From assembly GCF_002813775.1 (NCBI RefSeq), contig NZ_CP020370.1, forward strand, positions 2,257,501 to 2,321,500: a stretch of DNA of 64,000 nt. The letters are read 5' to 3'. Under the pieces are notes generated by a model that ran no database searches, had not been told where the DNA came from, and was given only the letters and a program-made list of their open reading frames with translations. A program made the translations under genes and the position numbers. Below are positions 1-64,000 of this stretch, in pieces (within the stretch, counting starts at the first letter, position 1; each line of letters begins with the position of its first letter). Source of the DNA: Candidatus Thiodictyon syntrophicum (GTDB lineage Bacteria; Pseudomonadota; Gammaproteobacteria; Chromatiales; Chromatiaceae).

Positions 1-664
1 AGCCGTATTTCAGCAAGGCGATCATGGCGGCGGCGGTCGCGTCGTATTTCGCCGCGCCCACGCCCGCGGGGGGGTCGGCCGTAAACACCGTGCCGCACAG
101 CCCACAGCGCAGCCGCTCCAGGGTGTAGACCTGCGCCTGCAGGGGCGCCACGCCGGTGACGCGCACCAGGACGGCGGGCTCCTGGCGTTGGACATAGACC
201 CGGCCGGTGCAACCGGGCTCGGGACAGGGGTCGCCCTGCTTCAAGGTGGCGTGGGCAACCGGGATGCGCGGGGCGCGGGGATACTTGTCGGCCCCGTTGC
301 GGCCGTGGCCAGTGCGTGTCTTTTGGTGGGGCGGCAGCGTGGCATCGCCGTCGCTGGCGCCCGGCGCCGCCGGGTCGGCGTCGGCCGGCGGCGCCGGGGC
401 ATCGCGCGGCGCTGGCTGGTCCTTGCCCAGGACCGTGTCCGTGGTCTCGGTGCGGGGTCCGAAAATCAGCCGACGCACCCGCTCCAGGGTGGTGGTCGTG
501 GTCTCCAGTTCCTCGGTCAGGCGCGCCAAGGTGTCGACCGCCGCCTTGAGGGTGGCGTGGTCATCCACCGGCAGCGCTTGGGTACGGGTGCGCTCGACAA
601 TGGCATCGAGTCGCGCGATGGGGACCGACACCCGCGGGGTGCGCGGGTTCTTACGCCAGCTCAT
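1..664 (-). CDS. tnpC: IS66-family transposase TnpC, N-terminal part (runs off the window)
   Basis: Reading the minus strand from an ATG at 664 gives 221 codons that start MSWRKNPRTPRVSVPIARLD and remain open to base 1. A helical N-terminal stretch rich in E, T and R (residues 40-75) leads into a phrase like RRLIFGPRTETTD, the usual start of IS66 transposases (RxxFGxxSE). A zinc-binding segment follows with GDPCPEPGC near residues 143-151 and a later C-x2-C pair (LRCGLCGT). The DDE catalytic domain lies beyond the window. The gene is downstream of tnpA and tnpB in the normal IS66 order. In a complete element TnpC catalyses transposition. Family assignment is secure; whether the gene is intact cannot be judged. 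Confidence 0.85.
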   Translation of the reverse strand, partial: MSWRKNPRTPRVSVPIARLDAIVERTRTQALPVDDHATLKAAVDTLARLTEELETTTTTLERVRRLIFGPRTETTDTVLGKDQPAPRDAPAPPADADPAAPGASDGDATLPPHQKTRTGHGRNGADKYPRAPRIPVAHATLKQGDPCPEPGCTGRVYVQRQEPAVLVRVTGVAPLQAQVYTLERLRCGLCGTVFTADPPAGVGAAKYDATAAAMIALLKYG

Positions 665-735
665 GCCGCGACTGGCCGGTGGTGCAGGAGCGTCGTGTTC
701 ATACACGGCGTTATACCGCATCGTACACCGCCACG

Positions 736-1092
736 TCACGCCCCCGGCGTCAACGCCCGCCACACCGGCGCCCCCGCCGCGGCGCGCCAATCCCCACCGG
801 CGAGCAATACCGCCAGTTCCTGGGGGGCCAGCACCTGCCCCGGCGGGCCGCTCGGCCAGTGCCGAAAGCGGCCTTCGGACAGGCGCTTCTGACACAGCCA
901 GAAACCCTGGCCGTCGTAGACCAGGAGCTTGATCGCGGTACCGCGGCGGTTGCGGAAGACGAAGAGTGCTCCACTCATGGGCTCGTCCGCCAACACCTGG
1001 CGCACCCGCCGGGCAAGACCATCAATGCCTTGGCGAAAGTCCGCCGGGTCCGTCGCGACCAAGACCCGCAACTGCGGGGTCAGGGCAAGCAC
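736..1092 (-). CDS. tnpB: IS66 accessory protein TnpB (Orf2)
   Basis: The product contains VLVATDPADFRQGIDGLA, LFVFRNRRGTAIKLLVYDGQ and GFWLCQKRLSEGRF, which are signatures of the IS66 Orf2/TnpB family (about 115-120 residues). I use the GTG at 1092 because it gives the normal short N-terminus. An ATG at 1155 in the same frame would overlap tnpA by about 75 bases. The tail after the conserved core (AAAGAPVWRALTPGA) is not typical. TnpB is required for IS66 transposition in studied elements but its biochemical role is unclear. The gene overlaps the end of tnpA by 13 bases, consistent with translational coupling. Confidence 0.85.
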   Translation of the reverse strand: MLALTPQLRVLVATDPADFRQGIDGLARRVRQVLADEPMSGALFVFRNRRGTAIKLLVYDGQGFWLCQKRLSEGRFRHWPSGPPGQVLAPQELAVLLAGGDWRAAAGAPVWRALTPGA

Positions 1093-1490
1093 GGCGCCGC
1101 CTCCCACAGGCGACACGCCACCGTCGCGACCTCGCCGGTCGCCGCCCCGGTCCACTCGATGCGCAACGAACGACCACGGGCGTCGGACAGGGTCAGCACG
1201 CAGCCCGGCCCCGACGGTGGTAAGCCCAGCATCATTTCCACAAAGGCCGGCGGCGCCGTGGTGGGCACCGGCAGGGGCGCTGTCCGCGCCGTCAGCCGCC
1301 GCTTCAAACCGGCGTAGTCCAGTCGCAGCGTCGTGGCGACCTTGCTTACCCCATGGCGGGCGGCCAGTTCAACCGCCCGCGACCACAGTTCCGCGGGAAT
1401 GCGCGCGCCCTGGGACGTGGTGTTGCGCCAGTGGGCAAAGGCCGCGGCCGTCTGTGCCAGATCGGCCGCGGCGGCAAGTGACAGTGACAT
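1080..1490 (-). CDS. tnpA: IS66 accessory protein TnpA (Orf1)
   Basis: This 136-residue protein is first in the tnpA-tnpB-tnpC order on the minus strand. Residues 20-55 (HWRNTTSQGARIPAELWSRA then VELAARHGVSKVATTLRL) form a helix-turn-helix type segment. The C-terminal half (CVLTLSDARGRSLRIEWTGA) resembles the divergent Orf1 proteins of some IS66 elements, in which the usual helix-turn-helix is followed by a beta-rich tail. A role in element DNA binding or regulation is inferred from position and family, not shown by a specific motif. ATG at 1490 is the only good start. Confidence 0.7.
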   Translation of the reverse strand: MSLSLAAAADLAQTAAAFAHWRNTTSQGARIPAELWSRAVELAARHGVSKVATTLRLDYAGLKRRLTARTAPLPVPTTAPPAFVEMMLGLPPSGPGCVLTLSDARGRSLRIEWTGAATGEVATVACRLWEAAPCLP

Positions 1491-1528
1491 CGTGGAGCCT
1501 CCGGATCACCAAAAACGGGGCTCCTACG

Positions 1529-1951
1529 CTACCGGGCTAGGGACGGGATTTCATGCAGCCTTACCGGAAGGACACCCTCCACCCCATAGGTATCGTAGAA
1601 CTCCAACTGGTCGCGGAGATCCTTGGCGCTGTTGGACGGCGACAGGACCTCGAAGACGACCTGGGGGGCGATGCCGTCCTCCTCCCACTGGCGATAAGAC
1701 CGGCGGGGGCCCTTGGGCCGGCCGAAGGCGACCATGGCGTCCGGGGCCATGGGGCCGATGATGTGCCGGTCCGGCACCGGGTACCAGAAGAGGTCACCGG
1801 CGACGAAGACGTCCGGGCGGTCGGCGAACAGGATCTCCAGGTTCTCCTTGATCTTGACGATCCAGTCGAATTGCAGGGTATTGTCCGCCATCGGCGCTCC
1901 GTCACTCTCGGGGTAGGGGTCGGCGGGATCGATGCGCAACAAGGGGTTCAT
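1529..1951 (-). pseudogene. Uma2-family (DUF820, PD-(D/E)XK fold) protein, 3' truncated
   Basis: From ATG 1951 the product reads MNPLLRIDPADPYPESDG, then FVAGDLFWYPVPDRHIIGP, PDAMVAFGRPKG, QVVFEVLSPSN and DLRDQLEFYDTYGVE. The phrases PD(A)MVAFG and VVFEVLSPSN are the D and ExxS parts of the Uma2 nuclease-like core common in cyanobacteria and other bacteria. Family members normally continue EYYxYDP for 60 or more residues. Here the frame leaves homology at about base 1565 and ends at 1529, inside what looks like the IS66 end. The simplest reading is disruption by the IS. The cellular role of Uma2 proteins is mostly unknown. Confidence 0.75.
1544..1564 (-). repeat. Candidate end of the IS66-type element
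   Basis: Read on the minus strand the sequence begins GTAAGGCTGCATGAAATCCC. IS66-type inverted repeats commonly begin GTAA, and this point coincides with the place where the Uma2 coding sequence loses homology. The opposite end is outside the window, so neither the inverted repeat nor an 8-bp target duplication can be confirmed. Confidence 0.35.
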
Positions 1952-2280
1952 AACGCTTGCTCCAGGCCGCCGCGGCGGCCCCTGGGACCGTCGGGCCTGC
2001 CTGGCCGGCCCGCGCCGAGTGGTGAGGATGGGCACGCTTTCCTTGGCCCAGCCTCGGGGGTCAACGACGGATAACGGATAAACGGAGAGGAAACTCAACC
2101 ACACAAGCCGGAACTATGGCCCCAATCTTAGCCAGGCCGAGGAGGCCGGGCAAGCCGGTTACCGTGAACGCCAGGCCGAGAACCCGTTGGGGCGGCTTCA
2201 GCCGCGACGCGAGCACGCAAAGGATTCACACGAACTTCGCCGCCAAGCGGACGCTCCGTGCGCGCCGCCGGCCCAAGCCC

Positions 2281-2467
2281 CAACGGGGCGTTCTATCTCA
2301 GCCCAGGGCAACGCCCTGGGTGTTGGTTGGTTCCTTGATGAGCCCTGAAGGGGCGTGACATAAGCGGCAGAGGCGGGCGCGCTATGTCGTCCATGATGTC
2401 GCCAGTGGTCACGCCCCTTCATCGCTTCACGGCATATCCTCCGATACCCAGGGCGCTGCCCTGGGGT
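2281..2467. repeat. Intergenic dyad repeat with CCCAGGGC..GCCCTGGG palindromes
   Basis: Two short palindromes, around 2301-2321 and 2447-2467, both pair CCCAGGG with CCCTGGG. They are framed by a larger inverted pair: GAAGGGGCGTGAC at about 2346-2358 and GTCACGCCCCTTC at about 2408-2420. Nothing here looks coding. It resembles dispersed intergenic repeats of unknown function. The flanking bases 1952-2280 also hold no convincing gene. Confidence 0.5.
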
Positions 2468-2510
2468 GGTCTTGCCGGTCTGGCGCGGGGCCTGGAGCAG
2501 GAACTACGTC

Positions 2511-2958
2511 TTGCGATCGATCAGCGTCGGCACCCTGCTTCAACCGACCCTACGACGACCAATCGCAGACGCGCATCCGTCTGGAGACCGAGGCCAAGCT
2601 GGTGCTTCAAGACCGGGTGCGCGAGGGGGCCTGCGATCTCGTGTGGTCGGCGATCCTGGACTTCAAGAACGCGAAGAACCCCTTCGCGGCCCGTCGGCAG
2701 GCGATCGGCAAATGGCGCGCGTTGGCGGTCGAGTGCGTGACGATCGACGAGTCCGTGCTCGCCCGCGCCCGCGAGGCCATGGATCTGGGTCTCGGCGAAT
2801 ACGATGCCCTGCACGTTGGGGCAGCGATTGCGGGCCGCGCTGATATGCTTGTCACCACCGATGACAAATTGCTGCGACGGGTTCGGGCCATGCCGGACTT
2901 GACCGCGCTGCCCCCGGGCGAGGCGCTGGCTGTTCTGGAGCGATGGTATGAAAACTGA
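2511..2958 (+). pseudogene. PIN-domain ribonuclease toxin, frameshifted near its start
   Basis: From about 2533 the frame reads CFNRPYDDQSQTRIRLETEA, then LVWSAILDFKNAKNPF, LGEYDALHVGAAIAGRADML and VTTDDKLLRR. This is a PIN family (VapC-like) whose members usually begin YLDTxxFNRP. The matching N-terminus (TTG 2511, reading LRSISVGT) is one base out of frame: an extra C lies near 2533-2535, and the first catalytic Asp appears as Gly (VGT in place of LDT). Later acidic residues (YDALH, TTDD) are kept. Re-initiation at GTG 2602 would give 118 residues without the first catalytic Asp. The stop overlaps the next gene by 11 bases, so the two form a toxin-antitoxin-like pair. Probably inactive; a sequencing error is possible. 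Confidence 0.65.
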
Positions 2959-3148
2959 AAGCGAGTTGCGCCTGGACGGAATGCAGGCATTGATCCACGC
3001 ACTCGGATTGGTCGACGCCGAACGGTTCGTGGCAGCGGTGTCGCGCGACCGCTTCGATTATACCGAGTGGCGGCAGCGGGGACTGCCGCTTCTCTCGCTG
3101 GACGCGCTGGCAGCGCAGGCGAATCGGCTTTCCGAGACACTGAAATAG
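2948..3148 (+). CDS. Small antitoxin-like partner of the PIN gene
   Basis: A 66-residue acidic protein starting MKTESELRLDGMQALIHALG, then LVDAERFVAAVSRDRFDYTE and WRQRGLP. Short proteins of this pattern (G-x-x-A-L-x-x-x-L-G, then RF, then DYT) are often found next to PIN genes of the FNRPFDDQ type. Antitoxin function is inferred from this pairing. It overlaps the end of the PIN gene, so the pair is translationally coupled. The order is toxin first, opposite to many VapBC pairs. No DNA-binding motif is obvious. Confidence 0.55.
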   Translation: MKTESELRLDGMQALIHALGLVDAERFVAAVSRDRFDYTEWRQRGLPLLSLDALAAQANRLSETLK

Positions 3149-3177
3149 GGCTCACAGGCCGGATGGGGCAGAGAGGT

Positions 3178-3225
3178 TCCGGCAAACTGCCGGACGGGGC
3201 ATTTGCCCCGTCCGAAACGTTTTCT
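3178..3225 (+). terminator. Paired hairpins followed by a T-rich tract
   Basis: A first dyad pairs CCGGCA with TGCCGG (about 3179-3193). A second pairs CGGACGGGGCA (3191-3201) with TGCCCCGTCCG (3204-3214), followed by AAACGTTTTCTTC. It lies 30-70 bases after the PIN partner gene, so a Rho-independent terminator is plausible. The two stems overlap and could be alternative structures. Bases 3226-3395 show no gene. Confidence 0.4.
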
Positions 3226-3395
3226 TCTGACCTGCCGGCTTGTGCCGATGGCCGACTTCCGAATGTAAGGTTCGGGACGGGCCGAATGCTCCGTCCCGCC
3301 GCGGTTGATGGGGCACACCCTGTCCGGCTCAAGAACCGCGCCCTGCTTTGCAAGAGCCTCTTTGTTTGTGTAAATATTTGTTAACGCTGTAGTCC

Positions 3396-3424
3396 TTGAC
3401 ACGTGTAATAAACATTGGTATTCT
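3396..3424 (+). promoter_or_regulatory. Sigma-70-type promoter for the secreted lipase-like gene
   Basis: TTGACA at 3396-3401, a 17-base spacer and TATTCT at 3419-3424 match the consensus closely. This is the clearest promoter in the window. It sits at the edge of the AT-rich island and leaves an untranslated leader of about 210 bases before the ATG at 3642. The leader contains no convincing gene. Confidence 0.7.
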
Positions 3425-3641
3425 CAAGTAGTCTGAGCTTTTACCAAAGAATATGTCAGTTGGTAGCGACTTGCTTCCTGCCGAGCGCCGAGCGGGTACT
3501 GCTCAGCTGCGCATCTACTTGGGTTAGGCAAATGAGAAAGCGACATCAGTCTGCATTTAGCTGCCGTACCCATTGGAAAAATCTCGGGAAATTTGCGCCA
3601 GCCATCCGAAGCGCCAACATGTCAAATGAGTCCTCGATACT

Positions 3642-6600
3642 ATGAAACACCGCGCTGATCATTTTCGATTTGTTCATGCATTAGTTCTTGGTATTATTTC
3701 CTGCCTCGTTTGGCCTCACTTGAGTTTTGCCAAGGCCGGCGACGCTCCTAGTGATAGCCAACGACTGCTGTCTACTGTCGCATCACCATCTGGTGCTTAC
3801 GCTGGACGCTCAGGAGTCAACCCCTACGAATCATTAAAGTCTTTTCCTAAAGATGCAATTTTTATAGTCGACACAGGAGGAGACCTCGATAAATATGTAT
3901 TTAAGGAAGACGTCGTAGACGGAAAATTAAGAATTGCGATTCCCGTTTCAAGATTTTTTGGAGAGGTAGATGCCGATGGTAAATTGCAAAATATCCAAAC
4001 AATGATTGACCGCGGAATCATTGGTAAAGAGGCTAGATTGTTAATAAATGTCTATGACGTAGACAACGATTATCAGGGTACCGAGGTTAGACCTGAGCAA
4101 GATTTTGTCTTCTTTAATGGAAAACAACTGAAAGACCCTCTGACTAGTGGAAACGATACGTGGAGTACTAGAAGCTATACGATACCGACTAGCGAGATTA
4201 AGTTTCCAAAAAAATCATCGGGTAGCGATAAAATCGTCCCAGCGGATAACAATATAGAAATTCTCGTTGATCGCGCTAATGCGGAAACCAACATCTGGGC
4301 GACTGAGGTCGACTGGATTGCATTAGAGATAGATGGTATCAGGCCAATTGTCTTGATTCATGGACATGGTGGAGACCCGAGTACATGGACCACATTTACA
4401 TCTTTCCTAAGATCCGATAATGCGCCATTCTATTTGCCTTTGTCAGGCGAGACAGAGTCCTATGGGTGTATTAGTGCGAACGCCGGTCATGTGTCCGAAA
4501 TCGTTCAGAAAGTTAAGGATGTATACGGAGTTGAAAAGGTGAATTTGGTAACGCACAGCAGAGGTGGCGTGGATTCTAGGCGATATATCCGTAATGGGAA
4601 TGCTGCTAACGTCAATTCTTTAATTCAATTATCTGCACCGAATCACGGAGCCGGAATTGGAGCGTTAGGTAACTCTTGCAGTGCTGATGATTTACAAAGA
4701 GGTCATTTTCGGGATAATTTTAACTATCAGCCAATCCGTATTCCGGTTAGCGGCGCATTTAATGACGAATATAGGTACTTACCTCTTTACAATATAGAAG
4801 AAAACGCCGTTCCGACCTTGGTTACGATTGGTGATGATGATTATGTTGTTGATACAAATAGCGCAACCTTTCCTTGGACACCAACATGCCAAGGTAAAAT
4901 AGATGTAATCGAATCAAAGTGCCCAGATATTATAGTGAAATCAAGGAGTATAGGGGGCGAGACAACGTGGCCCGAAGCTACAAATGTCAACCGACTCGCA
5001 GCGGGCTTAGATCATGGCGGTATTCATGATGACAAGTCCACTTATGACTGGGTAATCAGCCAAATAGGGCGTTTGACGGCTCAGGTGGCTTCTACTACGA
5101 AATCGCTTTCCTCTACCGAAGTTTCGCAAGCCGCGACCCAGGATGAGAATACAAGCCTAATTTCGAGTGATGCCTATCTGATAAGATCAGGTGAAACTAA
5201 GAGTCATACGGTGAAGGTAGGAAATACCGCGAGGCTTTATTTCGAGGTCACGTATCCCTTATCGACTCAGTTGCAGTCTACACTGCTAGATAATGAAGGA
5301 AAAATTTATCTTCCCCGCGCTGAGCAAGAAAGTGGTTTTGGTGTTACACGCAGATACGTAGTTGAAAATCCAGTTGCTGGCGAATGGAAACTGACGATAC
5401 AGTCGGTAAGCAGCAGGAGTTACTCTTTGAACGTATGGCAAATCAGTGACAGTATAGAGTTCGCTAGTCGACCTGAAAAGTCTTCTTATCGCCCAGGGGA
5501 TACAGCAAAATTTTTCGCCTATTTTAAAGATGGAGCAAATAGCATTAAGAATGCTAGCGTCATCGTGACAATTTTAACCGCTGATGAAATTGAAAGTTCT
5601 CTCGCACTATATGACGACGGGACCCATAGCGATGAGATATCAAATGATGGAGTCTTTACAAACATATTCGTGCCGGCAGCGACTGGTGGCTTTTCGTACG
5701 CTACGAAAGCTAATGGGGATGGCGTCCAGAGACAGGTGAATGGAGAGTTTACGGTTGTCAGCAATGACTCGGCCTTCACTGATCATTACGTTGTCAGTAC
5801 GGTCGACGTTAATAGCGATGGCTTATTTGATATTTTACAGGCAGACGTCGAGGTTGAGTTTGGGGCATCTGGCGACTACGAAATCGTCGGTAGCCTGAAA
5901 GACGTTAATGGTAAAGTTATCGAGACAGTTCTAGCATCAGTTCAATCGCCAGCTATAGGAAAACAAAGCATAAGACTAAACTTCGATGGTCGGCTCATAC
6001 ACAATAATGGAGTTGATGGCGCGTTGAGACTCGCCGATCTAATGCTGCGATTCAAGATTGATAATCAGTTCTCGCTTATAGATTATCGAGATGTAGCCTA
6101 TCAAACTGTTATTTATTCCTCAGATATTTTCCAGCAATCGTTAGTTGTCTTGACCGGCAATACAAGCGATCAAGGTCTGGACGCTGACTCTGATCTGCTT
6201 TACGATTTTCTAAGGGTGACGCTTGAAGTTAAGACTGTTATGCCTGGCAGTTATCAGCTTATAGCTCGTCTTGTTGCTTCGGGAGGAGAGGAAGTTGAAT
6301 GGATCAACAAAACAGTCACTCTTGTGAAAGGCGTTAACCTAATATCTCTGGACTTTAGCGGAGAAAAGATTCGTCAACTGCGAATTGACGGCTCGTATGC
6401 AGTCAAAGACTTACTAATAATAGGTAAAGATACGGCTGTCAGTACGTCGTTAAACGTCACAGATGTTTATACAACGGACACGTATCGCTACGCACTGTTT
6501 CAGTCGATACCAACCGACGTCGAAGTCGACTCAGCGAATATCGCATCCTTACCTGAATTACCGTCAGCGGGTGTTAATGTGCAACTCGTGGCAATAATCG

Positions 6601-6968
6601 AGAATAACGGTGCAACTACAGATAAATCTATCCTTGTGCGATTTTATGAGGGGGACCCTTCATTAGGTGTGCGAATTGGGGGCGATCATTTAATTTCTGG
6701 CTTAGCCGAGGGTGTCGGCGAAACTGTTTCGCAGCCGTGGATTCCTGTGACGGCGGGTGATAAGGATATCTTTGTTACTGTCAACCCTAGTCGAAGCATC
6801 GTGGAGTTCGATTATTCAAACAACGTGGGGTTTAAGACTATAAAGGTAGAAAATGGCATTATCGCCGCTGCTGCGGCAATACCTGCTGTAAGCCGATTCG
6901 CGACATTCGCACTAATTGGGATATTGTTAGCGATGGGTATCTATGAAAATAGGCGTCGCTTAAAGTAG
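3642..6968 (+). CDS. Secreted, anchored lipase/PGAP1-like hydrolase with CARDB and IPTL-CTERM-like tail
   Basis: A 1108-residue exported protein. Residues 1-30 (HALVLGIISCLVWPHLSFA) form a signal peptide. Residues about 235-460 are an alpha/beta hydrolase: oxyanion segment VLIHGHGGDPSTW, nucleophile elbow VTHSRGG near Ser306, and a likely catalytic His in GLDHGGIHDD near 457. The middle holds beta-rich domains, one with DDGTHSDEISNDGVF near 655-670 (choice-of-anchor X type). Residues about 965-1070 resemble a CARDB domain. The tail IPAVSRFATFALIGILLAMG followed by NRRR resembles IPTL/PEP-CTERM sorting signals. Base and codon use are clearly AT-richer than in any neighbour, suggesting horizontal transfer. 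The substrate is unknown; an ester or lipid is inferred. No good ribosome site precedes the ATG. Confidence 0.75.
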   Translation: MKHRADHFRFVHALVLGIISCLVWPHLSFAKAGDAPSDSQRLLSTVASPSGAYAGRSGVNPYESLKSFPKDAIFIVDTGGDLDKYVFKEDVVDGKLRIAIPVSRFFGEVDADGKLQNIQTMIDRGIIGKEARLLINVYDVDNDYQGTEVRPEQDFVFFNGKQLKDPLTSGNDTWSTRSYTIPTSEIKFPKKSSGSDKIVPADNNIEILVDRANAETNIWATEVDWIALEIDGIRPIVLIHGHGGDPSTWTTFTSFLRSDNAPFYLPLSGETESYGCISANAGHVSEIVQKVKDVYGVEKVNLVTHSRGGVDSRRYIRNGNAANVNSLIQLSAPNHGAGIGALGNSCSADDLQRGHFRDNFNYQPIRIPVSGAFNDEYRYLPLYNIEENAVPTLVTIGDDDYVVDTNSATFPWTPTCQGKIDVIESKCPDIIVKSRSIGGETTWPEATNVNRLAAGLDHGGIHDDKSTYDWVISQIGRLTAQVASTTKSLSSTEVSQAATQDENTSLISSDAYLIRSGETKSHTVKVGNTARLYFEVTYPLSTQLQSTLLDNEGKIYLPRAEQESGFGVTRRYVVENPVAGEWKLTIQSVSSRSYSLNVWQISDSIEFASRPEKSSYRPGDTAKFFAYFKDGANSIKNASVIVTILTADEIESSLALYDDGTHSDEISNDGVFTNIFVPAATGGFSYATKANGDGVQRQVNGEFTVVSNDSAFTDHYVVSTVDVNSDGLFDILQADVEVEFGASGDYEIVGSLKDVNGKVIETVLASVQSPAIGKQSIRLNFDGRLIHNNGVDGALRLADLMLRFKIDNQFSLIDYRDVAYQTVIYSSDIFQQSLVVLTGNTSDQGLDADSDLLYDFLRVTLEVKTVMPGSYQLIARLVASGGEEVEWINKTVTLVKGVNLISLDFSGEKIRQLRIDGSYAVKDLLIIGKDTAVSTSLNVTDVYTTDTYRYALFQSIPTDVEVDSANIASLPELPSAGVNVQLVAIIENNGATTDKSILVRFYEGDPSLGVRIGGDHLISGLAEGVGETVSQPWIPVTAGDKDIFVTVNPSRSIVEFDYSNNVGFKTIKVENGIIAAAAAIPAVSRFATFALIGILLAMGIYENRRRLK

Positions 6969-7157
6969 TAGGGAAATAGGGAGCATACCATGGATATGTC
7001 AGCGGGATAGCGAGCGAGCCCCGATGCCTTTGAACTAGTCGGGAAAAGGGGCAGCCATTTAGCTGACCCCGGTCAATGGCACGGCGTATTTGCTCATGTC
7101 CGAACACGCCTTCAATCATGCCGCGAACCGCCGTCTCGTCACCTTGGCAGCGGGCCC

Positions 7158-8237
7158 TCACAGCAACGCCACGGCCTTGATCTGAATCCAGACCGCGAGC
7201 CCCGGCGCCAGGCCCAGCAGGTCGGCGGAGCGGTGGGTGACCCGGGCAAGGATGTTGGTGCCCCCGGCCTGGAGCCGAACCAGGGCGAGCGCGGGGTGGC
7301 TGTCCTCGCCCAGGGCGGCGACCCGGGCCGGCAGGGTGTTGACGATGCTGCTGGCGTGCGCCTGGGTCAGGGTGACGCTCACGTCGCGGGCCAGGATACG
7401 GACCCGTACCTGGCGGCCGATGGCGACCCCGGTGTCGCGCACCCACAGGCTGGCCCCGGCGCAGTCGACCCGTAACAGGTGCCAGCGTTGGTCGCGCTCG
7501 GCGACCCGACCCTCCAGCACGACACCGGCGTCCTCGCCCAGGCGGATCGGCAGATCGAGCCGCGCCAGGGTCTCTTGCAGCGGCCCGCTCGCCAGCACCC
7601 GGCCGGCCTCCAGCACCACCAGGTGGTCGGCCAGGCGCGCGACCTCGTCGGGGGCGTGGCTGATATAGAGGACGGGGATGGACAGGCGCTCATGCAGCCG
7701 CTCCAGGTAAGGCAGGATCTCCTGCTTGCGCTGGTGGTCCAGGGCGGCCAGGGGCTCGTCCATCAGCAGGATTCGCGGGTTGACCGCGAGCGCCCGGGCG
7801 ATGCCGACGCGCTGGCGCTCGCCGCCGGACAGGCGCTCCGGGCGACGCTCCAGCAGCGGGCCGATCCCTAAGAGTTCCACCGCCTGGTCCAGGCCGCTCG
7901 GGGCCGCCGTCCCGCCCGGGGCCGGGCTGCGGCGCTGGCCGAAGCGCAGGTTGCCGAGCACCGTGAGGTGGGGGAAGAGGCTCGGCTCCTGGAAGACGTA
8001 ACCCAGGGGTCGGCGGTGGGTCGGCACCCAGGTGCCCGCGTCCTGCCAGACCTCGCCCTGGAAGGCGAGGCGCCCCTGGGGTGCCCGTTCCAGGCCGGCG
8101 ATGCAGCGCAGCAGGGTGGTCTTGCCGCAGCCCGAGGGTCCGAACAGGGCCGTCACGCCGCGTCCGGGCAGGCGCTCGTCCAGTTCCAGGCTGAAGCCGG
8201 GCCAGGTCAGGCGCAGGCGTACTTCGATTGGGTCCAT
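7158..8237 (-). CDS. modC: Molybdate ABC transporter ATP-binding protein ModC
   Basis: A 359-residue ABC ATPase that powers molybdate import. The Walker A motif GPSGCGKTT lies near residue 33, the Q-loop in [14 protein letters not shown], the signature [15 protein letters not shown] near 138, and Walker B ILLMDEP with the D-loop LAALD near 160. The C-terminal 65-70 residues ([13 protein letters not shown] onward) match the molybdate-binding MOP/TOBE domain that separates ModC from other importers. The start is 3 bases after the modB stop, so the two are coupled. Bases 6969-7157 downstream hold no supported gene. Confidence 0.95.
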
Positions 8238-8240
8238 CGT

Positions 8241-8918
8241 TTATCCCTTCGGGCGGTTTGGTCGGGCGCTGTAGACCGCCAGCAGCACCAGGAAGGAGAA
8301 GACCAGCATCACCGCCGCCAGGCGGTGGGCGTCCCCGTACTCCATGGCCTCGACATGGTCGTAGATCTGCACCGAGGCGACCCGGGTCACCCCGGGGATG
8401 TTGCCGCCGATCATCAGCACCACGCCGAACTCGCCCACCGTGTGGGCGAAGGTCAGGATGCCGGCGGTGAGGAACCCGGGTGCGGCGAGCGGCAGGGCGA
8501 CGCTGAAGAAGGCATCCAGGGGCGAGGCGCGCAGCGTTGCGGCGACCTCCAGCGGGCGCGTCCCCATGGACTCGAAGGCGTTCTGCAGTGGCTGGACCAT
8601 GAAGGGCATGGAATAGAAGAGCGAGGCGACCACGAGCCCCCAGAAGGTGAAGGGCAGGAGACCCAGCCCCAGTGCCTGCGTCAACTGCCCGATGGGACCG
8701 TTCGGCCCCATGGTGACGAGCAGATAGAAGCCGATCACCGAGGGCGGCAGTACCAGGGGCAGCGCCACCGCGGCGCCGATCGCGCCCTTCCAGCCGGATC
8801 TGGTGCGCGCCAGCCACCAGGCGATGGGGGTGCCGATGACGAAGAGCAGCAGGGTGACGACGGTGGCCAGGCGGATGGTGAGCCAGAGGGCCTGAAGGTC
8901 GGCGTCGGTCAGCGGCAT
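8241..8918 (-). CDS. modB: Molybdate ABC transporter permease ModB
   Basis: A 225-residue inner-membrane protein with five to six hydrophobic segments. It has the binding-protein-dependent transport motif around [20 protein letters not shown] and [20 protein letters not shown], followed by [15 protein letters not shown], which is characteristic of ModB. It pairs with ModC and delivers molybdate from ModA across the membrane. A dyad element lies directly upstream (8961-9067) and separates it from modA, so native translation signals may have been displaced. ATG 8918 gives the usual length. Confidence 0.95.
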
Positions 8919-8960
8919 TGGATCGGCTCCAGTGGTCGGCCGGGGGTAGGGGCGGCGTTC

Positions 8961-9067
8961 AAACCGGAGGTCGAGGCTTTAGCCGGTCGACAGCGCCTGT
9001 CAGCGGCCCTGATCCGGCTAAAGCCTCGCCCTCCGGTTTCCTGGCGGCCGGAACGACGATCAAGGCC
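8961..9067. mobile_element. Non-autonomous 22-bp-tag element, dyad type A, left end eroded
   Basis: A long dyad (AAACCGGAGGTCGAGGCTTT from 8961, mirrored to 9039) is followed by the tag GGCCGGAACGACGATCAAGG ending at 9067. The tag is the terminal repeat of the transposon at 15805-17720. The matching left tag is not recognisable. If the unit was about 145 bp, as for relatives, its left end fell just upstream of modB. No target duplication is visible. Confidence 0.65.
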
Positions 9068-9105
9068 GCCGCGAGCAGTTGCCCCGCCCGCGGTATGGTA
9101 CGGCC

Positions 9106-10023
<918 letters not shown>

Positions 10024-10155
10024 TCAAAACACAGGCCGCGTCAAGGGGCGCTATGCTTGAGTCTGGTGTTCTCCGTGGCCTACACTGCGCCGGTCGTAGC
10101 GGTCCGCCGCCGACCCGAGGCGCTCAGTCCCATTTCCCATCTATCGAGATTTATC

Positions 10156-10584
10156 ATGAAAATCAGTGCACGCAACCAGTTCAGCGGGACCGTCGGTGCG
10201 GTCAAGGCCGGTGCCGTCAACAGCGAGGTGGAACTGGTGCTCCCGGGTGGCGAGAGGATCGTCGCCGTGGTGACCAATGAAAGCGTCACGGGCCTGGGTC
10301 TCAAGGCCGGTGCGGCGGCCGTGGCCTTGGTCAAGGCGTCCTCGGTGCTGGTGATGACCGACAGCGCGGGGCTGCGTCTGAGCGCCCGCAACTGTTTGGC
10401 AGGAACCGTGAAGTCGCTGAACCTGGGGCCGGTGAATGCCGAGGTGACCATCGCCCTGGCCGGTGGCACCGAGGTCCATGCCACCATCACGCACGGCGCG
10501 GCGGCCGAACTGGGGCTGCAGCAAGGCGGGGCGGCCACGGCGGTATTCAAGGCGCCGTCCGTGATCCTCGGCGTCCCGGCCTGA
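10156..10584 (+). CDS. mop: Di-Mop molybdopterin/molybdate-binding protein
   Basis: A 142-residue cytoplasmic protein made of two Mop domains in tandem. Domain 1 is MKISARNQFSGTVGAVKAGA to about residue 68. Domain 2 begins LSARNCLAGTVKSLNLGPVN. Each has the SARNxxxGTV opening and the TxxSxxxLGL segment (TNESVTGLGL, THGAAAELGL) of molbindins. These small proteins bind molybdate oligomerically and buffer or sense it. ATG 10156 starts exactly at the first domain. The gene is divergent from modABC and shares its control region. Domain 2 has THGAAAELGL in place of the usual TxxSxxxLGL. Confidence 0.9.
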   Translation: MKISARNQFSGTVGAVKAGAVNSEVELVLPGGERIVAVVTNESVTGLGLKAGAAAVALVKASSVLVMTDSAGLRLSARNCLAGTVKSLNLGPVNAEVTIALAGGTEVHATITHGAAAELGLQQGGAATAVFKAPSVILGVPA

Positions 10585-10664
10585 GGACCCAGGGTGCGGT
10601 CCGGCGGCGCAGGCTGACAGCCAGGGCCGGAACCTCAGCCACCCCGGAAGATGAAAGTCCTCCC

Positions 10665-10757
10665 GTGGGAGCGGCTTGCAGCCGCGATGCGGGGCCGCGG
10701 CAACCTGTGACGTTGCGGCAGTTCGCAAGGCCTCGTCGCGGCTGAAGCCGCTCCCAC
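10665..10757. repeat. Dyad repeat (GTGGGAGCGGCTT family)
   Basis: GTGGGAGCGGCTTGCAGCCG at 10665 is mirrored by CGGCTGAAGCCGCTCCCAC ending at 10757. Flanking GAAAGTC and GACTTTC add an outer arm. It fills the gap between the Mop gene and the long fusion gene and may act as a transcription stop. It does not carry the 22-bp tag. Confidence 0.6.
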
Positions 10758-10823
10758 CGCCTCGCCCCGCGACTTTCACGGTAAACTTGGGGCATCGCTC
10801 CCGTTCCCCACCGAGTCCGCGTC

Positions 10824-13800
10824 GTGCCGAGCCCCCTGCTGGCCATCCTCGTCTTAGGCGCCTTTTCCCAGGTCGCCCAGGCGGTGTTGATCCGTGAGGG
10901 GCTGGTGGTCTTCTACGGCAACGAGGTGGGTCTGGGGGCCTTCTACGGGAGCTGGCTGCTGTGGCTGGCGGTGGGTGCGGCGGCGGCCCTGGGCTGGGAG
11001 GGGCGCCGGGGGGCGCGCCCGGGACTGGATGCCGGGGCGGCGGCGCTTGATGCCTTGCGCCTGATCCTGTGCGCCCTGCCGCTGGTCCTGATCGGGCAGG
11101 TCCTGGCCCTGCGCTCGGTGCGCTGGTTCCTGGAGGTCTCGGCGAGCGAGTTCGTTCCCCTGGGCGACCTGTTTCTGGCCGTGACGCTGGTCAACCTGCC
11201 GGGCGGGGTGCTGCTCGGGTTTGCCTTTGCCCTGACCTGCGCGGCCCTGGGCGAGCGCGGCGCCGTCGTGGGGCCGGTCGCCCGGACCTATGTGGCGGAC
11301 GCACTGGGGGCGCTCCTGGGCGGGCTGTTGTTCACCTTCGTCCTGATCCGTTGGCTGGGTCCGGTCGCGACCCTGGGGCTCACGACCGCCACCATGGCGC
11401 TGACCGCCGCGTTCCTGGCGGCGCCGCGCACCGGCCCGGGGCCTGGCATGGTCCTTCCCGCGCGCGCCTGGCTCCCCCTGACCCTGGCCCTCACCGGCCT
11501 GCTGCTGACATTGCCCCCGATCGCCCGCCCCCTGGACCAGGCCCTGGAGCGCTGGCGCTTCGCGAGCCTCCAGCCCGGGATGGAACTCCTGGACGCACTC
11601 GATACCCCCTATGGCCACCTGGCCGTCGCCCGCCTGGGGTCCCAGACCTCGGTGGTGGCGGACGGTCAGGTCCAGCAGAGTTTTCCCCTGCCCCTGGAGG
11701 TGGAACGTCAGGCCGCCTATTTTTTCGCCCAGGCCCGGGGCCAAGACCAGGCGGTGCGCCGCGTACTGCTCCTGGGCGGTTACCCGGGCGGGCTGGCGGC
11801 GGGGCTCCTGCGCTATCCGGTGGTGCGGATCGATCAGGTGGAACAGGATCGCGCGGCCTTCGCGCGGGTGCGGCCCTACCTGGACGAGGCCGGGCGGGCG
11901 TCCCTGGATGACCCGCGCCTGACGCTGCACTTTGCCGCCGCCCGCCGCTTCCTGCGCCTGCTCGAACCCGGGGTCGCCTATGACCTGATCCTGTCCCTGG
12001 ACGCGACCCCCGCGAGCGCCGCCGGCAACCGTCTCTTCACCCGCGAGGCCTTCGACCTGGCGCGTGCCCGGTTGGCCCCGGGCGGGGTCTTCTGCACCCA
12101 GGTGAGTGCCGCCTCCAACTATGTGGGGCGGGCGGTGGGCGGCTACGCGGGCTCGGTCTACCGGACCCTGAAGGCGGTCTTCCCGACCGTCGTCCTGGTC
12201 CCCGGCAACCCGCAGGTCTTCTGTGCGGGTGAGGCCCCCGCGCGCCTGACGGAGGACCCGGCCGAACTCCAGCGCCGCTATCTGGCCGCCGCGCCGGCGC
12301 GGCACAGCCTGCCGTCCGGAACCTTCGCGACCCTGCTGCCGGCGCCGGATCTCGCCTATCTGCACGCCCGGCTCGACGGCGCCGGGGCGGCGGGGGCGGT
12401 CAATACCGATGCCCGGCCGGTGACCTACTATCTGAATATGGTCCTGTGGGGTCAGTTCAGCGGGTCCGGATTCGTGGACTGGCTGGCGGGGCTGCAGCGG
12501 CTCGGACCCTGGCCCTATCTGATCCCGCCCCTGCTGTTCGTCGCCCTGTGGCTGCTGCGGGCACTGATGGAAGGCGGGGCAGGGCCGGCGCGGGGGCGCA
12601 CGGGCGGGGTCGTCGCCCTGGTCGTGATCGGGTTCATCGCCATGGCGGGCCAGTTGGCGCTGCTTTTCAGTTATCAGGCCCAAGTGGGGCTGGTCTTCGA
12701 GCGGGTGGCACTGCTCAACGGGCTCTTCATGACCGGGCTCGCGCTCGGCGGCGGCGCGGTGCGGGCGCTCGCGGCCGGGCGGCGGGCGGACCTGCACCTG
12801 ATGGGCCTGCTGGCGGGCGCGGCCCTTGGTCTCACGCTGCTGCCGACGGCCCTGGAGGGCCTGGCGACCCTGGGTGAGGATGCCCGGGAGGCGGGCTATC
12901 TCGCCCTGACGCTCGCCTTGGGGCTGGTGGCCGGGGCCGGTTTCACCCTCTGTGTCGGTCTCGGTCAAGGCACGGCCGGCGCCTCGGCGCTGCGCGGGGG
13001 GGGCCTGGCGATGGCGGCGGACAGCCTGGGCGGGGCTCTGGGCGGTCTGGTTACCGGGGCCCTCATGGTCCCGATCCTGGGGGTGGCGGTGACCTGCCGC
13101 GTCCTGGCCGTGCCGGCGCTGCTGGCCCTGGTGCCGCTGGTCTATCGGCGCCTGGTACCTGGCGTGGGGCCGGGTCCCCGCGCGCAGGCGTCCTTTCCCT
13201 GGCCGGGGGTCGGGTGGGGGCTGCTCTATGGCGTGCTGCTGGTCTATGCCTGGCACCTGGCGGCGCTCCAGGCGCGTCCGGGGCCGCAGGTGCGGTTCGA
13301 TCAGGAGGCCCTGGCGCAGCTCAGCGGTTCGAGCCGGTTCACGCCGGTGGAGTCGCCCTTCGTCCACTATCTGGGCGGCGCGGCGGGGGACGGTGAGCCG
13401 CAGACGGTGACCCTGGCGAGTGCCGCCGCGGGCCCCGGCGTCAGCGGCTTCGCGGGGCCGATCCAACTGCTGCTCGCGCTCGGGCGCGACGGGACCCTGC
13501 GCGGGGTGCGCCTGCTCGACTCCCGGGAGACGCCGTCCTACATCACCGGGATCGAGACCTGGCTCGCCGGGCTGGCCGGGGCCGATCTGTCCCAGGCGCC
13601 CCTGTCGCTGGCGCGGGTGGACGGGCTGAGCGGGGCCACGGTGACCAGTCGGGCGGTCCTGGCGACAATCAACAACGCCGCCCGGCGGGCGACACAGGTC
13701 GCCTTCGGGCGGCCCCTGCCGCCCCCGGCCGCGGCACCCGGGGGCGGTGCCGATTGGGGGCTGGGTGCCACGGCCGTCTTGGTCCTCCTGTTCTTCCCGG

Positions 13801-14537
13801 TCTATTTTTCCGGCAGTGGGCGGGCGCGGCTGCTGTTGCAGGGCGCCGCCCTGGGCGTGCTGGGGTTCTGGCTCAATACCCTGGTCACGGAGTTGGACCT
13901 CGTGAACCTCAGTCAGGGCCATGCGGCGGCCCCGGCCGAGAACCCCCAGCGCTGGCTGCTGCTCGGCTTCGTCGCGGTCAGCTCGGTCCTGTTCGGCCAG
14001 GTCTGGTGCGGCTTTCTGTGCCCCTTCGGCGCGCTGCAGGAATTCGTCTCCCGCCTGGGGCGCCGGCTGGGTCTGTGGACCTGGCCGGACCGGCCCCTGG
14101 AACAGGCGTCGCGCTATCTCAAGTTTCTGTTGCTGGCCGCGCTCCTGGTCCTGGTCTGGACCACGGGGGAGGGCGCCTGGGCGACCTTCAACCCGATGCA
14201 GCAGGTCTTCGGCGGGCAACTGCGTGGGTGGATGCTCGTCCTGACCGGGGCGGTCATCGCCGGGTCCCTGGTCTATTATCGCTTCTGGTGCCGCTATCTG
14301 TGCCCCCTGGGGGCCTTCCTCGCCTTGGGCAACAAGCTGGCGCTGTTGCAGCGGCTGGGTCCGCGGCGGCGCTTCGAGCACTGCGACCTGGGGGTCAAAG
14401 GTGACCATGATCTGGACTGCATCCGCTGTCACCGCTGCCTGGCGGGGCGGGATACCCATCTGCCGCGGGGGCCGAAGCTTCCGGGCCGGCGCGCGGCCCT
14501 TGATCGTCCTTCCGGCCACGATCGGCAATCGGCGTAG
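10824..14537 (+). CDS. Membrane fusion: aminopropyltransferase-like + FMN-binding + NapH/NosR-like ferredoxin module, C-terminus lost
   Basis: A 1237-residue protein starting at GTG 10824. Residues 1-215 are hydrophobic segments. Residues about 240-560 form a soluble nucleotide-binding fold like spermidine-synthase-type proteins (VLLLGGYPGGL, then the closing phrase VNTDARPVTYYLN). A second multi-pass block covers about 575-800. Residues about 870-965 are a periplasmic FMN-binding domain with the flavinylation motif LSGATVTS near 937. Residues about 980-1190 are NapH/NosR-like, with CGFLCPFGALQE near 1062 and CRYLCPLGAFLAL near 1155. The final cluster CIRCHRC near 1199 lacks its fourth Cys and CP; the last 14 codons and the stop come from an inserted repeat element. 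A membrane electron-transfer role is inferred from the flavin and Fe-S modules. Confidence 0.75.
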   Translation: MPSPLLAILVLGAFSQVAQAVLIREGLVVFYGNEVGLGAFYGSWLLWLAVGAAAALGWEGRRGARPGLDAGAAALDALRLILCALPLVLIGQVLALRSVRWFLEVSASEFVPLGDLFLAVTLVNLPGGVLLGFAFALTCAALGERGAVVGPVARTYVADALGALLGGLLFTFVLIRWLGPVATLGLTTATMALTAAFLAAPRTGPGPGMVLPARAWLPLTLALTGLLLTLPPIARPLDQALERWRFASLQPGMELLDALDTPYGHLAVARLGSQTSVVADGQVQQSFPLPLEVERQAAYFFAQARGQDQAVRRVLLLGGYPGGLAAGLLRYPVVRIDQVEQDRAAFARVRPYLDEAGRASLDDPRLTLHFAAARRFLRLLEPGVAYDLILSLDATPASAAGNRLFTREAFDLARARLAPGGVFCTQVSAASNYVGRAVGGYAGSVYRTLKAVFPTVVLVPGNPQVFCAGEAPARLTEDPAELQRRYLAAAPARHSLPSGTFATLLPAPDLAYLHARLDGAGAAGAVNTDARPVTYYLNMVLWGQFSGSGFVDWLAGLQRLGPWPYLIPPLLFVALWLLRALMEGGAGPARGRTGGVVALVVIGFIAMAGQLALLFSYQAQVGLVFERVALLNGLFMTGLALGGGAVRALAAGRRADLHLMGLLAGAALGLTLLPTALEGLATLGEDAREAGYLALTLALGLVAGAGFTLCVGLGQGTAGASALRGGGLAMAADSLGGALGGLVTGALMVPILGVAVTCRVLAVPALLALVPLVYRRLVPGVGPGPRAQASFPWPGVGWGLLYGVLLVYAWHLAALQARPGPQVRFDQEALAQLSGSSRFTPVESPFVHYLGGAAGDGEPQTVTLASAAAGPGVSGFAGPIQLLLALGRDGTLRGVRLLDSRETPSYITGIETWLAGLAGADLSQAPLSLARVDGLSGATVTSRAVLATINNAARRATQVAFGRPLPPPAAAPGGGADWGLGATAVLVLLFFPVYFSGSGRARLLLQGAALGVLGFWLNTLVTELDLVNLSQGHAAAPAENPQRWLLLGFVAVSSVLFGQVWCGFLCPFGALQEFVSRLGRRLGLWTWPDRPLEQASRYLKFLLLAALLVLVWTTGEGAWATFNPMQQVFGGQLRGWMLVLTGAVIAGSLVYYRFWCRYLCPLGAFLALGNKLALLQRLGPRRRFEHCDLGVKGDHDLDCIRCHRCLAGRDTHLPRGPKLPGRRAALDRPSGHDRQSA

Positions 14538-14640
14538 GGTGCGCCGCGCGCACCTTGCGCAGGGACGCAACGGCAGCGCGGTGGCACGGGTGCGCGCGGC
14601 GCACCCTACGGGCCCTCCGGCCGCAACGACGATCGAGACC
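14496..14640. mobile_element. 145-bp non-autonomous tag element, dyad type B
   Basis: Left end GCCCTTGATCGTCCTTCCGG, right end GGCCGCAACGACGATCGAGA, and an internal dyad beginning CGTAGGGTGCGCCGCGCGCA (14533-14554) mirrored at 14588-14610. Flanks GGCGCGCG (14488-14495) and GGTGCGCG (14641-14648) match 7 of 8 as a target duplication. It was inserted into the 3' end of the long fusion gene and supplies its stop codon. Near-identical to the element at 24370-24514 in inverted orientation. Confidence 0.8.
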
Positions 14641-14665
14641 GGTGCGCGGACCCTTGCGGGCGACT

Positions 14666-14789
14666 ATAGTTGGTCATGGTTCCGGCTGCCCCGGGCCGGA
14701 GTCCAAGGCTTCAGCCTTGGATGGCCAGGACCAAGGCTGAAGGCTTGGACTCCAAAACGTGGCCGCGGGCCGGAACGATGATCAAGGCC
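14666..14789. mobile_element. Non-autonomous tag element, dyad type D
   Basis: The right tag GGCCGGAACGATGATCAAGG (14768 onward) is clear; the left tag at 14666-14687 is degraded (TTGGTCATGGTTCCGGC). The internal dyad GGAGTCCAAGGCTTCAGCCT (14698 onward) is mirrored to 14753. No convincing target duplication. Confidence 0.6.
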
Positions 14790-14818
14790 GCCTTGGCGAC
14801 CCACCAGAAGAGAAGGCG

Positions 14819-15592
14819 ATGACTAATCCCCCGTATCCGCTCGCTCATTTCCTGCTGATTGCGCTGCTGCCCGCATTGTTCGGTATGCCCGTCCAGGCGC
14901 AGGACGAGACCGCCGCGCCGGTCGCGACCGCCCCGGCAGTGGACGGCGCCGCCGCGGCCGGCCCCCGGGCCCGCTTGCCCGAACAGGACCGCTGGTTCGG
15001 CATGATCTCGGATCTCCATTTCGATCCGTTCTACGACCCGTCCCTGGTCGCCCGGCTGGCCGCCGCCGAACCGTCGCGATGGGAGGAGATTTTCGCCGCC
15101 TCATCCATCACCACACCGAGCGCCTCAGGCAGCGATACCAACTTTCCGCCGCACATGGACGAGTTTCGTGTGCTGGCGGACGAGGCGGGTAAACCATTCA
15201 CGTTCGAGCGCGTGGTCCCGTCCATCAGTCCGATTTACGGAAACAATCCCGGCTACCAGGTCTACCGTTACGATCGGTCCACCGGCGCACCGGTTGACTA
15301 TGTGACAATGACCTACAAGGAAGCAGCCGACACCGGCGGCAACTCGCAGTGGACTAAGGAATATGGCTTCGAGGAGGCCTACGGGGTTGGGCCGCTGACG
15401 CCGTCGAGCCTGACCCTGCTGTCGGCAGGAATTATTTCCGATCCGAACCTGCGCACCAAATTCATCGCCTATTACGGCGGTGAAGCGAGCCCCGGACCCA
15501 TCCCGGCCGGCAGTTGGCAGTCACCCGCCTGCGCCTTGACGAATCTCGACGCGCAAGCGTTCTCCACCTGTTGTGTTGGGGTCTCCCGGTAA
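14819..15592 (+). pseudogene. Sphingomyelinase-like metallophosphoesterase with in-frame internal deletion
   Basis: The open frame (257 residues from ATG 14819) starts with a signal peptide ending VQAQ. Residues 64-72 carry the metal-binding start ISDLHFDPFYD of calcineurin-like, acid-sphingomyelinase-type phosphodiesterases. After GSDTNFPP (near 111) it jumps to HMDEFRVLADEAGKPF, which in the family directly follows the final GHTH metal ligands. The typical tail follows (PSISPIYGNNPGYQVYRYD, then ALTNLDAQAF). About 200-250 residues holding the other metal ligands are missing, so catalysis is not expected. The frame is still open, which suggests recent loss or a collapsed assembly. The gene ends 6 bases before a hexamer repeat. 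Confidence 0.7.
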
Positions 15593-15597
15593 CTTCT

Positions 15598-15660
15598 CGT
15601 TGTCGTTGTCGTTGTCGTTGTCGTAATCGTAATCGGAGAAACGATGCAATTCTGGGTGCG
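15598..15660. repeat. Hexamer-flanked repeat C, left half (interrupted)
   Basis: Four and a half units of GTTGTC lead into GTAATCGGAGAAACGATGCA and TTCTGGGTGCG. The rest of the repeat resumes 2.1 kb downstream at 17763. Intact relatives are at 18109-18242 and 21498-21645, so the interruption is clear. Confidence 0.8.
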
Positions 15661-15925
15661 GGCCTCGATCATAATCCCGGCCACTGGGAGCGCCGCACCC
15701 CAGTGCGGCGCGATCTCGCTGGCGACCGCGGCCTTGCGTGCTGCGGACAGGGCGGGCCGCACTGGGGTGCGGCGCTCCCAGTCGGTCGGCCTGAAGGCCG
15801 ACCGGGCCTTGATCATAAATCCGGCCAAGACCTAGCGTAGGGCTTGGTTAACCCCCACTGGAGAGCGGCAGGACCCGCGAAATTGTGTACCCTTGGAAGT
15901 GCAAACAAACCGAGGGAGAAGCACG

Positions 15926-16018
15926 ATGTTCGAAGGTCCTGCCGGGATCGACTTTAGCGCAGACATCGGGTCGACGCCATCGGGCGTGGTCCGGCGGTCG
16001 GCCGGCGGTGGGTCGTGA
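15926..16018 (+). CDS. 30-codon leader ORF coupled to the transposase
   Basis: ATG 15926 is preceded by GGGAGAAG at good spacing, the best ribosome site in the element. It encodes MFEGPAGIDFSADIGSTPSG plus 10 residues and stops at TGA 16016-16018. That stop overlaps the GTG start of the transposase in a GTGA. This is either a coupling leader or the true N-terminus joined by a -1 frameshift. No classical slippery heptamer is visible. Confidence 0.45.
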   Translation: MFEGPAGIDFSADIGSTPSGVVRRSAGGGS

Positions 16019-17691
16019 AGCACCGCTCGCGCCTGGAGCGAGCCGAACAGCGCGGGGCGGCCGTGGCCCGCTTGGCGACGGGGCAGCCGCAACGCCACGT
16101 CGCCGCCGAACTGGGCGTGGCGCGCAGCACCTTGCAGGACTGGTGCAAGCCGACCCCGGTCGGCGCGGCCCCGGCGGTGTTGGCAGCCTTCGTGGCGACC
16201 CCTGAGGGCGTGCAGTGGCTGCACCAAGTGGTGGTGGCGGCGCACTTCGTCATCACGCTGCACGGCGGTGCCGGGGTGCGGATGGTGTGTGAATTCTTGA
16301 AGTTGAGTGGGTTGTCGGCGTTCGTCGGCGCGAGCTATGGCACCCACCAGGCCCTCAATGCGGCCTTGGAGGAGATGGTGGTCGCCGTGGCGCGTGAGCA
16401 ACGGGCGGCGTTGGCGGTGGGCATGCCGCACCGCGCGATCACGGCGTGCGAGGATGAGACCTTTCATCCGCAGATTTTGTTGGTCATGTTGGAGCCGGTG
16501 TCGAACTTTCTGCTGCGCGAACAGTACGCCGCCGATCGCACGGCGGCCACCTGGACGCAGGCGTTGCGCGCGGGTCTGGACGGCTTGAACGTGACCGTGA
16601 TCCAGGGCACCAGCGACGAGGCCACAGCGTTGCGCCGCCATATCCAGACGGATTGTGCGGCCCATCATTCCCCGGACCTGTTTCATGTGCAACAGGAGGT
16701 GTCCAAGGGCACCAGCCTACACTTGGTCCGCCACGTGAAACAGGCGGGCGCCAGCGTCGCGGCCGCCCAGACGTCGCTGGACGCTGAGCGGGCGACCGCG
16801 CAGGCCTATGACGCCCAATCCCCGCGTCCGCGCGGGCGCCCACCGGCGTTCGCGCCCCGCATTGAAGCCGCCCTGGCGGTCGTGGTGCAGGCCGAAGCCG
16901 ATCAGGTACAGGCGCAAGCGCGTCAGGCCGAGGCCCGTGAACTGGTGCGTGAGTTGGGGACCCTCTATCACCCCTATGAGTTGGAGCAGGGACAGGCGCA
17001 GCCCGTGGCGCGCATCGCGCAACGCTTTGCCGACGTGTGGACGCGGCTGCAACAGCTGGCCGACGCGGCCGATCTGCCAACGCGCGCCCGTGAGCGCCTG
17101 GCCAAGGCGCAGCGCCTGACGATTCAGTTCCTTGCCACCATTACCTTTTTCTTTGCGACCGTGCAGGCCAAGGTCGAGGCGCTGAATCTGCCGCCCGCCG
17201 TGGAACTGGCGTTGCTCACGCAGCTGATTCCGGCGCTCTACCTCGAGCGCGTCGCCAATCGCAGCACGCTCGCTGAACCGCGCCACCGTCTGCACGCCCT
17301 GAGCCGGCAGTTGCTCGAACCGCTGCGCCAACGCGATCATCCGCTCCAGGCCCTCCCAGAGGCCGAGCGCGCGCGCCTCGAACAGGTGGCCGGTGACTGC
17401 GCCGACCTGTTCCAGCGCAGCAGTTCCAGCGTGGAGGGGCGCAACGGCCAACTGTCCCTACATCACCATGGCCGACATCGCCTGAGCGACCGCAAGCTCG
17501 AGGCACTGACCGCCGTACATAACTTCCACCTCCGTCGCCCCGACGGGACCACTGCCGCTGAGCGCTTCTTCGGCCGGGCCCACGAAACGCTGTTCGCGCA
17601 GGTGCTCCAGCGCATGCCGTTGCCCCCGCCGCCAGCGCGCCGACGACCGCGCCCGCCCAAGCCGCCCGCGCTCCTGCCGGTAGCGGCGTAA
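16015..17691 (+). CDS. DDE-type transposase (DUF6399-like)
   Basis: A 558-residue protein. Residues 5-50 form a helix-turn-helix unit (RGAAVARLATGQPQRHVAAE, then LGVARSTLQDW). A likely acidic triad is Asp147 (CEDETFHP), Asp201 (GTSDEA) or Asp221 (HSPDLFHVQQE), and Glu474 (SSVEGRNGQLSLHH). Between the second and third acids lies a long, Ala/Gln/Arg-rich helical insertion (about 240-440). The C-terminal phrase LTAVHNFHLRRPDGTTAAER is typical of a DDE transposase ending. The tail is Pro/Arg-rich. It starts at GTG 16015, overlapping the leader ORF. Placement inside perfect terminal repeats with a target duplication supports an active or recently active transposase. It does not match a standard IS family that I can name. 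Confidence 0.8.
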   Translation: MKHRSRLERAEQRGAAVARLATGQPQRHVAAELGVARSTLQDWCKPTPVGAAPAVLAAFVATPEGVQWLHQVVVAAHFVITLHGGAGVRMVCEFLKLSGLSAFVGASYGTHQALNAALEEMVVAVAREQRAALAVGMPHRAITACEDETFHPQILLVMLEPVSNFLLREQYAADRTAATWTQALRAGLDGLNVTVIQGTSDEATALRRHIQTDCAAHHSPDLFHVQQEVSKGTSLHLVRHVKQAGASVAAAQTSLDAERATAQAYDAQSPRPRGRPPAFAPRIEAALAVVVQAEADQVQAQARQAEARELVRELGTLYHPYELEQGQAQPVARIAQRFADVWTRLQQLADAADLPTRARERLAKAQRLTIQFLATITFFFATVQAKVEALNLPPAVELALLTQLIPALYLERVANRSTLAEPRHRLHALSRQLLEPLRQRDHPLQALPEAERARLEQVAGDCADLFQRSSSSVEGRNGQLSLHHHGRHRLSDRKLEALTAVHNFHLRRPDGTTAAERFFGRAHETLFAQVLQRMPLPPPPARRRPRPPKPPALLPVAA

Positions 17692-17762
17692 CGGGGGTGG
17701 CCGGAACGATGATCAAGGCCGCCGACCGACACACCGCGGTGGCCGGAGCGATGATCGAGGCC

Positions 17763-17830
17763 GGGGTGCGAGAGAATCCGGGGCGCTACGATAACCTCGA
17801 TTACGACCACGACCACGGTGCGAAGAGTAT
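17763..17830. repeat. Hexamer-flanked repeat C, right half
   Basis: GGGGTGCGAGAGAATCCGGG leads into GCGCTACGATAACCTCGATT and then ACGACCACGACCAC, a decayed form of the GACAAC run. It continues the left half at 15598-15660 once the transposon block is removed. Confidence 0.75.
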
Positions 17831-17837
17831 TCTGACG

Positions 17838-18083
17838 ATGAACCTGTCGATGCGACATTGGCGCGCCCGTGAGGCGCGCTTCCTCGGCCTCATTGCGCTC
17901 AGCCTGGTGCTGATCGCCCTCGGCCTGGGGGACGCGCTGCGCGCCGCCGCCCAGCCCGGCAGTGGCTACCGGATGCTCGACCGCAAGGCCCTGGAGCGGC
18001 GTATTCAGGCCGGGGAGCTCAGCGAGCGGGAGGCCGGCTGGTATCATCCCTCGACCCCGGACGAGACCGGCGGCGCCAAGTAA
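17838..18083 (+). CDS. Small single-pass membrane protein
   Basis: An 81-residue protein from ATG 17838: MNLSMRHWRAREARFLGLIA, then LSLVLIALGLGDALRAAA as one membrane helix (about residues 14-35). A soluble tail follows with ALERRIQAGELSEREAGWYH. I do not recognise a family. It starts right after a repeat and lacks a strong ribosome site. It precedes the AmmeMemoRadiSam genes on the same strand, separated by a repeat, so linkage is uncertain. Confidence 0.5.
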   Translation: MNLSMRHWRAREARFLGLIALSLVLIALGLGDALRAAAQPGSGYRMLDRKALERRIQAGELSEREAGWYHPSTPDETGGAK

Positions 18084-18108
18084 CGAGTTAAGAACGAGTT
18101 AAACGCAG

Positions 18109-18242
<134 letters not shown>

Positions 18243-18321
18243 CTACAGGCGGTCCCGAGTGGAATTGTTCAACTTATTAATGAACCGTTGCCGGAGATCT
18301 TTGACCTAAGGCCCAACACCG

Positions 18322-19299
18322 ATGACTGCCGTCACCTGCGAACTCTGCCCGCGCGCCTGCGTGATCCCCGAGGGGGCGGCGGGGGATTGCCGTATCCGGG
18401 TCAACCTCGGCGGGCGGCTGCGTGCCACGACCTATGGGCGGCCCTCCGCCATCCATATCGATCCGATGGAGAAGAAGCCCCTTTACCACTTTCACTCCGG
18501 GTCGCAGGTCTTTTCCATCGCCACCGCCGGGTGCAACCTGCATTGTCTCAATTGCCAGAACTGGCAATTGTCACAGCGCGGCGGGGAGGAGATGGAGGAG
18601 GTCTATCGCGCCGATCCGGCGCAGTTGGTCGCGGCGGCGCGGGACGCGGGGTGCCGCTCGCTCGCCTACACCTATTCCGACCCGATCGTCTGGTATGAAT
18701 ATGTCGAGGACAGCGCCGTGCTGGCCCGCGCCCAGGGGCTCGCCAATGTGTTCGTCACCGCCGCCTATATCAACCGCAAGCCCTTGCGGCGGCTGTGCCG
18801 GGTGCTGGACGCTACCAACGCCGATCTCAAGGCATTCGACGACGGCTTCTATCGGCGGGTCAATGGCGGGACCCTGAAGCCGGTCCTGGAGGCCCTGGTG
18901 ACATTCCGGGAGGAGGGGGTCTGGACCGAGCTGACCAATCTGGTGATCCCGACCCTGAACGATGACCTGGCCATGATCCGGCGTATGGCCCGCTGGATCG
19001 TCGCCGAGCTGGGGGCCGACACCCCGCTGCACTTCAGCCGCTTCCACCCCGAGTACCGGATGCGCAACCTCCCGCCGACCCCGGCCGCGACCCTGCAACA
19101 GGCGCGCGCCGAGGCCCTGGACGCCGGCCTCAAGTATGTCTATATCGGCAATGTCATGGGGGACGCGGGCAACTCGACCTACTGCCCCCGCGACGGGACC
19201 CTGCTGATCGGGCGCAGTGGTTTTGTCATTACCCATTACGGGCTGACGGCGCAGGGGCGCTGCCCGACCTGCAATGATCCGATTCCCGGGGTCTGGTAG
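18322..19299 (+). CDS. amrS: AmmeMemoRadiSam system radical SAM enzyme
   Basis: A 325-residue radical SAM protein. The [4Fe-4S] SAM motif is CNLHCLNC (CX3CX2C) in ATAGCNLHCLNCQNW near residues 72-80. An N-terminal Cys cluster (CELCPRACVIPEGAAGDC) and the phrase YGRPSAIHIDPMEKKPLYHF are hallmarks of the family that accompanies Memo and AMMECR1 domains. A C-terminal pair (YCPRDG, CPTCNDP) may bind a further metal. The symbol amrS is the family name; the reaction is not settled for bacteria and is not inferred here. It is the first gene of the set; the fused B-A protein follows about 450 bases later, after a repeat element. Confidence 0.9.
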   Translation: MTAVTCELCPRACVIPEGAAGDCRIRVNLGGRLRATTYGRPSAIHIDPMEKKPLYHFHSGSQVFSIATAGCNLHCLNCQNWQLSQRGGEEMEEVYRADPAQLVAAARDAGCRSLAYTYSDPIVWYEYVEDSAVLARAQGLANVFVTAAYINRKPLRRLCRVLDATNADLKAFDDGFYRRVNGGTLKPVLEALVTFREEGVWTELTNLVIPTLNDDLAMIRRMARWIVAELGADTPLHFSRFHPEYRMRNLPPTPAATLQQARAEALDAGLKYVYIGNVMGDAGNSTYCPRDGTLLIGRSGFVITHYGLTAQGRCPTCNDPIPGVW

Positions 19300-19408
19300 T
19301 CCCGGGTGGTCCAAGAAAGATGAAGAGGGGGCGGAAATGAACGCAAATGAACGCAAATGGCGGACTGGCCAGGTGACGCGGACCCTGGCGTCGGCGCGCC
19401 AGCTCTGG

Positions 19409-19553
19409 GGCCTGGATCCTTATCCCGGCCGCAGGGAGACCGGAGGTCGAGGCTTTAGCCGGTCGATATTGCCTGTCAGCGGCCCTGGTCCGGCTAAAGC
19501 CTCGACCTCCGGTGCGCAACGCCCCGGGGACGGTCGGAGCCATGCTCAATGCC
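19409..19553. mobile_element. 145-bp non-autonomous tag element, dyad type A
   Basis: The left end GGCCTGGATCCTTATCCCGG and right end GGTCGGAGCCATGCTCAATG are worn versions of the tag (right end 17 of 22). The internal dyad ACCGGAGGTCGAGGCTTTAG (19439) is mirrored to 19513. It sits directly before the remnant of a Tat-signal gene. The flanking octamers do not match well. Confidence 0.65.
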
Positions 19554-19744
19554 TGTCTCGGCGAGGCTTCCTCGGTCTGTGCGTTGGCCTGCTGGGCCTG
19601 ATCTGCTCCCCGATCGGGACGCCCGGCCGGCAGTCCGGTCCCGCCGGCGGGGGCGATGCGGCCCCCCCGGCGCTGGCCGCCGGGCCGCGCGAGCGGGCAT
19701 TGTACGAGGCGGACTTCTATCGACCCCACGAACTGGCCGGATGA
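19554..19744 (+). pseudogene. Tat-signal N-terminal fragment
   Basis: The frame reads CLSRRGFLGLCVGLLGLICS with the twin-arginine pattern SRRGFLGL and a hydrophobic stretch. It ends LYEADFYRPHELAG before TGA at 19742-19744. Some exported AmmeMemoRadiSam radical SAM proteins have a Tat signal followed by a similar YxADFYxP phrase, so this may be the stub of a second such gene. No native start is left because an element abuts the 5' end. Non-functional as it stands. Confidence 0.4.
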
Positions 19745-19754
19745 GGACCCCACC

Positions 19755-21470
19755 ATGGAATATGCCCTGAGTGCCTTCAATGCGCCGTGCGGCAGAGCCG
19801 GCAAATTCGCTCTTATTTGCGTTCATTTGCGTTCATTTGCGGACAATCTTCTGTCCGCCGCACCGGCCGCGCCGTTGCGCGTCCTGCTGCTGCTCGGTCT
19901 GATCCTCCTGGGTCCGGGCGTCACGGTGGCCGCGGGCCTGCGCGAGAGCGCCCTGGCCGGGTCCTGGTACCCCGCGGACCCGGCGGCGCTCGGTGCGCGC
20001 GTGGACGGCTTTCTATCCGCCGCCCAGGCCCGCCCGCCGGCCGGGACCATCCGCGCGCTGATCGTCCCCCACGCCGGCTATGACTATAGTGGACCCACCG
20101 CGGGCGCGGGCTATGCCCTGGTCAAGGGCCAGTCCTACCGCCGGGTGCTGATCCTGGCACCCTCCCACCACCGCGGCTTTCGCGGCCTCTCGGTCGATGC
20201 GGTGGACGCCTATCGCACCCCGCTGGGCGAGGTCCCGCTGGACCTGGAGGCGGTGCGGACCCTGCGCGCCTCGCCGCTGGTGCGCGCCGATGGGGACGCC
20301 GGGGGCGCCGAGCACAGCATCGAGATCCAACTCCCCCTGCTGCAACGCGCCCTGGCCCCGGGCTGGCGCCTGGTCCCGGTCCTGGTGGGGGACTTGGCGG
20401 GTGCCGACGACCGCACCGCGGCCGAACTGCTGCGCCCGCTGGCGGATGCTGATACCCTGGTGGTGGTCTCCAGTGACTTCACCCACTACGGGCCGCGTTT
20501 CGGCTATCTGCCCTTTGCCCTTGACGGTCAGATCGCGGGGCGCCTCGAAGACCTGGACGGCGGGGCCATCGAGCGGATCCTGGCCAAGGACGCGGCGGGC
20601 TTTCTGGCCTACCAGGCGCGCACCGGGGTCACCATCTGCGGCTATCGGCCGATCGACATACTGCTGCGGATGCTCGGGCCCGGGGCGCGGGTGGAGCGCA
20701 TCGCCTATACCACCAGCGGGGCCCTGACCGGGGACTATCGCAACTCGGTGAGTTATGCGGTGTTGGTGGTGACTGATCCCGCACCCTTGGCGGCTGCGGC
20801 CCCGGACTTGCCGCCGGCCGGCGCCGGGGACTCCGCAACGCAAACGCAGCTCACGGCACCGAGCCGGCCTTCGGCGGTCGCGGCGCCACCCGCGGAGTCG
20901 GACCTCAAGGCCCTGCACCAACTCGCTATTGTCTCCTTGGACCGGGCCGTTCTCGGCCCCTCGGCGGAGCGCGACGCGGCCGCCCGCCAGGTCGCGGCGG
21001 CCCTCCCGGACCACCTGCGCGCCCCCGCCGGGGCCTTCGTCACGCTCAAGCTCCATGGGGAACTGCGCGGTTGCATCGGCACCATCGAGCCCCGGGAACC
21101 CCTGGATCGTGCGATCATCGCCAATGCGGACAACGCCGCCCGCCGGGACCCGCGCTTCAACCCGGTGGCGCCCGCCGAGCTCAGGGACCTGGAGGTGGAG
21201 GTCAGTGTCCTGACGCCGCCGCGCCCCATCGCCTCCTGGGAGGCGTTCCGGGTCGGGGAGGAGGGCATCGTCCTGAGCAAGGACGGGCGCCGGGCGGTGT
21301 TCCTGCCGGAGGTCGCCCTCGGGCAGGGCTGGACGCGGGAAGAGACCCTGTCCTACCTGGCGCGCAAGGCCGGACTGCCCGCGGACGCCTGGCGCGACGG
21401 GGCGAGCTTCACCGTCTTCACCACCACCAAATACGCGGCGCCTTATCCGGCAGGAACGCCGGGGCGCTGA
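19755..21470 (+). CDS. Fused AmmeMemoRadiSam proteins B (Memo) and A (AMMECR1)
   Basis: A 571-residue fusion. After a hydrophobic segment RVLLLLGLILLGPGVTVAAG, the Memo domain spans about residues 60-345: LAGSWYPADP, IVPHAGYDYSGPTAG, LAPSHHRGF, HSIEIQLPLLQ, VVVSSDFTHYG. A linker rich in Pro and Ala leads to an AMMECR1 domain (about 385-570) with TLKLHGELRGCIGTIEP, NADNAARRDPRFNP and GQGWTREETLSYLARKAGLP. The hydrophobic lead suggests export or anchoring. The start is uncertain: ATG 19755 includes repeat sequence, while TTG 19875 would give a cleaner signal peptide. With the radical SAM gene it completes the three-part system, probably modifying a shared but unknown target. Confidence 0.85.
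   Translation: MEYALSAFNAPCGRAGKFALICVHLRSFADNLLSAAPAAPLRVLLLLGLILLGPGVTVAAGLRESALAGSWYPADPAALGARVDGFLSAAQARPPAGTIRALIVPHAGYDYSGPTAGAGYALVKGQSYRRVLILAPSHHRGFRGLSVDAVDAYRTPLGEVPLDLEAVRTLRASPLVRADGDAGGAEHSIEIQLPLLQRALAPGWRLVPVLVGDLAGADDRTAAELLRPLADADTLVVVSSDFTHYGPRFGYLPFALDGQIAGRLEDLDGGAIERILAKDAAGFLAYQARTGVTICGYRPIDILLRMLGPGARVERIAYTTSGALTGDYRNSVSYAVLVVTDPAPLAAAAPDLPPAGAGDSATQTQLTAPSRPSAVAAPPAESDLKALHQLAIVSLDRAVLGPSAERDAAARQVAAALPDHLRAPAGAFVTLKLHGELRGCIGTIEPREPLDRAIIANADNAARRDPRFNPVAPAELRDLEVEVSVLTPPRPIASWEAFRVGEEGIVLSKDGRRAVFLPEVALGQGWTREETLSYLARKAGLPADAWRDGASFTVFTTTKYAAPYPAGTPGR
19803..19850. repeat. Inverted partner of the AAATGAACGC repeat, inside a coding frame
   Basis: TTATTTGCGTTCATTTGCGT and TCATTTGCGGA here are the reverse complement of GAAATGAACGCAAATGAACG at 19336-19366. 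They lie about 450 bases apart and surround the element and the Tat fragment. This copy is read through as part of the N-terminus of the Memo-AMMECR1 protein if translation starts at 19755. Confidence 0.55.
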
Positions 21471-21497
21471 ACCTGATCGGGAGTGCTTTTGGCACCG

Positions 21498-21645
<148 letters not shown>

Positions 21646-21714
21646 ATGTCTGTGTTTAGCTTGTTCTTGACTCGTTACTAAGACTACCAACCACCATCGC
21701 GGACCTCTGACCTT

Positions 21715-22605
21715 ATGGAACTCACCCCCCTGCAACGCACGACCCTGCCCTGCGGCCCCCTGGCCTATCGCCAGACGGGCAGCGGCACGCCCCTGATCCT
21801 GATCCACGGTTGGCGCGGCGCCTCCAGCCATTGGCAAGGCACCCTGGACGACCTGGCGGATATCCGTAACGTCCACGCCATCGATCTGCCCGGTCACGGC
21901 GAGACCCCGCCGCGCGAGGCGCAGATCACCACCGAGGGCCTGGCGCGGCTGATCGTCGCCTACGCCGATCAGGCGGGGTTGGACCAGTTCGACCTGGTCG
22001 GGCACTCCTACGGGGCGGCCGTCGCGGTCGCCATCGCCGCCCAGTGGCCGGGGCGGGTGCGGCGCCTGGTGCTCAGCAGCATGGGCACCGCGCGCAACGA
22101 CCTGGAGCAGACGGCGCTGACCCAGACCCATAGCTTCATGAACCTGACCCTGCCCTGGTGGCGCCCCTGGTTTGCCATGACGCGGCCCTGGCCGGGGCAA
22201 TGGCAGCCCTGGGTCGACTGGGTCGGCGCGGACCCGGCGCTGAGCCGCACCATCGCCGCGGCGGCCCTGCGGCAACTGCCGGCCGACCAGGAGATCGTCA
22301 GCGAAGGGGTGCGCGAGTTCCTGACCACGGACCCACTCTGTGCCATGGAGGTCGCGATCGACGCGGCCAGCCCCAACTTCGTCGCCGCGCTGGCGCGCAT
22401 CACCGCCCCCGTCCTCCTGCTCAGCGGCGACCGTGATCCCATCATGCCGGCCGCCGGGGTCGCGGCCCTGGCCGAGCGCCTGCCGGACTGCCGCACCGTG
22501 CTGTTCGACGACTGCGGGCACATGCCAATGATCGAGTGGCCGGACCACTTCCACCGTGAACTGCGGGGGTTCCTGAGCGATGATGAGGTACCAAGCAGCC
22601 ACTAG
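21715..22605 (+). CDS. Alpha/beta hydrolase, copy 1
   Basis: A 296-residue cytosolic alpha/beta-fold hydrolase. The oxyanion segment is LILIHGWRGASSHW (about 24-37), the nucleophile Ser98 lies in LVGHSYGAA, the acid is in LLSGDRDPI and the catalytic His in CGHMPMIEW. The closest neighbour is the next gene, which shares this layout nearly residue for residue. Substrate unknown; esterase, lipase or haloperoxidase-like members share the fold. ATG 21715 lacks a strong ribosome site but starts exactly at the conserved N-terminus shared with copy 2 (ITPLQR/LTPLQR). Confidence 0.85.
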   Translation: MELTPLQRTTLPCGPLAYRQTGSGTPLILIHGWRGASSHWQGTLDDLADIRNVHAIDLPGHGETPPREAQITTEGLARLIVAYADQAGLDQFDLVGHSYGAAVAVAIAAQWPGRVRRLVLSSMGTARNDLEQTALTQTHSFMNLTLPWWRPWFAMTRPWPGQWQPWVDWVGADPALSRTIAAAALRQLPADQEIVSEGVREFLTTDPLCAMEVAIDAASPNFVAALARITAPVLLLSGDRDPIMPAAGVAALAERLPDCRTVLFDDCGHMPMIEWPDHFHRELRGFLSDDEVPSSH

Positions 22606-22678
22606 CTGCTAGCCGCTAGCTACTAGCCGCTAGCTACTAGCCGCTAGCTACTAGCCGCTAGCTACTAGCCACTAGTCA
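22597..22678. repeat. 14-bp tandem repeat (AGCCGCTAGCTACT)n
   Basis: Four perfect copies run from 22611 to 22666, with degraded copies on both sides (ACTAGCTGCT before, AGCCACTAGTCATC after). It fills most of the gap between the duplicated hydrolase genes. The unit contains the palindrome GCTAGC. It is tandem without spacers, so it is not a CRISPR. Confidence 0.85.
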
Positions 22679-22706
22679 TCGACCCTGCTTATCCGGACCC
22701 GCTGCC

Positions 22707-23600
22707 ATGGAAATCACCCCCCTGCAACGCCTCACGCTGCCCTGCGGCCCGCTCGCCTACCGTCAGGCGGGCAGCGGCGCGCCGCTCATCCTGATCCACG
22801 GATGGCGGGGCTCGTCCAACCACTGGCAGCACACCTTGTCGGCCCTTGCGGACATTCGCTGCGTCTACGCCATCGACCTGCCCGGTCACGGTGCGACCCC
22901 GTCGGTCGGGGATCGACTCACCACCGAGGCCCTGGCCCGGTTGGCGATCGACTTTGCGGACAAGCTGGGGCTCGCGCAGTTCGACCTGGTCGGGCACTCC
23001 TATGGTGCGGCCGTCGCGGTCGCCATCGCGGCCGCCTGGCCCGACCGGGTGCGGCGGCTGGTGCTGGTCAGCTTGGGCACGGTGCGCGACGACCTGGAGC
23101 ATTACGCCCTGACCCAGGCCCACTCCTATCTGACCCTGGTGCTGCCCTGGTGGCGGCCCTGGCTCGCCCTGGCGCGCCCCTGGCCGGGGCAGTGGCAGCC
23201 CTGGATCGACTGGGTGGGCGACCAGCCGACGATGAGTCAGGCGATTGCCGGGGGCTTCCTGCGGCAGGTGCCCGAGGATCATGCCGTGGTCACCGACGGG
23301 GTCCGCGAGTTCCTGAACACCGACCCACTCTCCGCCCTGGAGGTCTGGATCGACGCCACCAGCCCCGCCTTCATCGCCGCCTTGGCGAAGATCACCGCCC
23401 CCGCCCTCCTGCTCAGCGGCGACCGGGACCTGGTCTCGCCCGCCACCGGCGTCGCGGCCCTGGCCGAGCGGCTGGGTGGGTGTCGGATGGTGTTGCTCCC
23501 GGACTGCGGACACATGCCGATGATCGAGTGGCCGGAGCCCTTTCACCGCGCGTTGCGGGAGTTTCTGAACGCGGGCGAGGGTGCCGGGCAACCAACCTAA
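22707..23600 (+). CDS. Alpha/beta hydrolase, copy 2
   Basis: A 297-residue paralogue of the preceding gene. The same signatures occur at the same positions: LILIHGWRGSSNHW, GHSYGAA with Ser98, LLSGDRDLV and CGHMPMIEWP. About three quarters of positions look identical by eye, most strongly around DLPGHG and PWPGQWQPW. Differences cluster after residue 60 and at the C-terminus. This is a tandem duplication separated by about 100 bases. Both copies look intact, so different substrate preference is possible. Confidence 0.85.
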   Translation: MEITPLQRLTLPCGPLAYRQAGSGAPLILIHGWRGSSNHWQHTLSALADIRCVYAIDLPGHGATPSVGDRLTTEALARLAIDFADKLGLAQFDLVGHSYGAAVAVAIAAAWPDRVRRLVLVSLGTVRDDLEHYALTQAHSYLTLVLPWWRPWLALARPWPGQWQPWIDWVGDQPTMSQAIAGGFLRQVPEDHAVVTDGVREFLNTDPLSALEVWIDATSPAFIAALAKITAPALLLSGDRDLVSPATGVAALAERLGGCRMVLLPDCGHMPMIEWPEPFHRALREFLNAGEGAGQPT

Positions 23601-23645
23601 TGCGCTTACGGGTAAGACCCTGACGAGCCAGGGCGCCCCACGATC

Positions 23646-24298
23646 TACCCGTCCAGCGCCGCAATCTTGCCGCGGGCACCGCCACCCCTGCGCGCGAATC
23701 CCGACAGGCCCGCGCAGCCCAACGCGAACAGCATCAGGCTGCCGGGCTCGGGAGTCCCAACGACGGTCACGGCGGTCCCTTGGATGTTCGTGTCCAGGGC
23801 CTCGCCCTGCGCGTCGGCGAGTGCATTGATGGTCAATGACATCACCGTGGTGCCGGGGCTGTCGCCGGTAAAGGTCAAGGTGGCGAGCCGGAACGCGCTG
23901 CCCTGCAGATCGTCGAGATAAGGCGGCAAACAGAAGATACAGTTTGCCGCATTTGCCTCCAGCAGGCTCGTATTAATCAGATGGATCGTTCCTGCCACAC
24001 TGGTATCGGCGGACGGATAGGCCTCCGGCGGGCTGGCATTCGGATCGCCGAGACCGGTATCGAACGCCACGCCGGCCGGCGACAGCAGCGCTGGATTGAA
24101 CGCGATGATGACATCGAAGGCACCCAGCGACGGTGCCGTATGATCGCCGAGTCCGCTGACCAGCAACTCGATGTTAACGATGGCCCCGACTGAAACCGTC
24201 GCCGGACTCGCGGTCAGGCTCAGTAGCGGAAACGCCGACGCGGTGAGCGCCGTGCCGGCCAGCACGGCTCCGAACAATGGCCTCAGCAGGCTGTTCAT
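23646..24298 (-). CDS. Cohesin-like PEP-CTERM exported protein
   Basis: A 217-residue protein from ATG 24298 with GGGAGAGG well placed upstream. It has a signal peptide (SLLRPLFGAVLAGTALTASA), then a cohesin-type beta domain: LTASPATVSVGAIVNIELLV, GAFDVIIAFNPALLSP, and LATLTFTGDSPGTTVMSL. The C-terminus TPEPGSLMLFALGCAGLSGF plus ARRGG is a clear PEP-CTERM sorting signal handled by an exosortase. It lies downstream of, and on the same strand as, a protease with a dockerin. A surface anchor for that protease is an inference. Confidence 0.8.
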
Positions 24299-24369
24299 GG
24301 TGCACCTCTCCCCTTCAAGGCCCAGCTTGCGCTGTGCCGGTTGAGAAATTCGGATACGACCGGTGGGTC

Positions 24370-24514
24370 GGCCTCGATCGTCGTTGCGGCCGGAGGGCCC
24401 GTAGGGTGCGCCGCGCGCACCCGTGCCACGACGATGTCATTGCGTCCCTACGCAAGGTGCGCGCGGCGCACCCGACGCCCATCGCCGGTCGCGGCCGCAA
24501 CGACGATCAAGGCC
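24370..24514. mobile_element. 145-bp non-autonomous tag element, dyad type B
   Basis: Ends are GGCCTCGATCGTCGTTGCGG and the inverted GGCCGCAACGACGATCAAGG. The internal dyad starts GTAGGGTGCGCCGCGCGCAC (24400). Flanks GGTGGGTC (24362-24369) and GGTGGGGC (24515-24522) match 7 of 8. It is the inverted near-twin of the element at 14496-14640. Confidence 0.85.
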
Positions 24515-24528
24515 GGTGGGGCAGCGCC

Positions 24529-27500
24529 TCAGCGAGTCGCACAGCGGGGCCTCGTACACAAGAGAGACAGCTTGCGCGTATCCAACACCGTGATGGTCCG
24601 GTCCCCGTTGATATCGCGCAGGTCGTTCACCCCATTGGCCGGCCTGTTCAGCATGGCCATCACCAGGCCGAGGTCCTCGGCGTCCACGTCGCCGTCCAGG
24701 TCCACATCGCCCAGGAGCGGCACCCTGATGGTGACGCTGCTGGCCGGACTGTCGGCAGCGCCGTCATTGACGATCAACTGGAACACGTAGGTCCCGGCCG
24801 TGACTGCCTGGAAGGTCGGCCGCACCGTCGTGGCGCCGGTGAGTGTCGCGGGCGGGCCGCTGGTCTTGGTCCAGGCATAGGTCAACGCGGACGGGCCCTG
24901 ATCCGGGTCCTGACTGGCGCTGCCATCCAGCGTCACGGTGCTGCCCTGGCGCACGGTCTGATTGGCCCCGGCATTGGCGATGGGCGGGGTGTTGGCGGTC
25001 TGCGGCTGCGCCAGCACGTTGAAGCCGATGCGCTCGGCCGCCGGCGTCAGGCCCGTGGTGCCGGCAAATTCCGCGACCAGGCTCAACTGGCCCTGGACGC
25101 GCGGGGTCAGGGTGCAGGTCGCCGTGCCGTCCGCGCCGGTGATGCCGGTGCAGGTATCGCCGTCGAGGGTGAAGGCGATGGTCTGGCCGACGACCGGCAC
25201 GGCCGGTTGAGCGGAGACATCCGTGAGCGAGCCGATCAGTACCACCGGCTGGTCGATCACCGCGCCGCCCGGGCTGAGATTCAAGGTCAGGAAGGAGGTA
25301 TGGCGCCCTGCCGCCCAGGTGAGTCGCGCGGTGTTCGAGGTCAAAGGGACCGCATCCGGGGTTACCGTCGCGACCACCTGGTCCGCGCCGGTGAAGGTCC
25401 CAGCGTACGCGAAGGCCGCCTCGCCGGCGCTGTCGGCACGGACCATCTGGTTCTGCGGATTGGCCCCGTTGACCTGGAAGAAGACCGGTAGGCCGCCCGG
25501 GTCCGTCACATTTCGCAGCCGTGCCGTCAGCGTCACCGGGTTGCCCTGCAGTGGGTCAGGGCTGGTCGTTGCCGGGGCGAGGTCCAGCCCCGGCGACGGA
25601 TTGGTCGACGTGAACTCGCAAGCCCCGCTGGTGGGTGCCAGTCGGTAAATGCTGTTGGTCAGCGATGCATAGAGACAGCCGTCCGGGCCGATCACGCCAC
25701 TGCCCATCAGACCCTGGGTGAGTGCCGTGCGGGTCGGCGGGTCGGTCGTGATGTCTGCTACCTCAAGCCCGTTTGCGCCCAGTATGATCAATGATTTGGC
25801 TGATCCATCCGGGTTTGTCGCACCGACGCGAACAAAGAACGTGGTGGTCAGATTCGGCACCGGGGTCGGGTTCGGGGTCGGCTGGTCGGTGCCGTTGACG
25901 CGGATGATCGGTGCGTTGACCACTGTGAAGGCGTCGGTGACCACGTAGATGGTCCCATCCGGGGCAAAGGAGATCGCGCCATTGGGGGTGCGCGGCATGG
26001 TCGCGTAGACTTCGACGGTCGGGTTCACGCTGCCTGGATTGCGGACACGGAACAGCGACGGATTGTCGGAACCGGCGCCGCTGCAGTTGTCGTCAAAGAA
26101 CAAGTCCCCGCTCAGCGGGTCGACGGAAAGCCCGAACGGGCAGGTCAGATCGGCCGCGACGACGCGCAGTTGGGCACCCGTCTGGGGGTCGATCTCGATG
26201 ATGTTGCCGGTGCGGAAGTCGCCGGTGGTGGCCGCGTGGGTGGCATAGAGTCGACCGTCGAGCCCAGCGGTGGGCTGGCTGATGGTCAGGCCGAGGTTGG
26301 AGATCACATCGGCGCTGGACACCGCACCGCCGGCGGCGCCGAAGCGGAACATGTCACCAAAGGCGAAGTTGGCGACATAGACCGACCCGTCCGTGGTGAA
26401 GGTCGGGTTCGTGGCCCCTTGGCAGCCCGAATTGATGTTGCCGTAGAACAGGTTGCGGGTCGCAAAGCCAGTGGCGAAGGGGGTCAGGACGTAGCCAGGG
26501 GCGCCGACCGGCAGACTGCCGGTGACGCAGGACAGGCTGGCCAAGCCCGCGAAGGTGACCGTTGCGGTACCGGGGACGGTCAGGTCGCCGTCGGTGACGT
26601 TGGTCGCCGTGTAGGTGACGGTCTCAGGGAATTCGTTGGTGGCGGTGAACGCGATGGTACCGGCGGCGCCGGTGACACTCGGGTTCGGGCCGCTGATGAC
26701 CGAGCGCCCGCCGCCCTGGGAGACGGTGACCAGTTTGCCCGGTGTGGGCCGGCCGAGGGCGTCCTTTAGGGTCACGGTGATGGTGGTCGCCGCGGAACCG
26801 TTGTTGAGGACATTGGTCGGGGCCGCGCTGATGCCGGCGGAACTGGCGGGCGGGACGACAAAGTCGATGGCGAAAGGCGTCAGGACGGCCCCATCGGTGA
26901 CGTCGGTCGCCGTAAAGCTGACCGCCTGGGGCGTATTGGTCGTCACGGTGAAGATCGCCGCGCCGTTATCGACGCTCGACACCGCCGTCGCCGGGGTGAT
27001 CGTCACCTGCCCGGCCGGGTTGGCGTCGAGCCGGACCGTCTTGCCGCTGACCGCGTGACCGTCGGCGTCACGGAGCCGTGCGACCATGTGAACCGGCGTG
27101 ACGTCGTCGGCCGGGACACCGCCGAGTTGCGCGAACGTCGAGCTATCCTTCGGTTCGACCCAGCCGGACAGACCGGATTGCGCGGCATCGACGGAACCAG
27201 CCGTCAGACCGTTCAGCCGCAATTGCAGAGCGCCGAGGTTAGGCGAACCGAGCCCCACATGCGCGAAATCACTGTTGAGGCGCGTCGGCCCGTGGAAGGC
27301 ATCGGTGGCGGCCAGCGGATACAACAACGGATTCAGCAGACCGAGATTGGTGCCCCGGGCCTGGTTCAGCAGGGCCGTGAGCCCGGCCCAGGTCGGTGCC
27401 GCCGAGCTGGTGCCGCCATAGAGGCGCCCGTCCGGGCAGCCGCCGGCAGTGCCGCGGCAGAGGATGATGCCCTCGGCCGGGTCGGCATTGGCGACCACGT

Positions 27501-28992
27501 CGGGCACCGAGCGCATCGCCGAGGCCGTAAAGCCGCTCTGATACGCCGGCCGCGCAAAGAAGCGGCTCACACCAAAACCGCCCTGACCGCTCGGCGGGGT
27601 CGCGCCGCTGCCGTTCCACCAGGTCTCGGTGCCGTAGGTCCAGCCGGGACCTTGGGTCAGCGAAGATCCGCCCACCGCGGTCGCATTCGGTGAACCGGCC
27701 GGTACCGCGACCGTGTTCGGGCTGCCGTTCAGACAGGTGCTGCCGCTATCACCGCTGGCATTGAACACCGAGATACCGGAGGCCGCCGCGGCCTGGAAGA
27801 GCGCGTCGATGCTCTGCACGTCCGCAAGCGTGGTCTGATTCTCGCAGTAGGCCCAACTGTTGCTGATGATGTCGACCTGGTCATCGATCATCTGATTCAA
27901 CAGGGTTTGGAAGCTGGTTCCGGCACCGGTGAAGGGCGCGTGATAGACCACGATGTCGGCGCCCGGCGCCAGGTTCATCACGTTGACGATGTCCATCAGG
28001 ACTTCGGCTTCGTCGTCCCCCCGGGGCGCACCGCCGTTGACCGCCACCGAACTCAGTTTGCTGATCAGGGACGGCGACATCCCCATGAGGTCCAGATAGT
28101 TGACGATATCGGCCGGATCGAAGTTGTCGAACTGGAGCAGGCCGATGGTCTGGCCGCTGCCGTCAACGTCGGCCCATGGGGTCGCCGCGGCAGCCCCGGT
28201 CTGGCTGGCCTTAGTCAGCGTCAGTGAGGCGCGCATAGACTGCGCCGGGATTCCGTCTGGCAACTTGCAATCGGTCGCTACATCCTTTTTATTAGTGTAA
28301 TTGTAGGCACCTCCGTCCGCGAGTTTACTTTCGCATTTTTTGTCTGTGTTAAAATTTATAGGGTCTTTGGCGTCGGAGGCGCAGGTCATGCAAGTCAAAC
28401 CAGCTGCGGCCCACCTCGTTAGCCTTTTTATCAGCTGAGGGGCCGGTCGCCCCAGATTGGACAGCCCCGCGACTGCCTGCACCCGCGGCGCCAAGGCCGT
28501 CGGCAATCGCGGCTCGTCGCGATTGGCGAAGAAGGTCCGCTCCCCGAGGCGGAAGGTGCCGATGGACACCCCGAAGGCGCGCTCGACGGCGGCGCGCGGA
28601 CCGGCGACCGTCAGCGTCAGCCGGTTTGCGGACCCTTGCACCAGGCCCAAGCCGTTGGCCTGCAACCAGCCCAGCACGGCCTCGTAGTTGTCCCGTGCGG
28701 GACCGAAGCGCTCCGTCAATTCGGTCTGAGTCAGGAAACGCCGATACTGCGGGGACAAAGGGTTGTAGACAGCGGCGAGATAGTCGGCGAAGCCCGCCGG
28801 GTCGTCACGTTTGAGCACCAGCGTCAGGGTCAGCGGTCCTTCGTGCGCAGACGCAAGGGGCTCCGCGCCCGCCAGGGCCTCCAGCACATGACCCGGTAAC
28901 GGGGCCGTTGCGGCAGGTCCCGCCGACCCCGGAGCCGCGAACGCGCCGAGCGTCAGCGAGAAACAGCACAACAGCAACCAGTAACGCAGCAT
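24529..28992 (-). CDS. Secreted sedolisin-type (S53) protease with Ig-like, PKD and dockerin domains
   Basis: A 1487-residue exported protein from ATG 28992 (signal LRYWLLLCCFSLTLGAFA). Residues about 40-190 are a pro-kumamolisin activation domain (YNPLSPQYRRFLTQTELTER, VERAFGVSIGTFRLG). The S53 catalytic domain follows with the Glu/Asp pair in GDDEAEVLMDIV near 327 and the Ser in YGGTSSAAPTWAGL near 530. Next come invasin-type Ig-like domains (about 600-790), a propeller-like region, another Ig-like block, a PKD-type domain (NAGANQTVRQGSTVTLDGSA) and a dockerin at the end: GDVDLDGDVDAEDL and DINGDRTITVLD, two Ca-binding loops. A Cys-bearing insert of lower GC (about 28225-28390) lies between propeptide and catalytic core. 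Acid-type extracellular proteolysis is expected. Confidence 0.85.
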   Translation of the reverse strand: MLRYWLLLCCFSLTLGAFAAPGSAGPAATAPLPGHVLEALAGAEPLASAHEGPLTLTLVLKRDDPAGFADYLAAVYNPLSPQYRRFLTQTELTERFGPARDNYEAVLGWLQANGLGLVQGSANRLTLTVAGPRAAVERAFGVSIGTFRLGERTFFANRDEPRLPTALAPRVQAVAGLSNLGRPAPQLIKRLTRWAAAGLTCMTCASDAKDPINFNTDKKCESKLADGGAYNYTNKKDVATDCKLPDGIPAQSMRASLTLTKASQTGAAAATPWADVDGSGQTIGLLQFDNFDPADIVNYLDLMGMSPSLISKLSSVAVNGGAPRGDDEAEVLMDIVNVMNLAPGADIVVYHAPFTGAGTSFQTLLNQMIDDQVDIISNSWAYCENQTTLADVQSIDALFQAAAASGISVFNASGDSGSTCLNGSPNTVAVPAGSPNATAVGGSSLTQGPGWTYGTETWWNGSGATPPSGQGGFGVSRFFARPAYQSGFTASAMRSVPDVVANADPAEGIILCRGTAGGCPDGRLYGGTSSAAPTWAGLTALLNQARGTNLGLLNPLLYPLAATDAFHGPTRLNSDFAHVGLGSPNLGALQLRLNGLTAGSVDAAQSGLSGWVEPKDSSTFAQLGGVPADDVTPVHMVARLRDADGHAVSGKTVRLDANPAGQVTITPATAVSSVDNGAAIFTVTTNTPQAVSFTATDVTDGAVLTPFAIDFVVPPASSAGISAAPTNVLNNGSAATTITVTLKDALGRPTPGKLVTVSQGGGRSVISGPNPSVTGAAGTIAFTATNEFPETVTYTATNVTDGDLTVPGTATVTFAGLASLSCVTGSLPVGAPGYVLTPFATGFATRNLFYGNINSGCQGATNPTFTTDGSVYVANFAFGDMFRFGAAGGAVSSADVISNLGLTISQPTAGLDGRLYATHAATTGDFRTGNIIEIDPQTGAQLRVVAADLTCPFGLSVDPLSGDLFFDDNCSGAGSDNPSLFRVRNPGSVNPTVEVYATMPRTPNGAISFAPDGTIYVVTDAFTVVNAPIIRVNGTDQPTPNPTPVPNLTTTFFVRVGATNPDGSAKSLIILGANGLEVADITTDPPTRTALTQGLMGSGVIGPDGCLYASLTNSIYRLAPTSGACEFTSTNPSPGLDLAPATTSPDPLQGNPVTLTARLRNVTDPGGLPVFFQVNGANPQNQMVRADSAGEAAFAYAGTFTGADQVVATVTPDAVPLTSNTARLTWAAGRHTSFLTLNLSPGGAVIDQPVVLIGSLTDVSAQPAVPVVGQTIAFTLDGDTCTGITGADGTATCTLTPRVQGQLSLVAEFAGTTGLTPAAERIGFNVLAQPQTANTPPIANAGANQTVRQGSTVTLDGSASQDPDQGPSALTYAWTKTSGPPATLTGATTVRPTFQAVTAGTYVFQLIVNDGAADSPASSVTIRVPLLGDVDLDGDVDAEDLGLVMAMLNRPANGVNDLRDINGDRTITVLDTRKLSLLCTRPRCATR

Positions 28993-29434
28993 GACAGCAC
29001 CCCGAGTCTTTCGACGTCGTTGCCAGAAAATTTGCAATGGAATCTTGCACGAAAGGGCATTACTTCAGAAATCTAGTCGGACATTGTGGGGCCGTCAACC
29101 AACCAAGAACTGCGCTTTTCAAAGCCTGCTTGAGCCCTCAGCCGATGCCCTGGCGGGGCTTGCCGGCGGCAGGTGACAGGGCTGAGCCCCGCGGGGCGAC
29201 TGAGCCTTGGTTGCCAATCTGACCCGTCAAATGATAGATTCCAAACGCCGGGGTGCCGTCCATCGCGTGTGAGCCGACGCTGGCGAGTTTTCGTTCTTGC
29301 CGGATTGAATGGCCTGGCCCTTCTTGCTTCGGTGCCGGCCGCCGCCGACATTTACCCGGGTCTCCGCGCTCCGGCCCATCATTGCCAATGTCGAATGACT
29401 ACAACATCGCGCACCCAGGGACCTGCCGCACTCA
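28993..29434. other. Intergenic region with a possible signal-peptide stub
   Basis: No complete gene is supported between the divergent protease and hsdM. On the plus strand GTG 29269 opens a frame beginning VSRRWRVFVLAGLNGLALLA, then SVPAAADIYPG, which looks like a signal peptide. The following codons run into hsdM without homology. It may be a truncated exported protein or chance. Confidence 0.3.
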
Positions 29435-31513
29435 ATGACCCGCGACCAACTGAAAAAACTCGAAGACGACCTCTGGTCCGCCGCCGATAACCTGCGGGCG
29501 AACTCGGATCTGAAGGCGTCCGAATACGGCACCCCCGTCCTCGGCCTGATCTTCCTCAAGTTCGCCGACATCAACTACCGCCGCCATGAGGCCGCCATCC
29601 AGGCCGAACACGCGGCACTCCAGGGCACCCGCCGCGAAAGGCCGCTGGACGAGATCGCCGTAGCCAGGTGCGGGTTTTATCTCCCCAAGCACGCCCGCTA
29701 CAGCTATCTGCGCGACCTGCCGGAGTATGAGGACATCGCCAAGGCCATCGAAAACGCCATGGCCTCCATCGAGCACTACAAACCCGAACTGCGCGGCAGC
29801 CTGCCCAAGGACGAATACTATCGCCTCACCCGCACGCCCGAGACCCGCGACCTGCCGTTCGAGCTCCTGCGCCAGTTCGACAACATCCCGGACGACGCCA
29901 CCGGCGACGTCTTCGGTCAGATCTACGAATACTTCCTCGGCAAATTCGCCATGGCCGAAGGGCAGGGCGGGGGCGAGTTCTTCAACCCGCGCTCGGTGGT
30001 GCGGCTCATGGTGGAGATCATCGAGCCCCACGGCGGCACCGTCTTCGATCCCGCCTGCGGGTCCGGCGGCATGTTCGTCCAGTCCGCCGACTTCATCGCC
30101 CGGCACCGCCAGGAATTGGAGGCCCAGGGCCAGGACACCAGCGTCTATGTCTACGGCCAGGAGAAGCAGGGCGAGACCGTCAAACTCGCCCGCATGAACC
30201 TGGCGGTGAACGGGCTGCGCGGTGAGATCAAGGCCGCCAACACCTACTATGCGGACGAGTTCAAGTCCTTCGGCACCTTCGACTATGTGCTGGCCAATCC
30301 GCCCTTCAATGTCGATGACGTGGCCCTCTCCAGCGTCGAGAAGGACCGGCGCTTCAATACCTACGGCATCCCGCGCAACAAGACCAAGGCCAAGAAGTCC
30401 GAGCAGGGCAAAGAGACGGTCCCCAACGCCAACTATCTCTGGATCAATCTCTTCGCCACCTCGCTCAAGGCGACCGGCCGCGCCGCCCTGGTCATGGCCA
30501 ACTCCGCCTCCGACGCCCGCCACGGCGAGGCCGAGTGCCGCCGGACCCTGATCGAGAAGAATCTTATCTACGGCATGTTGACCCTGCCGTCGAACATGTT
30601 CTATACGGTGACGCTGCCGGCCACCCTCTGGTTCTTCGACAAGGCCAAGCGCGACGCACGCATCCTCTTCATCGACGCCCGCAACATCTTCACCCAGATC
30701 GACCGCGCCCACCGGGAACTCACCGAGGAACAGGTCCAGAACATCGCCATCATCAGCCGCCTGCACAAGGGGCGACGCGGCGAGTTCCTCGCACTCATCG
30801 ACCGCTATTTCGCCTCGGGAATGCAACGACTGGCGGACAACAGGCAACAGGTCGAGCCCGTCTCGGCACAACTCCTCGCCGTCCTGGAAGACGAGGCCGG
30901 CAAGGCCGCGGTCGCGAGTCTGGTGAAGGCCTGGGACGGGCTCGAGGCCCTGCAACTGGCCTATGCCGCCTATCAGCGGCACAACGGCGACCAGGCCACG
31001 GTCGAAGACAAGAACAGCGCACAGCGGGCCCTTCGCGCCACCTTCGACCCCTTCTTCACCGCCCTGCACGACTGTCTCAAACAGCTCGACCGCGCCGTCC
31101 GCCACCAGGAGAAGCAGGTTGCCGAGCAGGCCAAGGCCGACGGCAGGCGCGGCGGCCCGGACCGGCAGACCAAGGCGCTCAAGACCGCACTCGAGGCCAT
31201 CCATGCCGAGGTCAGGAGCGCCGAAAGTTGGTTCTCCCATATCCATTGGCTGCAGGAGCGGTTTCCCGAGGCGCGGTACGAGGATGTCACGGGGCTTTGC
31301 AAACTGGCGGACCTGGACGAGGTCAAGGAGCAGGACTACTCGCTCAATCCGGGGCGGTATGTGGGGCTTGTGATCGAGGGGGATGGAAAGACAGATGAGG
31401 AATTTATTACTGAATTTCTAGATCTCCATCATATTCTCATCACTGAAATGCGGGATGCAGAAGTCTTGGATAAGCTGATCCAAGAAAATGCGATTGCGCT
31501 ATTCGGGGAATGA
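29435..31513 (+). CDS. hsdM: Type I restriction-modification methyltransferase subunit HsdM (system 1)
   Basis: A 692-residue N6-adenine methyltransferase. The N-terminal HsdM domain has KLEDDLWSAADNLRANSDLK and YGTPVLGLIFLKFAD. The SAM-binding motif I is FDPACGSGGMF near residue 205 and catalytic motif IV is NPPF near 288. Further conserved phrases are GEFFNPRSVVRLMVEI and GRAALVMANS. The C-terminal 200 residues carry helical segments. It forms the M2S methylase with the adjacent HsdS and the restriction complex with HsdR at 34214. The stop is 1 base before the hsdS start, so they are coupled. Confidence 0.95.
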   Translation: MTRDQLKKLEDDLWSAADNLRANSDLKASEYGTPVLGLIFLKFADINYRRHEAAIQAEHAALQGTRRERPLDEIAVARCGFYLPKHARYSYLRDLPEYEDIAKAIENAMASIEHYKPELRGSLPKDEYYRLTRTPETRDLPFELLRQFDNIPDDATGDVFGQIYEYFLGKFAMAEGQGGGEFFNPRSVVRLMVEIIEPHGGTVFDPACGSGGMFVQSADFIARHRQELEAQGQDTSVYVYGQEKQGETVKLARMNLAVNGLRGEIKAANTYYADEFKSFGTFDYVLANPPFNVDDVALSSVEKDRRFNTYGIPRNKTKAKKSEQGKETVPNANYLWINLFATSLKATGRAALVMANSASDARHGEAECRRTLIEKNLIYGMLTLPSNMFYTVTLPATLWFFDKAKRDARILFIDARNIFTQIDRAHRELTEEQVQNIAIISRLHKGRRGEFLALIDRYFASGMQRLADNRQQVEPVSAQLLAVLEDEAGKAAVASLVKAWDGLEALQLAYAAYQRHNGDQATVEDKNSAQRALRATFDPFFTALHDCLKQLDRAVRHQEKQVAEQAKADGRRGGPDRQTKALKTALEAIHAEVRSAESWFSHIHWLQERFPEARYEDVTGLCKLADLDEVKEQDYSLNPGRYVGLVIEGDGKTDEEFITEFLDLHHILITEMRDAEVLDKLIQENAIALFGE

Positions 31514-31514
31514 T

Positions 31515-32654
31515 ATGAAATGGAAGGAGACGGTGTTTGATGACCTTGCCAGGCTAAATCGTGGATTTGATCTTCCGAGCCATCAGATCGAAGATGGGCC
31601 TTATCCGGTTGTAGCAAGCACATCTATCGCCGCATTCCACAAGGCATTTAAAGTTGAAGGGCCAGGAGTAGTTACAGGACGATCGGGTTCATTAGGGAAG
31701 GTGCAGTATTTGCCCGGTCGTTTCTGGCCGCTGAATACATCTCTATATGTCAAGGATTTCAAGGGTAACAATGAAAAATTCGTAGCATATTTTCTCGAAA
31801 CCATGCGCCTGGAGAACTTTAATTCGGGAGCTGGTGTGCCTACACTAAACCAAAATCATCTACACAAATTATCTGTAAGTATTCCACCGCTTTTTTTCCA
31901 GCGCAAGATCGCCGGAATCTTAACGGTGTACGACGACCTGATTGACACAAACAAACGCCGTATCGTCCTACTCGAAAAAATGGGCGACGAGATTTACCAC
32001 GAATGGTTTGTCCGTATGCGCTTTCCTGATCATCAAAATGGCAGGATTATCAGAGGTATGCCGGAGGGATGGGAGCGTAAGAGATTCGGTGACTTCTGTA
32101 TGCTGAAGCGTGGTTACGATCTACCGAACGATCTCGTGGAAGAAGGCCCCTATCCAGTCGTCGCATCGACATCAGTCAAGACATTCCACAAACATTACAA
32201 AGTCGAACCCCCCGTAATCACTACAGGGCGATCAGGTAGCCTTGGTGACGTATTGATGACTCACACGAGGGCATGGCCCTTGAATACCGTGCTCTACGTC
32301 CGAAAGTTTTTCGGCAACTCGCCCTTTCTGGTCTACTATACGCTCAAAAATATGGGCCTTGAGAAGTTCAATTCCGGGGCTGGAATCCCGACCCTCAATC
32401 GGAATCATGTGAACGGCATACCGATGGTGGTTCCTGATAAGAATCTTCAACAGCAATTTGATAGGATCGTCGACCCGATTCACAAGCAGGCCGAGAATTT
32501 TCGGCAGGAAAACATAAACCTCACCAAGACACGCGACCTCCTCCTCCCCCGCCTGATCTCCGGCAAGCTCTCGGTTGCAGACCTCGACATCCAGTTCCCG
32601 CCCAGCATGTGCGAAGGCGCCAAGGGGCAGGATCGGGGCGATGCCTCAGGGTGA
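31515..32654 (+). CDS. hsdS: Type I specificity subunit HsdS (system 1) with two similar recognition domains
   Basis: A 379-residue DNA-recognition subunit from ATG 31515. TRD1 contains LNRGFDLPSHQIEDGPYPVV and VTGRSGSLGKV; TRD2 contains LKRGYDLPNDLVEEGPYPVV and TTGRSGSLGDV. Both share ASTS..FHK..KVE and WPLNT.LYV, so the domains are paralogous. Helical spacers follow each (RKIAGILTVYDDLIDTNKRR and TKTRDLLLPRLISGKLSV). Two like TRDs predict a bipartite target with similar half-sites, a palindrome-like site. The TRDs are AT-richer than hsdM. Overlaps nothing; hsdR follows only after 1.5 kb of inserted genes and repeats. Confidence 0.9.
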   Translation: MKWKETVFDDLARLNRGFDLPSHQIEDGPYPVVASTSIAAFHKAFKVEGPGVVTGRSGSLGKVQYLPGRFWPLNTSLYVKDFKGNNEKFVAYFLETMRLENFNSGAGVPTLNQNHLHKLSVSIPPLFFQRKIAGILTVYDDLIDTNKRRIVLLEKMGDEIYHEWFVRMRFPDHQNGRIIRGMPEGWERKRFGDFCMLKRGYDLPNDLVEEGPYPVVASTSVKTFHKHYKVEPPVITTGRSGSLGDVLMTHTRAWPLNTVLYVRKFFGNSPFLVYYTLKNMGLEKFNSGAGIPTLNRNHVNGIPMVVPDKNLQQQFDRIVDPIHKQAENFRQENINLTKTRDLLLPRLISGKLSVADLDIQFPPSMCEGAKGQDRGDASG

Positions 32655-32671
32655 GCGGGGGCGGGCCTGGG

Positions 32672-32816
32672 GGCCTTGATCGTCGTTCCGGCCGCAGGGG
32701 GACAGGAGGTCGAGGCTTTAGCCGGTCGACGGCGCGTCAGCGCGCCCCGGGTCCGGCTAAAGCCTCGACCTCCGGTGTGAGACCTCGGGGCAGCGGCCGA
32801 AACGATGATCAAGCCC
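32672..32816. mobile_element. 145-bp non-autonomous tag element, dyad type A, with exact target duplication
   Basis: Ends are GGCCTTGATCGTCGTTCCGG and, inverted, GGCCGAAACGATGATCAAGC. The dyad GAGGTCGAGGCTTTAGCCGG is mirrored inside. Flanks 32664-32671 and 32817-32824 are both GGCCTGGG, a perfect 8-bp duplication. It is near-identical, in inverse orientation, to the element at 37472-37615. Confidence 0.9.
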
Positions 32817-32854
32817 GGCCTGGGCCATCCCCTGACCCATATCTTAAAAAAGAA

Positions 32855-33222
32855 GAATTTCTCTCACGGAGACACGGAGACACAAAGAAAAGATCCCTGA
32901 TAAGAAACTCGGCGCCCATGACGAGGTGCAAGGTCTTGATCGTGCCAATGCCTGGTACCACTTAACGCGATTGCCCGGACCATTGGCGTAGGGTGCGCCG
33001 TGGGCACCTTGAGATGCTGCGGTTGATCGCCGTGGCCAGGGTTTCGGTTGGCGCCAGGGTGCGCACGGCGCACCCTACGGCCGCGGTGGCGTCAATGGTC
33101 CGAGCACTTGCATCGTGCAGTACCAGCGCCTGCCTGGGCGGTTCCGGGCCTTAGTCGCAGAGATCTAAGGCCCTGATGTTAGCTTCTTCTCTGTGCCTCC
33201 GTGTCTCCGTGAGAGGATCAAG
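32855..33222. repeat. Nested inverted repeats between hsdS and the small 33228 gene
   Basis: The outer arms are CTCTCACGGAGACACGGAGA (32860) and TCCGTGTCTCCGTGAGAG (33199-33216). An inner dyad pairs CGTAGGGTGCGCC (32988) with GGCGCACCCTACG (about 33067-33079), framed by ACCATTGG and CAATGGT. There is no coding potential. The right outer arm abuts the next gene and supplies its GAGAGGA ribosome site. Confidence 0.65.
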
Positions 33223-33227
33223 AAAAA

Positions 33228-33461
33228 ATGGCTCCGGATTTCGTGGTTTGCGTTCAAAAAGAAGACCTGGGCGATGTCTGCGGTGATGACATTCAGGTCG
33301 GCCGTCTCTATGAAGTGGTCGAGAGGAACGCCGGACATGGAATGATTCGTATCATCGATGACTCGGGTGATCATTACCTGTATCCCGCAACTTGCTTCAA
33401 GCCGGTCTTCATCCAGGACTCCGTCGCCCTGCGGCTGAGTCAGGCGTTACCTCACAACTGA
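33228..33461 (+). CDS. Small conserved-looking protein of unknown function
   Basis: A 77-residue protein starting MAPDFVVCVQKEDLGDVCGD. The pattern VGRLYEVVERNAGHGMIRII, then DDSGDHYLYPATCF suggests a small beta-barrel (SH3-like) fold. The ribosome site GAGAGGA is 10 bases before the ATG. It lies inside restriction system 1 between hsdS and hsdR, next to a BrnA-like antitoxin. I do not recognise the family; similar short YEVL..RVIDDSGEDYLYP proteins occur as orphans. Confidence 0.6.
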   Translation: MAPDFVVCVQKEDLGDVCGDDIQVGRLYEVVERNAGHGMIRIIDDSGDHYLYPATCFKPVFIQDSVALRLSQALPHN

Positions 33462-33529
33462 ACCAGGTTCCATTGAAGTCTATCCACTATAGACAGAGCA
33501 CCCGATGGAATTTACATGGCGTGACACGA

Positions 33530-33826
33530 ATGAAATCGAAGACTTCTTCTCCTACCTCTGAGCCCCGTCTCCGGGTCGGGCTCAAGGATGTCAGCCGCGA
33601 GGAATTCGCAACGGCCGTCGGTGAGCGACTGGGCACCGAACAGGTTTCCATCAGATTGGACGCCTCGGTCATCGCGTTTTTCAAAGCCAAGGCCGGCACG
33701 CAGAGCTATGAGATACTGATCAATCAAGCGCTGCATCGTGCGATGGATGACGAGCACATGGAGGACAGGCTGCGCCGGGTAGTCGGCGAGGAGTTGGCGT
33801 CACATCGGGACGATCGTCGGGACTGA
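33530..33826 (+). CDS. brnA: BrnA-type antitoxin, apparently without its toxin
   Basis: A 98-residue protein from ATG 33530. The C-terminal half has VSIRLDASVIAFFKAKAG and YEILINQALHRAMD, the ribbon-helix-helix pattern of BrnA antitoxins, which bind DNA and neutralise BrnT. No BrnT gene is intact upstream. However, ATG 33505 opens a 19-codon frame MEFTWRDTNEIEDFFSYL that resembles the first residues of BrnT (MxFxWD). It overlaps the brnA start, so it may be a toxin stub. It lies in a block bounded by inverted tag elements together with hsdR. Confidence 0.65.
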   Translation: MKSKTSSPTSEPRLRVGLKDVSREEFATAVGERLGTEQVSIRLDASVIAFFKAKAGTQSYEILINQALHRAMDDEHMEDRLRRVVGEELASHRDDRRD

Positions 33827-33876
33827 GTGCGTAGGGTGGATAAGGCGATTTCCGAAAAACTTCGTACCGCGAATGG

Positions 33877-33898
33877 GGCCTTGATCGTCGTTCCCGCC
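33877..33898. repeat. Solo transposon end tag
   Basis: GGCCTTGATCGTCGTTCCCG plus CC matches the 22-bp terminal repeat with one mismatch. No second copy was found within 200 bases, so this may be the leftover of a deleted element. Bases 33899-33970 show nothing else. Confidence 0.6.
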
Positions 33899-33970
33899 AG
33901 CATCGGCAGGAATGAGGTCTTACGGGGGGCGGTCCCGCACCGTACGGCGCGTGCAAAGCCAAGATATTTA

Positions 33971-34036
33971 GACAGGATTAACAAGATTTACAAGATGTTA
34001 TTCGTTTTCAATCTTGTAAATCCTGTTAATCCTGTC
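33971..34036. repeat. AT-rich dyad (GGATTAACAAGATTTACAAG)
   Basis: GACAGGATTAACAAGATTTA at 33971 is the mirror of TAAATCCTGTTAATCCTGTC ending at 34036, with a 14-base loop. It is a long, nearly perfect hairpin of unusual composition for this region. No tag ends. It could act as a terminator for brnA. Confidence 0.7.
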
Positions 34037-34213
34037 AAAAAATTTCGCAACATTCGCATCGTGAACCGCAGGGTGTCGCGGCCGTTGGTCCGCACAGCGG
34101 ACCCTACGGGACACCTATTTCTCTTGAAATATGAGCCGCGTCAGCGACAATGCCCCTGATCGCTGAAAGGCTCGCCGTCACCGAAACCCCACCCATCACC
34201 CAGGACGCGGTTT

Positions 34214-37200
34214 ATGCCGAACTTCATTTCCGAGGACGAGATCGAAGCGGCCATGCTGCAACACCTGCAGTTGCTCTACGGCTACGATGCCCTGATCTGC
34301 TTCACCGCCGATCCGGCCGATCTCAACGACGGCTCGGGACGGACCGACAAGCGCGAGGTCATCCTGTATGACCGGCTGCGGGCGGCGGTGATCGACCTGA
34401 ACCGGGACATTCCCGAGTCCGCCATCGACGACGCCATCAGGCAACTGTGCGACAAGCGTGAGGCGCAATCCGCCATCGCCGCCAACCGGGCGTTCGATGA
34501 CCTGATCCGCAACGGGGTGCAGGTCGAGTTCAAGGACGCGCAGGGCCGCACCCGGACGGAGCGGGTCAGGATCATCGACTTCGCCAACCCCGCGGCCAAC
34601 CAGTTTCTGGCCGTCAGCCAGCTCTGGATTCTGGGCGAGCGGGGCTTTCGCCGTCCGGACCTCCTGCTGTATGTCAACGGACTGCCCCTGGTCTTCATCG
34701 AGTTGAAGAACTCCAACGTCAAACTCAGGTGCGCCTACGACGACAACCTGACCAACTACAGGGCGGAGATCCCACAACTCTTTCTCACCAATGCATTTTG
34801 CGTCTTTTCCAACGCCATCGAGACCCGCGTCGGCAGCCTGACCGCCGAGTGGGAGCACTTCTTCCATTGGCTGCGCCCCGAGGATGAAAAGGAGAAGGAC
34901 AGACGCGAGCAGATCGCCGCGGCGGGCACCAGCGCCGAGCGGTTCCTCGCCGGTCTCTGCCCCAAGGACAGGCTGCTCGACTATATCGAGAACTTCATCC
35001 TGTACCACAAGGATACCCAGAAGATCATCGCCCAGAACCACCAGTTCATCGGCGTGAACCGGGCCTATGAGACCTTTCTTCACCGCGAGGGGCGCGGCGG
35101 CCGGCTCGGTGTCTTCTGGCACACCCAGGGCTCGGGCAAGAGCTTCTCCATGATCTTCTATGTCCGGAAAATCCTCCGCAAGTGCCGGGGCAATTTCAGC
35201 TTTCTGGTCGTCACCGACCGCGATGACCTCGACGGCCAGATCTACCGCAACTTCCTCAATACGGGCACCGTCCGCCAGGCCGATACCGCTCAGCCCAAGG
35301 ACAGCGAGCAACTGCGCGCCTTCCTGGGCCAGAACAAGCGACTGGTCTTCACCCTGATCCAGAAGTTCCGTTGGTCCAAGGGCACACAGTATCCCCTGCT
35401 TTCGGACCGTGACGATATCATCGTGATCATCGACGAGGCCCACCGCACCCAATACAAATCACTGGCGGAGAACATGCGGACGGGGCTGCCCAATGCCCAG
35501 TATATCGCCTTCACCGGCACCCCGCTGCTCGGGCGCGCCCGCAAGACCAATGAGTGGTTCGGCGACTATGTCTCGGAGTACAACTTCAGCCAGTCGATGA
35601 ACGACGGCGCGACCGTGCCGCTGTTCTACAGTAAGCGTGTGCCGCAGGTGCAGAACCAGAACGACGACCTGAGCGCCGAGTTCTACGAGATCCTCGAGGA
35701 CGAAAACCTCGATCCGGTCGCGCAGGCGAAGCTTGAACAGCGCTTTGCCAGCGAACTGGAGGTCATCAAACGCGATGACCGGCTAGAGACTATTGCCAAG
35801 GATATCGTCTACCATTTCCCCCGACGGGGCTATCTCGGCAAGGGCATGGTCATCGCCGTGGACAAGTTCACCGCGGTGACGATGTACGACAAGGTCCAGC
35901 GGTTATGGAAGGAGGAGATCAAGGCGCTGCGCGGCCGGCTTAAGCAGACACCGGACGAACTGCTGGCGGCACGCCTGAAGCGAATGGTTGACTATATGCG
36001 CAGGGTCGAGATGGCCGTGGTGGTCAGCGCGGAGAACGGCGAGGAGGAGAAGTTCGACCAACAGGGGCTGGATATCCACCCGCACCGCAAGCGGATGGAT
36101 CAGGTCGACCCGAACGGCCACGACCTCGAATACAACTTCAAGGACCAGCAGGACCCGCTCCAACTCGTCTTCGTCTGTGCCATGTGGCTCACCGGCTTCG
36201 ATGCGCCCACGGTCTCGACCCTCTATCTCGACAAGCCGCAACAGGGCCACACCCTGATGCAGACCATCGCCCGCGCCAATCGGGTGTGCGCGTACAGGAT
36301 CGGCGGGGTCGAGAAGAAGAACGGCGAGATCGTTGATTATTACGGGGTCTTCGGGCGCCTGAAGAAGGCGCTGAAGGACTACGGTGAGGGCGATGAAGGG
36401 GAGGGCGCGGCGTCCGTCAAGGACAAAACGGAGATCTTCCGCCTGCTCGATGAGGCCATCGACCAAGGCCGCGCCTTCTGCGCGTCCATCAATATCCCGA
36501 TCGACAGGGCGCTCGAGGGCCGCGACGTCTTCCAGAAGGTCGGGCTTTTTGCGGACTGGGCCAATGCGCTGCTGTATAAGGACGAGTATCGCAAGTCCTT
36601 CAGCGTCTACGAAAACACCATCACCGGTCTCTACGAGGCCGCGAAGCCGGAGGTCCTGGGCCAGCCCGTGGTCCGGACCGTTGCAGTCTTTCAATACCTG
36701 CGGGGTGTGGTCGATGGGATCGTCCAGCAGCAGGATGTGGACTCTGCCGTGCGCAGGATCGGCGAACTGCTGGATGAGAGTGTCGTCGTCGATGACGCGG
36801 GCTATACGCAGGCCAAGGAGTCCGGTCCGGCCTTCATGATTCGGCAACAGGGCAGGTCCTGGGACCTGAGTACGATCGACTTCGACAAGCTCAGGGAGGA
36901 GTTCGGGAAGACCGCCTACAAGAATATCAAGATCGCCGACCTGCGGGCCTTCCTCGAACAGAAACTCGCCGACATGATGAAGCAGAACCTCACCCGGCGG
37001 GACTTTGCGCAACGCCTGCAGGCGATCATCGACACCTACAACGCCGGGAGCACCTCGGCCGATGCGGACTATGCCGCGTTGTTGCGATTCACCCAGGCAC
37101 TCCGGGAGGAGGAGGAACGGCACGTCCGGATGGGGCTCACCGAAGACGAACTGGAGCTCTACGACCTGCTGTGCAAGGACAAGATGACCAAGGAAGAAGA

Positions 37201-37447
37201 GCAGCGGGTGCGCCTCGCGGCCAAGGCGCTGCTGCGGCGCCTGACCGGGGACGCCCCCAAGGTCCTGGTGCAGGACTGGTTCAAGGACAGCCAAACCCGG
37301 CTGGCCGTCCGCGACGAGGTCGGCAAGGTGCTCGATCTGCACCTTCCAGACCAGGGTTACGACAAGGACCTCTTTACGCAGAAGCGCGACCGGGTCTTTG
37401 AGCTCACGCTCGATCTTGCCATCAACCACCGCAAGTGGGCGGCCTGA
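34214..37447 (+). CDS. hsdR: Type I restriction endonuclease subunit HsdR (system 1)
   Basis: A 1077-residue translocase-nuclease. The N-terminal PD-(D/E)XK nuclease has RPDLLLYVNGLPLVFIELKN (Asp near 148, E-x-K near 163-165). The helicase motor follows: Walker A HTQGSGKS near 303, DEAHRTQ near 406, GTPLLGR, and the motif VI region MQTIARANRVC. The C-terminal third is helical and binds the methylase core. With HsdM and HsdS it cuts unmodified DNA after ATP-driven translocation. ATG 34214 gives a full-length start. It is separated from hsdS by 1.5 kb with brnA and repeats. Confidence 0.95.
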   Translation: MPNFISEDEIEAAMLQHLQLLYGYDALICFTADPADLNDGSGRTDKREVILYDRLRAAVIDLNRDIPESAIDDAIRQLCDKREAQSAIAANRAFDDLIRNGVQVEFKDAQGRTRTERVRIIDFANPAANQFLAVSQLWILGERGFRRPDLLLYVNGLPLVFIELKNSNVKLRCAYDDNLTNYRAEIPQLFLTNAFCVFSNAIETRVGSLTAEWEHFFHWLRPEDEKEKDRREQIAAAGTSAERFLAGLCPKDRLLDYIENFILYHKDTQKIIAQNHQFIGVNRAYETFLHREGRGGRLGVFWHTQGSGKSFSMIFYVRKILRKCRGNFSFLVVTDRDDLDGQIYRNFLNTGTVRQADTAQPKDSEQLRAFLGQNKRLVFTLIQKFRWSKGTQYPLLSDRDDIIVIIDEAHRTQYKSLAENMRTGLPNAQYIAFTGTPLLGRARKTNEWFGDYVSEYNFSQSMNDGATVPLFYSKRVPQVQNQNDDLSAEFYEILEDENLDPVAQAKLEQRFASELEVIKRDDRLETIAKDIVYHFPRRGYLGKGMVIAVDKFTAVTMYDKVQRLWKEEIKALRGRLKQTPDELLAARLKRMVDYMRRVEMAVVVSAENGEEEKFDQQGLDIHPHRKRMDQVDPNGHDLEYNFKDQQDPLQLVFVCAMWLTGFDAPTVSTLYLDKPQQGHTLMQTIARANRVCAYRIGGVEKKNGEIVDYYGVFGRLKKALKDYGEGDEGEGAASVKDKTEIFRLLDEAIDQGRAFCASINIPIDRALEGRDVFQKVGLFADWANALLYKDEYRKSFSVYENTITGLYEAAKPEVLGQPVVRTVAVFQYLRGVVDGIVQQQDVDSAVRRIGELLDESVVVDDAGYTQAKESGPAFMIRQQGRSWDLSTIDFDKLREEFGKTAYKNIKIADLRAFLEQKLADMMKQNLTRRDFAQRLQAIIDTYNAGSTSADADYAALLRFTQALREEEERHVRMGLTEDELELYDLLCKDKMTKEEEQRVRLAAKALLRRLTGDAPKVLVQDWFKDSQTRLAVRDEVGKVLDLHLPDQGYDKDLFTQKRDRVFELTLDLAINHRKWAA

Positions 37448-37471
37448 CCCGGGCCCTTCGGCCGCGGCGGT

Positions 37472-37615
37472 GGGCTTGATCATCGTTTCGGCCGCTGCCC
37501 CGCGGTCTCACACCGGAGGTCGAGGCTTTAGCCGGACCCGGGGCGCGCTGACGCGCCCTCGACCGGCTAAAGCCTCGACCTCTTGTCCCCTGCGGCTGGA
37601 ACGACGATCAAGGCC
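37472..37615. mobile_element. 144-bp non-autonomous tag element, dyad type A
   Basis: Ends are GGGCTTGATCATCGTTTCGG and, inverted, GGCTGGAACGACGATCAAGG. Its reverse complement agrees with 32672-32816 at nearly every base, including the GGCGCGTCAGCGCGCC loop. Flanks GCGGCGGT and GCGGCTTG agree only at the first five bases, so the duplication is worn. Confidence 0.8.
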
Positions 37616-37686
37616 GCGGCTTGCGTGCTCCCGCTCCCGCGGGTGCGCGGGTGCGGTCAGAACTGGTGTTTTGACGCCGATCCCCT

Positions 37687-37845
37687 AGGGTACGCATCGC
37701 GTACCCACCGAGCCGCGGCAACCTCTGGGGCCGGGTACGCGATGCGTAGGCTACAGGGACCGGACCTTCTCGTGGACCGGGCGTCGTTGTCGTTGTCGTA
37801 ATCGAAGAGTCCGATCACGACAACGACAACGACAACGACAACGAC
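37687..37845. repeat. Two further dyads: TAGGGTACGCATCGCG type and a short hexamer repeat C
   Basis: TAGGGTACGCATCGCGTACC (37688) is mirrored by GGTACGCGATGCGTAGGCTA (37735-37754). Then GTCGTTGTCGTTGTCGTAAT (37785) faces CACGACAACGACAACGACAA, a short repeat C that has lost its central core. The block separates hsdR from the hybrid kinase, and no gene is present in it. Confidence 0.65.
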
Positions 37846-37972
37846 CAGGACAGTGGACCCGGAATCTCGGTCGGCACATCAGTTCCGATCGCACCCGTGC
37901 CCCGCCGCTCGCCCCGCGCTCCAATGGGGTATCCTGCACGGCTTCCGATCCGTTCCGGCATCATCGACCGCC

Positions 37973-40900
37973 ATGACCGTGACAGTCCCCGCCACGCCCG
38001 CGCCGCCTCCCGCCGGACGCCCCTGCACCGGCCGCGGGGCATGGGTCACGGCGCTCGCGGCCAAGGTCTCGCTGCGGACCCTCCTGGTCGCCACCTTCAC
38101 CTTACTCGCGATCGGCGCCGCGGGCACGGTGGGCATGCTGTCTTATCAGGCCGGCCGGCAGGCCGTGACCACCCTGGCCAACCAGTTGATGGCCGAGATC
38201 GGCGCCCGTGTCGACCAACGCCTGGCCTGGTATCTGTCAGGGCTGCGCAACATCGTCGAGACCAACGCGGTGCTGATCCGACAGGGCCGGCTCGCGGCGG
38301 ACGATACCGCGGGGCTCCAGGGGCATTTCGCCGCCCAACTGGGCCTGTTCCCCGGGGTGGACAGCATCGGTCTGGTCTCCGCCCGGCGGGACATGCTGAT
38401 GCTGGCACGCGGCGGGCCGGACGCCCTGATCATTCGCCGCTGTGACGCCGCCACCGGTTACCGCCTGCATCATTTTCGGGCCGACGCGGACGGTCGGCCG
38501 GGTGAACTGATCGAGTCGCGCGACAACTACGACCCCCATAACGACCCGCCCGGCAAGCCCTGGTATCCGGCCGTGCGCGAGAGCGGACAGGGCAGTTGGC
38601 GCCTGTCGGTGAGCCTGGCCAAGGGGCAGGATCACCCGGCACTGATCACCTTTTATGCCCTGCCCTTCGATGACGGCCGGGGCGTGGCGCAGGGCGTGCT
38701 GGTCGCCGGCATGACCCTGTCCGGTATCGGCGAGTTCCTGCAGGGTCTGCAGGTCAGTGCCCACGGGCGCGCCTTGCTCCTCGACCGTGACGGGCTGTTG
38801 GTCGCCACCTCCACCGGTGAGACGCCCTTCGACAGCCGGGCACGCACCGAACACGGGCAAAACGTCGCGGTGGAGACCCGGCGCCTGGCGGCGAGCGCCA
38901 GCACCGATGCGGTGACCCGCGAGGCGGCCCGGCACCTCTCGGCGCTGCAACCGGCGCTGGGGCAGTTGCGGGTCCCGCTGAGGTTCGATTTCGCTTTCAA
39001 TGGGCAGCGTTACCTCGCCCAGGTCGCCGCGGCCGTCCCGGAGTTGAGCCACCCGGACTGGCTGACCCTGGTCATCGCGCCCCGGCGGGACTTCACTGAC
39101 CTGATCGCCGCCCACCTGCACCGCCCCGTCCTGCTCGCCGGCCTGACACTCGTGATCGCCGTGCTGCTCGGTCTGGTGGCCGCCGACGCGATCAGCCGCC
39201 CCTTGAGACAGTTGACCGCGGCGACCCGGCGCCTGGCCGAGGGTGATTTCGCGCAGTCGCTCCCGCCCGCGCCGATCCGGGATCTGCGTGAGTTGGGTGA
39301 ATCTTATGGCAAGATGACCCTGCGGTTGCGCGATGCCTTCGGCGAACTGCACCAACTCAACCAGACCCTGCGGGTCGCCGAAGGGGAACTGGCCGGACAA
39401 AACCAGCAACTGGAGCGGCGGGTCGCGGCGCGTACGGCGGAACTCGCGGCGGCGCAGACGCGGGTGCAGGACAATGAGCGCCGCACGCGCCGGATGCTGG
39501 ACTACATCCCCACCGCGATTGCGGCGTCCACCTTGGAGCCCGATTCCAGGGTGACCTACCTGAACGAACAATTCGTGCAGACCTTCGGGTACACGCTGGC
39601 GGACATTCCCCGCGTGCAGGACTGGGCCCGGCGCGCCTATCCCGATGAGGACTACCGCCGGGGCGCCATGGACTGGTGGGACGCCGCGGTGGCGACGGCG
39701 ATCTCGCAGCGGGGTGAGGTCGATTCGCGGGAGTACCGGATCATCTGCAAGGACGGCACCGCGCGGGATGCCGTCATCCGTGCGACTACCCTGGATGACC
39801 TGCTGCTGGTTTCGTTCTTCGACATCACCGTGCGCAAGCAGGCGGAGACCGAACTGCGGCAAAGCGAGGCACGGCTGCGCAGCTATTTCGAGCAACCGCT
39901 GGTCGGTATTGCCGTCACCTCGCTGGACAAGGGCTGGCTGGAGATCAATGACCGGCTGTGCACCATCCTGGGCTATACGCGCGACGAGCTGCGGCGCAAG
40001 ACCTGGACGGAACTCACCCATCCCGATGATCTGGCGGCCGATGTCGCCGAGTTCGAGCGCGTCTTGCGCGGCGAGCGCGACAGCTATTCACTGGAAAAGC
40101 GCTTTGTGCGGGCCGATGGCCGGGTGGTGCCCACGGACATCAGCGTCGCCTGTATCCGCGGGCCGGACACCAGACCCGAGTATTTCGTGGCGCTGATACA
40201 GGACGTGACCGAGCGCCGCCGGGCTGCGGAGGCGCTGCGCGAAAGCGAGGAGAAATTCCGCCTGGCCTTCGACAATGCCAATACCGGTATGTGTCTGGTG
40301 GACCTCGGGGGCCGGCTCTTTCAGGTCAATGACAAGATGACCGCCATCTTCGGTTACGCCAAGGCCGAACTGGAGGGGATGACCGTCAATGACCTGGCGT
40401 ATCCCGACGACCTGGGTCTGAGTCCGCAGTTTATCGATCATGCGGTGCACGGCACCGGCGACAGCGCGTCCTTTGAAAAGCGCTATCGCCACCGTCAGGG
40501 CCGGCTCATTATTGGCGAGGTTGCCTCGTCACTGGTACGCGATGCCCAAGGGCAACCCCGGTATTTCATCTCCCAGGTCCAGGACATCACCGACCGCAAG
40601 CACGCCGAGCGGGAGCTGGCGCAGGCGCGGGACGCCGCCGAGACCGCCAACCGGGCCAAGGGCGAGTTCCTGGCCCACATGAGCCACGAGATCCGCACCC
40701 CGATGAATGTCGTGCTGGGCCTGGCGCAGGTGCTGAACCGCGAGCCGCTCACCCCCACTCAGCGCGACATGGTCGGGCGCATCCAGACCGCCGGGCAGTC
40801 GCTGCTGGTCATCATCAACGACATCCTCGACCTGTCCAAGATCGAGGCCGAGCAGTTGCGCCTGGAGCCGCGCCCCTTCGTGCTGGGGGCGCTGCTGGAG

Positions 40901-42496
40901 CGAATCGACACCATGATGGCGCCGGGCGCCCGGGCCAAGGGGCTCGTCTTGCGGGTCGCGGCGGCGCCGGCGGTGCCGGGTGCCCTGCTGGGCGATGCCC
41001 TGCGACTGGAGCAGGTGTTGCTCAACCTGATCGGCAACGCCGTCAAGTTCACCGAGCGGGGGCAGGTGACCCTCGCGGTGCGCCTGCTGCGGACCGAGCC
41101 GGCGGCCGTGCGCCTGCGCTTCAGGGTACAGGATACCGGCATCGGCATCGCCGCGGAGGCGCTGGAGCGGCTCTTCACCCCCTTCACCCAGGCCGAGGAG
41201 GGCATTACGCGCCGCTTCGGCGGCACCGGGCTCGGCCTGGCCATCAGCAAGCGCCTGGTGGCCCTGATGGGCGGCGAGATCGGCGTCGCGAGCCGGGTGG
41301 GCGAGGGCAGCACCTTCTTGTTCGAGTTGTCATTGGCGCGGGCGAGCGCCGCTGACGGGGTCCTGGCCCCGGTCGCGCCGCTCGGGGGGGCGGTGTTGCG
41401 GCCCACCGCGCCGCGCCTGGCCGGGGCGCATTTTCTGTTGGTCGACGACAGCGCCATGAACCGGGACCTGGTCGAGCGGGCCTTGGCACTGGAAGGCGCC
41501 ACCGCCACCCTGGCGGCCGACGGCCAGCAGGCCCTGCAGGTCTTGAGCAGCCGGCCCGGGGTCTTCGACGCGGTGCTGATGGACGTGCGAATGCCGGTCA
41601 TGGACGGCCTCACCGCCACCCGTCTGATCCGCGCTGAGTTGGGCCTCACGGACCTGCCCGTGATCGCCCTCACCGCCGGCGTCTTGGCCGAAGAGCGGGA
41701 GGCCGCCCGCGCGGCCGGCGTCAACGCCTTCCTGCCCAAACCACTGGACCTGGAGCAACTGACGGCCGTGCTGTTGAACTGGGTCAAGCCGAGGTCAGCG
41801 GCGCCCGACGCCGATACCGCGGCGGCGCCTGGCGCGCCAATCCCCGCCGCCGCGCCGGTCCGCGGCCAGGACGCGGTCGCGGGACTCCCTGACATCGAGG
41901 GCATCGACCGGGCGCGGGCCGGGTACCTGATGCCTGACCGCGACCTGTTTCTCCGGGCGCTGGGGTGGTTCGCCGACGAACATGGGCAGACCGCCGACCG
42001 CACGGTCCGTGACCTGGCCCAGGGCGAGCGGGCGAGTGCCGCCCGGCGGATGCACAACCTGCGGGCGGGGGCAGGCCAACTCGGGGCCGCGGACCTCGCG
42101 GCCCTGGCCGGGGCACTGGAGGCGGCCATCGACGGGGGCGAGACGGGACTGGAGGGGCGGCTCGCCGCCCTTGGCCGCCAGGTCGCGGACCTGCTGGCGG
42201 CCAGCGTGCCCTGGCGGGAGGCCGCCACGCCCGGGACACCGGCGTCGGCCGGAGCGCCGCCGCCCCTGGACGCCGAGCGCCTCGCCGCGCTGCGCGAGGA
42301 CCTGCGTCGCCGCAACCTGAAGGCCCGGCAGGGCTTCGAGGACCTGCGACCGGCGCTCGCGGGCGCGCTGGGCGAGGCCGGTGCCGAGGCGCTCGGCGGT
42401 GCCATCCATGGCCTGCGCTACGCGCAGGCGCTCGCCGCCTTGGATGAGGCCGCGGCGGGCCCCAATCGTGACACCGTGCAGGAGACCAACCCGTGA
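37973..42496 (+). CDS. Hybrid sensor histidine kinase (Cache-HAMP-PAS3-HisKA-HATPase-REC-HPt)
   Basis: A 1507-residue membrane kinase from ATG 37973. A helix at about 37-57 and another near 385-405 flank a periplasmic double-Cache-like sensor (WYPAVRESGQGSWRLSVSLA). HAMP (SRPLRQLTAATRRLAEGDFA) and a coiled coil follow, then three PAS domains (about 500-890). The kinase core has HMSHEIRTPMN with His905 and ATP-site motifs NAVKFTE, DTGIGI and GGTGLGL. The receiver domain has Asp1204 (VLMDVRMPVMDG). The C-terminal HPt has His1361 (MHNLRAGAGQLGA). It forms a complete phosphorelay in one chain; the signal is unknown. Its stop overlaps the next gene by 4 bases (GTGA), so the diguanylate cyclase is the likely output. 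Confidence 0.9.
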   Translation: MTVTVPATPAPPPAGRPCTGRGAWVTALAAKVSLRTLLVATFTLLAIGAAGTVGMLSYQAGRQAVTTLANQLMAEIGARVDQRLAWYLSGLRNIVETNAVLIRQGRLAADDTAGLQGHFAAQLGLFPGVDSIGLVSARRDMLMLARGGPDALIIRRCDAATGYRLHHFRADADGRPGELIESRDNYDPHNDPPGKPWYPAVRESGQGSWRLSVSLAKGQDHPALITFYALPFDDGRGVAQGVLVAGMTLSGIGEFLQGLQVSAHGRALLLDRDGLLVATSTGETPFDSRARTEHGQNVAVETRRLAASASTDAVTREAARHLSALQPALGQLRVPLRFDFAFNGQRYLAQVAAAVPELSHPDWLTLVIAPRRDFTDLIAAHLHRPVLLAGLTLVIAVLLGLVAADAISRPLRQLTAATRRLAEGDFAQSLPPAPIRDLRELGESYGKMTLRLRDAFGELHQLNQTLRVAEGELAGQNQQLERRVAARTAELAAAQTRVQDNERRTRRMLDYIPTAIAASTLEPDSRVTYLNEQFVQTFGYTLADIPRVQDWARRAYPDEDYRRGAMDWWDAAVATAISQRGEVDSREYRIICKDGTARDAVIRATTLDDLLLVSFFDITVRKQAETELRQSEARLRSYFEQPLVGIAVTSLDKGWLEINDRLCTILGYTRDELRRKTWTELTHPDDLAADVAEFERVLRGERDSYSLEKRFVRADGRVVPTDISVACIRGPDTRPEYFVALIQDVTERRRAAEALRESEEKFRLAFDNANTGMCLVDLGGRLFQVNDKMTAIFGYAKAELEGMTVNDLAYPDDLGLSPQFIDHAVHGTGDSASFEKRYRHRQGRLIIGEVASSLVRDAQGQPRYFISQVQDITDRKHAERELAQARDAAETANRAKGEFLAHMSHEIRTPMNVVLGLAQVLNREPLTPTQRDMVGRIQTAGQSLLVIINDILDLSKIEAEQLRLEPRPFVLGALLERIDTMMAPGARAKGLVLRVAAAPAVPGALLGDALRLEQVLLNLIGNAVKFTERGQVTLAVRLLRTEPAAVRLRFRVQDTGIGIAAEALERLFTPFTQAEEGITRRFGGTGLGLAISKRLVALMGGEIGVASRVGEGSTFLFELSLARASAADGVLAPVAPLGGAVLRPTAPRLAGAHFLLVDDSAMNRDLVERALALEGATATLAADGQQALQVLSSRPGVFDAVLMDVRMPVMDGLTATRLIRAELGLTDLPVIALTAGVLAEEREAARAAGVNAFLPKPLDLEQLTAVLLNWVKPRSAAPDADTAAAPGAPIPAAAPVRGQDAVAGLPDIEGIDRARAGYLMPDRDLFLRALGWFADEHGQTADRTVRDLAQGERASAARRMHNLRAGAGQLGAADLAALAGALEAAIDGGETGLEGRLAALGRQVADLLAASVPWREAATPGTPASAGAPPPLDAERLAALREDLRRRNLKARQGFEDLRPALAGALGEAGAEALGGAIHGLRYAQALAALDEAAAGPNRDTVQETNP

Positions 42497-43464
42497 CGGC
42501 GACCGCCAGAATCCTGATCGTCGATGATGATCCCGCGGCCATCGAGGTGGTGGCCCATGCGCTGGCGGGGCTCGGGGAACTGTGCTTTGCCACCAGCGGG
42601 GCAGAGGCCCTGTCCCTCATGGCGAATGACCCGGCCGACCTGGTCCTGCTCGATGCCAACATGCCGGACCTGGACGGTTTCGCGACCTGCCGGATCCTGC
42701 GGCAGGACTATCCGGACCTCCCGGTGATCTTCGTCACGGCCTACGGCGAGGAGGGGCACGAGGTCCAGGCACTCGCGGCCGGGGCCGTCGACTTCATTCA
42801 CAAGCCCATCAAGCCGCCGGTGGTCCGCGCCCGGGTCGGCGTGCACCTGCAACTGCGCGCCCTGAACGCGGCCTTGCGCGTCCTGAGCGACCGCGACCCC
42901 CTGACCGGGATCGCCAACCGTCGCGCCCTGGATGACCGGCTGGACCAGGAGTGGCGGCGGGCCGCGCGGCGGGGGCAGCCGCTCGGCCTGCTGATGATCG
43001 ATATCGACCACTTCAAGCGCTACAACGACCACTACGGCCACCTCCAAGGCGACGCTTGTCTGCGCCGGGTGGCGCAGGCCCTGGCCGACACGGTCACCCG
43101 CGCCGGCGAACTCGCGGCCCGCTACGGGGGTGAGGAGTTCGCGGTGCTGTTGCCCGGCAGTTGCCTGGCGGCGGCCGCCGCGCTGGGCGCCCGGGTCTGC
43201 GCCGCGGTCCGCGCCCTGGACCTGCCCCACGCGGGGTCCGACGCGGCGCGCCAGGTCACGGTGAGCATCGGGGTCGCCAGCGGCGTGCCGCGGCCGGTGC
43301 CGACCCTTCCAGGCCCCCAGGCGACCAAGGCGCCTGCCGCGGACGGCGCCGCGGGCCTGGAGTGCATCGCGGCCTTGCTCACACGGGCCGACCGGGCGCT
43401 CTATGCCGCCAAGGCCGCGGGCAGGGATCGGGTCTGCGTGGACGAGCCCGGGGCGCACTGCTGA
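42493..43464 (+). CDS. Response regulator with GGDEF diguanylate cyclase output
   Basis: A 323-residue protein. The receiver domain has ILIVDDDPAAIEVV, phospho-acceptor Asp54 (LVLLDANMPDLDG) and VIFVTAYGEEGHE. The GGDEF domain has LTGIANRRALDDRL, MIDIDHFKRYNDHYGHLQGD and the active-site loop RYGGEEFAV (GGEEF at 212-216), so c-di-GMP synthesis is expected. No RxxD inhibitory site is obvious before GGEEF. GTG 42493 overlaps the kinase stop, giving a two-gene signalling operon. Confidence 0.92.
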   Translation: MTATARILIVDDDPAAIEVVAHALAGLGELCFATSGAEALSLMANDPADLVLLDANMPDLDGFATCRILRQDYPDLPVIFVTAYGEEGHEVQALAAGAVDFIHKPIKPPVVRARVGVHLQLRALNAALRVLSDRDPLTGIANRRALDDRLDQEWRRAARRGQPLGLLMIDIDHFKRYNDHYGHLQGDACLRRVAQALADTVTRAGELAARYGGEEFAVLLPGSCLAAAAALGARVCAAVRALDLPHAGSDAARQVTVSIGVASGVPRPVPTLPGPQATKAPAADGAAGLECIAALLTRADRALYAAKAAGRDRVCVDEPGAHC

Positions 43465-43485
43465 TCCCGCCGGGCGCTGTCAGCG

Positions 43486-43550
43486 TAGCGCCCTGACAGG
43501 CTTGATCCTCGCCGACAATAGTCTAATATTCAGGGGAAAGGACGAAAACA
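43486..43550 (+). promoter_or_regulatory. Leader segment shared with the NERD-kinase gene
   Basis: TAGCGCCCTGACAGGCTTGA, then TCCTCGCCGACAAT and GGGAAAGGACGAAAACA recur at 59397-59462 with about 80% identity. TTGATC and TAATAT, spaced 16 bases, could be a promoter in this copy. The segment ends 32 bases before the ATG of the deleted transglycosylase gene. Confidence 0.5.
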
Positions 43551-43581
43551 GGAAATATACGACACACGGGAGGTCGGTGCG

Positions 43582-46166
43582 ATGTTTCTCAAGACCCTGG
43601 TGTGGGGGGCGGCGGCGGCGTCGTTGGCCAGCGGTGCCTACTTTGTCGCCCAGGAGATGAGGACCTCCGAGTTGCAGGCGCGCTACTTCTCCGCCATCGT
43701 TGACCGGATGCGCTTTCAGGTGGAACCGGGATCCAGCCCGACCATCCGTTATCCGACTGGCGGACCCTACGATCAGCGGCTGGGTTATGCGCAACTGCCG
43801 GACTTCTTGCCACGGCTTAAGGCGGAGGGGTTCGCGATTGCCGCGCAGGCGCGCCTCTCGCCGACGCTGCTGCGGGCGATGGATTGGGGTTTCAACGCCG
43901 CCTATCCTGAGAAGAGCCAAGCCGGGCTGCGGCTCTACGCTCGCTACCCAGACCGAAAAGTTCCGCCATTCCGGCGGCGGTCGCACCGGCTCCGTGCCGG
44001 AAAAATTTCGCCAGATGGGTAGCGCCTCATTGCGGGCCTACCTCGGGGGACCGCAGACCCTGGAGGCGCGGCGCGCCATCGCACTCAACTATCTGAATGC
44101 CATGCCGCTCGCCGCCGTGCCCCGTTATGGCGAGGTGCATGGTCTCGGTGACGGTCTGTGGGCCTGGTTCGGGGTCGACTTCGACACCGTCAACGCGCTG
44201 CTGACCTCCGGCAGTTTCGGTGCCGACCAAGGCGCCGCCGGGGTCACCGAGCCGCAGGCCCGTGCCTATCGTCAGGTCTTGTGCCTGTTGCTCTCCCAGC
44301 GCCGTCCCTCCTGGTATCTGCGCGAGGGACATGCCGACCTGCAAACCCTGGCCGACAGCCATTTACGTCTGTTGGCCGCACGCGGGGTCATCAGTGGGGC
44401 ATTGCGCGATGCCGCGCTGCGGGTCAGGACCGATCCTGCGGCGTACCCGGTGCCGGTCCTGGCGGCGTTCGCCGACGACGGCAAGACGAGAAGCGTCTGG
44501 CGCGCCCGGCTCGCCGCCGCCTTGGGGCTGGATCGGCTCTATGATCTGGATCGGCTCGATCTGACCGCGCGCGCGACGCTCGACCTTCCGACCCAGCGGG
44601 CCGTGACCGATGCCTTGCACCAACTGCGGCGGCCCGAGCAGGCGCGCGCGGCCGCCGTGATCGGCGGCCGCCTGCTCAATCCCGCAAGCAGTTTGGAGCC
44701 CATCGTCTACAGTCTGATGCTGTTTGAGCGCGGGCCGGCAGGCAACCGGCTGCGCGTTCAGGCTGACAATTACGCCGGACCACTGGCTGATGCGCGATCT
44801 GGTCTATTATCACCTCTACAATCCGCAGGGCGTAGCGCACTGGATCGACGAAGGCGATGATGAGATGCGGCAGGCGTATCTGGAGCGCTTTGTCGATAAA
44901 GAAGGGCAAACCTATCTGCACCGTTTCTATCAAAAATATCGCGGCAAGAGCGAGGCGCAGTCCTTGGCCTTGCTGACCGACGGCGTGTATCCCCTGCCGC
45001 ATCGCCTGGCCACTGTCTACCGGTCGGTGTACCCGCGGCGGGACCTTGCCGCCTTCGGCGCTTGGCTGCGTGCCAAGCACCCGGCGTTGTCCGCGTCGGA
45101 CACCGACGAACTCTATCAAAAATATTCGGTCGAGCATTTCGATCTGCAGGACCGCGGCTATCTCGCGCGCATCCATCCGCTGGAACTCTGGTTGGTCGGC
45201 TACCTGGCGGAGCATCCCAACGCCACCTTCAGCGAGGCGGTGGCCGCCAGCCGCGAGCAGCGGCAGCAGGTCTATCGCTGGTTGATGAAGGACAGCCGCC
45301 GGCGCGCTCAGGACACGCGCATCGCGACCCTGCTCGAAACCGATGCCTTTATGATGATCTATGATGCCTGGAAGCGGGTGGGGTACCCCTTCGAGACCAT
45401 GACACCATCCTATGCCAGCGCCATCGGTGCCTCGGGGGACCGTCCCGCGGCGCTGGCGGAACTCGTTGGGATTCTGCTGAATGACGGCAAACGCCGGCCG
45501 CTGGTGCGCTATGAGAGCCTCGACTTTGCCGTCGGCACGCCATACGAAACGCGGTTGCAGATGCCCCAGAGCGAGGGCGAGCAGGTGCTGTTGCCGCAAG
45601 TCGCTGCGGCCGCGCGCGGCGCGCTCGTGGGGGTGGTCGAACAGGGTACCGCCGTGCGGGTCAAGGGGGCCTACAAAGGACCGGACGGCAAGCCGTTGCT
45701 GGTCGGCGGCAAGACCGGTACCGGCGATCATCGCCGCGAGGTCTTCGGCCCCGGCGGCCGGCGCATCGCCAGCCAGGTCATCAGTCGCGCGGCGGTGTTC
45801 ACCTTCTTTATGGACGACCGCTTTTTCGGTGTATTGACCGCCTATGTGACCGGGCCGACCGCGGTCGGCTACCGCTTTACCAGCGCCCTGCCGGTGCAGA
45901 TACTCAAATCGCTGGAGCCGACACTGCGGCCCTTGATCGCCAGGGCCTATGTGCCGCCGCCGGCCCCCGAACCAGAGAAGCCGGAAGCGGTCACCGAACT
46001 CGCTGCCGGTGTCACTCCAGTTGCACCGACAGCGTCCGATGGCACTCGGGGCGCGACACCGGTTTCCCGCCCGGCACCGAAAATCACCAAGGTCGTGACG
46101 CCGAAGAAGGCGAAGGCCCTCAAGCCCGCACCAAGAAAAATCCGCAATCTCGAAGATCTGTTTTGA
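43582..46166 (+). pseudogene. Penicillin-binding protein-like transglycosylase/transpeptidase with two internal deletions
   Basis: Three successive frames encode one protein. Part 1 (43582 to about 43930) has an N-terminal anchor (FLKTLVWGAAAASLASGAYF) and EKSQAGL. Part 2 (about 43930-44790) resumes at GSTLATQTEKFRHS, a GT51 phrase that normally comes some 100-150 residues later, and runs to YSLMLFERGPAGNRLRVQAD. Part 3 (about 44780-46166) resumes at LMRDLVYYHLYNPQGVAHW and continues to GGKTGTGDHRR (KTG box) and a Pro/Lys tail. The first gap removes the GT51 catalytic Glu region, the second the transpeptidase SxxK/SxN region; both shift frame. Peptidoglycan synthesis by this product is not expected. 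Confidence 0.7.
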
Positions 46167-46198
46167 GCGCCGTCAACGCCGGTCCCGCCGCCCACGCA

Positions 46199-46311
46199 GG
46201 CCTCGATCGCCGTTCCGGCCGTAGAAGCGGCTTCCAGCCGCTTTGAAGCGCCAGGATGGCGCTTCTACGAGCACTGGCCGCTTCGCGGCGGCCGGAACTA
46301 TCACCAAGGTC
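46199..46311. mobile_element. 113-bp non-autonomous tag element, dyad type G, with exact target duplication
   Basis: Ends are GGCCTCGATCGCCGTTCCGG and, inverted, GGCCGGAACTATCACCAAGG. The inner dyads are AGCGGCTTCCAGCCGCT and GAAGCGCC..GGCGCTTC. Flanks 46191-46198 and 46312-46319 are both CCCACGCA. This is the smallest complete member seen. Confidence 0.9.
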
Positions 46312-46421
46312 CCCACGCAGGGTCGCGCCGAGCGACGCCTTGCGGCAAGATAGCGGCTCGCGCGCCGGCCCCCAGGCCGGCCAACCCGATCATCGCGACC
46401 GCAGGACAGGCACAGACCCGG

Positions 46422-49127
46422 ATGCAGCAGGAAAAGATCACACTCTCCCAACTCGAATCCTTCCTCTTCAAGGCCGCGGACATCCTGCGCGGCAAGATGG
46501 ACGCCTCCGAGTACAAGGAATTCATCTTCGGCATGTTGTTCCTGAAACGCCTGTCCGACGAGTTCGACCTCAAGCGTGCACAGTTGCGCAAGCGCCTCGC
46601 CCACCTGGACGACGACCTCGCCTTCGACCTCCTGGAGGACCGGACCGCCTACGGCGAAACCTTCTTCGTCCCGCCGCGCGCCCGCTGGAACGCGTCCTGG
46701 ATCGATGAAAAGGGCCAGGAGATCCCGCCGCTCAAGCATCTCAAGCACGACATCGGCGCCATGCTCAACAAGGCCCTGTGGGCCATCGAGGAGTCCAACG
46801 ACGTGCTGGCCGGGGTGCTCAAGGGCAACATCGACTTCAACGCCACCCGCGGCAAGACCAAGATCCCGGACCAGAAGTGGAAGGACCTGCTCGACCACTT
46901 CAACGACCCCCGCTTCATCCTGGTCAATGACCGCTTCGAGTTCCCGGACCTGCTCGGCGCCGCCTACGAATATCTGATCAAATACTTCGCCGACAGCGCC
47001 GGCAAGAAGGGCGGCGAGTTCTATACCCCGGCCGAGGTGGTGCGCCTGCTGGTGCAGCTCGTCAAGCCCCAGGCCGGCCAGGAGGTCTATGACCCCACGG
47101 TGGGCTCTGGCGGCTTCCTCATCCAGACCCACCAGTATGTCGAGGAGCAGGGCCAGGACAAGGACGACCTGAACCTCTTCGGCCAGGACTCCAACGGCAC
47201 TGTCTGGTCCATCTGCAATATCAACCTCATCCTGCACAACATCACCCGCTTCACCGTGGAGAACGGCGACACCCTGGAGAACCCCCAGATCCTGAAAGCA
47301 GGGCGCATCCGCACCTTCGACCGGGTGCTGGCCAATCCGCCCTTCTCCCAGAACTACAGCCGCGCCGGTCTGGTCCACGACTACCGCTTCTGGGAGTACT
47401 GCCCGGAGGCCGGCAAGAAGGCGGACCTGATGTTCGTCCAGCACATGATCGCCAGCCTCAAGCCCAACGGACGCATGGCCACCATCATGCCCCACGGGGT
47501 GCTCTTTCGCGGCGGCAAGGAACGGCTGATCCGCGAACACCTGATCGAGAAGGACCTGATCGAGGCCATCGTCAGCCTCCCCCCGGCACTCTTCTACGGT
47601 ACCGGCATCCCCGCCTGCGTACTCGTGGTGCGCAAGGACAAGCCGGATCACAGGCGCGGCAAGGTCCTCTTCATCAATGCCGACCGCGAATATGCCGAGG
47701 GCAAGAACCAGAACCGGCTGAGGCCCGAGGACATCGAGAAGATCGACCACTGCTTCACCCAGGCCCGCGAACTGCCCAAATACAGCCGCCTGGTGGACCA
47801 GGCCGAGATCCGCGACCGGCACGACTACAACCTCAACATCCGCCGCTATGTCGACAACAGCCCGGAACCCGAGCCCGAAGACCTGCGCGCCCATCTGTTG
47901 GGCGGCGTGCCGGCGGCCGAGGTTGAGGCCCACCGCGCCGACTTTGCTCAGTTCCGCATCGACCCACTCAACGGCAAGAGCCCGCTCTTCCGCTCCCTGG
48001 CCGATGAGGGCCGTCCGGGCTATCTCGCCTTCCGCGCCGGGATCGACGCCAAGCCCGCCATCAAGGGCTGGTTGGAGTCCGATTCCAACCTGCTTGAGAC
48101 CCTCGCTAACCACGACGTGGCCCTGGCCGACTGGTGGTCAGAGGCGCGCGACGACTTCGCCCAACTGGAGTTCGCCCGGACCGGGGGGGCCAAGAAGCTG
48201 CCGGAGGTCCGCGCCGAACTGCTCGCGAGCCTCAAGGCACGACTGATCCCGCTCGCCGTACTCGACGAATTCCAGTCGGCCGGGGTCTTCGTCAACTGGT
48301 GGCGAACCATCCGCTACGATCTGAAAACCATCGTCACCAGCGGCTGGTTCCATGGCCTGATCCCGGACGCCTATCTGATCGCCGCCTTCTTCCAGCCGGA
48401 GGCCGACGCCATCGAATTGCTGGAGGCCAAGGTCGCCGAGGACCAGGGCGCCCTGGCCGAGGCCGTTGAGACCGCCCAGGAGGTCGCAGGCTTTGAGCCG
48501 GAGGAGGACGAGAAGGTCACCGCGACGCTGATCAAGAAGGCGCTCAAGGACCTGATCGACGACCTCAAGGGCAGCGCCGGGGCCGGGGCCGCGAAGGAGC
48601 GCAAAGGGCTCATCGACGCGCGCGATGCCATCACGGCCGTCGAGGTCCGCATCAAGGCGAATAAAGAGCGGCTGCGGGAACTGCAATTCGAGTTGGATCT
48701 GAAGCTCACACTCAAGCGCGTCGGCGCCGAGGACGAGCAGGCCGAGTCAAAGGAGTTGATCCGCAGCATCGACGAACAGATCGCCGGGCTGGATGCGAAG
48801 GATCCCGAGGACAAGAAGCGCATCGCCGCGCTCACCAGGGACAAGGCCGCTTTAGCGCGTCGGTGTGCACGCGCCGATTCATTGCTGGCCGAGATCGGCG
48901 GTCAACTCACCGAGCAGGAGGCCAAGGACTTGATCCTCAAGAAGATCTATGACCTGGTGGCCAATGAACAGACCCGCTATCTCAACGCTGCTCGGCGGCG
49001 GCTGATCGCCGTCTGCGAGAACCTGTGGGACAAGTATGCGGTGTCGAGTCGGGACTTGGAGGCGGAGCGGGCAGACACTTTGCGGGAGTTGGATGGGCTG
49101 CTTGATGGGTTGGGGTACTTGGAGTAA
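46422..49127 (+). CDS. hsdM: Type I methyltransferase subunit HsdM (system 2), long form
   Basis: A 901-residue methyltransferase, about 350 residues longer than short HsdM forms. The N-terminal domain is [20 protein letters not shown], then [19 protein letters not shown]. Motif I is [11 protein letters not shown] near 224 and motif [10 protein letters not shown] near 305. [17 protein letters not shown] and [20 protein letters not shown] are typical. Residues about 650-900 are coiled-coil rich ([20 protein letters not shown]). It is a different subfamily from the HsdM at 29435, so the two systems were acquired separately. hsdS follows 5 bases after the stop. Confidence 0.95.
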
Positions 49128-49132
49128 GAACG

Positions 49133-50431
49133 ATGGATGACTTCGACGTTCGATCCATAGGTAGCCTCTTCGAGTACACTATCCCCGGTGAGTGGGGTGG
49201 TGATGCCACTCCTGAGTCTGGGGTGCCCGTGTTACGCGCCACAAATTTTACAGACAGCGGTGCTATCGATTATACAGATATCGTGTACCGCGAAATCCCT
49301 CCCTCACGCCTTTTGTCTAGGCGAGTGACCAAAGGAACCATCCTGATTGAGAAGTCCGGAGGAGGACCGTCTAAGCCAGCCGGGAGAGTGGTCTTTTGTG
49401 ATTCGCATTTCTCAGGATGTGCTTCAAATTTTGTAGAGATCGCGAAGGTCAAGAAAGGCTTTGATGCGAATTTCGTTTTCTATCTTTTGTATTATCTTTA
49501 TCAGATCGGCTTAGTTGTCAAATATCAACAGCAAACGACGGGTATAATCAACTTCAAACTAGATCAATACAAGGATGAAAAGGTTTCTATACCCCGGAGC
49601 ACTGCCGAGCAAACTGAAATTGCCGCGATTCTTACAACCATCGACAAAGCCATTTCACAAACCGAGGCCATCATCGCCAAGCAGCAGCGCATCAAGACCG
49701 GCCTGCTGCAGGACCTGCTCACCCGCGGCATCGACGAGCACGGCAACATTCGCTCGGAGGCAACCCACGCCTTCAAAGACTCTCCGCTGGGGCGGATTCC
49801 GGCAGAATGGGAGTTAAAGTCACTCAGCGACGCGTTCGCGATGCCGCCGCGAAACGGCATCTATAAACCGGCTCAACAAATTGGGGAAGGCTCCCTTCTT
49901 ATCGGACAAAATGCTTTTACCAGGGACGGGACTTTAGACTACGCGCTCGCGCGTCGTGCTTTTGTCAATGCGGCTGAGCTGGAAACCTTTGGGTTACAAG
50001 AAGGTGATCTATTGGTCTCAAGAGTATTTGCTACAGCGGACGGAGTCGGAAAACCCGTCGCCGTTTCCGATCTTCCGGAACCGGCGGTCTACGAGTCGAA
50101 CATGTTGCGGCTGCGCTTCAATACTGATTGCGTGCATCCTGGTTTTGTGTTCCATTGGCTGTTGTCTCATCAGATGCGATTGGCGATTACATCGTCTGTT
50201 AATGCATCGAACCAAGTGAGCATCAACCAAAAGACTCTCAATACACTACCCATTGTTATCCCAAAAAAATGCGAGCAAGAGCGGATTCTTGGCGTCATTG
50301 TCACAGCGACGGAGGCACAGCTTGACCTGAAGCGGTCGTTGGTGAAACTTCGGCGCAACAAATCCGCCCTCATGCAAGACCTCCTAACCGGCAAGGTCCG
50401 CGTCACGCCACTGCTGGAGGCCGGAGCCTGA
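49133..50431 (+). CDS. hsdS: Type I specificity subunit HsdS (system 2)
   Basis: A 432-residue subunit with two unlike recognition domains. TRD1 (about 1-155) has PVLRATNFTDSGAIDYTDIV and LIEKSGGGPSKPAGRVVF. TRD2 (about 215-370) has GSLLIGQNAFTRDGTLDYAL and LVSRVFATADGVGKPVAV. Conserved helical spacers follow each: EQTEIAAILTTIDKAISQTE and ATEAQLDLKRSLVKLRRNKS, with the repeat LLQDLLTRG/LMQDLLTGK. An asymmetric bipartite site is predicted, unlike system 1. The TRDs are visibly AT-richer than the spacers, as expected for exchangeable segments. Confidence 0.92.
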   Translation: MDDFDVRSIGSLFEYTIPGEWGGDATPESGVPVLRATNFTDSGAIDYTDIVYREIPPSRLLSRRVTKGTILIEKSGGGPSKPAGRVVFCDSHFSGCASNFVEIAKVKKGFDANFVFYLLYYLYQIGLVVKYQQQTTGIINFKLDQYKDEKVSIPRSTAEQTEIAAILTTIDKAISQTEAIIAKQQRIKTGLLQDLLTRGIDEHGNIRSEATHAFKDSPLGRIPAEWELKSLSDAFAMPPRNGIYKPAQQIGEGSLLIGQNAFTRDGTLDYALARRAFVNAAELETFGLQEGDLLVSRVFATADGVGKPVAVSDLPEPAVYESNMLRLRFNTDCVHPGFVFHWLLSHQMRLAITSSVNASNQVSINQKTLNTLPIVIPKKCEQERILGVIVTATEAQLDLKRSLVKLRRNKSALMQDLLTGKVRVTPLLEAGA

Positions 50432-50434
50432 CCC

Positions 50435-50527
50435 ATGTCCGCGGTGCCCTGTATCGATCCCCTCGAGATCCTCGGCCGCTTGTATTGGGCAGAGGGCGAC
50501 GACCTGGAATTGAAATCGGCCCGGGGC
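50435..50527 (+). pseudogene. AlbA_2 (Schlafen-type) ATP-binding protein, N-terminal stub
   Basis: From ATG 50435 the frame reads MSAVPCIDPLEILGRLYWAE, then GDDLELKSARGG, which matches the start of AlbA_2-domain proteins (AExxxLEFKSARGGLP). Immediately after GG the sequence becomes the repeat CGTTCCCACGCTCC and homology ends. The stub shows that a gene once present between hsdS and darT was destroyed by the repeat. No function remains. Confidence 0.6.
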
Positions 50528-50529
50528 GG

Positions 50530-50826
50530 GTTTTCTCGTTCCCACGCTCCTGCGTGGGAATGCCGCGCGGGCGCTCCGCGTCCGGTCTCGGCAATGGACG
50601 CGGAGCGCCCGCACTTGCTCCCACGCTGGAGCGTGGGAGCCAGAGGGAGACTCTTCTTCTCGCTGCTGGGGGTGGAAGACGATCGCCGCGTCAGCGGGAT
50701 AGCGGACCCGCTTCTCGTTCCCACGCTCCAGCGTGGGAATGCCGTCCGGCCGCTCCAGCGGCCCGAGGTGCGACGCGACGCCGGAGCGTCGGGACTTGCT
50801 CTCACGCTGGAGCGTGGGAGCCAGAT
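50530..50826. repeat. Two copies of the GTTCCCACGCT dyad repeat
   Basis: Copy 1 (50530-50647) and copy 2 (50714-50826) each start TCGTTCCCACGCTC and end ACGCTGGAGCGTGGGAGCCA, so each is a long dyad with shorter inner palindromes (CGGGCGCTCCGCGTCC / GGACGCGGAGCGCCCG in copy 1). A partial third copy starts near 50939 (CTCGTTCCCATGCGGAAGCA). It replaces the body of the AlbA_2 gene. No tag ends. Confidence 0.75.
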
Positions 50827-50834
50827 CGAACGGG

Positions 50835-50934
50835 GACTCCGAACATATCAGGTGGGACTCCATACATATCGATGCCGACTCCGTACATATCGGGGGAGGG
50901 CTCCGTACCTATGGACGCGGACTCCGTACATATT
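50835..50934 (+). repeat. Five 15-bp direct repeats at 21-bp spacing upstream of darT
   Basis: GACTCCGAACATATC (50835), GACTCCATACATATC (50856), GACTCCGTACATATC (50877), GGCTCCGTACCTATG (50899) and GACTCCGTACATATT (50920). Starts are 21, 21, 22 and 21 bases apart, two helical turns, so all copies face one side of the DNA. The last copy ends about 86 bases before the darT ATG. An operator or iteron array is plausible. In one frame it also reads as a 7-residue repeat (LRTYxxG), but no gene is supported there. Confidence 0.7.
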
Positions 50935-51020
50935 CCTCTCGTTCCCATGCGGAAGCAGGGGAACGCCGTCCGGCCGCGGAAGCCTCCCGCGGCGCGAACC
51001 GAGCTTGTGGGCTTAAGTGC

Positions 51021-51677
51021 ATGTCACTGAATCTGAATCCAGAGAAGGCACTGATATTCCGAATCATTCACGCACAGAATGTGCCGTGGGTCATGGATCA
51101 TGGCCTGCATTGCCGAAATTCCGCAATCCAAGATTCCAACTTCCGCACGATCGGGAACCCCGACCTCATTGATAAGCGGCATCAACGCATAGTCCCCGTA
51201 CCCCCGGGCGGGACCTTGAGCGATTATGTACCCTTTTACTTTACCCCGTCATCACCCATGTTGTACAATCTGACGACGGGCTTTGGTGGCATCACTCAAT
51301 GCCCGAATGAAGACATCGTGGTCCTGGTGTCGAGCCTTCCGCGACTGAGACAGTTGCGCCAATGCTTCGTCTTCACTGATCGCCATGCCTATGCGCAGGC
51401 GGCTCAATATTTCTGCGATCCGGCGGATTTGAAGAACATCGATTGGGCGATACTTCGGAATCGCGATTTCAAGCGCGACCCGGATGACCCGGGTAAATTC
51501 GAGCGTTATCAGGCGGAGGCGCTGGTTCATCGTCAGGTGTCTTTCGCCGCACTGCTGGGCATTGTCTGCTATACTGATGGAGTCAAGTTGGCACTTAAAG
51601 AACAGGCGATGTCGCGAGGCATCGAGATCAAGGTGCTTTGTGAACCGGGCTGGTATTTCCGTGATCCACTACACTAA
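51021..51677 (+). CDS. darT: DarT-type DNA ADP-ribosyltransferase toxin (DUF4433)
   Basis: A 218-residue protein from ATG 51021. The N-terminal pattern [20 protein letters not shown], then [15 protein letters not shown] and [15 protein letters not shown] matches DUF4433/DarT. Glu166 in [12 protein letters not shown] sits where the catalytic Glu of DarT lies. DarT transfers ADP-ribose from NAD to thymidine in single-stranded DNA and blocks replication; phage defence by DarTG is established in other bacteria. Here the gene lies between hsdS and hsdR of system 2 and overlaps its antitoxin gene by 17 bases. Confidence 0.88.
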
Positions 51678-52755
51678 AGGCAATCTGTTGGACGCCGATG
51701 TCGAGGCGGTCGTCAATACGGTCAATACCGTGGGCGTGATGGGTAAAGGCATCGCGCTCATGTTCAAAGAGCGGTTTCCTCAGAATTTTTCGGCCTATGC
51801 GGCGGTCTGTAAGGACAAGAAATTGGCGCCTGGGGGGATCTTTGTTACCGAGCGCACCGATCTGCTGGGGCCTCGCTGGGTGATCAATTTCGCCACCAAG
51901 GGGCATTGGCGTCACCCCAGCAAGATGGAATGGATCGATACGGGTCTTGCAGATCTGCGTCGCTTCATTCGGGAACACGGGGTGAAATCCATCGCCGTGC
52001 CGCCCCTGGGTGCCGGTAACGGCAAGCTCGATTGGTCCGAGGTCAAGCCGCGTATCGAGGCGGCGCTGGGCGACTTGACAGAGGTTGATGTCATCGTCTA
52101 TGAACCTACCAGCCAATACCAGAATGTAGCCAAACGTAGCGGCGTAGAGAAGCTCACGCCGGCACGCGCCTTGATTGCGGAGCTGGTGCGGCGCTATTGG
52201 ATACTGGGGATCGAATGCTCGCTGCTCGAGATACAGAAGCTGGCGTGGTTCCTGGAGCGCAATATCGAGATCTATGCGCTCGACGATCCGCTGGACCTTC
52301 GCTTTGAAGCCAATAAATACGGTCCCTATGCCCGCCGACTACATCACCTGATCAACGGTCTGGACGGAAGCTACCTGCACTGCCATAAGCGCCTGGCGGA
52401 CGCCGGCTCCTTGGATGTCATCTGGTTCGAGGACAGCAAGAAGGAATATATCAAGGTCTACCTCGACGGTCCTGAGGCAAAGCCCTACCGCGCTGCCTTC
52501 CACGAAACCACCGCGTTGATCGACGGGTTCGAGACCCCTTTGGGGTTAGAGCTTCTGGCGACAACGGATTGGCTGATCGATCGGGAAGGCTGCCCGGCGA
52601 CGGTTGAGGGCATATTGGACGGATTGAAACACTGGCCGGGCGGCGGCCCTGAGGCTGGTCCACGCAAGCTGAAGTTGTTCGACGAACGTCTCATCCGGCT
52701 GGCCCTAGAGCGTCGGTCCCAATGGGACCAGGGCAAGTTCCAAACAGTGCGCTGA
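51661..52755 (+). CDS. darG: DarG-type macrodomain antitoxin
   Basis: A 364-residue protein. I place the start at GTG 51661, where the macrodomain begins: [54 protein letters not shown] and [13 protein letters not shown]. This domain (residues 1-155) removes ADP-ribose from DNA. Residues about 165-364 form the C-terminal domain ([33 protein letters not shown]) that in DarG binds and blocks DarT. Overlap with darT shows coupling. hsdR starts 12 bases after the stop, so darTG is built into the restriction operon. Confidence 0.88.
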
Positions 52756-52767
52756 ACGAGAGCTATC

Positions 52768-55700
52768 ATGGCCTTCCAGGACAAGACCCCCGCTTACCTC
52801 AAACTCGACGAGCGCAACCACGTCGAGAAACCGTTACTCGATCAACTCGCCGGGCTCGGCTGGGAGGTCATCGACCTGGGTCAGGGGCAGACCCCGGCGC
52901 AGAGCTTGCGCGGGTCCTTCGCGGAGGTGGTGCTGGAGCCCGTCTTACGTGAGCAACTGGTCCGGATCAATCCCTGGCTGGAGCCGGACCAGGTGGACGA
53001 GGTGGTGAAGCAGATCACCGGCTTCTCGGGCAAGGACCTGCTGGCGAACAACCGGCACGTCCATGACCTGCTGCTGGGCAATACCAGTGTGGCCGAGAAC
53101 CGTCAGACCGGGGAGAAGAGCCCGACGGTGCACTTCATCGACTTCGATGGCCCCGACCCCAAGGTAAACAACCGCTTCATTGCGGTCTGCCAATTCAAGG
53201 TGCGTATCCTCGGCACCGAGTACCATATCGTCCCGGACATCGTGCTGTTCATCAACGGTCTGCCGGTGGTGGTGATCGAGTGCAAGTCGCCCAAGTCCAA
53301 GGAACCGATCCCGGAGGCGATCGAGCAGTTGCTCCGCTACAGCGGGCAGCGCGGCGATCAGGGCGAGGGCAGCGCGCCGCTCTTCTGGTTCAATCAATTC
53401 ACGGTAGTGACCTGCCGCGATCAGGCCAAGTTCGGCACCATCACCACCCACAGTGAGAAGCACTTCTACCGCTGGGCGGACCCCTATCCGCGCACCCTGG
53501 ACGACCTGGCCCACGGTGCGAGCTCGCCCAATGATCAGCAGCGCCTGGTCGCCGGCATGTTGGTTCAGCGCAACCTGCTGGACCTGATCCGGACCTTCAC
53601 CCTGTTCTCCACGACCGCCGACGGCAAGACGATCAAGATCGTCGGGCGCTATCAGCAGTTCCGGGCGGTGAAGCTGGCGGTGAAGCGGCTATTGGAGGGT
53701 CATACGCCGCGTCAGCGCAGCGGGGTCATCTGGCACACCCAAGGCTCGGGCAAGTCACTGACCATGATGTTCATGGTGCGTGAGATGCACCGGCATCCCG
53801 CCCTGCAACAGTGGAAGATCGTCTTCGTCACCGACCGCACCCAACTGGAAGAACAACTCACCGCCACCAGCCAGGCGATCGGTTTCACGGTGAAGGTGGC
53901 AGACAGCATCAGCCGCCTGAAGGACCTGTTGCGCACCGACTCCTCGGACCTCGTGATGGCGATGATCCACAAGTTCCGGGATGAGGAGTTGCAGGAGACC
54001 TTCCCCGAACTGAATGCGAGCCCGCACATCCTGGTGATGACGGACGAGGCCCACCGCTCCCAATACAGCCTGCTCGGCGCCAATCTGGACCGCGCCATCC
54101 CCAATGCCGCACGGATCGGCTACACCGGCACCCCGATCGACAAGACGACCCGGGTCTTCGGCGATTATATCGACAAGTACAGCATGCGCCAGGCCATCGA
54201 GGACGGCGTGACGCTTGAGATCGTCTATGAGGGGCGCGCCGGGAACGCGCAGGTGGCTGACCAGCAGGCCATGGATCAGGCGTTCGAGGACCTGTTCAGC
54301 GATTACAACGTCGCCGAGCGACTCCAGGTCCTGGGTTATGGCTCCAAACTGGCCTATCTTGAGGCCGAGCCGATCATCGCCGCCAAGGCGGCCGATATGA
54401 TCGATCATTATCTCACGCAGGTCTTCCCGAACGGCTATAAGGCCCAGGTCGTGGCGACCTCCCGCGAGGCGGCCGTGCGTTATCGGACCTGCCTGTGCGC
54501 AGCACTGGCCGCTGCCGTCGCGCGGTTGGAGCAGTCCAATCCGACCAGTCTGGACCTGGAGCGGCTGCGTAAGCTCGCGGTCGGCGTGGTGATCTCCGGC
54601 GGGCAGCTCAACGACAAGAAGCCGCACCTGGAGCTCTATGCGAATCCGGCCGAGCACAAACGGCTGATCGCGAGCTTCAAGCTGCCATTTGATGCGGTAG
54701 TCGCCGGGCAGTCTGGCGGCAAAGGCGGTCGGATCAATGGTGACGTGGGCATTCTGGTAGTGAACCACATGCTCTTGACCGGGTTCGATGCGCCCATCGA
54801 GCAGGTCCTGTATCTGGATCAGGTGATCCGTGCGCACAACCTGTTGCAGGCTATCGCCCGGGTGAACCGGGTGGCGGGGGTCGCCAAGGGCAAGGGTTTC
54901 GTGGTGGACTATGTCGGTATCGGTCACCACCTGCAGGCGGCGATCGACAACTTTGACGAGCGGGAGCGCCGCGAGGTGCTGGAGAACCTGAGCTTCCCGG
55001 AGGACGAACTGCGTGACCTGGACGCCGCCGAGCGTGCCGTCATGGCCTGGTTCGGCAAGTTTGGATTGACCGACCTGACCGATTACGATGCCTTCAGTGA
55101 CCTCTTCTATGACGAGGACTGCCGTTTCGAGTATCTGCTGCGCTTCCGCGAGCTGACCCGCTGCCTGAACCTGGTCTTTCCGGCGCGCCATGTGCTTGCC
55201 TATATGGAACGCTATAAATCGCTTGCCGAGATCAACGTGCTGGCCGCCAAACATCTGCGCGATGAACGCCTGAGCATGCGCGGCATCCCGCAGAAGCTGC
55301 GCGCGATCACCGATGCGCACCTCATGGCACGGGGGATCGAGCAGAAGGTTGCACCGATCTCGATCCTCGATGAGGGTTTCGAGGCAGAGGTCGGTAAGCA
55401 CAAGCGCACCAAGACCAAGGCGGCAGAGGTAGAGCACGCCATCCGCCACCATATCGAGATCACACTGAACGATGACCCCGAGCTTCAGGCATCCTTTGCC
55501 GCGGCGCTAGCGGCCATTTTTGCCGAATTCATCGACAATTGGCAAAAGATCTATGAGGCACTGGAGAAGCTGCGTCAGCGCATGCGCGCCGCGGAATGCG
55601 AGGAGACCTATGGCCTCAACAAGAAGAAACAGATGCCGTTCTTCCGCATGTTTCGCGGTGAACTCTTCGGCACGCCGGTGCCCGCGCAGATCCCGGCCGG

Positions 55701-55995
55701 GGTGCGCGAGGAACGCGGCGATTGGTCGGCGGTTGCCGCACTGAACGACGATCAGATTGCCGGCCTCGTGGACCTCACCCAGCAGGTCTTCAACGCGGTG
55801 GAGCGCGAGCTGAAGCTGACCGGATTCTGGGAGAGCATACCCGCACGCAATAAGCTGTGCGCCGAACTGTTGATGCTCTTTCTCGCACCGCGCTTCAAGG
55901 GCCTGCCCGGTATCGTGACACGACGCGACGCACTCATCAGTCGGGTCCTGGAGATCGCGGAACGCAACCACGACGCGATTCTCTACGCGGCTTGA
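52768..55995 (+). CDS. hsdR: Type I restriction endonuclease subunit HsdR (system 2)
   Basis: A 1075-residue subunit. The nuclease core is HIVPDIVLFINGLPVVVIEC, then KSPKSKEPIPEAIEQL (Asp near 157, ExK near 171-173). Helicase motifs include HTQGSGKSLTMMF near 322, MTDEAHRSQYSLLG near 425, YTGTPIDK and LLQAIARVNRVAG. It forms the restriction complex with HsdM and HsdS at 46422-50431. It differs in sequence from the HsdR at 34214. The following M48-like gene begins 1 base after its stop. Confidence 0.95.
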   Translation: MAFQDKTPAYLKLDERNHVEKPLLDQLAGLGWEVIDLGQGQTPAQSLRGSFAEVVLEPVLREQLVRINPWLEPDQVDEVVKQITGFSGKDLLANNRHVHDLLLGNTSVAENRQTGEKSPTVHFIDFDGPDPKVNNRFIAVCQFKVRILGTEYHIVPDIVLFINGLPVVVIECKSPKSKEPIPEAIEQLLRYSGQRGDQGEGSAPLFWFNQFTVVTCRDQAKFGTITTHSEKHFYRWADPYPRTLDDLAHGASSPNDQQRLVAGMLVQRNLLDLIRTFTLFSTTADGKTIKIVGRYQQFRAVKLAVKRLLEGHTPRQRSGVIWHTQGSGKSLTMMFMVREMHRHPALQQWKIVFVTDRTQLEEQLTATSQAIGFTVKVADSISRLKDLLRTDSSDLVMAMIHKFRDEELQETFPELNASPHILVMTDEAHRSQYSLLGANLDRAIPNAARIGYTGTPIDKTTRVFGDYIDKYSMRQAIEDGVTLEIVYEGRAGNAQVADQQAMDQAFEDLFSDYNVAERLQVLGYGSKLAYLEAEPIIAAKAADMIDHYLTQVFPNGYKAQVVATSREAAVRYRTCLCAALAAAVARLEQSNPTSLDLERLRKLAVGVVISGGQLNDKKPHLELYANPAEHKRLIASFKLPFDAVVAGQSGGKGGRINGDVGILVVNHMLLTGFDAPIEQVLYLDQVIRAHNLLQAIARVNRVAGVAKGKGFVVDYVGIGHHLQAAIDNFDERERREVLENLSFPEDELRDLDAAERAVMAWFGKFGLTDLTDYDAFSDLFYDEDCRFEYLLRFRELTRCLNLVFPARHVLAYMERYKSLAEINVLAAKHLRDERLSMRGIPQKLRAITDAHLMARGIEQKVAPISILDEGFEAEVGKHKRTKTKAAEVEHAIRHHIEITLNDDPELQASFAAALAAIFAEFIDNWQKIYEALEKLRQRMRAAECEETYGLNKKKQMPFFRMFRGELFGTPVPAQIPAGVREERGDWSAVAALNDDQIAGLVDLTQQVFNAVERELKLTGFWESIPARNKLCAELLMLFLAPRFKGLPGIVTRRDALISRVLEIAERNHDAILYAA

Positions 55996-55996
55996 A

Positions 55997-56677
55997 ATGG
56001 ACCTGACCTATCGCACCCTCTTCTCGAAGCGCAAGACGCTCAGTATTTCCGTCGAGCGGGATTGCTCCGTGGTTGTTCATGCACCCGATGGTACCGACCC
56101 GGAGCGCATCAGGCGTGCCGTCGAGTCCAAGCGGCTGTGGCTCTATGAGAAGACACGTCACCCGCAGAAGACCCAGACGCGGACCCACCCACCGGGGACT
56201 GAACTGGTGTCGGGCGAATCGCTCTTGTATCTGGGGCGGCATTACCTGATCGAGATCGTCGAGCGGGAGGGTTTCGCCATCGAGTTTCGCAATCGCTTCA
56301 TCATCCCCAGGGCGCGCGCCGCCGGTCGTACCGAGGTCTTTCGGGAGTGGCTCCAGGCGCGCGCCCGGGGGCTCATACTCCCACGGGTGCGCAAACAGGC
56401 GCAGGCACTGGGCGTTGCGTATGAAGAGGCCAAGATCACCGACGGACATTACCGCTGGGGCTCCTGTACCCCGGGCGGCAATCTCAATTTCAACTGGCGG
56501 CTGATCAAGGCGCCGCTCTTCGTGATCGACTACGTGATCGCCCATGAACTGGCCCACCTGATCGAGCCCAACCATACCCCGCGATTCTGGAGTATCGTGC
56601 GGATCGCGGTGGTACAGATGGACAAGGCGAAGGGGTGGCTCAAGGAAAACGGGCAATTGCTCGAACAGGATCTATGA
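55997..56677 (+). CDS. YgjP/DUF45 M48-like metalloprotease
   Basis: A 226-residue protein with the zinc motif HELAHLIEPNHTPRFW (HExxH near residues 184-188) and the family phrases YRWGSCTPGGNLNFNWRLI and LFVIDYVIAHELAH. The N-terminal part has SKRKTLSISVERDCSVVVHA. Genes of this family often follow hsdR in type I loci. A role in processing or controlling the restriction complex is only inferred. Spacing of 1 base after hsdR shows it is in the same operon. Bases 56678-56842 beyond it hold no supported gene. Confidence 0.85.
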   Translation: MDLTYRTLFSKRKTLSISVERDCSVVVHAPDGTDPERIRRAVESKRLWLYEKTRHPQKTQTRTHPPGTELVSGESLLYLGRHYLIEIVEREGFAIEFRNRFIIPRARAAGRTEVFREWLQARARGLILPRVRKQAQALGVAYEEAKITDGHYRWGSCTPGGNLNFNWRLIKAPLFVIDYVIAHELAHLIEPNHTPRFWSIVRIAVVQMDKAKGWLKENGQLLEQDL

Positions 56678-56842
56678 CAATGAAGCGTCGATTTCTGCTT
56701 GCACTGCGGGCGCGAGTCGCTATGCGAACCACGGGGAGCGGGTGGTCGCTGGACAGCGGCGCAAGCAGGCCGCCAGCGACACGGGTGCAGTGTTCCCGGG
56801 GCCAAGCCACGTAAATGCTTGCCTGTGGGCAGGCAGTGGACG

Positions 56843-59148
56843 CTACTCGCGGGTCTCCATCTTGCGCTGGGCCTCCATCAGTGTCCGTTCGTCCTCCGGC
56901 GTCAGCTTGGGCTGGTCGATGCGCAGCGTGAGCCGCTCCAGGGTACCGCTGAAGCGGAACGGCACCTGATAGTCCCCGTCGTCGACCCCGGTGCCGGTGT
57001 CGGCGCCGACATCGAGATTCTCATCCCACTGCATCGTTAGCGGCAGGGTTTTATCCATCCTCTGGACGGCCAGCTCGCGGCCGTCCACCTTGAGCACGCC
57101 GGTGCCGCCGCGCCCGATCCCGCTGACGCTATTGAAGGCGAGGGTCGCCTGCCCCAGACCGTCATATTGGAAATCGAATTCGAGTATGTGTCTGCCGGGC
57201 GCGAGCGGCTCGCCGCCCTCCCAGCGCACCCGCTTCATGTCGACCAGGTTCCACAGGAAAACCGGGCGGCCCTTGAGCAGATAGAAGCCGAAGCCGCCGA
57301 AGCGCCCGCCCTGGGTGATGAGCATGCCCTCGGCCCCGCCTTGCGGGACCTCGATCTCGGCCTTGAGGTTGTAAGACGCATTGAGTATCCCAGGCGCGGC
57401 ACCCATCGGCGTTCCGGTGAGTTCGCCGGTCCAGGTGAAGGTGTCGCGGCCGGCGGTGGGGCTGGGCCGCAGGGTGCCGCCCCGGGTGAGGAAGCTCGAG
57501 TCCAGCGGGAGCACCTGGTGCCGTTGCGCCTCCTCCCAGAACATGCCCTGTAACTCCTTGAGCTTGTCGCGATGCCGGTCGGCGACATTCTCGGATTGGG
57601 TCCAGTCATGGCGCAGGTCGTAGAGTTCCCAGGGGAAAGCCAAGGGGTCTCTGGCGGGCGACAGCAGGTCCCAGGGCGGACGCACGACCGCCGTGCCGGC
57701 CATCCAGCCGTCATGGTAGAGGGCGCGGTCGCCCATCATCTCGAAATACTGGGTCTGGTGCGGGGACGGCGCCGCGGCATTGCGCGCGTCGAAGCCATAC
57801 CTCATGCTGACCCCCTCGATCGGGCTCTGTTTGATGCCGTCGACCACCTCGGGCGCGCGGACCCCGGCCGTTTCCAGGATCGTCGGCGTCACATCGATCA
57901 CATGGTGGAACTGGCCGCGAATACTGCCATGGTCCTTGATCACGGCCGGCCAGGAGATCGCCATACCCTGCCGGGTGCCGCCGAAGTGCGACGCGATCTG
58001 CTTGGTCCAGGAGAAGGGCGTACTGAAGGCCCAGGCCCAGGGGGCGGCCATGTGTGGATAGGTCTTGTCGGACCCCCATAGGTCATAGAAGCGCGCGAGT
58101 TGGACCCCGACCGGGATCTCGACACCATTGAAGGTCGCGACCTCGTTCGGGGTGCCGACCATGGTCCCCTCGGCGCTGCTGCCGTTGTCGCCGCTGATGT
58201 AGATGATCAGGGTATTGTCGAGCCGGCCCAAGTCATCGACCGCCTGGATCACGCGGCCGATCTCGTGGTCCGCATACATCAAATAGGCGGCATAGACCTC
58301 GGCCTGACGGATGAAGAGCCGCTGCTCGTCGGCCGAGAGCGCCTCCCAGTCCTTCAACAGGTCCTTGGGCCAAGGGGTGAGTCTCGCGTTCTGCGGGATG
58401 ACGCCTAGCCGCTGTTGGTTTGCGAAGATCTGCTCGCGCAGCCTGTTCCAGCCTTGGTCGAAGAGCTTGAGCTGCGTCGCCTTCGTGATCCATTCCGGCG
58501 TGGCATGATGCGGTGCGTGCGCCGCGCCGGGGACATAGTAGACGAAGAACGGCTGGTCCGGCGCCAGGTTGTCGACGCGCTTCATATAGGTGATCGCCTC
58601 GTCGGCCATTGCGGTGATCAGGTTGAAGCCGGGACTGTCCTGGGGATGATGCTGTCATAGCCGGGATAGCCCGTCGCCTGTTCCGTAATCACGCCGGTGC
58701 CGACCGAGTGGTGATTGCGCCCGGTGAGCAGCGCGGCACGCGTCGGCGAGCACAGTGCAGTGGAGTGAAAGTTGGTGTAGCGCAGGCCGTTGGCGGCGAT
58801 ACGCTCGAGTGCGGGGGTGGGGATGACGCCGCCGAAGGTGGACGGGGCACCGAAGCCGACATCATCGGTCATGATCAGGAGCACATTGGGCGCGCCCTTG
58901 GGCGGGACTATACGCGCCGGCCAGTAGGGCTCGGACTGCAAGGCGTTGCGCTCGATGCGGCCGTGAAACGCCGGCGGCGGCGGGAGTTGGCGACCGTCGA
59001 TGGTCGTCGTGGCGGCCGACGAGCCTGGCGGTGCCGCGGCGGGCCCCGCGGCGGCGCGGCTGCCGCCGCTCGGGGCAGTGCCGAGGATGACCAAGGCAAG
59101 GGCCATGGCGATGTGCGGTAAGGACCGCGGCGGTCTTGGCAGGTGCAT
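56843..59148 (-). pseudogene. Arylsulfatase with an internal, frameshifting deletion
   Basis: The N-terminal part (59148 to about 58640) has a signal segment, [13 protein letters not shown] and the formylglycine motif [18 protein letters not shown], then [10 protein letters not shown]. The second part starts out of frame at [20 protein letters not shown] and continues with FFVYYVPGAAHAPHH, IIYISGDNGSSAEGT, GTRQGMAISWPAVIKDHGSI and a long C-terminal beta domain to 56843. In intact enzymes some 80-100 residues separate GYxSIIP from PGFNLITxMADEAI, including metal- or substrate-contacting residues. The gene ends are otherwise intact. It would have been an exported sulfate-ester hydrolase. Confidence 0.75.
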
Positions 59149-59396
59149 ATCGACCTCGATGGATTCGGTTGATCGCTCACTGGGTGCCCCGCGACCGGCG
59201 CTGACAGTGGCCGGATTCGCTCTACGCGATTCTAGCAGTTGCCCGTGATTTTGCTATGATTCCAAGCAGGTAAGCCGCCGGGCCGCCGCAGCCCTTGGAA
59301 CCGATGGCGATGGCGATGGCGCGGCACTGGTTGTCGCGGACCTGTGACAGCCCCGTCAGAACGAGCACCCGCGTCGGCGGATTCTTGCCCAATCCT

Positions 59397-59462
59397 TAGC
59401 GCCCTGATAGGCTTGATCCTCGTCGGCAATCTAGTCCAGGATTGAAGGGAAAGAACGAAAAC
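59397..59462 (+). promoter_or_regulatory. Leader segment shared with the transglycosylase pseudogene
   Basis: TAGCGCCCTGATAGGCTTGA, TCCTCGTCGGCAAT and GGGAAAGAACGAAAACA repeat the segment at 43486-43550. It ends 15 bases before the ATG of the NERD-kinase gene. The -10-like TAATAT of the other copy is not conserved, so the shared part may be an RNA leader or transcription-factor site. Bases 59149-59396 contain no gene. Confidence 0.5.
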
Positions 59463-59477
59463 AAGGGCAGCACAGTA

Positions 59478-60350
59478 ATGGTCCGTCACATCCTCTGCGG
59501 CACCTTCGTCAACGAAAGCGAGCGCCTCGCCTGCGCGCGGCTGTTCGCCAAGCTCCAGGCCGCCCCCGGCGACTGGATCATCCTTTCCAACCTCAATCAC
59601 GCCCAGCACCCCAGCGTCCGCTCCGACGAGATCGACGCCGTCGTCATCGGCCCGCCTGGCGTCTTCGTCCTGGACTCGTTCCAGGAGGCCGAGGGCTATC
59701 CCGGCGAGTTGGTCTTCTATTCCCTGGTCGACCCGGCCGCACCGACCCTGTCCGAGCGGCGCAAGGATAGCGGTTGCGACCTGCCCGCCCGGCTCGCCTA
59801 TGCCCAGGCCGCCTCCCTACTCACCCTGTTCGAGCCCGGCGAGCAGCTGGCCGACCAGGTCCGCGGAATCCTGGAACTGGGCTGCGCCCCCAATCCGAGC
59901 GACCGCCCGCCCCTCGACGACCTGGCCCAGGCCCTCGCCGACCTGGCCCCGGCCGAGGCCCCGGCCGCTCCGCCCAGCCTCCCGCCCGCCGATTACTGGG
60001 ACGAGGACACGGTGGTCGACTTCCAGCAGTCCCGCTACAAGATCGTCGGCCGGTTGCTGGGCAAGGGCGGCATCGGTCTGACCTTCAAGGTAGTCGAACT
60101 CGATGCCCATTCCGATGAGAAGTTCGGCACCTATGTCGCCAAGCTGGTACGCGATGCCGCCGACGGCGAGGCCGCGATCCTCGCCTACAAGCCCAAGAAT
60201 CTGATCGTCCAGGGCGGGACACTCGTCCTCACCGACTACGACACCGTAGCCCTTGCCGGCGAGGCGGCCCGCGGCGGGACCTTCCCCTATACCAGCCGAC
60301 TCGGCCCAAGAGCCCCGCGAGTTGGACACCTTGAGATGCGTCGCTGCTGA
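59478..60350 (+). pseudogene. NERD-domain protein kinase with two internal deletions
   Basis: From ATG 59478 the frame has a NERD nuclease-like start (ILCGTFVNESERLACARLFA, WIILSNLNHAQHP, DEIDAVVIGPPGVFVL) up to residue 66. It then jumps to the end of a kinase domain (QVRGILELGCAPNPSDRPPL). A second kinase begins YWDEDTVVDFQQSRYKIVGR with P-loop GKGGIGLTFKVVE near 195 and GTYVAKLV. At about residue 230 it jumps to AYKPKNLIVQGGTLVLTDYD, so the HRD catalytic Asp is gone. The end (LGPRAPRVGHLEMRRC) lacks homology. NERD-kinases of this build occur in phage-defence loci (PglW-like). Probably non-functional. Confidence 0.6.
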
Positions 60351-60469
60351 GCGCATCCTAGGGGCCAGTGCCGTTAAGCGTTCGCCGTGCGGCGCTCCCA
60401 ACCGATCGCCGCGCCGTTTGGCACCACCATGCGTCTCCAAAGGCTAGCTTCATGCGCCGGGTTGTAGAT

Positions 60470-60631
60470 ATGAACACGACCGACATCGAAGGCATGAGCG
60501 TCGCAGAGCCTATGCAGGTTATGGAGGCGATCTGGGCTTCTCTGTTGAAAAGTGATTCAGAGATGGAATCGCCGGACTGGCATCAAGACGAGTTGGTAAC
60601 GCCGTTTGGGCTGATGGAGACCTTGCAATGA
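60470..60631 (+). CDS. Addiction-module antitoxin-like small protein
   Basis: A 53-residue acidic protein: MNTTDIEGMSVAEPMQVMEA, IWASLLKSDSEMESPDWHQD, EL. The pattern (helix, then SPxWHxDxL) matches short addiction-module antitoxins (TIGR02574-like), which normally continue another 20 residues. The end (VTPFGLMETLQ) departs from the family, so a 3' frameshift is likely. ATG 60452 is an alternative start. The stop overlaps the next ORF in an ATGA, so the two are coupled. Confidence 0.5.
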   Translation: MNTTDIEGMSVAEPMQVMEAIWASLLKSDSEMESPDWHQDELVTPFGLMETLQ

Positions 60632-60873
60632 CCGTCACCCCCGTCTGGCGAGACCCGATTGTCGCCGAACTACATACCATTCGCGAGCAGCTTGCAGAAC
60701 GTTTTCACAACGATCTGGCAGCGTATTCAAGGGCAGCGGAGGCCCACTGCCGCGAATTAGGATTCCAGATTGCGCAGTCTCCGGCGTATGAGGAGTCCAG
60801 GACTCTCGACCTTTATCAAGCGTCGCTGCCTGGAATTTGCGACCCGCGACAAGTGGACCTGACTGAGCGATGA
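60628..60873 (+). CDS. Small toxin-antitoxin-associated protein
   Basis: An 81-residue protein starting MTVTPVWRDPIVAELHTIRE, then QLAERFHNDLAAYSRAAEAH. The opening DPIVxExxxIREqxAxRFxxDL is common in small proteins paired with PIN or RelE toxins. The second half (CRELGFQIAQSPAYEESRTL) is not one I recognise. It starts in a 4-base overlap with the preceding ORF and ends in another with a short ORF at 60870-61130. That third ORF has no recognisable features and may not be real. Confidence 0.45.
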   Translation: MTVTPVWRDPIVAELHTIREQLAERFHNDLAAYSRAAEAHCRELGFQIAQSPAYEESRTLDLYQASLPGICDPRQVDLTER

Positions 60874-61356
60874 AACTTGGGGAAGACGCACTGTCTCAGG
60901 CGCAAGTATCACCCCCTGAGTTCACTGCCAAGAGCCTCCGAGACGACTTCGCGGACGCATTAGTCAACTCTGCGCCTTTATCCCCGAACGATTGTGAGTC
61001 GGCGCCCCCACGACGTATGGCATCATACGGCCGAATTGAAGAATGGCTGCATCGCGGATGGCCTTGCTTTGCTCAATGTGCACAAGTGTCGTGTAAGCGC
61101 TGCTGCAGCATGGTCTGGATCGCGCGTTGAGTATTCGAATCAGTCGCAGTGTCCGCTTTCGCAAGAAGTCCTCCGGTATGCTGAAAGAGCGCCATCGAAT
61201 TGAAGACGTCTGCGAGGTACATGTTTCAGCTATCCAGAGATTAAGGCGCCACAAAGGCGAGGTAGAAGCGTAGCCCAGAGAGACACGATGGCAGACTTTC
61301 TTGAAGGTCAGTTGATCATAGTGCGGCCAAGGCGCCCGCTGTTGGCGCAACACAAG
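60870..61356. other. Region without a supported gene
   Basis: A plus-strand frame (60870-61130, 86 codons) starts in an ATGA overlap but has an unlikely composition (PCFAQCAQVSCKRCCSM). On the minus strand, ATG at about 61222 opens a 49-codon frame (MYLADVFNSMALFQHTGGLL) that could be the stub of another toxin-antitoxin gene. Neither is firm. Confidence 0.25.
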
Positions 61357-61590
61357 CTATCGTGCCGCCTCGATCAGCTCGATATCCTTCTTAAGCAGGT
61401 CATTAACCAGACGATCAAAAGGAACGCCCTTGGCATCCGCCCGAGCCGTCAGATAACTCTGGACTTCCGCATCCAGATACACCGGAAGTCTAAGAACCGC
61501 GCCTTCCCGAAAGAACTTCCCACGCTGCGCCCCGGAGAAATCGATCTCTGCAGGCATCTCGTCGTTGGTGTCGTCTATTTGGCTTGACAT
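61357..61590 (-). CDS. Ribbon-helix-helix-type antitoxin
   Basis: A 77-residue protein: MSSQIDDTNDEMPAEIDFSG, AQRGKFFREGAVLRLPVYLD, then AEVQSYLTARADAKGVPFDR, LVNDLLKKDIELIEAAR. The phrase RGKFxRxxAVLxLPVYLDxEVQ is typical of antitoxins paired with BrnT-like toxins; the C-terminal half is the DNA-binding helix pair. It starts 7 bases after the toxin remnant on the same strand, the usual toxin-then-antitoxin order. Confidence 0.7.
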   Translation of the reverse strand: MSSQIDDTNDEMPAEIDFSGAQRGKFFREGAVLRLPVYLDAEVQSYLTARADAKGVPFDRLVNDLLKKDIELIEAAR

Positions 61591-61597
61591 GGCTCAC

Positions 61598-61816
61598 CTA
61601 TCGCGGCTCGTTCTGGTACTGTTGCCGTTCGCGGCGTGTGGCTTCTCGGGCGGAGATGATGCGGACCAAGACGCTCTCCCCAGGTTCGCACAGATAGGTG
61701 TGAGAAACCGCCAGGAATCTGCGGCGCGTCGTGGCGCCAAGGGTAAACCAGCGCTCCTCGTCAGTGCTATGCGCGACGTCGAATATGGTGAGCGCCATCG
61801 GATCAAGCAATACCAA
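61598..61816 (-). pseudogene. BrnT-like toxin lacking its N-terminus
   Basis: The frame reads VLLDPMALTIFDVAHSTDEE, RWFTLGATTRRRFLAVSHTY and VLVRIISAREATRRERQQYQ. The last phrase is the signature end of BrnT ribonucleases. The first 20-25 residues (MxFxWDxxKxxxNxxKHGVxF) are missing; the only start is TTG 61816, and upstream codons do not match. The next decayed gene begins here on the other strand, so the toxin was probably cut by a rearrangement. The antitoxin gene is intact. Confidence 0.65.
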
Positions 61817-61827
61817 GGTGGGAACCG

Positions 61828-62590
61828 GTGGAAACGGCCGGCTCGCGGGGCCCGCTGGTCAACCGGTTGTGTCAGGGACTCGACCGCTTTCCAGGCACCG
61901 GTCAGACCAGCACCCAGACGGGGCGCTTCCTGGCTGCCACCGCCGAGCGTCGGCGCAGCGGCGCGGGCTCGGTACCGGAGGCCGATCGTTGGTTGCTGGA
62001 AAGCGTGACGCGACCGGGCGGCGTGACCCTGCCGCGGCTGCGCTGGGCGCGCCGGGCCGACTCCAGGCCCACGACTCCCGCCCATGTCTCAATCGCCTTC
62101 GATTGCTTCGCCTCGCGCGTGGAGTGCCGCAATCAGGCCGCACTGCCGGCCGATGGGGTACTGGAGGCCCACGGGCTGACGCTGATGCCAAGCCGGACAT
62201 TTCAGGCCGCGCCCACACCACACTGGTTGAGCTTCATCCCTCCCAACCCGGACGGGGAGAAGCACGCGGTCACCGGCATCCTGACCAAGCGTCAGGTGGG
62301 GCTGCACGCGCACATCCTGCGTACCGGAACGCGACGACCTGGGATTCATGCAGTTGATCACCTCCACCAGCAGCTTCGACGAGGTGGTCAATCTGCTGGA
62401 CGGCGCCTTGGGCGAGATGGGCCTGTCCGCCAGCCCCCGCAATTGCACCTACCTGCTGGATGCACTCAAGGCGGTCAGCGGTCGGCTGGCCTTGCGGCTG
62501 GCCGGGGCCGGTAATGCGGTCCAGGAGATGATTGCGGTCGCGCTGGCACAACGGAACTGTGCGCGGGCCGGCGGTGATGTCCCGGCGTGA
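61828..62590 (+). pseudogene. Decayed coding region of unknown family
   Basis: Two frames carry protein-like sequence. Frame 1 (GTG 61828 to about 62330) includes HVSIAFDCFASRVECRNQAA and PHWLSFIPPNPDGEKHAVTG. Frame 2 (about 62320-62590) includes ERDDLGFMQLITSTSSFDEV, VNLLDGALGEMGLSASPRNC and LKAVSGRLALRLAGAGNAVQ. The break near 62330 suggests an internal deletion or frameshift. I do not recognise the family. Position after the NERD-kinase remnant suggests it belonged to the same former locus. Confidence 0.4.
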
Positions 62591-62967
62591 CTATCGCCGG
62601 CCGACGGTTTCCTGATCCCGCTGGAGATCACCGCGTTAGCTGGGGCTGCGGTGTTCTGGCAGTACCTCTGTTTGCACCCTTGAGCAGGCAACTGTCGCTG
62701 CCGCACCGGCCACCGGGCGGCAAGGTCTTGTGGCCCTCGCTGATCATTCCGGCCTTCGGGTGGACAACCGCGAGCGCAGTCTTCCCTCTATTTCCTCACG
62801 GTTGCCGCGATGTCCCGCGCACTTGATAACGCCGTCTACGTCCATATCCGGGGCGAGGGCGGGTCCAAGAAGAGCGTTCGCGACACTGATGAGGCGGTGC
62901 ACATGCAGCAGGTTGGGGAGATTCGCTCTCATCACCCATGGCAACACGACCAAGAGGCATGAATCAG
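62591..62967. other. Decayed region without a supported gene
   Basis: Short protein-like pieces in different frames, for example FLIPLEITALAGAAVFWQYL from about 62607 and a 50-codon frame MSRALDNAVYVHIRGEGGSK from 62809 to 62961. No complete gene. It looks like a continuation of the decay seen at 61828-62590. Confidence 0.35.
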
Positions 62968-63804
62968 ATGCAAAATCTTACGGATTACCCACAACTGCAG
63001 GCGCTGCTGTCGCAGGACCCGGAGGCCACCACCGAGTTGCTTGCGGTATCCAAGGCACCGCTCGGGGACTATCTCATCGTTGGGCAGAACGATGACGAGT
63101 CCGGCGGCTCATACCTGGTCTTTGCTGCACAGGACGGCACGGTCCAGATCCTGGCTGCCGACACCACGGTCTTCCCCCTTTCCGCCGCCACCGTCCCGGC
63201 CGAGAATATCGATGAACTCGCTGAGCAGATTGTCGGCTCCGAAATCGCGAACACCGCTCGCGGCGCGCGCGCCGCCGCCGAATTTGATTCTCCGCTCGCC
63301 AGTTTGGGCGAAGAGTTTCCGGCGGACCTCGAACGGGCCATGCGACGCGCGCTCGGCAACCGCCCAGTAATCACCCGTGCTGCCGGTCAGACCAACCATC
63401 AACGCATCCACGCGAGCGCCTTGCAGCATGAGAACAAACTCAGTTCCAAGCAGGCAAGCGGCACCCAGAACGGGAAACTGGCCTGCGCCTGGGCAGTCAA
63501 CCGCGTGGTCAATGATGCGCTCGGTCGGCCCGTTGGCGGCGGGCTGTCAACCGCCAATATGGACGTTGCGCTCAGGAACGGAAAAGGGGACCGCATCCCG
63601 GAATCCGATGCGACCGCGGGTTCAATCATCATTTCGCCGACTGAAGGGCGTGTAGTTGGCCATGTAGGTATCTTAGGCAAGGGTGGGCTTGTCTATTCAA
63701 ACTCATCCAGCAAGGCGCTTTGGGTTCAGAACTACACTATTTCGACATGGCGCAGACGTTATGGAGACAGGGGCTTGGACGTGAAGTTCTACAACGTAGT
63801 TTAG
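62968..63804 (+). CDS. Protein with a C-terminal CHAP/NlpC-P60-like amidase domain
   Basis: I choose ATG 62968 because AAGAGG lies 10 bases upstream (ATG 62959 is possible). The 278-residue product has no signal peptide. Residues 1-150 are acidic (LQALLSQDPEATTELLAVSK, TVPAENIDELAEQIVG) and unrecognised. The C-terminal 120 residues hold a likely catalytic Cys in GKLACAWAVNRVVNDALG, then TAGSIIISPTEGRVVGHVGI with the likely His, and GGLVYSNSSSKALWVQNY. That Cys-His layout fits CHAP-type peptidoglycan amidases. Lack of a signal peptide suggests lysis, toxin or effector delivery; no immunity gene is visible. Bases 63805-64000 show nothing. Confidence 0.6.
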   Translation: MQNLTDYPQLQALLSQDPEATTELLAVSKAPLGDYLIVGQNDDESGGSYLVFAAQDGTVQILAADTTVFPLSAATVPAENIDELAEQIVGSEIANTARGARAAAEFDSPLASLGEEFPADLERAMRRALGNRPVITRAAGQTNHQRIHASALQHENKLSSKQASGTQNGKLACAWAVNRVVNDALGRPVGGGLSTANMDVALRNGKGDRIPESDATAGSIIISPTEGRVVGHVGILGKGGLVYSNSSSKALWVQNYTISTWRRRYGDRGLDVKFYNVV

Positions 63805-64000
63805 CGCCCGGGCCGATCGGGTGGGTTGCGGCTCGCGCTCGACCGACCCGCTCGGCCGCGGAGTACGGGTTGGGAGCGGCTGCGGGCTTAAGGCGTCGGC
63901 CGCGCCATTGAGGGCCTCGACCGAGGGAAAAAAGGGGCCCGGTTTGAATGGCACTGAGATAAGCCCGACCGACTATCTCGACCCAGGCGCCTGCTTCCAA

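Follow-up and report, generated by a model that had tools for sequence, protein, structure and literature searches.

The window, by which we mean the whole 64,000-nucleotide stretch of Candidatus Thiodictyon syntrophicum DNA that was analysed, contains three nested layers of mobile or dispersed sequence between 15594 and 17817. An insertion sequence (IS) with a single transposase gene lies within a short MITE, and the MITE lies within a dispersed repeat. The features are as follows.

15594–15660, + strand: left half of a dispersed repeat of ~114 bp with hexamer arrays, the target of the MITE insertion
15653–15660: target duplication of the MITE, left copy, TGGGTGCG
15661–15804, + strand: left part of the 178-bp MITE, with the end GGCCTCGATCATAATCCCGGCC; its last 8 bp are the target of the IS
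15683–15712/15753–15782: hairpin with 30-nt arms in the left part of the MITE
15797–15804: 8-bp target duplication of the IS, left copy, GCCGACCG
15805–17720, + strand: insertion sequence of 1916 bp with one transposase gene and imperfect terminal inverted repeats of 22 bp
15805–15826, + strand: left end of the IS, GGCCTTGATCATAAATCCGGCC
15926–16018, + strand: leader frame of 30 codons that follows a GAGGGAG stretch
16015–17691, + strand: transposase gene (558 residues, GTG start) with DUF6399 at residues 400–546, as judged from Pfam, the alignment and the model
17699–17720, − strand: right end of the IS, reading GGCCTTGATCATCGTTCCGGCC on this strand and agreeing with the left end at 19 of 22 positions
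17721–17728: target duplication of the IS, right copy, GCCGACCG
17729–17762, + strand: right part of the 178-bp MITE, whose right end is at 17741–17762
17763–17770: target duplication of the MITE, right copy, GGGGTGCG, 7/8 identical to the left copy
17763–17817, + strand: right half of the ~114-bp repeat

A preliminary description of the locus, made from the letters alone, had proposed a nested transposon with 22-bp inverted repeats, and the nesting is confirmed at these coordinates by the sequence and by paralogous empty sites. The inverted repeats are at the positions given there but must be called imperfect, because the two ends agree at only 19 of 22 positions. The duplication around the IS is exact (8/8), as had been proposed, and the palindrome that is restored at the target when the IS is removed is real by sequence comparison at the window locus. 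The IS thus has what is generally expected of a DDE insertion sequence, namely inverted repeats, a single gene, a target duplication, multiple copies and empty sites. The TGA stop of the leader frame (15926–16018) overlaps the GTG start of the transposase gene in the sequence GTGA, an arrangement that may allow translational coupling. L063 and L059, two relatives, have leader and transposase joined in a single reading frame.

The assignment of the window protein to DUF6399 (PF19936), also suggested at the outset, is secure, with a score of 198.8 bits against a gathering score of 35.4, and the same domain is matched at E 0.01 by all 32 members of the family alignment (the window protein and 31 homologues). 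Helix-turn-helix models of Pfam match the N terminus, all below threshold. NCBIfam gave only sub-threshold matches, two of them to transposase models (IS3 and IS630) that cover the N-terminal helix-turn-helix; none of the transposase models of Pfam or NCBIfam was matched at its cut-off, PHROGs gave nothing below E 0.01 for the transposase, and sequence searches of the PDB found only one weak helix-turn-helix protein. The AlphaFold2 model has a mean pLDDT of 91 and a pTM of 0.83 and predicts an RNase H fold with a helical insertion of ~250 residues that reaches to about residue 465. Asp147 is in the strand 140–150, Asp201 follows the strand 193–200, the sequence Asp221-Leu-Phe-His224 follows the strand 217–220, and Glu474 is carried by the helix 471–481. 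Asp147, Glu148, Asp201, Asp221, His224 and Glu474 are among the 26 invariant columns of the 32-protein alignment. The protein therefore has, in the model, the features of a DDE transposase, with D147, D201 and E474 in an RNase H topology and invariant in 32 proteins. The preliminary description had named D147, D201 or D221, and E474 as plausible catalytic acids; D147, D201 and E474 stand, and Asp221 as the second catalytic aspartate was rejected since the model places Asp201 after β4, the DDE position, and Asp221 at the start of a DxxH motif after β5. The second catalytic aspartate is thus most likely Asp201, with Asp221 belonging to the DxxH motif. PMC7780238 attributes an important catalytic role to a C/DxxH motif in this position in transposases that have helical insertion domains. 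Since Glu474 is in the DUF6399 region of the modelled RNase H core, DUF6399 corresponds, on this model, to the C-terminal portion of a DDE transposase, the one that carries the glutamate.

The nearest fold to the model in the PDB is that of Hermes (8sjd_C; E 2e-3, probability 1.00, TM-scores 0.29/0.32), followed by ISCth4 at E 0.04 and above; no entry reached E 0.001. The top match among the viral models of BFVD is to a Pandoravirus protein with a hAT domain (E 3.8e-5). A model of an ISL3 transposase, used as a control (pLDDT 70), is nearest to ISCth4 (9e-10), and Hermes does not appear before rank 24; the hAT resemblance is therefore not generic to transposases with long insertions. Because this is a single control of lower quality and the global scores are low, the resemblance is regarded as a lead only. 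The features shared by the DUF6399 model with Hermes and the Pandoravirus protein are the RNase H core, a large all-helical insertion before the helix of the catalytic glutamate and a motif of the C/DxxH type, so that the hAT architecture is present with weak global scores (TM-scores of only 0.29–0.35, 12% identity). The target duplication of hAT elements is 8 bp, like that of the DUF6399 IS. Unlike hAT proteins, the DUF6399 proteins are bacterial, have an N terminus resembling a helix-turn-helix and have DxxH in place of CxxH, and the domains typical of hAT proteins (the BED finger and the hAT dimerisation domain) gave no Pfam match at E 0.01 in the 32 members.

The alternative that the DUF6399 proteins diverged within ISL3 or the Mutator-like IS256 group, rather than forming a family of their own, was weighed against the same data. 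ISL3 and IS256 elements have duplications of 8–9 bp and ends that start with GG, which is similar to what is seen here. ISL3 transposases resemble the family in a DDE core with a helical insertion, a D-x-F-H motif and a VExxN sequence around the glutamate, and the order DE, D, DxFH, VExxN is common to the ISL3 alignment; the insertion in ISL3 is ~125 residues as compared with ~250 in DUF6399 (one model each). A weak local match to DDE_Tnp_ISL3 (E 0.0046) occurs in 1 of the 32 members, PF01610 reaches at best 17.2 bits against a cut-off of 23 in 1 of 32, and the profile-profile probability against ISL3 is below 1%, from only 3 and 8 ISL3 sequences. For IS256, the NCBIfam model is matched at all by 2 of the 32 members (IS256_Zn_var, E 1.1e-5 at best), with 24.8 bits in L149 against a cut-off of 150; PF00872 (Transposase_mut) is absent from the Pfam matches of the 32 members, and the PF00872 sequences in relatives are too few for an IS256 profile. 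The folds also point away from a common branch in that the ISL3 model goes to ISCth4 at 9e-10, whereas the DUF6399 model goes to Hermes at 2e-3 and to ISCth4 at 0.04, the ISL3 model being the poorer of the two. The IS256/Mutator-like families (IS256, ISLre2, ISKra4 and relatives; PMC3942029) are similar in having DDE residues, the C/DxxH motif and, in ISCth4, a helical insertion domain. The ISCth4 insertion domain spans only residues 261–325 according to PMC7780238, unlike that of DUF6399. Taken together, membership in ISL3 or IS256 appears rather unlikely. DUF6399 is named in no paper found in PMC text, nothing was found there that joins MITE, ISL3 and 8-bp, and among the matches listed for IS and MITE families no title or start of an abstract names a DUF6399 family. 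In its main text, the Cad16T genome paper (PMC5944118) has no word starting with "transpos" or "insertion." The earlier suggestion of a possibly undescribed end structure, with a transposase that could be placed in no standard IS family, thus holds against Pfam, NCBIfam and PMC text, a comparison that does not include ISfinder.

A nucleotide search of the organism's own genome (7,738,984 bases in three contigs) identified two groups of IS copies. The first is 99.9–100% identical and comprises 11 full copies, including that in the window, and one that is split in two pieces, 12 in all; this near identity indicates a recent spread. The second consists of three copies at 72% identity. Flanks were read for 14 fetched loci and the window, the near-identical group being the window and L009–L019. 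An exact 8-bp duplication is directly outside both IS ends in 9 of these 12 copies, in agreement with the prediction that further copies would share these ends and have 8-bp duplications. The other three are L009, where an exact 8-bp duplication is outside the IS left end and a MITE right end; L011, with a duplication of 6/8; and L019 (C1:4360739-4366299), with no duplication in the flanks, which represents a further nested insertion because the copy is split by another element. We take the latter to be IS66-like from its longest frame, which has IS66 features. Two of the 72% copies (L020 and L022) each have an exact 9-bp duplication, the third (L021) has none in its flanks, and a copy in Lamprocystis purpurea (L113) likewise has one of 9 bp. 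One sub-lineage of the IS (L020, L022 and L113) therefore duplicates 9 bp and not 8 bp.

The element around the IS had been described as an older element with the same type of ends. The ends and the 7/8 duplication are as described, but the host is not an older IS; that reading was rejected because the element, which is 15661–17762 minus the IS and one duplicate, is 178 bp, a length that cannot accommodate a transposase gene, and because 14 of 20 other copies span exactly this element. The remaining copies are slightly shorter or are without an end. It is short, has no gene, has inverted-repeat ends and a target duplication and occurs in many copies, all of which identify it as a non-autonomous MITE. 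Its ends in the window mirror those of the IS, including the difference between left and right that follows GATCAT. Among the 20 other copies fetched, the duplication is 8/8 in 12, 7/8 in 2 and 1–3/8 in 6. With DNA parameters, the left 144 bp give a much more stable fold than shuffled sequence does (z −9.2). None of the 20 has an IS at the IS site, and they can therefore be used as paralogous empty sites. One copy (L023, C1:4789882-4790061) has two extra bases within the stretch of the IS site, which may be a footprint of excision or simply an indel. Similar bacterial MITEs, such as MITEAba12 (PMC6382973) and the hupL MITE of Thiomargarita (PMC4853749), are also short and non-autonomous with inverted-repeat ends and a target duplication; the Thiodictyon MITEs differ in that their ends are shared with an IS whose transposase is a candidate parent, and in that an insertion with mixed ends exists.

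The hexamer repeat whose halves were said to rejoin at 15660/17763 is the dispersed repeat of ~114 bp, and it is uninterrupted across the MITE junction in all 9 other copies fetched. Dozens more are among the matches listed in this and related genomes. The arrays of the hexamers GTTGTC/GTAATC are at its inverted ends; other copies are found, for example, in G000 at C1:1301591-1301704 and C1:2279008-2279117. The empty site of each layer is thus given by uninterrupted paralogous copies in the same genome. The empty sites that the preliminary description predicted in related strains were not found, and a candidate orthologous site in a genome of the same genus (G107) was rejected; synteny with the window ends there at 15588, just before the repeat, and only paralogous empty sites are therefore claimed. 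In an otherwise syntenic stretch of G107 (L278, C645), ~0.7 kb is present in addition relative to window position 15149/15150.

The most informative copy is L009 (C1:415809-417766), which starts at the IS left end and stops at the MITE right end. It consists of the IS, identical to that in the window, followed by GCCGACCG and by the terminal 34 bp of the MITE, and is flanked on both sides by the exact 8-bp duplication CTCGCCAC. The 42-bp tail agrees at 42/42 positions with the window and with one MITE (L024), whereas the remaining 19 MITE copies in the comparison differ from it. Its target is uninterrupted elsewhere in the genome at L299, where 622 of 634 joined positions align at 99.4% with no gap. 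The simplest reading of these sequences is a single transposition from the IS end to the MITE end, with the window locus as the likely donor. As L009 joins the left end of the IS with the right end of the MITE inside an exact duplication, the MITE end seems to have functioned as the end of a transposon, which supports mobilisation of the MITE in trans. The same end product could be reached in two steps, in which the whole nested MITE transposed by its own ends and a deletion of 144 bp between the two left ends then removed the left arm of the MITE; in the window, these left ends form a pair of 22-bp direct repeats, almost identical and set 144 bp apart. This route is improbable, as two events are needed instead of one and, with the left end of L009 wholly of the IS type, the deletion exchange must fall within the first five shared bases, GGCCT. 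It would, moreover, still require the use of the MITE ends.

The number of such elements was estimated from their ends. With at most one mismatch, the pattern GGCCTYGATCATNNNNNCSGCC is found 514 times in the genome, whereas the reversed-pattern control is found 0 times; the 15 IS copies explain ~30 of the 514. A sample of 40 evenly spaced 20-kb stretches and the window (864 kb) contains 59 ends by the same pattern and, with three mismatches allowed, 32 inward-facing pairs of 94–294 bp, a few of which share an end. A duplication of at least 6/8 accompanies 20 of the 32 pairs, as compared with 6 of 639 offset control comparisons. Scaling gives ~180 elements and halving the ~480 ends outside IS copies gives ~240, from which we estimate ~200 MITEs. 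The 20 duplicated pairs form 10 sequence groups by BLAST linkage and thus represent several MITE families; those other than the family in the window may be moved by other relatives of the transposase. Further MITE-like pairs in the window, with duplications of 7/8 or 8/8, are at 14496–14640, 24370–24514, 32672–32816 and 46199–46311. That the inverted repeats and duplications arose by coincidence in a GC-rich, repetitive genome has a negligible probability; the region is indeed rich in repeats, but chance is excluded by the copies, and the duplications, the empty sites and the reversed-pattern control equally refute it.

Among 146 genomes drawn from the taxonomic family, 26 have a DUF6399 match (25 over the cut-off), the six of the genus, including this one, have 187–514 ends each, and the reversed pattern gave one match, in one genome. 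DUF6399 is present in 16 of the 25 genomes with at least 10 ends versus 10 of the 121 others (Fisher 6e-9, uncorrected for kinship); after removal of two ends for each DUF6399 match, the association remains at 3e-7, again uncorrected for kinship. These counts bear on the alternative that the MITEs were moved by another transposase, lost or of a different family, with the matching ends reflecting common descent and the IS transposase inactive on them today. Nine of the 25 genomes with at least 10 ends have no DUF6399 match; among them is G107, of the same genus and in 910 contigs, with 296 ends that are possibly orphaned MITEs or the result of an assembly gap. The IS is also younger than the MITEs, with copies 99.9–100% alike as compared with 85–99%, which, like the nine genomes, speaks for this alternative. 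Nevertheless, we consider it unlikely in view of the co-occurrence of ends and DUF6399 over the 146 genomes, the left/right difference of the IS that is kept in the MITE ends of the window and the junction of IS-left with MITE-right inside an exact duplication in L009.

The same kind of ends bounds homologous genes elsewhere. The preliminary description held that consistently different ends at homologues would argue against its reading. This is not what is seen in other genera and phyla, since related ends, paired at 17/22 or better, bound 25 of the 34 loci in which one frame is nearly full length, and most of these ends begin with GGCCTTGATCAT or a variant (L149 and L166 have other letters after GGC). 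Four further loci match only at 15–16/22, and five have no end pair at 15/22, three of these with less than 100 bp of flank on one side. Both flanks are available for 22 of the 25 loci; 9 have a duplication of 7–8/8 and 13 have none in the scored register, which becomes 11 with and 11 without when the ends of L112 and L117 are read one base further out, where each gives 8/8. In a previous set of 15 loci, which shares some members with this one, end pairs of at least 17/22 are present at 10, and duplications of 7–8/8 at 6 of the 8 for which both flanks are available. Against shuffled controls, 14 of 46 loci were above every control, one of which (L133) is probably a register artefact of a palindromic end. 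The host survey kept 80 of 105 loci. The recorded hosts are Chromatiaceae, Desulfobacteraceae, Chloroflexi, Leptolyngbyaceae (cyanobacteria), Planctomycetota, Magnetococcales and Acidobacteriota, where assignments of MAGs may err. A contig classed as viral (IMGVR_UViG_3300002092_000058) carries at L166:2833-4443 a DUF6399 element whose 22-bp ends are perfect and whose 8-bp duplication is exact. Four plasmid records contain a relative, labelled "DUF6399 domain-containing protein" in two and "hypothetical protein" in one, and it therefore seems probable that such elements are missed by IS annotation.

In the reading that we prefer, with a probability of about 0.88, 15805–17720 is a recently amplified IS of an apparently unclassified, DUF6399-defined DDE family, which shares its ends with ~200 MITEs mobilised in trans and is the innermost of three nested layers. 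The ends, duplications, copy numbers, empty sites and invariant residues are the basis of this reading, from which we infer that the transposase binds the ends, catalyses the reaction and mobilises the MITEs in trans. One protein would bind ends of ~22 bp that are of the GGCCTTGATCAT-N5-CGGCC type, and the contact would probably be made by its N-terminal helix-turn-helix. Cutting would be by Asp147, Asp201 and Glu474 with the assistance of the histidine of D221xxH224, and insertion would occur with a stagger of 8 bp (9 bp in one sub-lineage). The estimated ~200 non-autonomous MITEs with the same ends would be moved in trans by the DUF6399 transposase or near relatives. The layering in the window shows that the dispersed repeat was present first, that the MITE inserted into the repeat and that the IS inserted into the MITE. 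Because the MITE ends would be recognised, the nested block could itself move as an IS-left/MITE-right unit, as it apparently did at C1:415809-417766. Cut-and-paste rather than copy-out chemistry would fit the hAT-like shape, but this is only a guess from the model. A broader proposal, which we put forward tentatively and at somewhat less than even odds, is that DUF6399 defines a bacterial family of hAT-shaped transposases with 8-bp duplications and, here, a living system of ~200 MITEs with interchangeable ends, in which nesting creates larger mobile units in one step, as in L009.

The object appears from its sequence to be of an ordinary kind, an IS with its MITEs, in an apparently unclassified family and with unusually direct evidence for an exchange of ends. 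A likely function can now be given to DUF6399, and ends, a duplication length and candidate active-site residues are supplied for a transposase family of several phyla. The hAT superfamily is known mainly from eukaryotes, and if the resemblance is true, a bacterial relative would be added to it. It is commonly supposed that MITEs borrow a transposase; this natural case, in which a MITE end and an IS end seem to have served as a pair, opens that supposition to a direct test.
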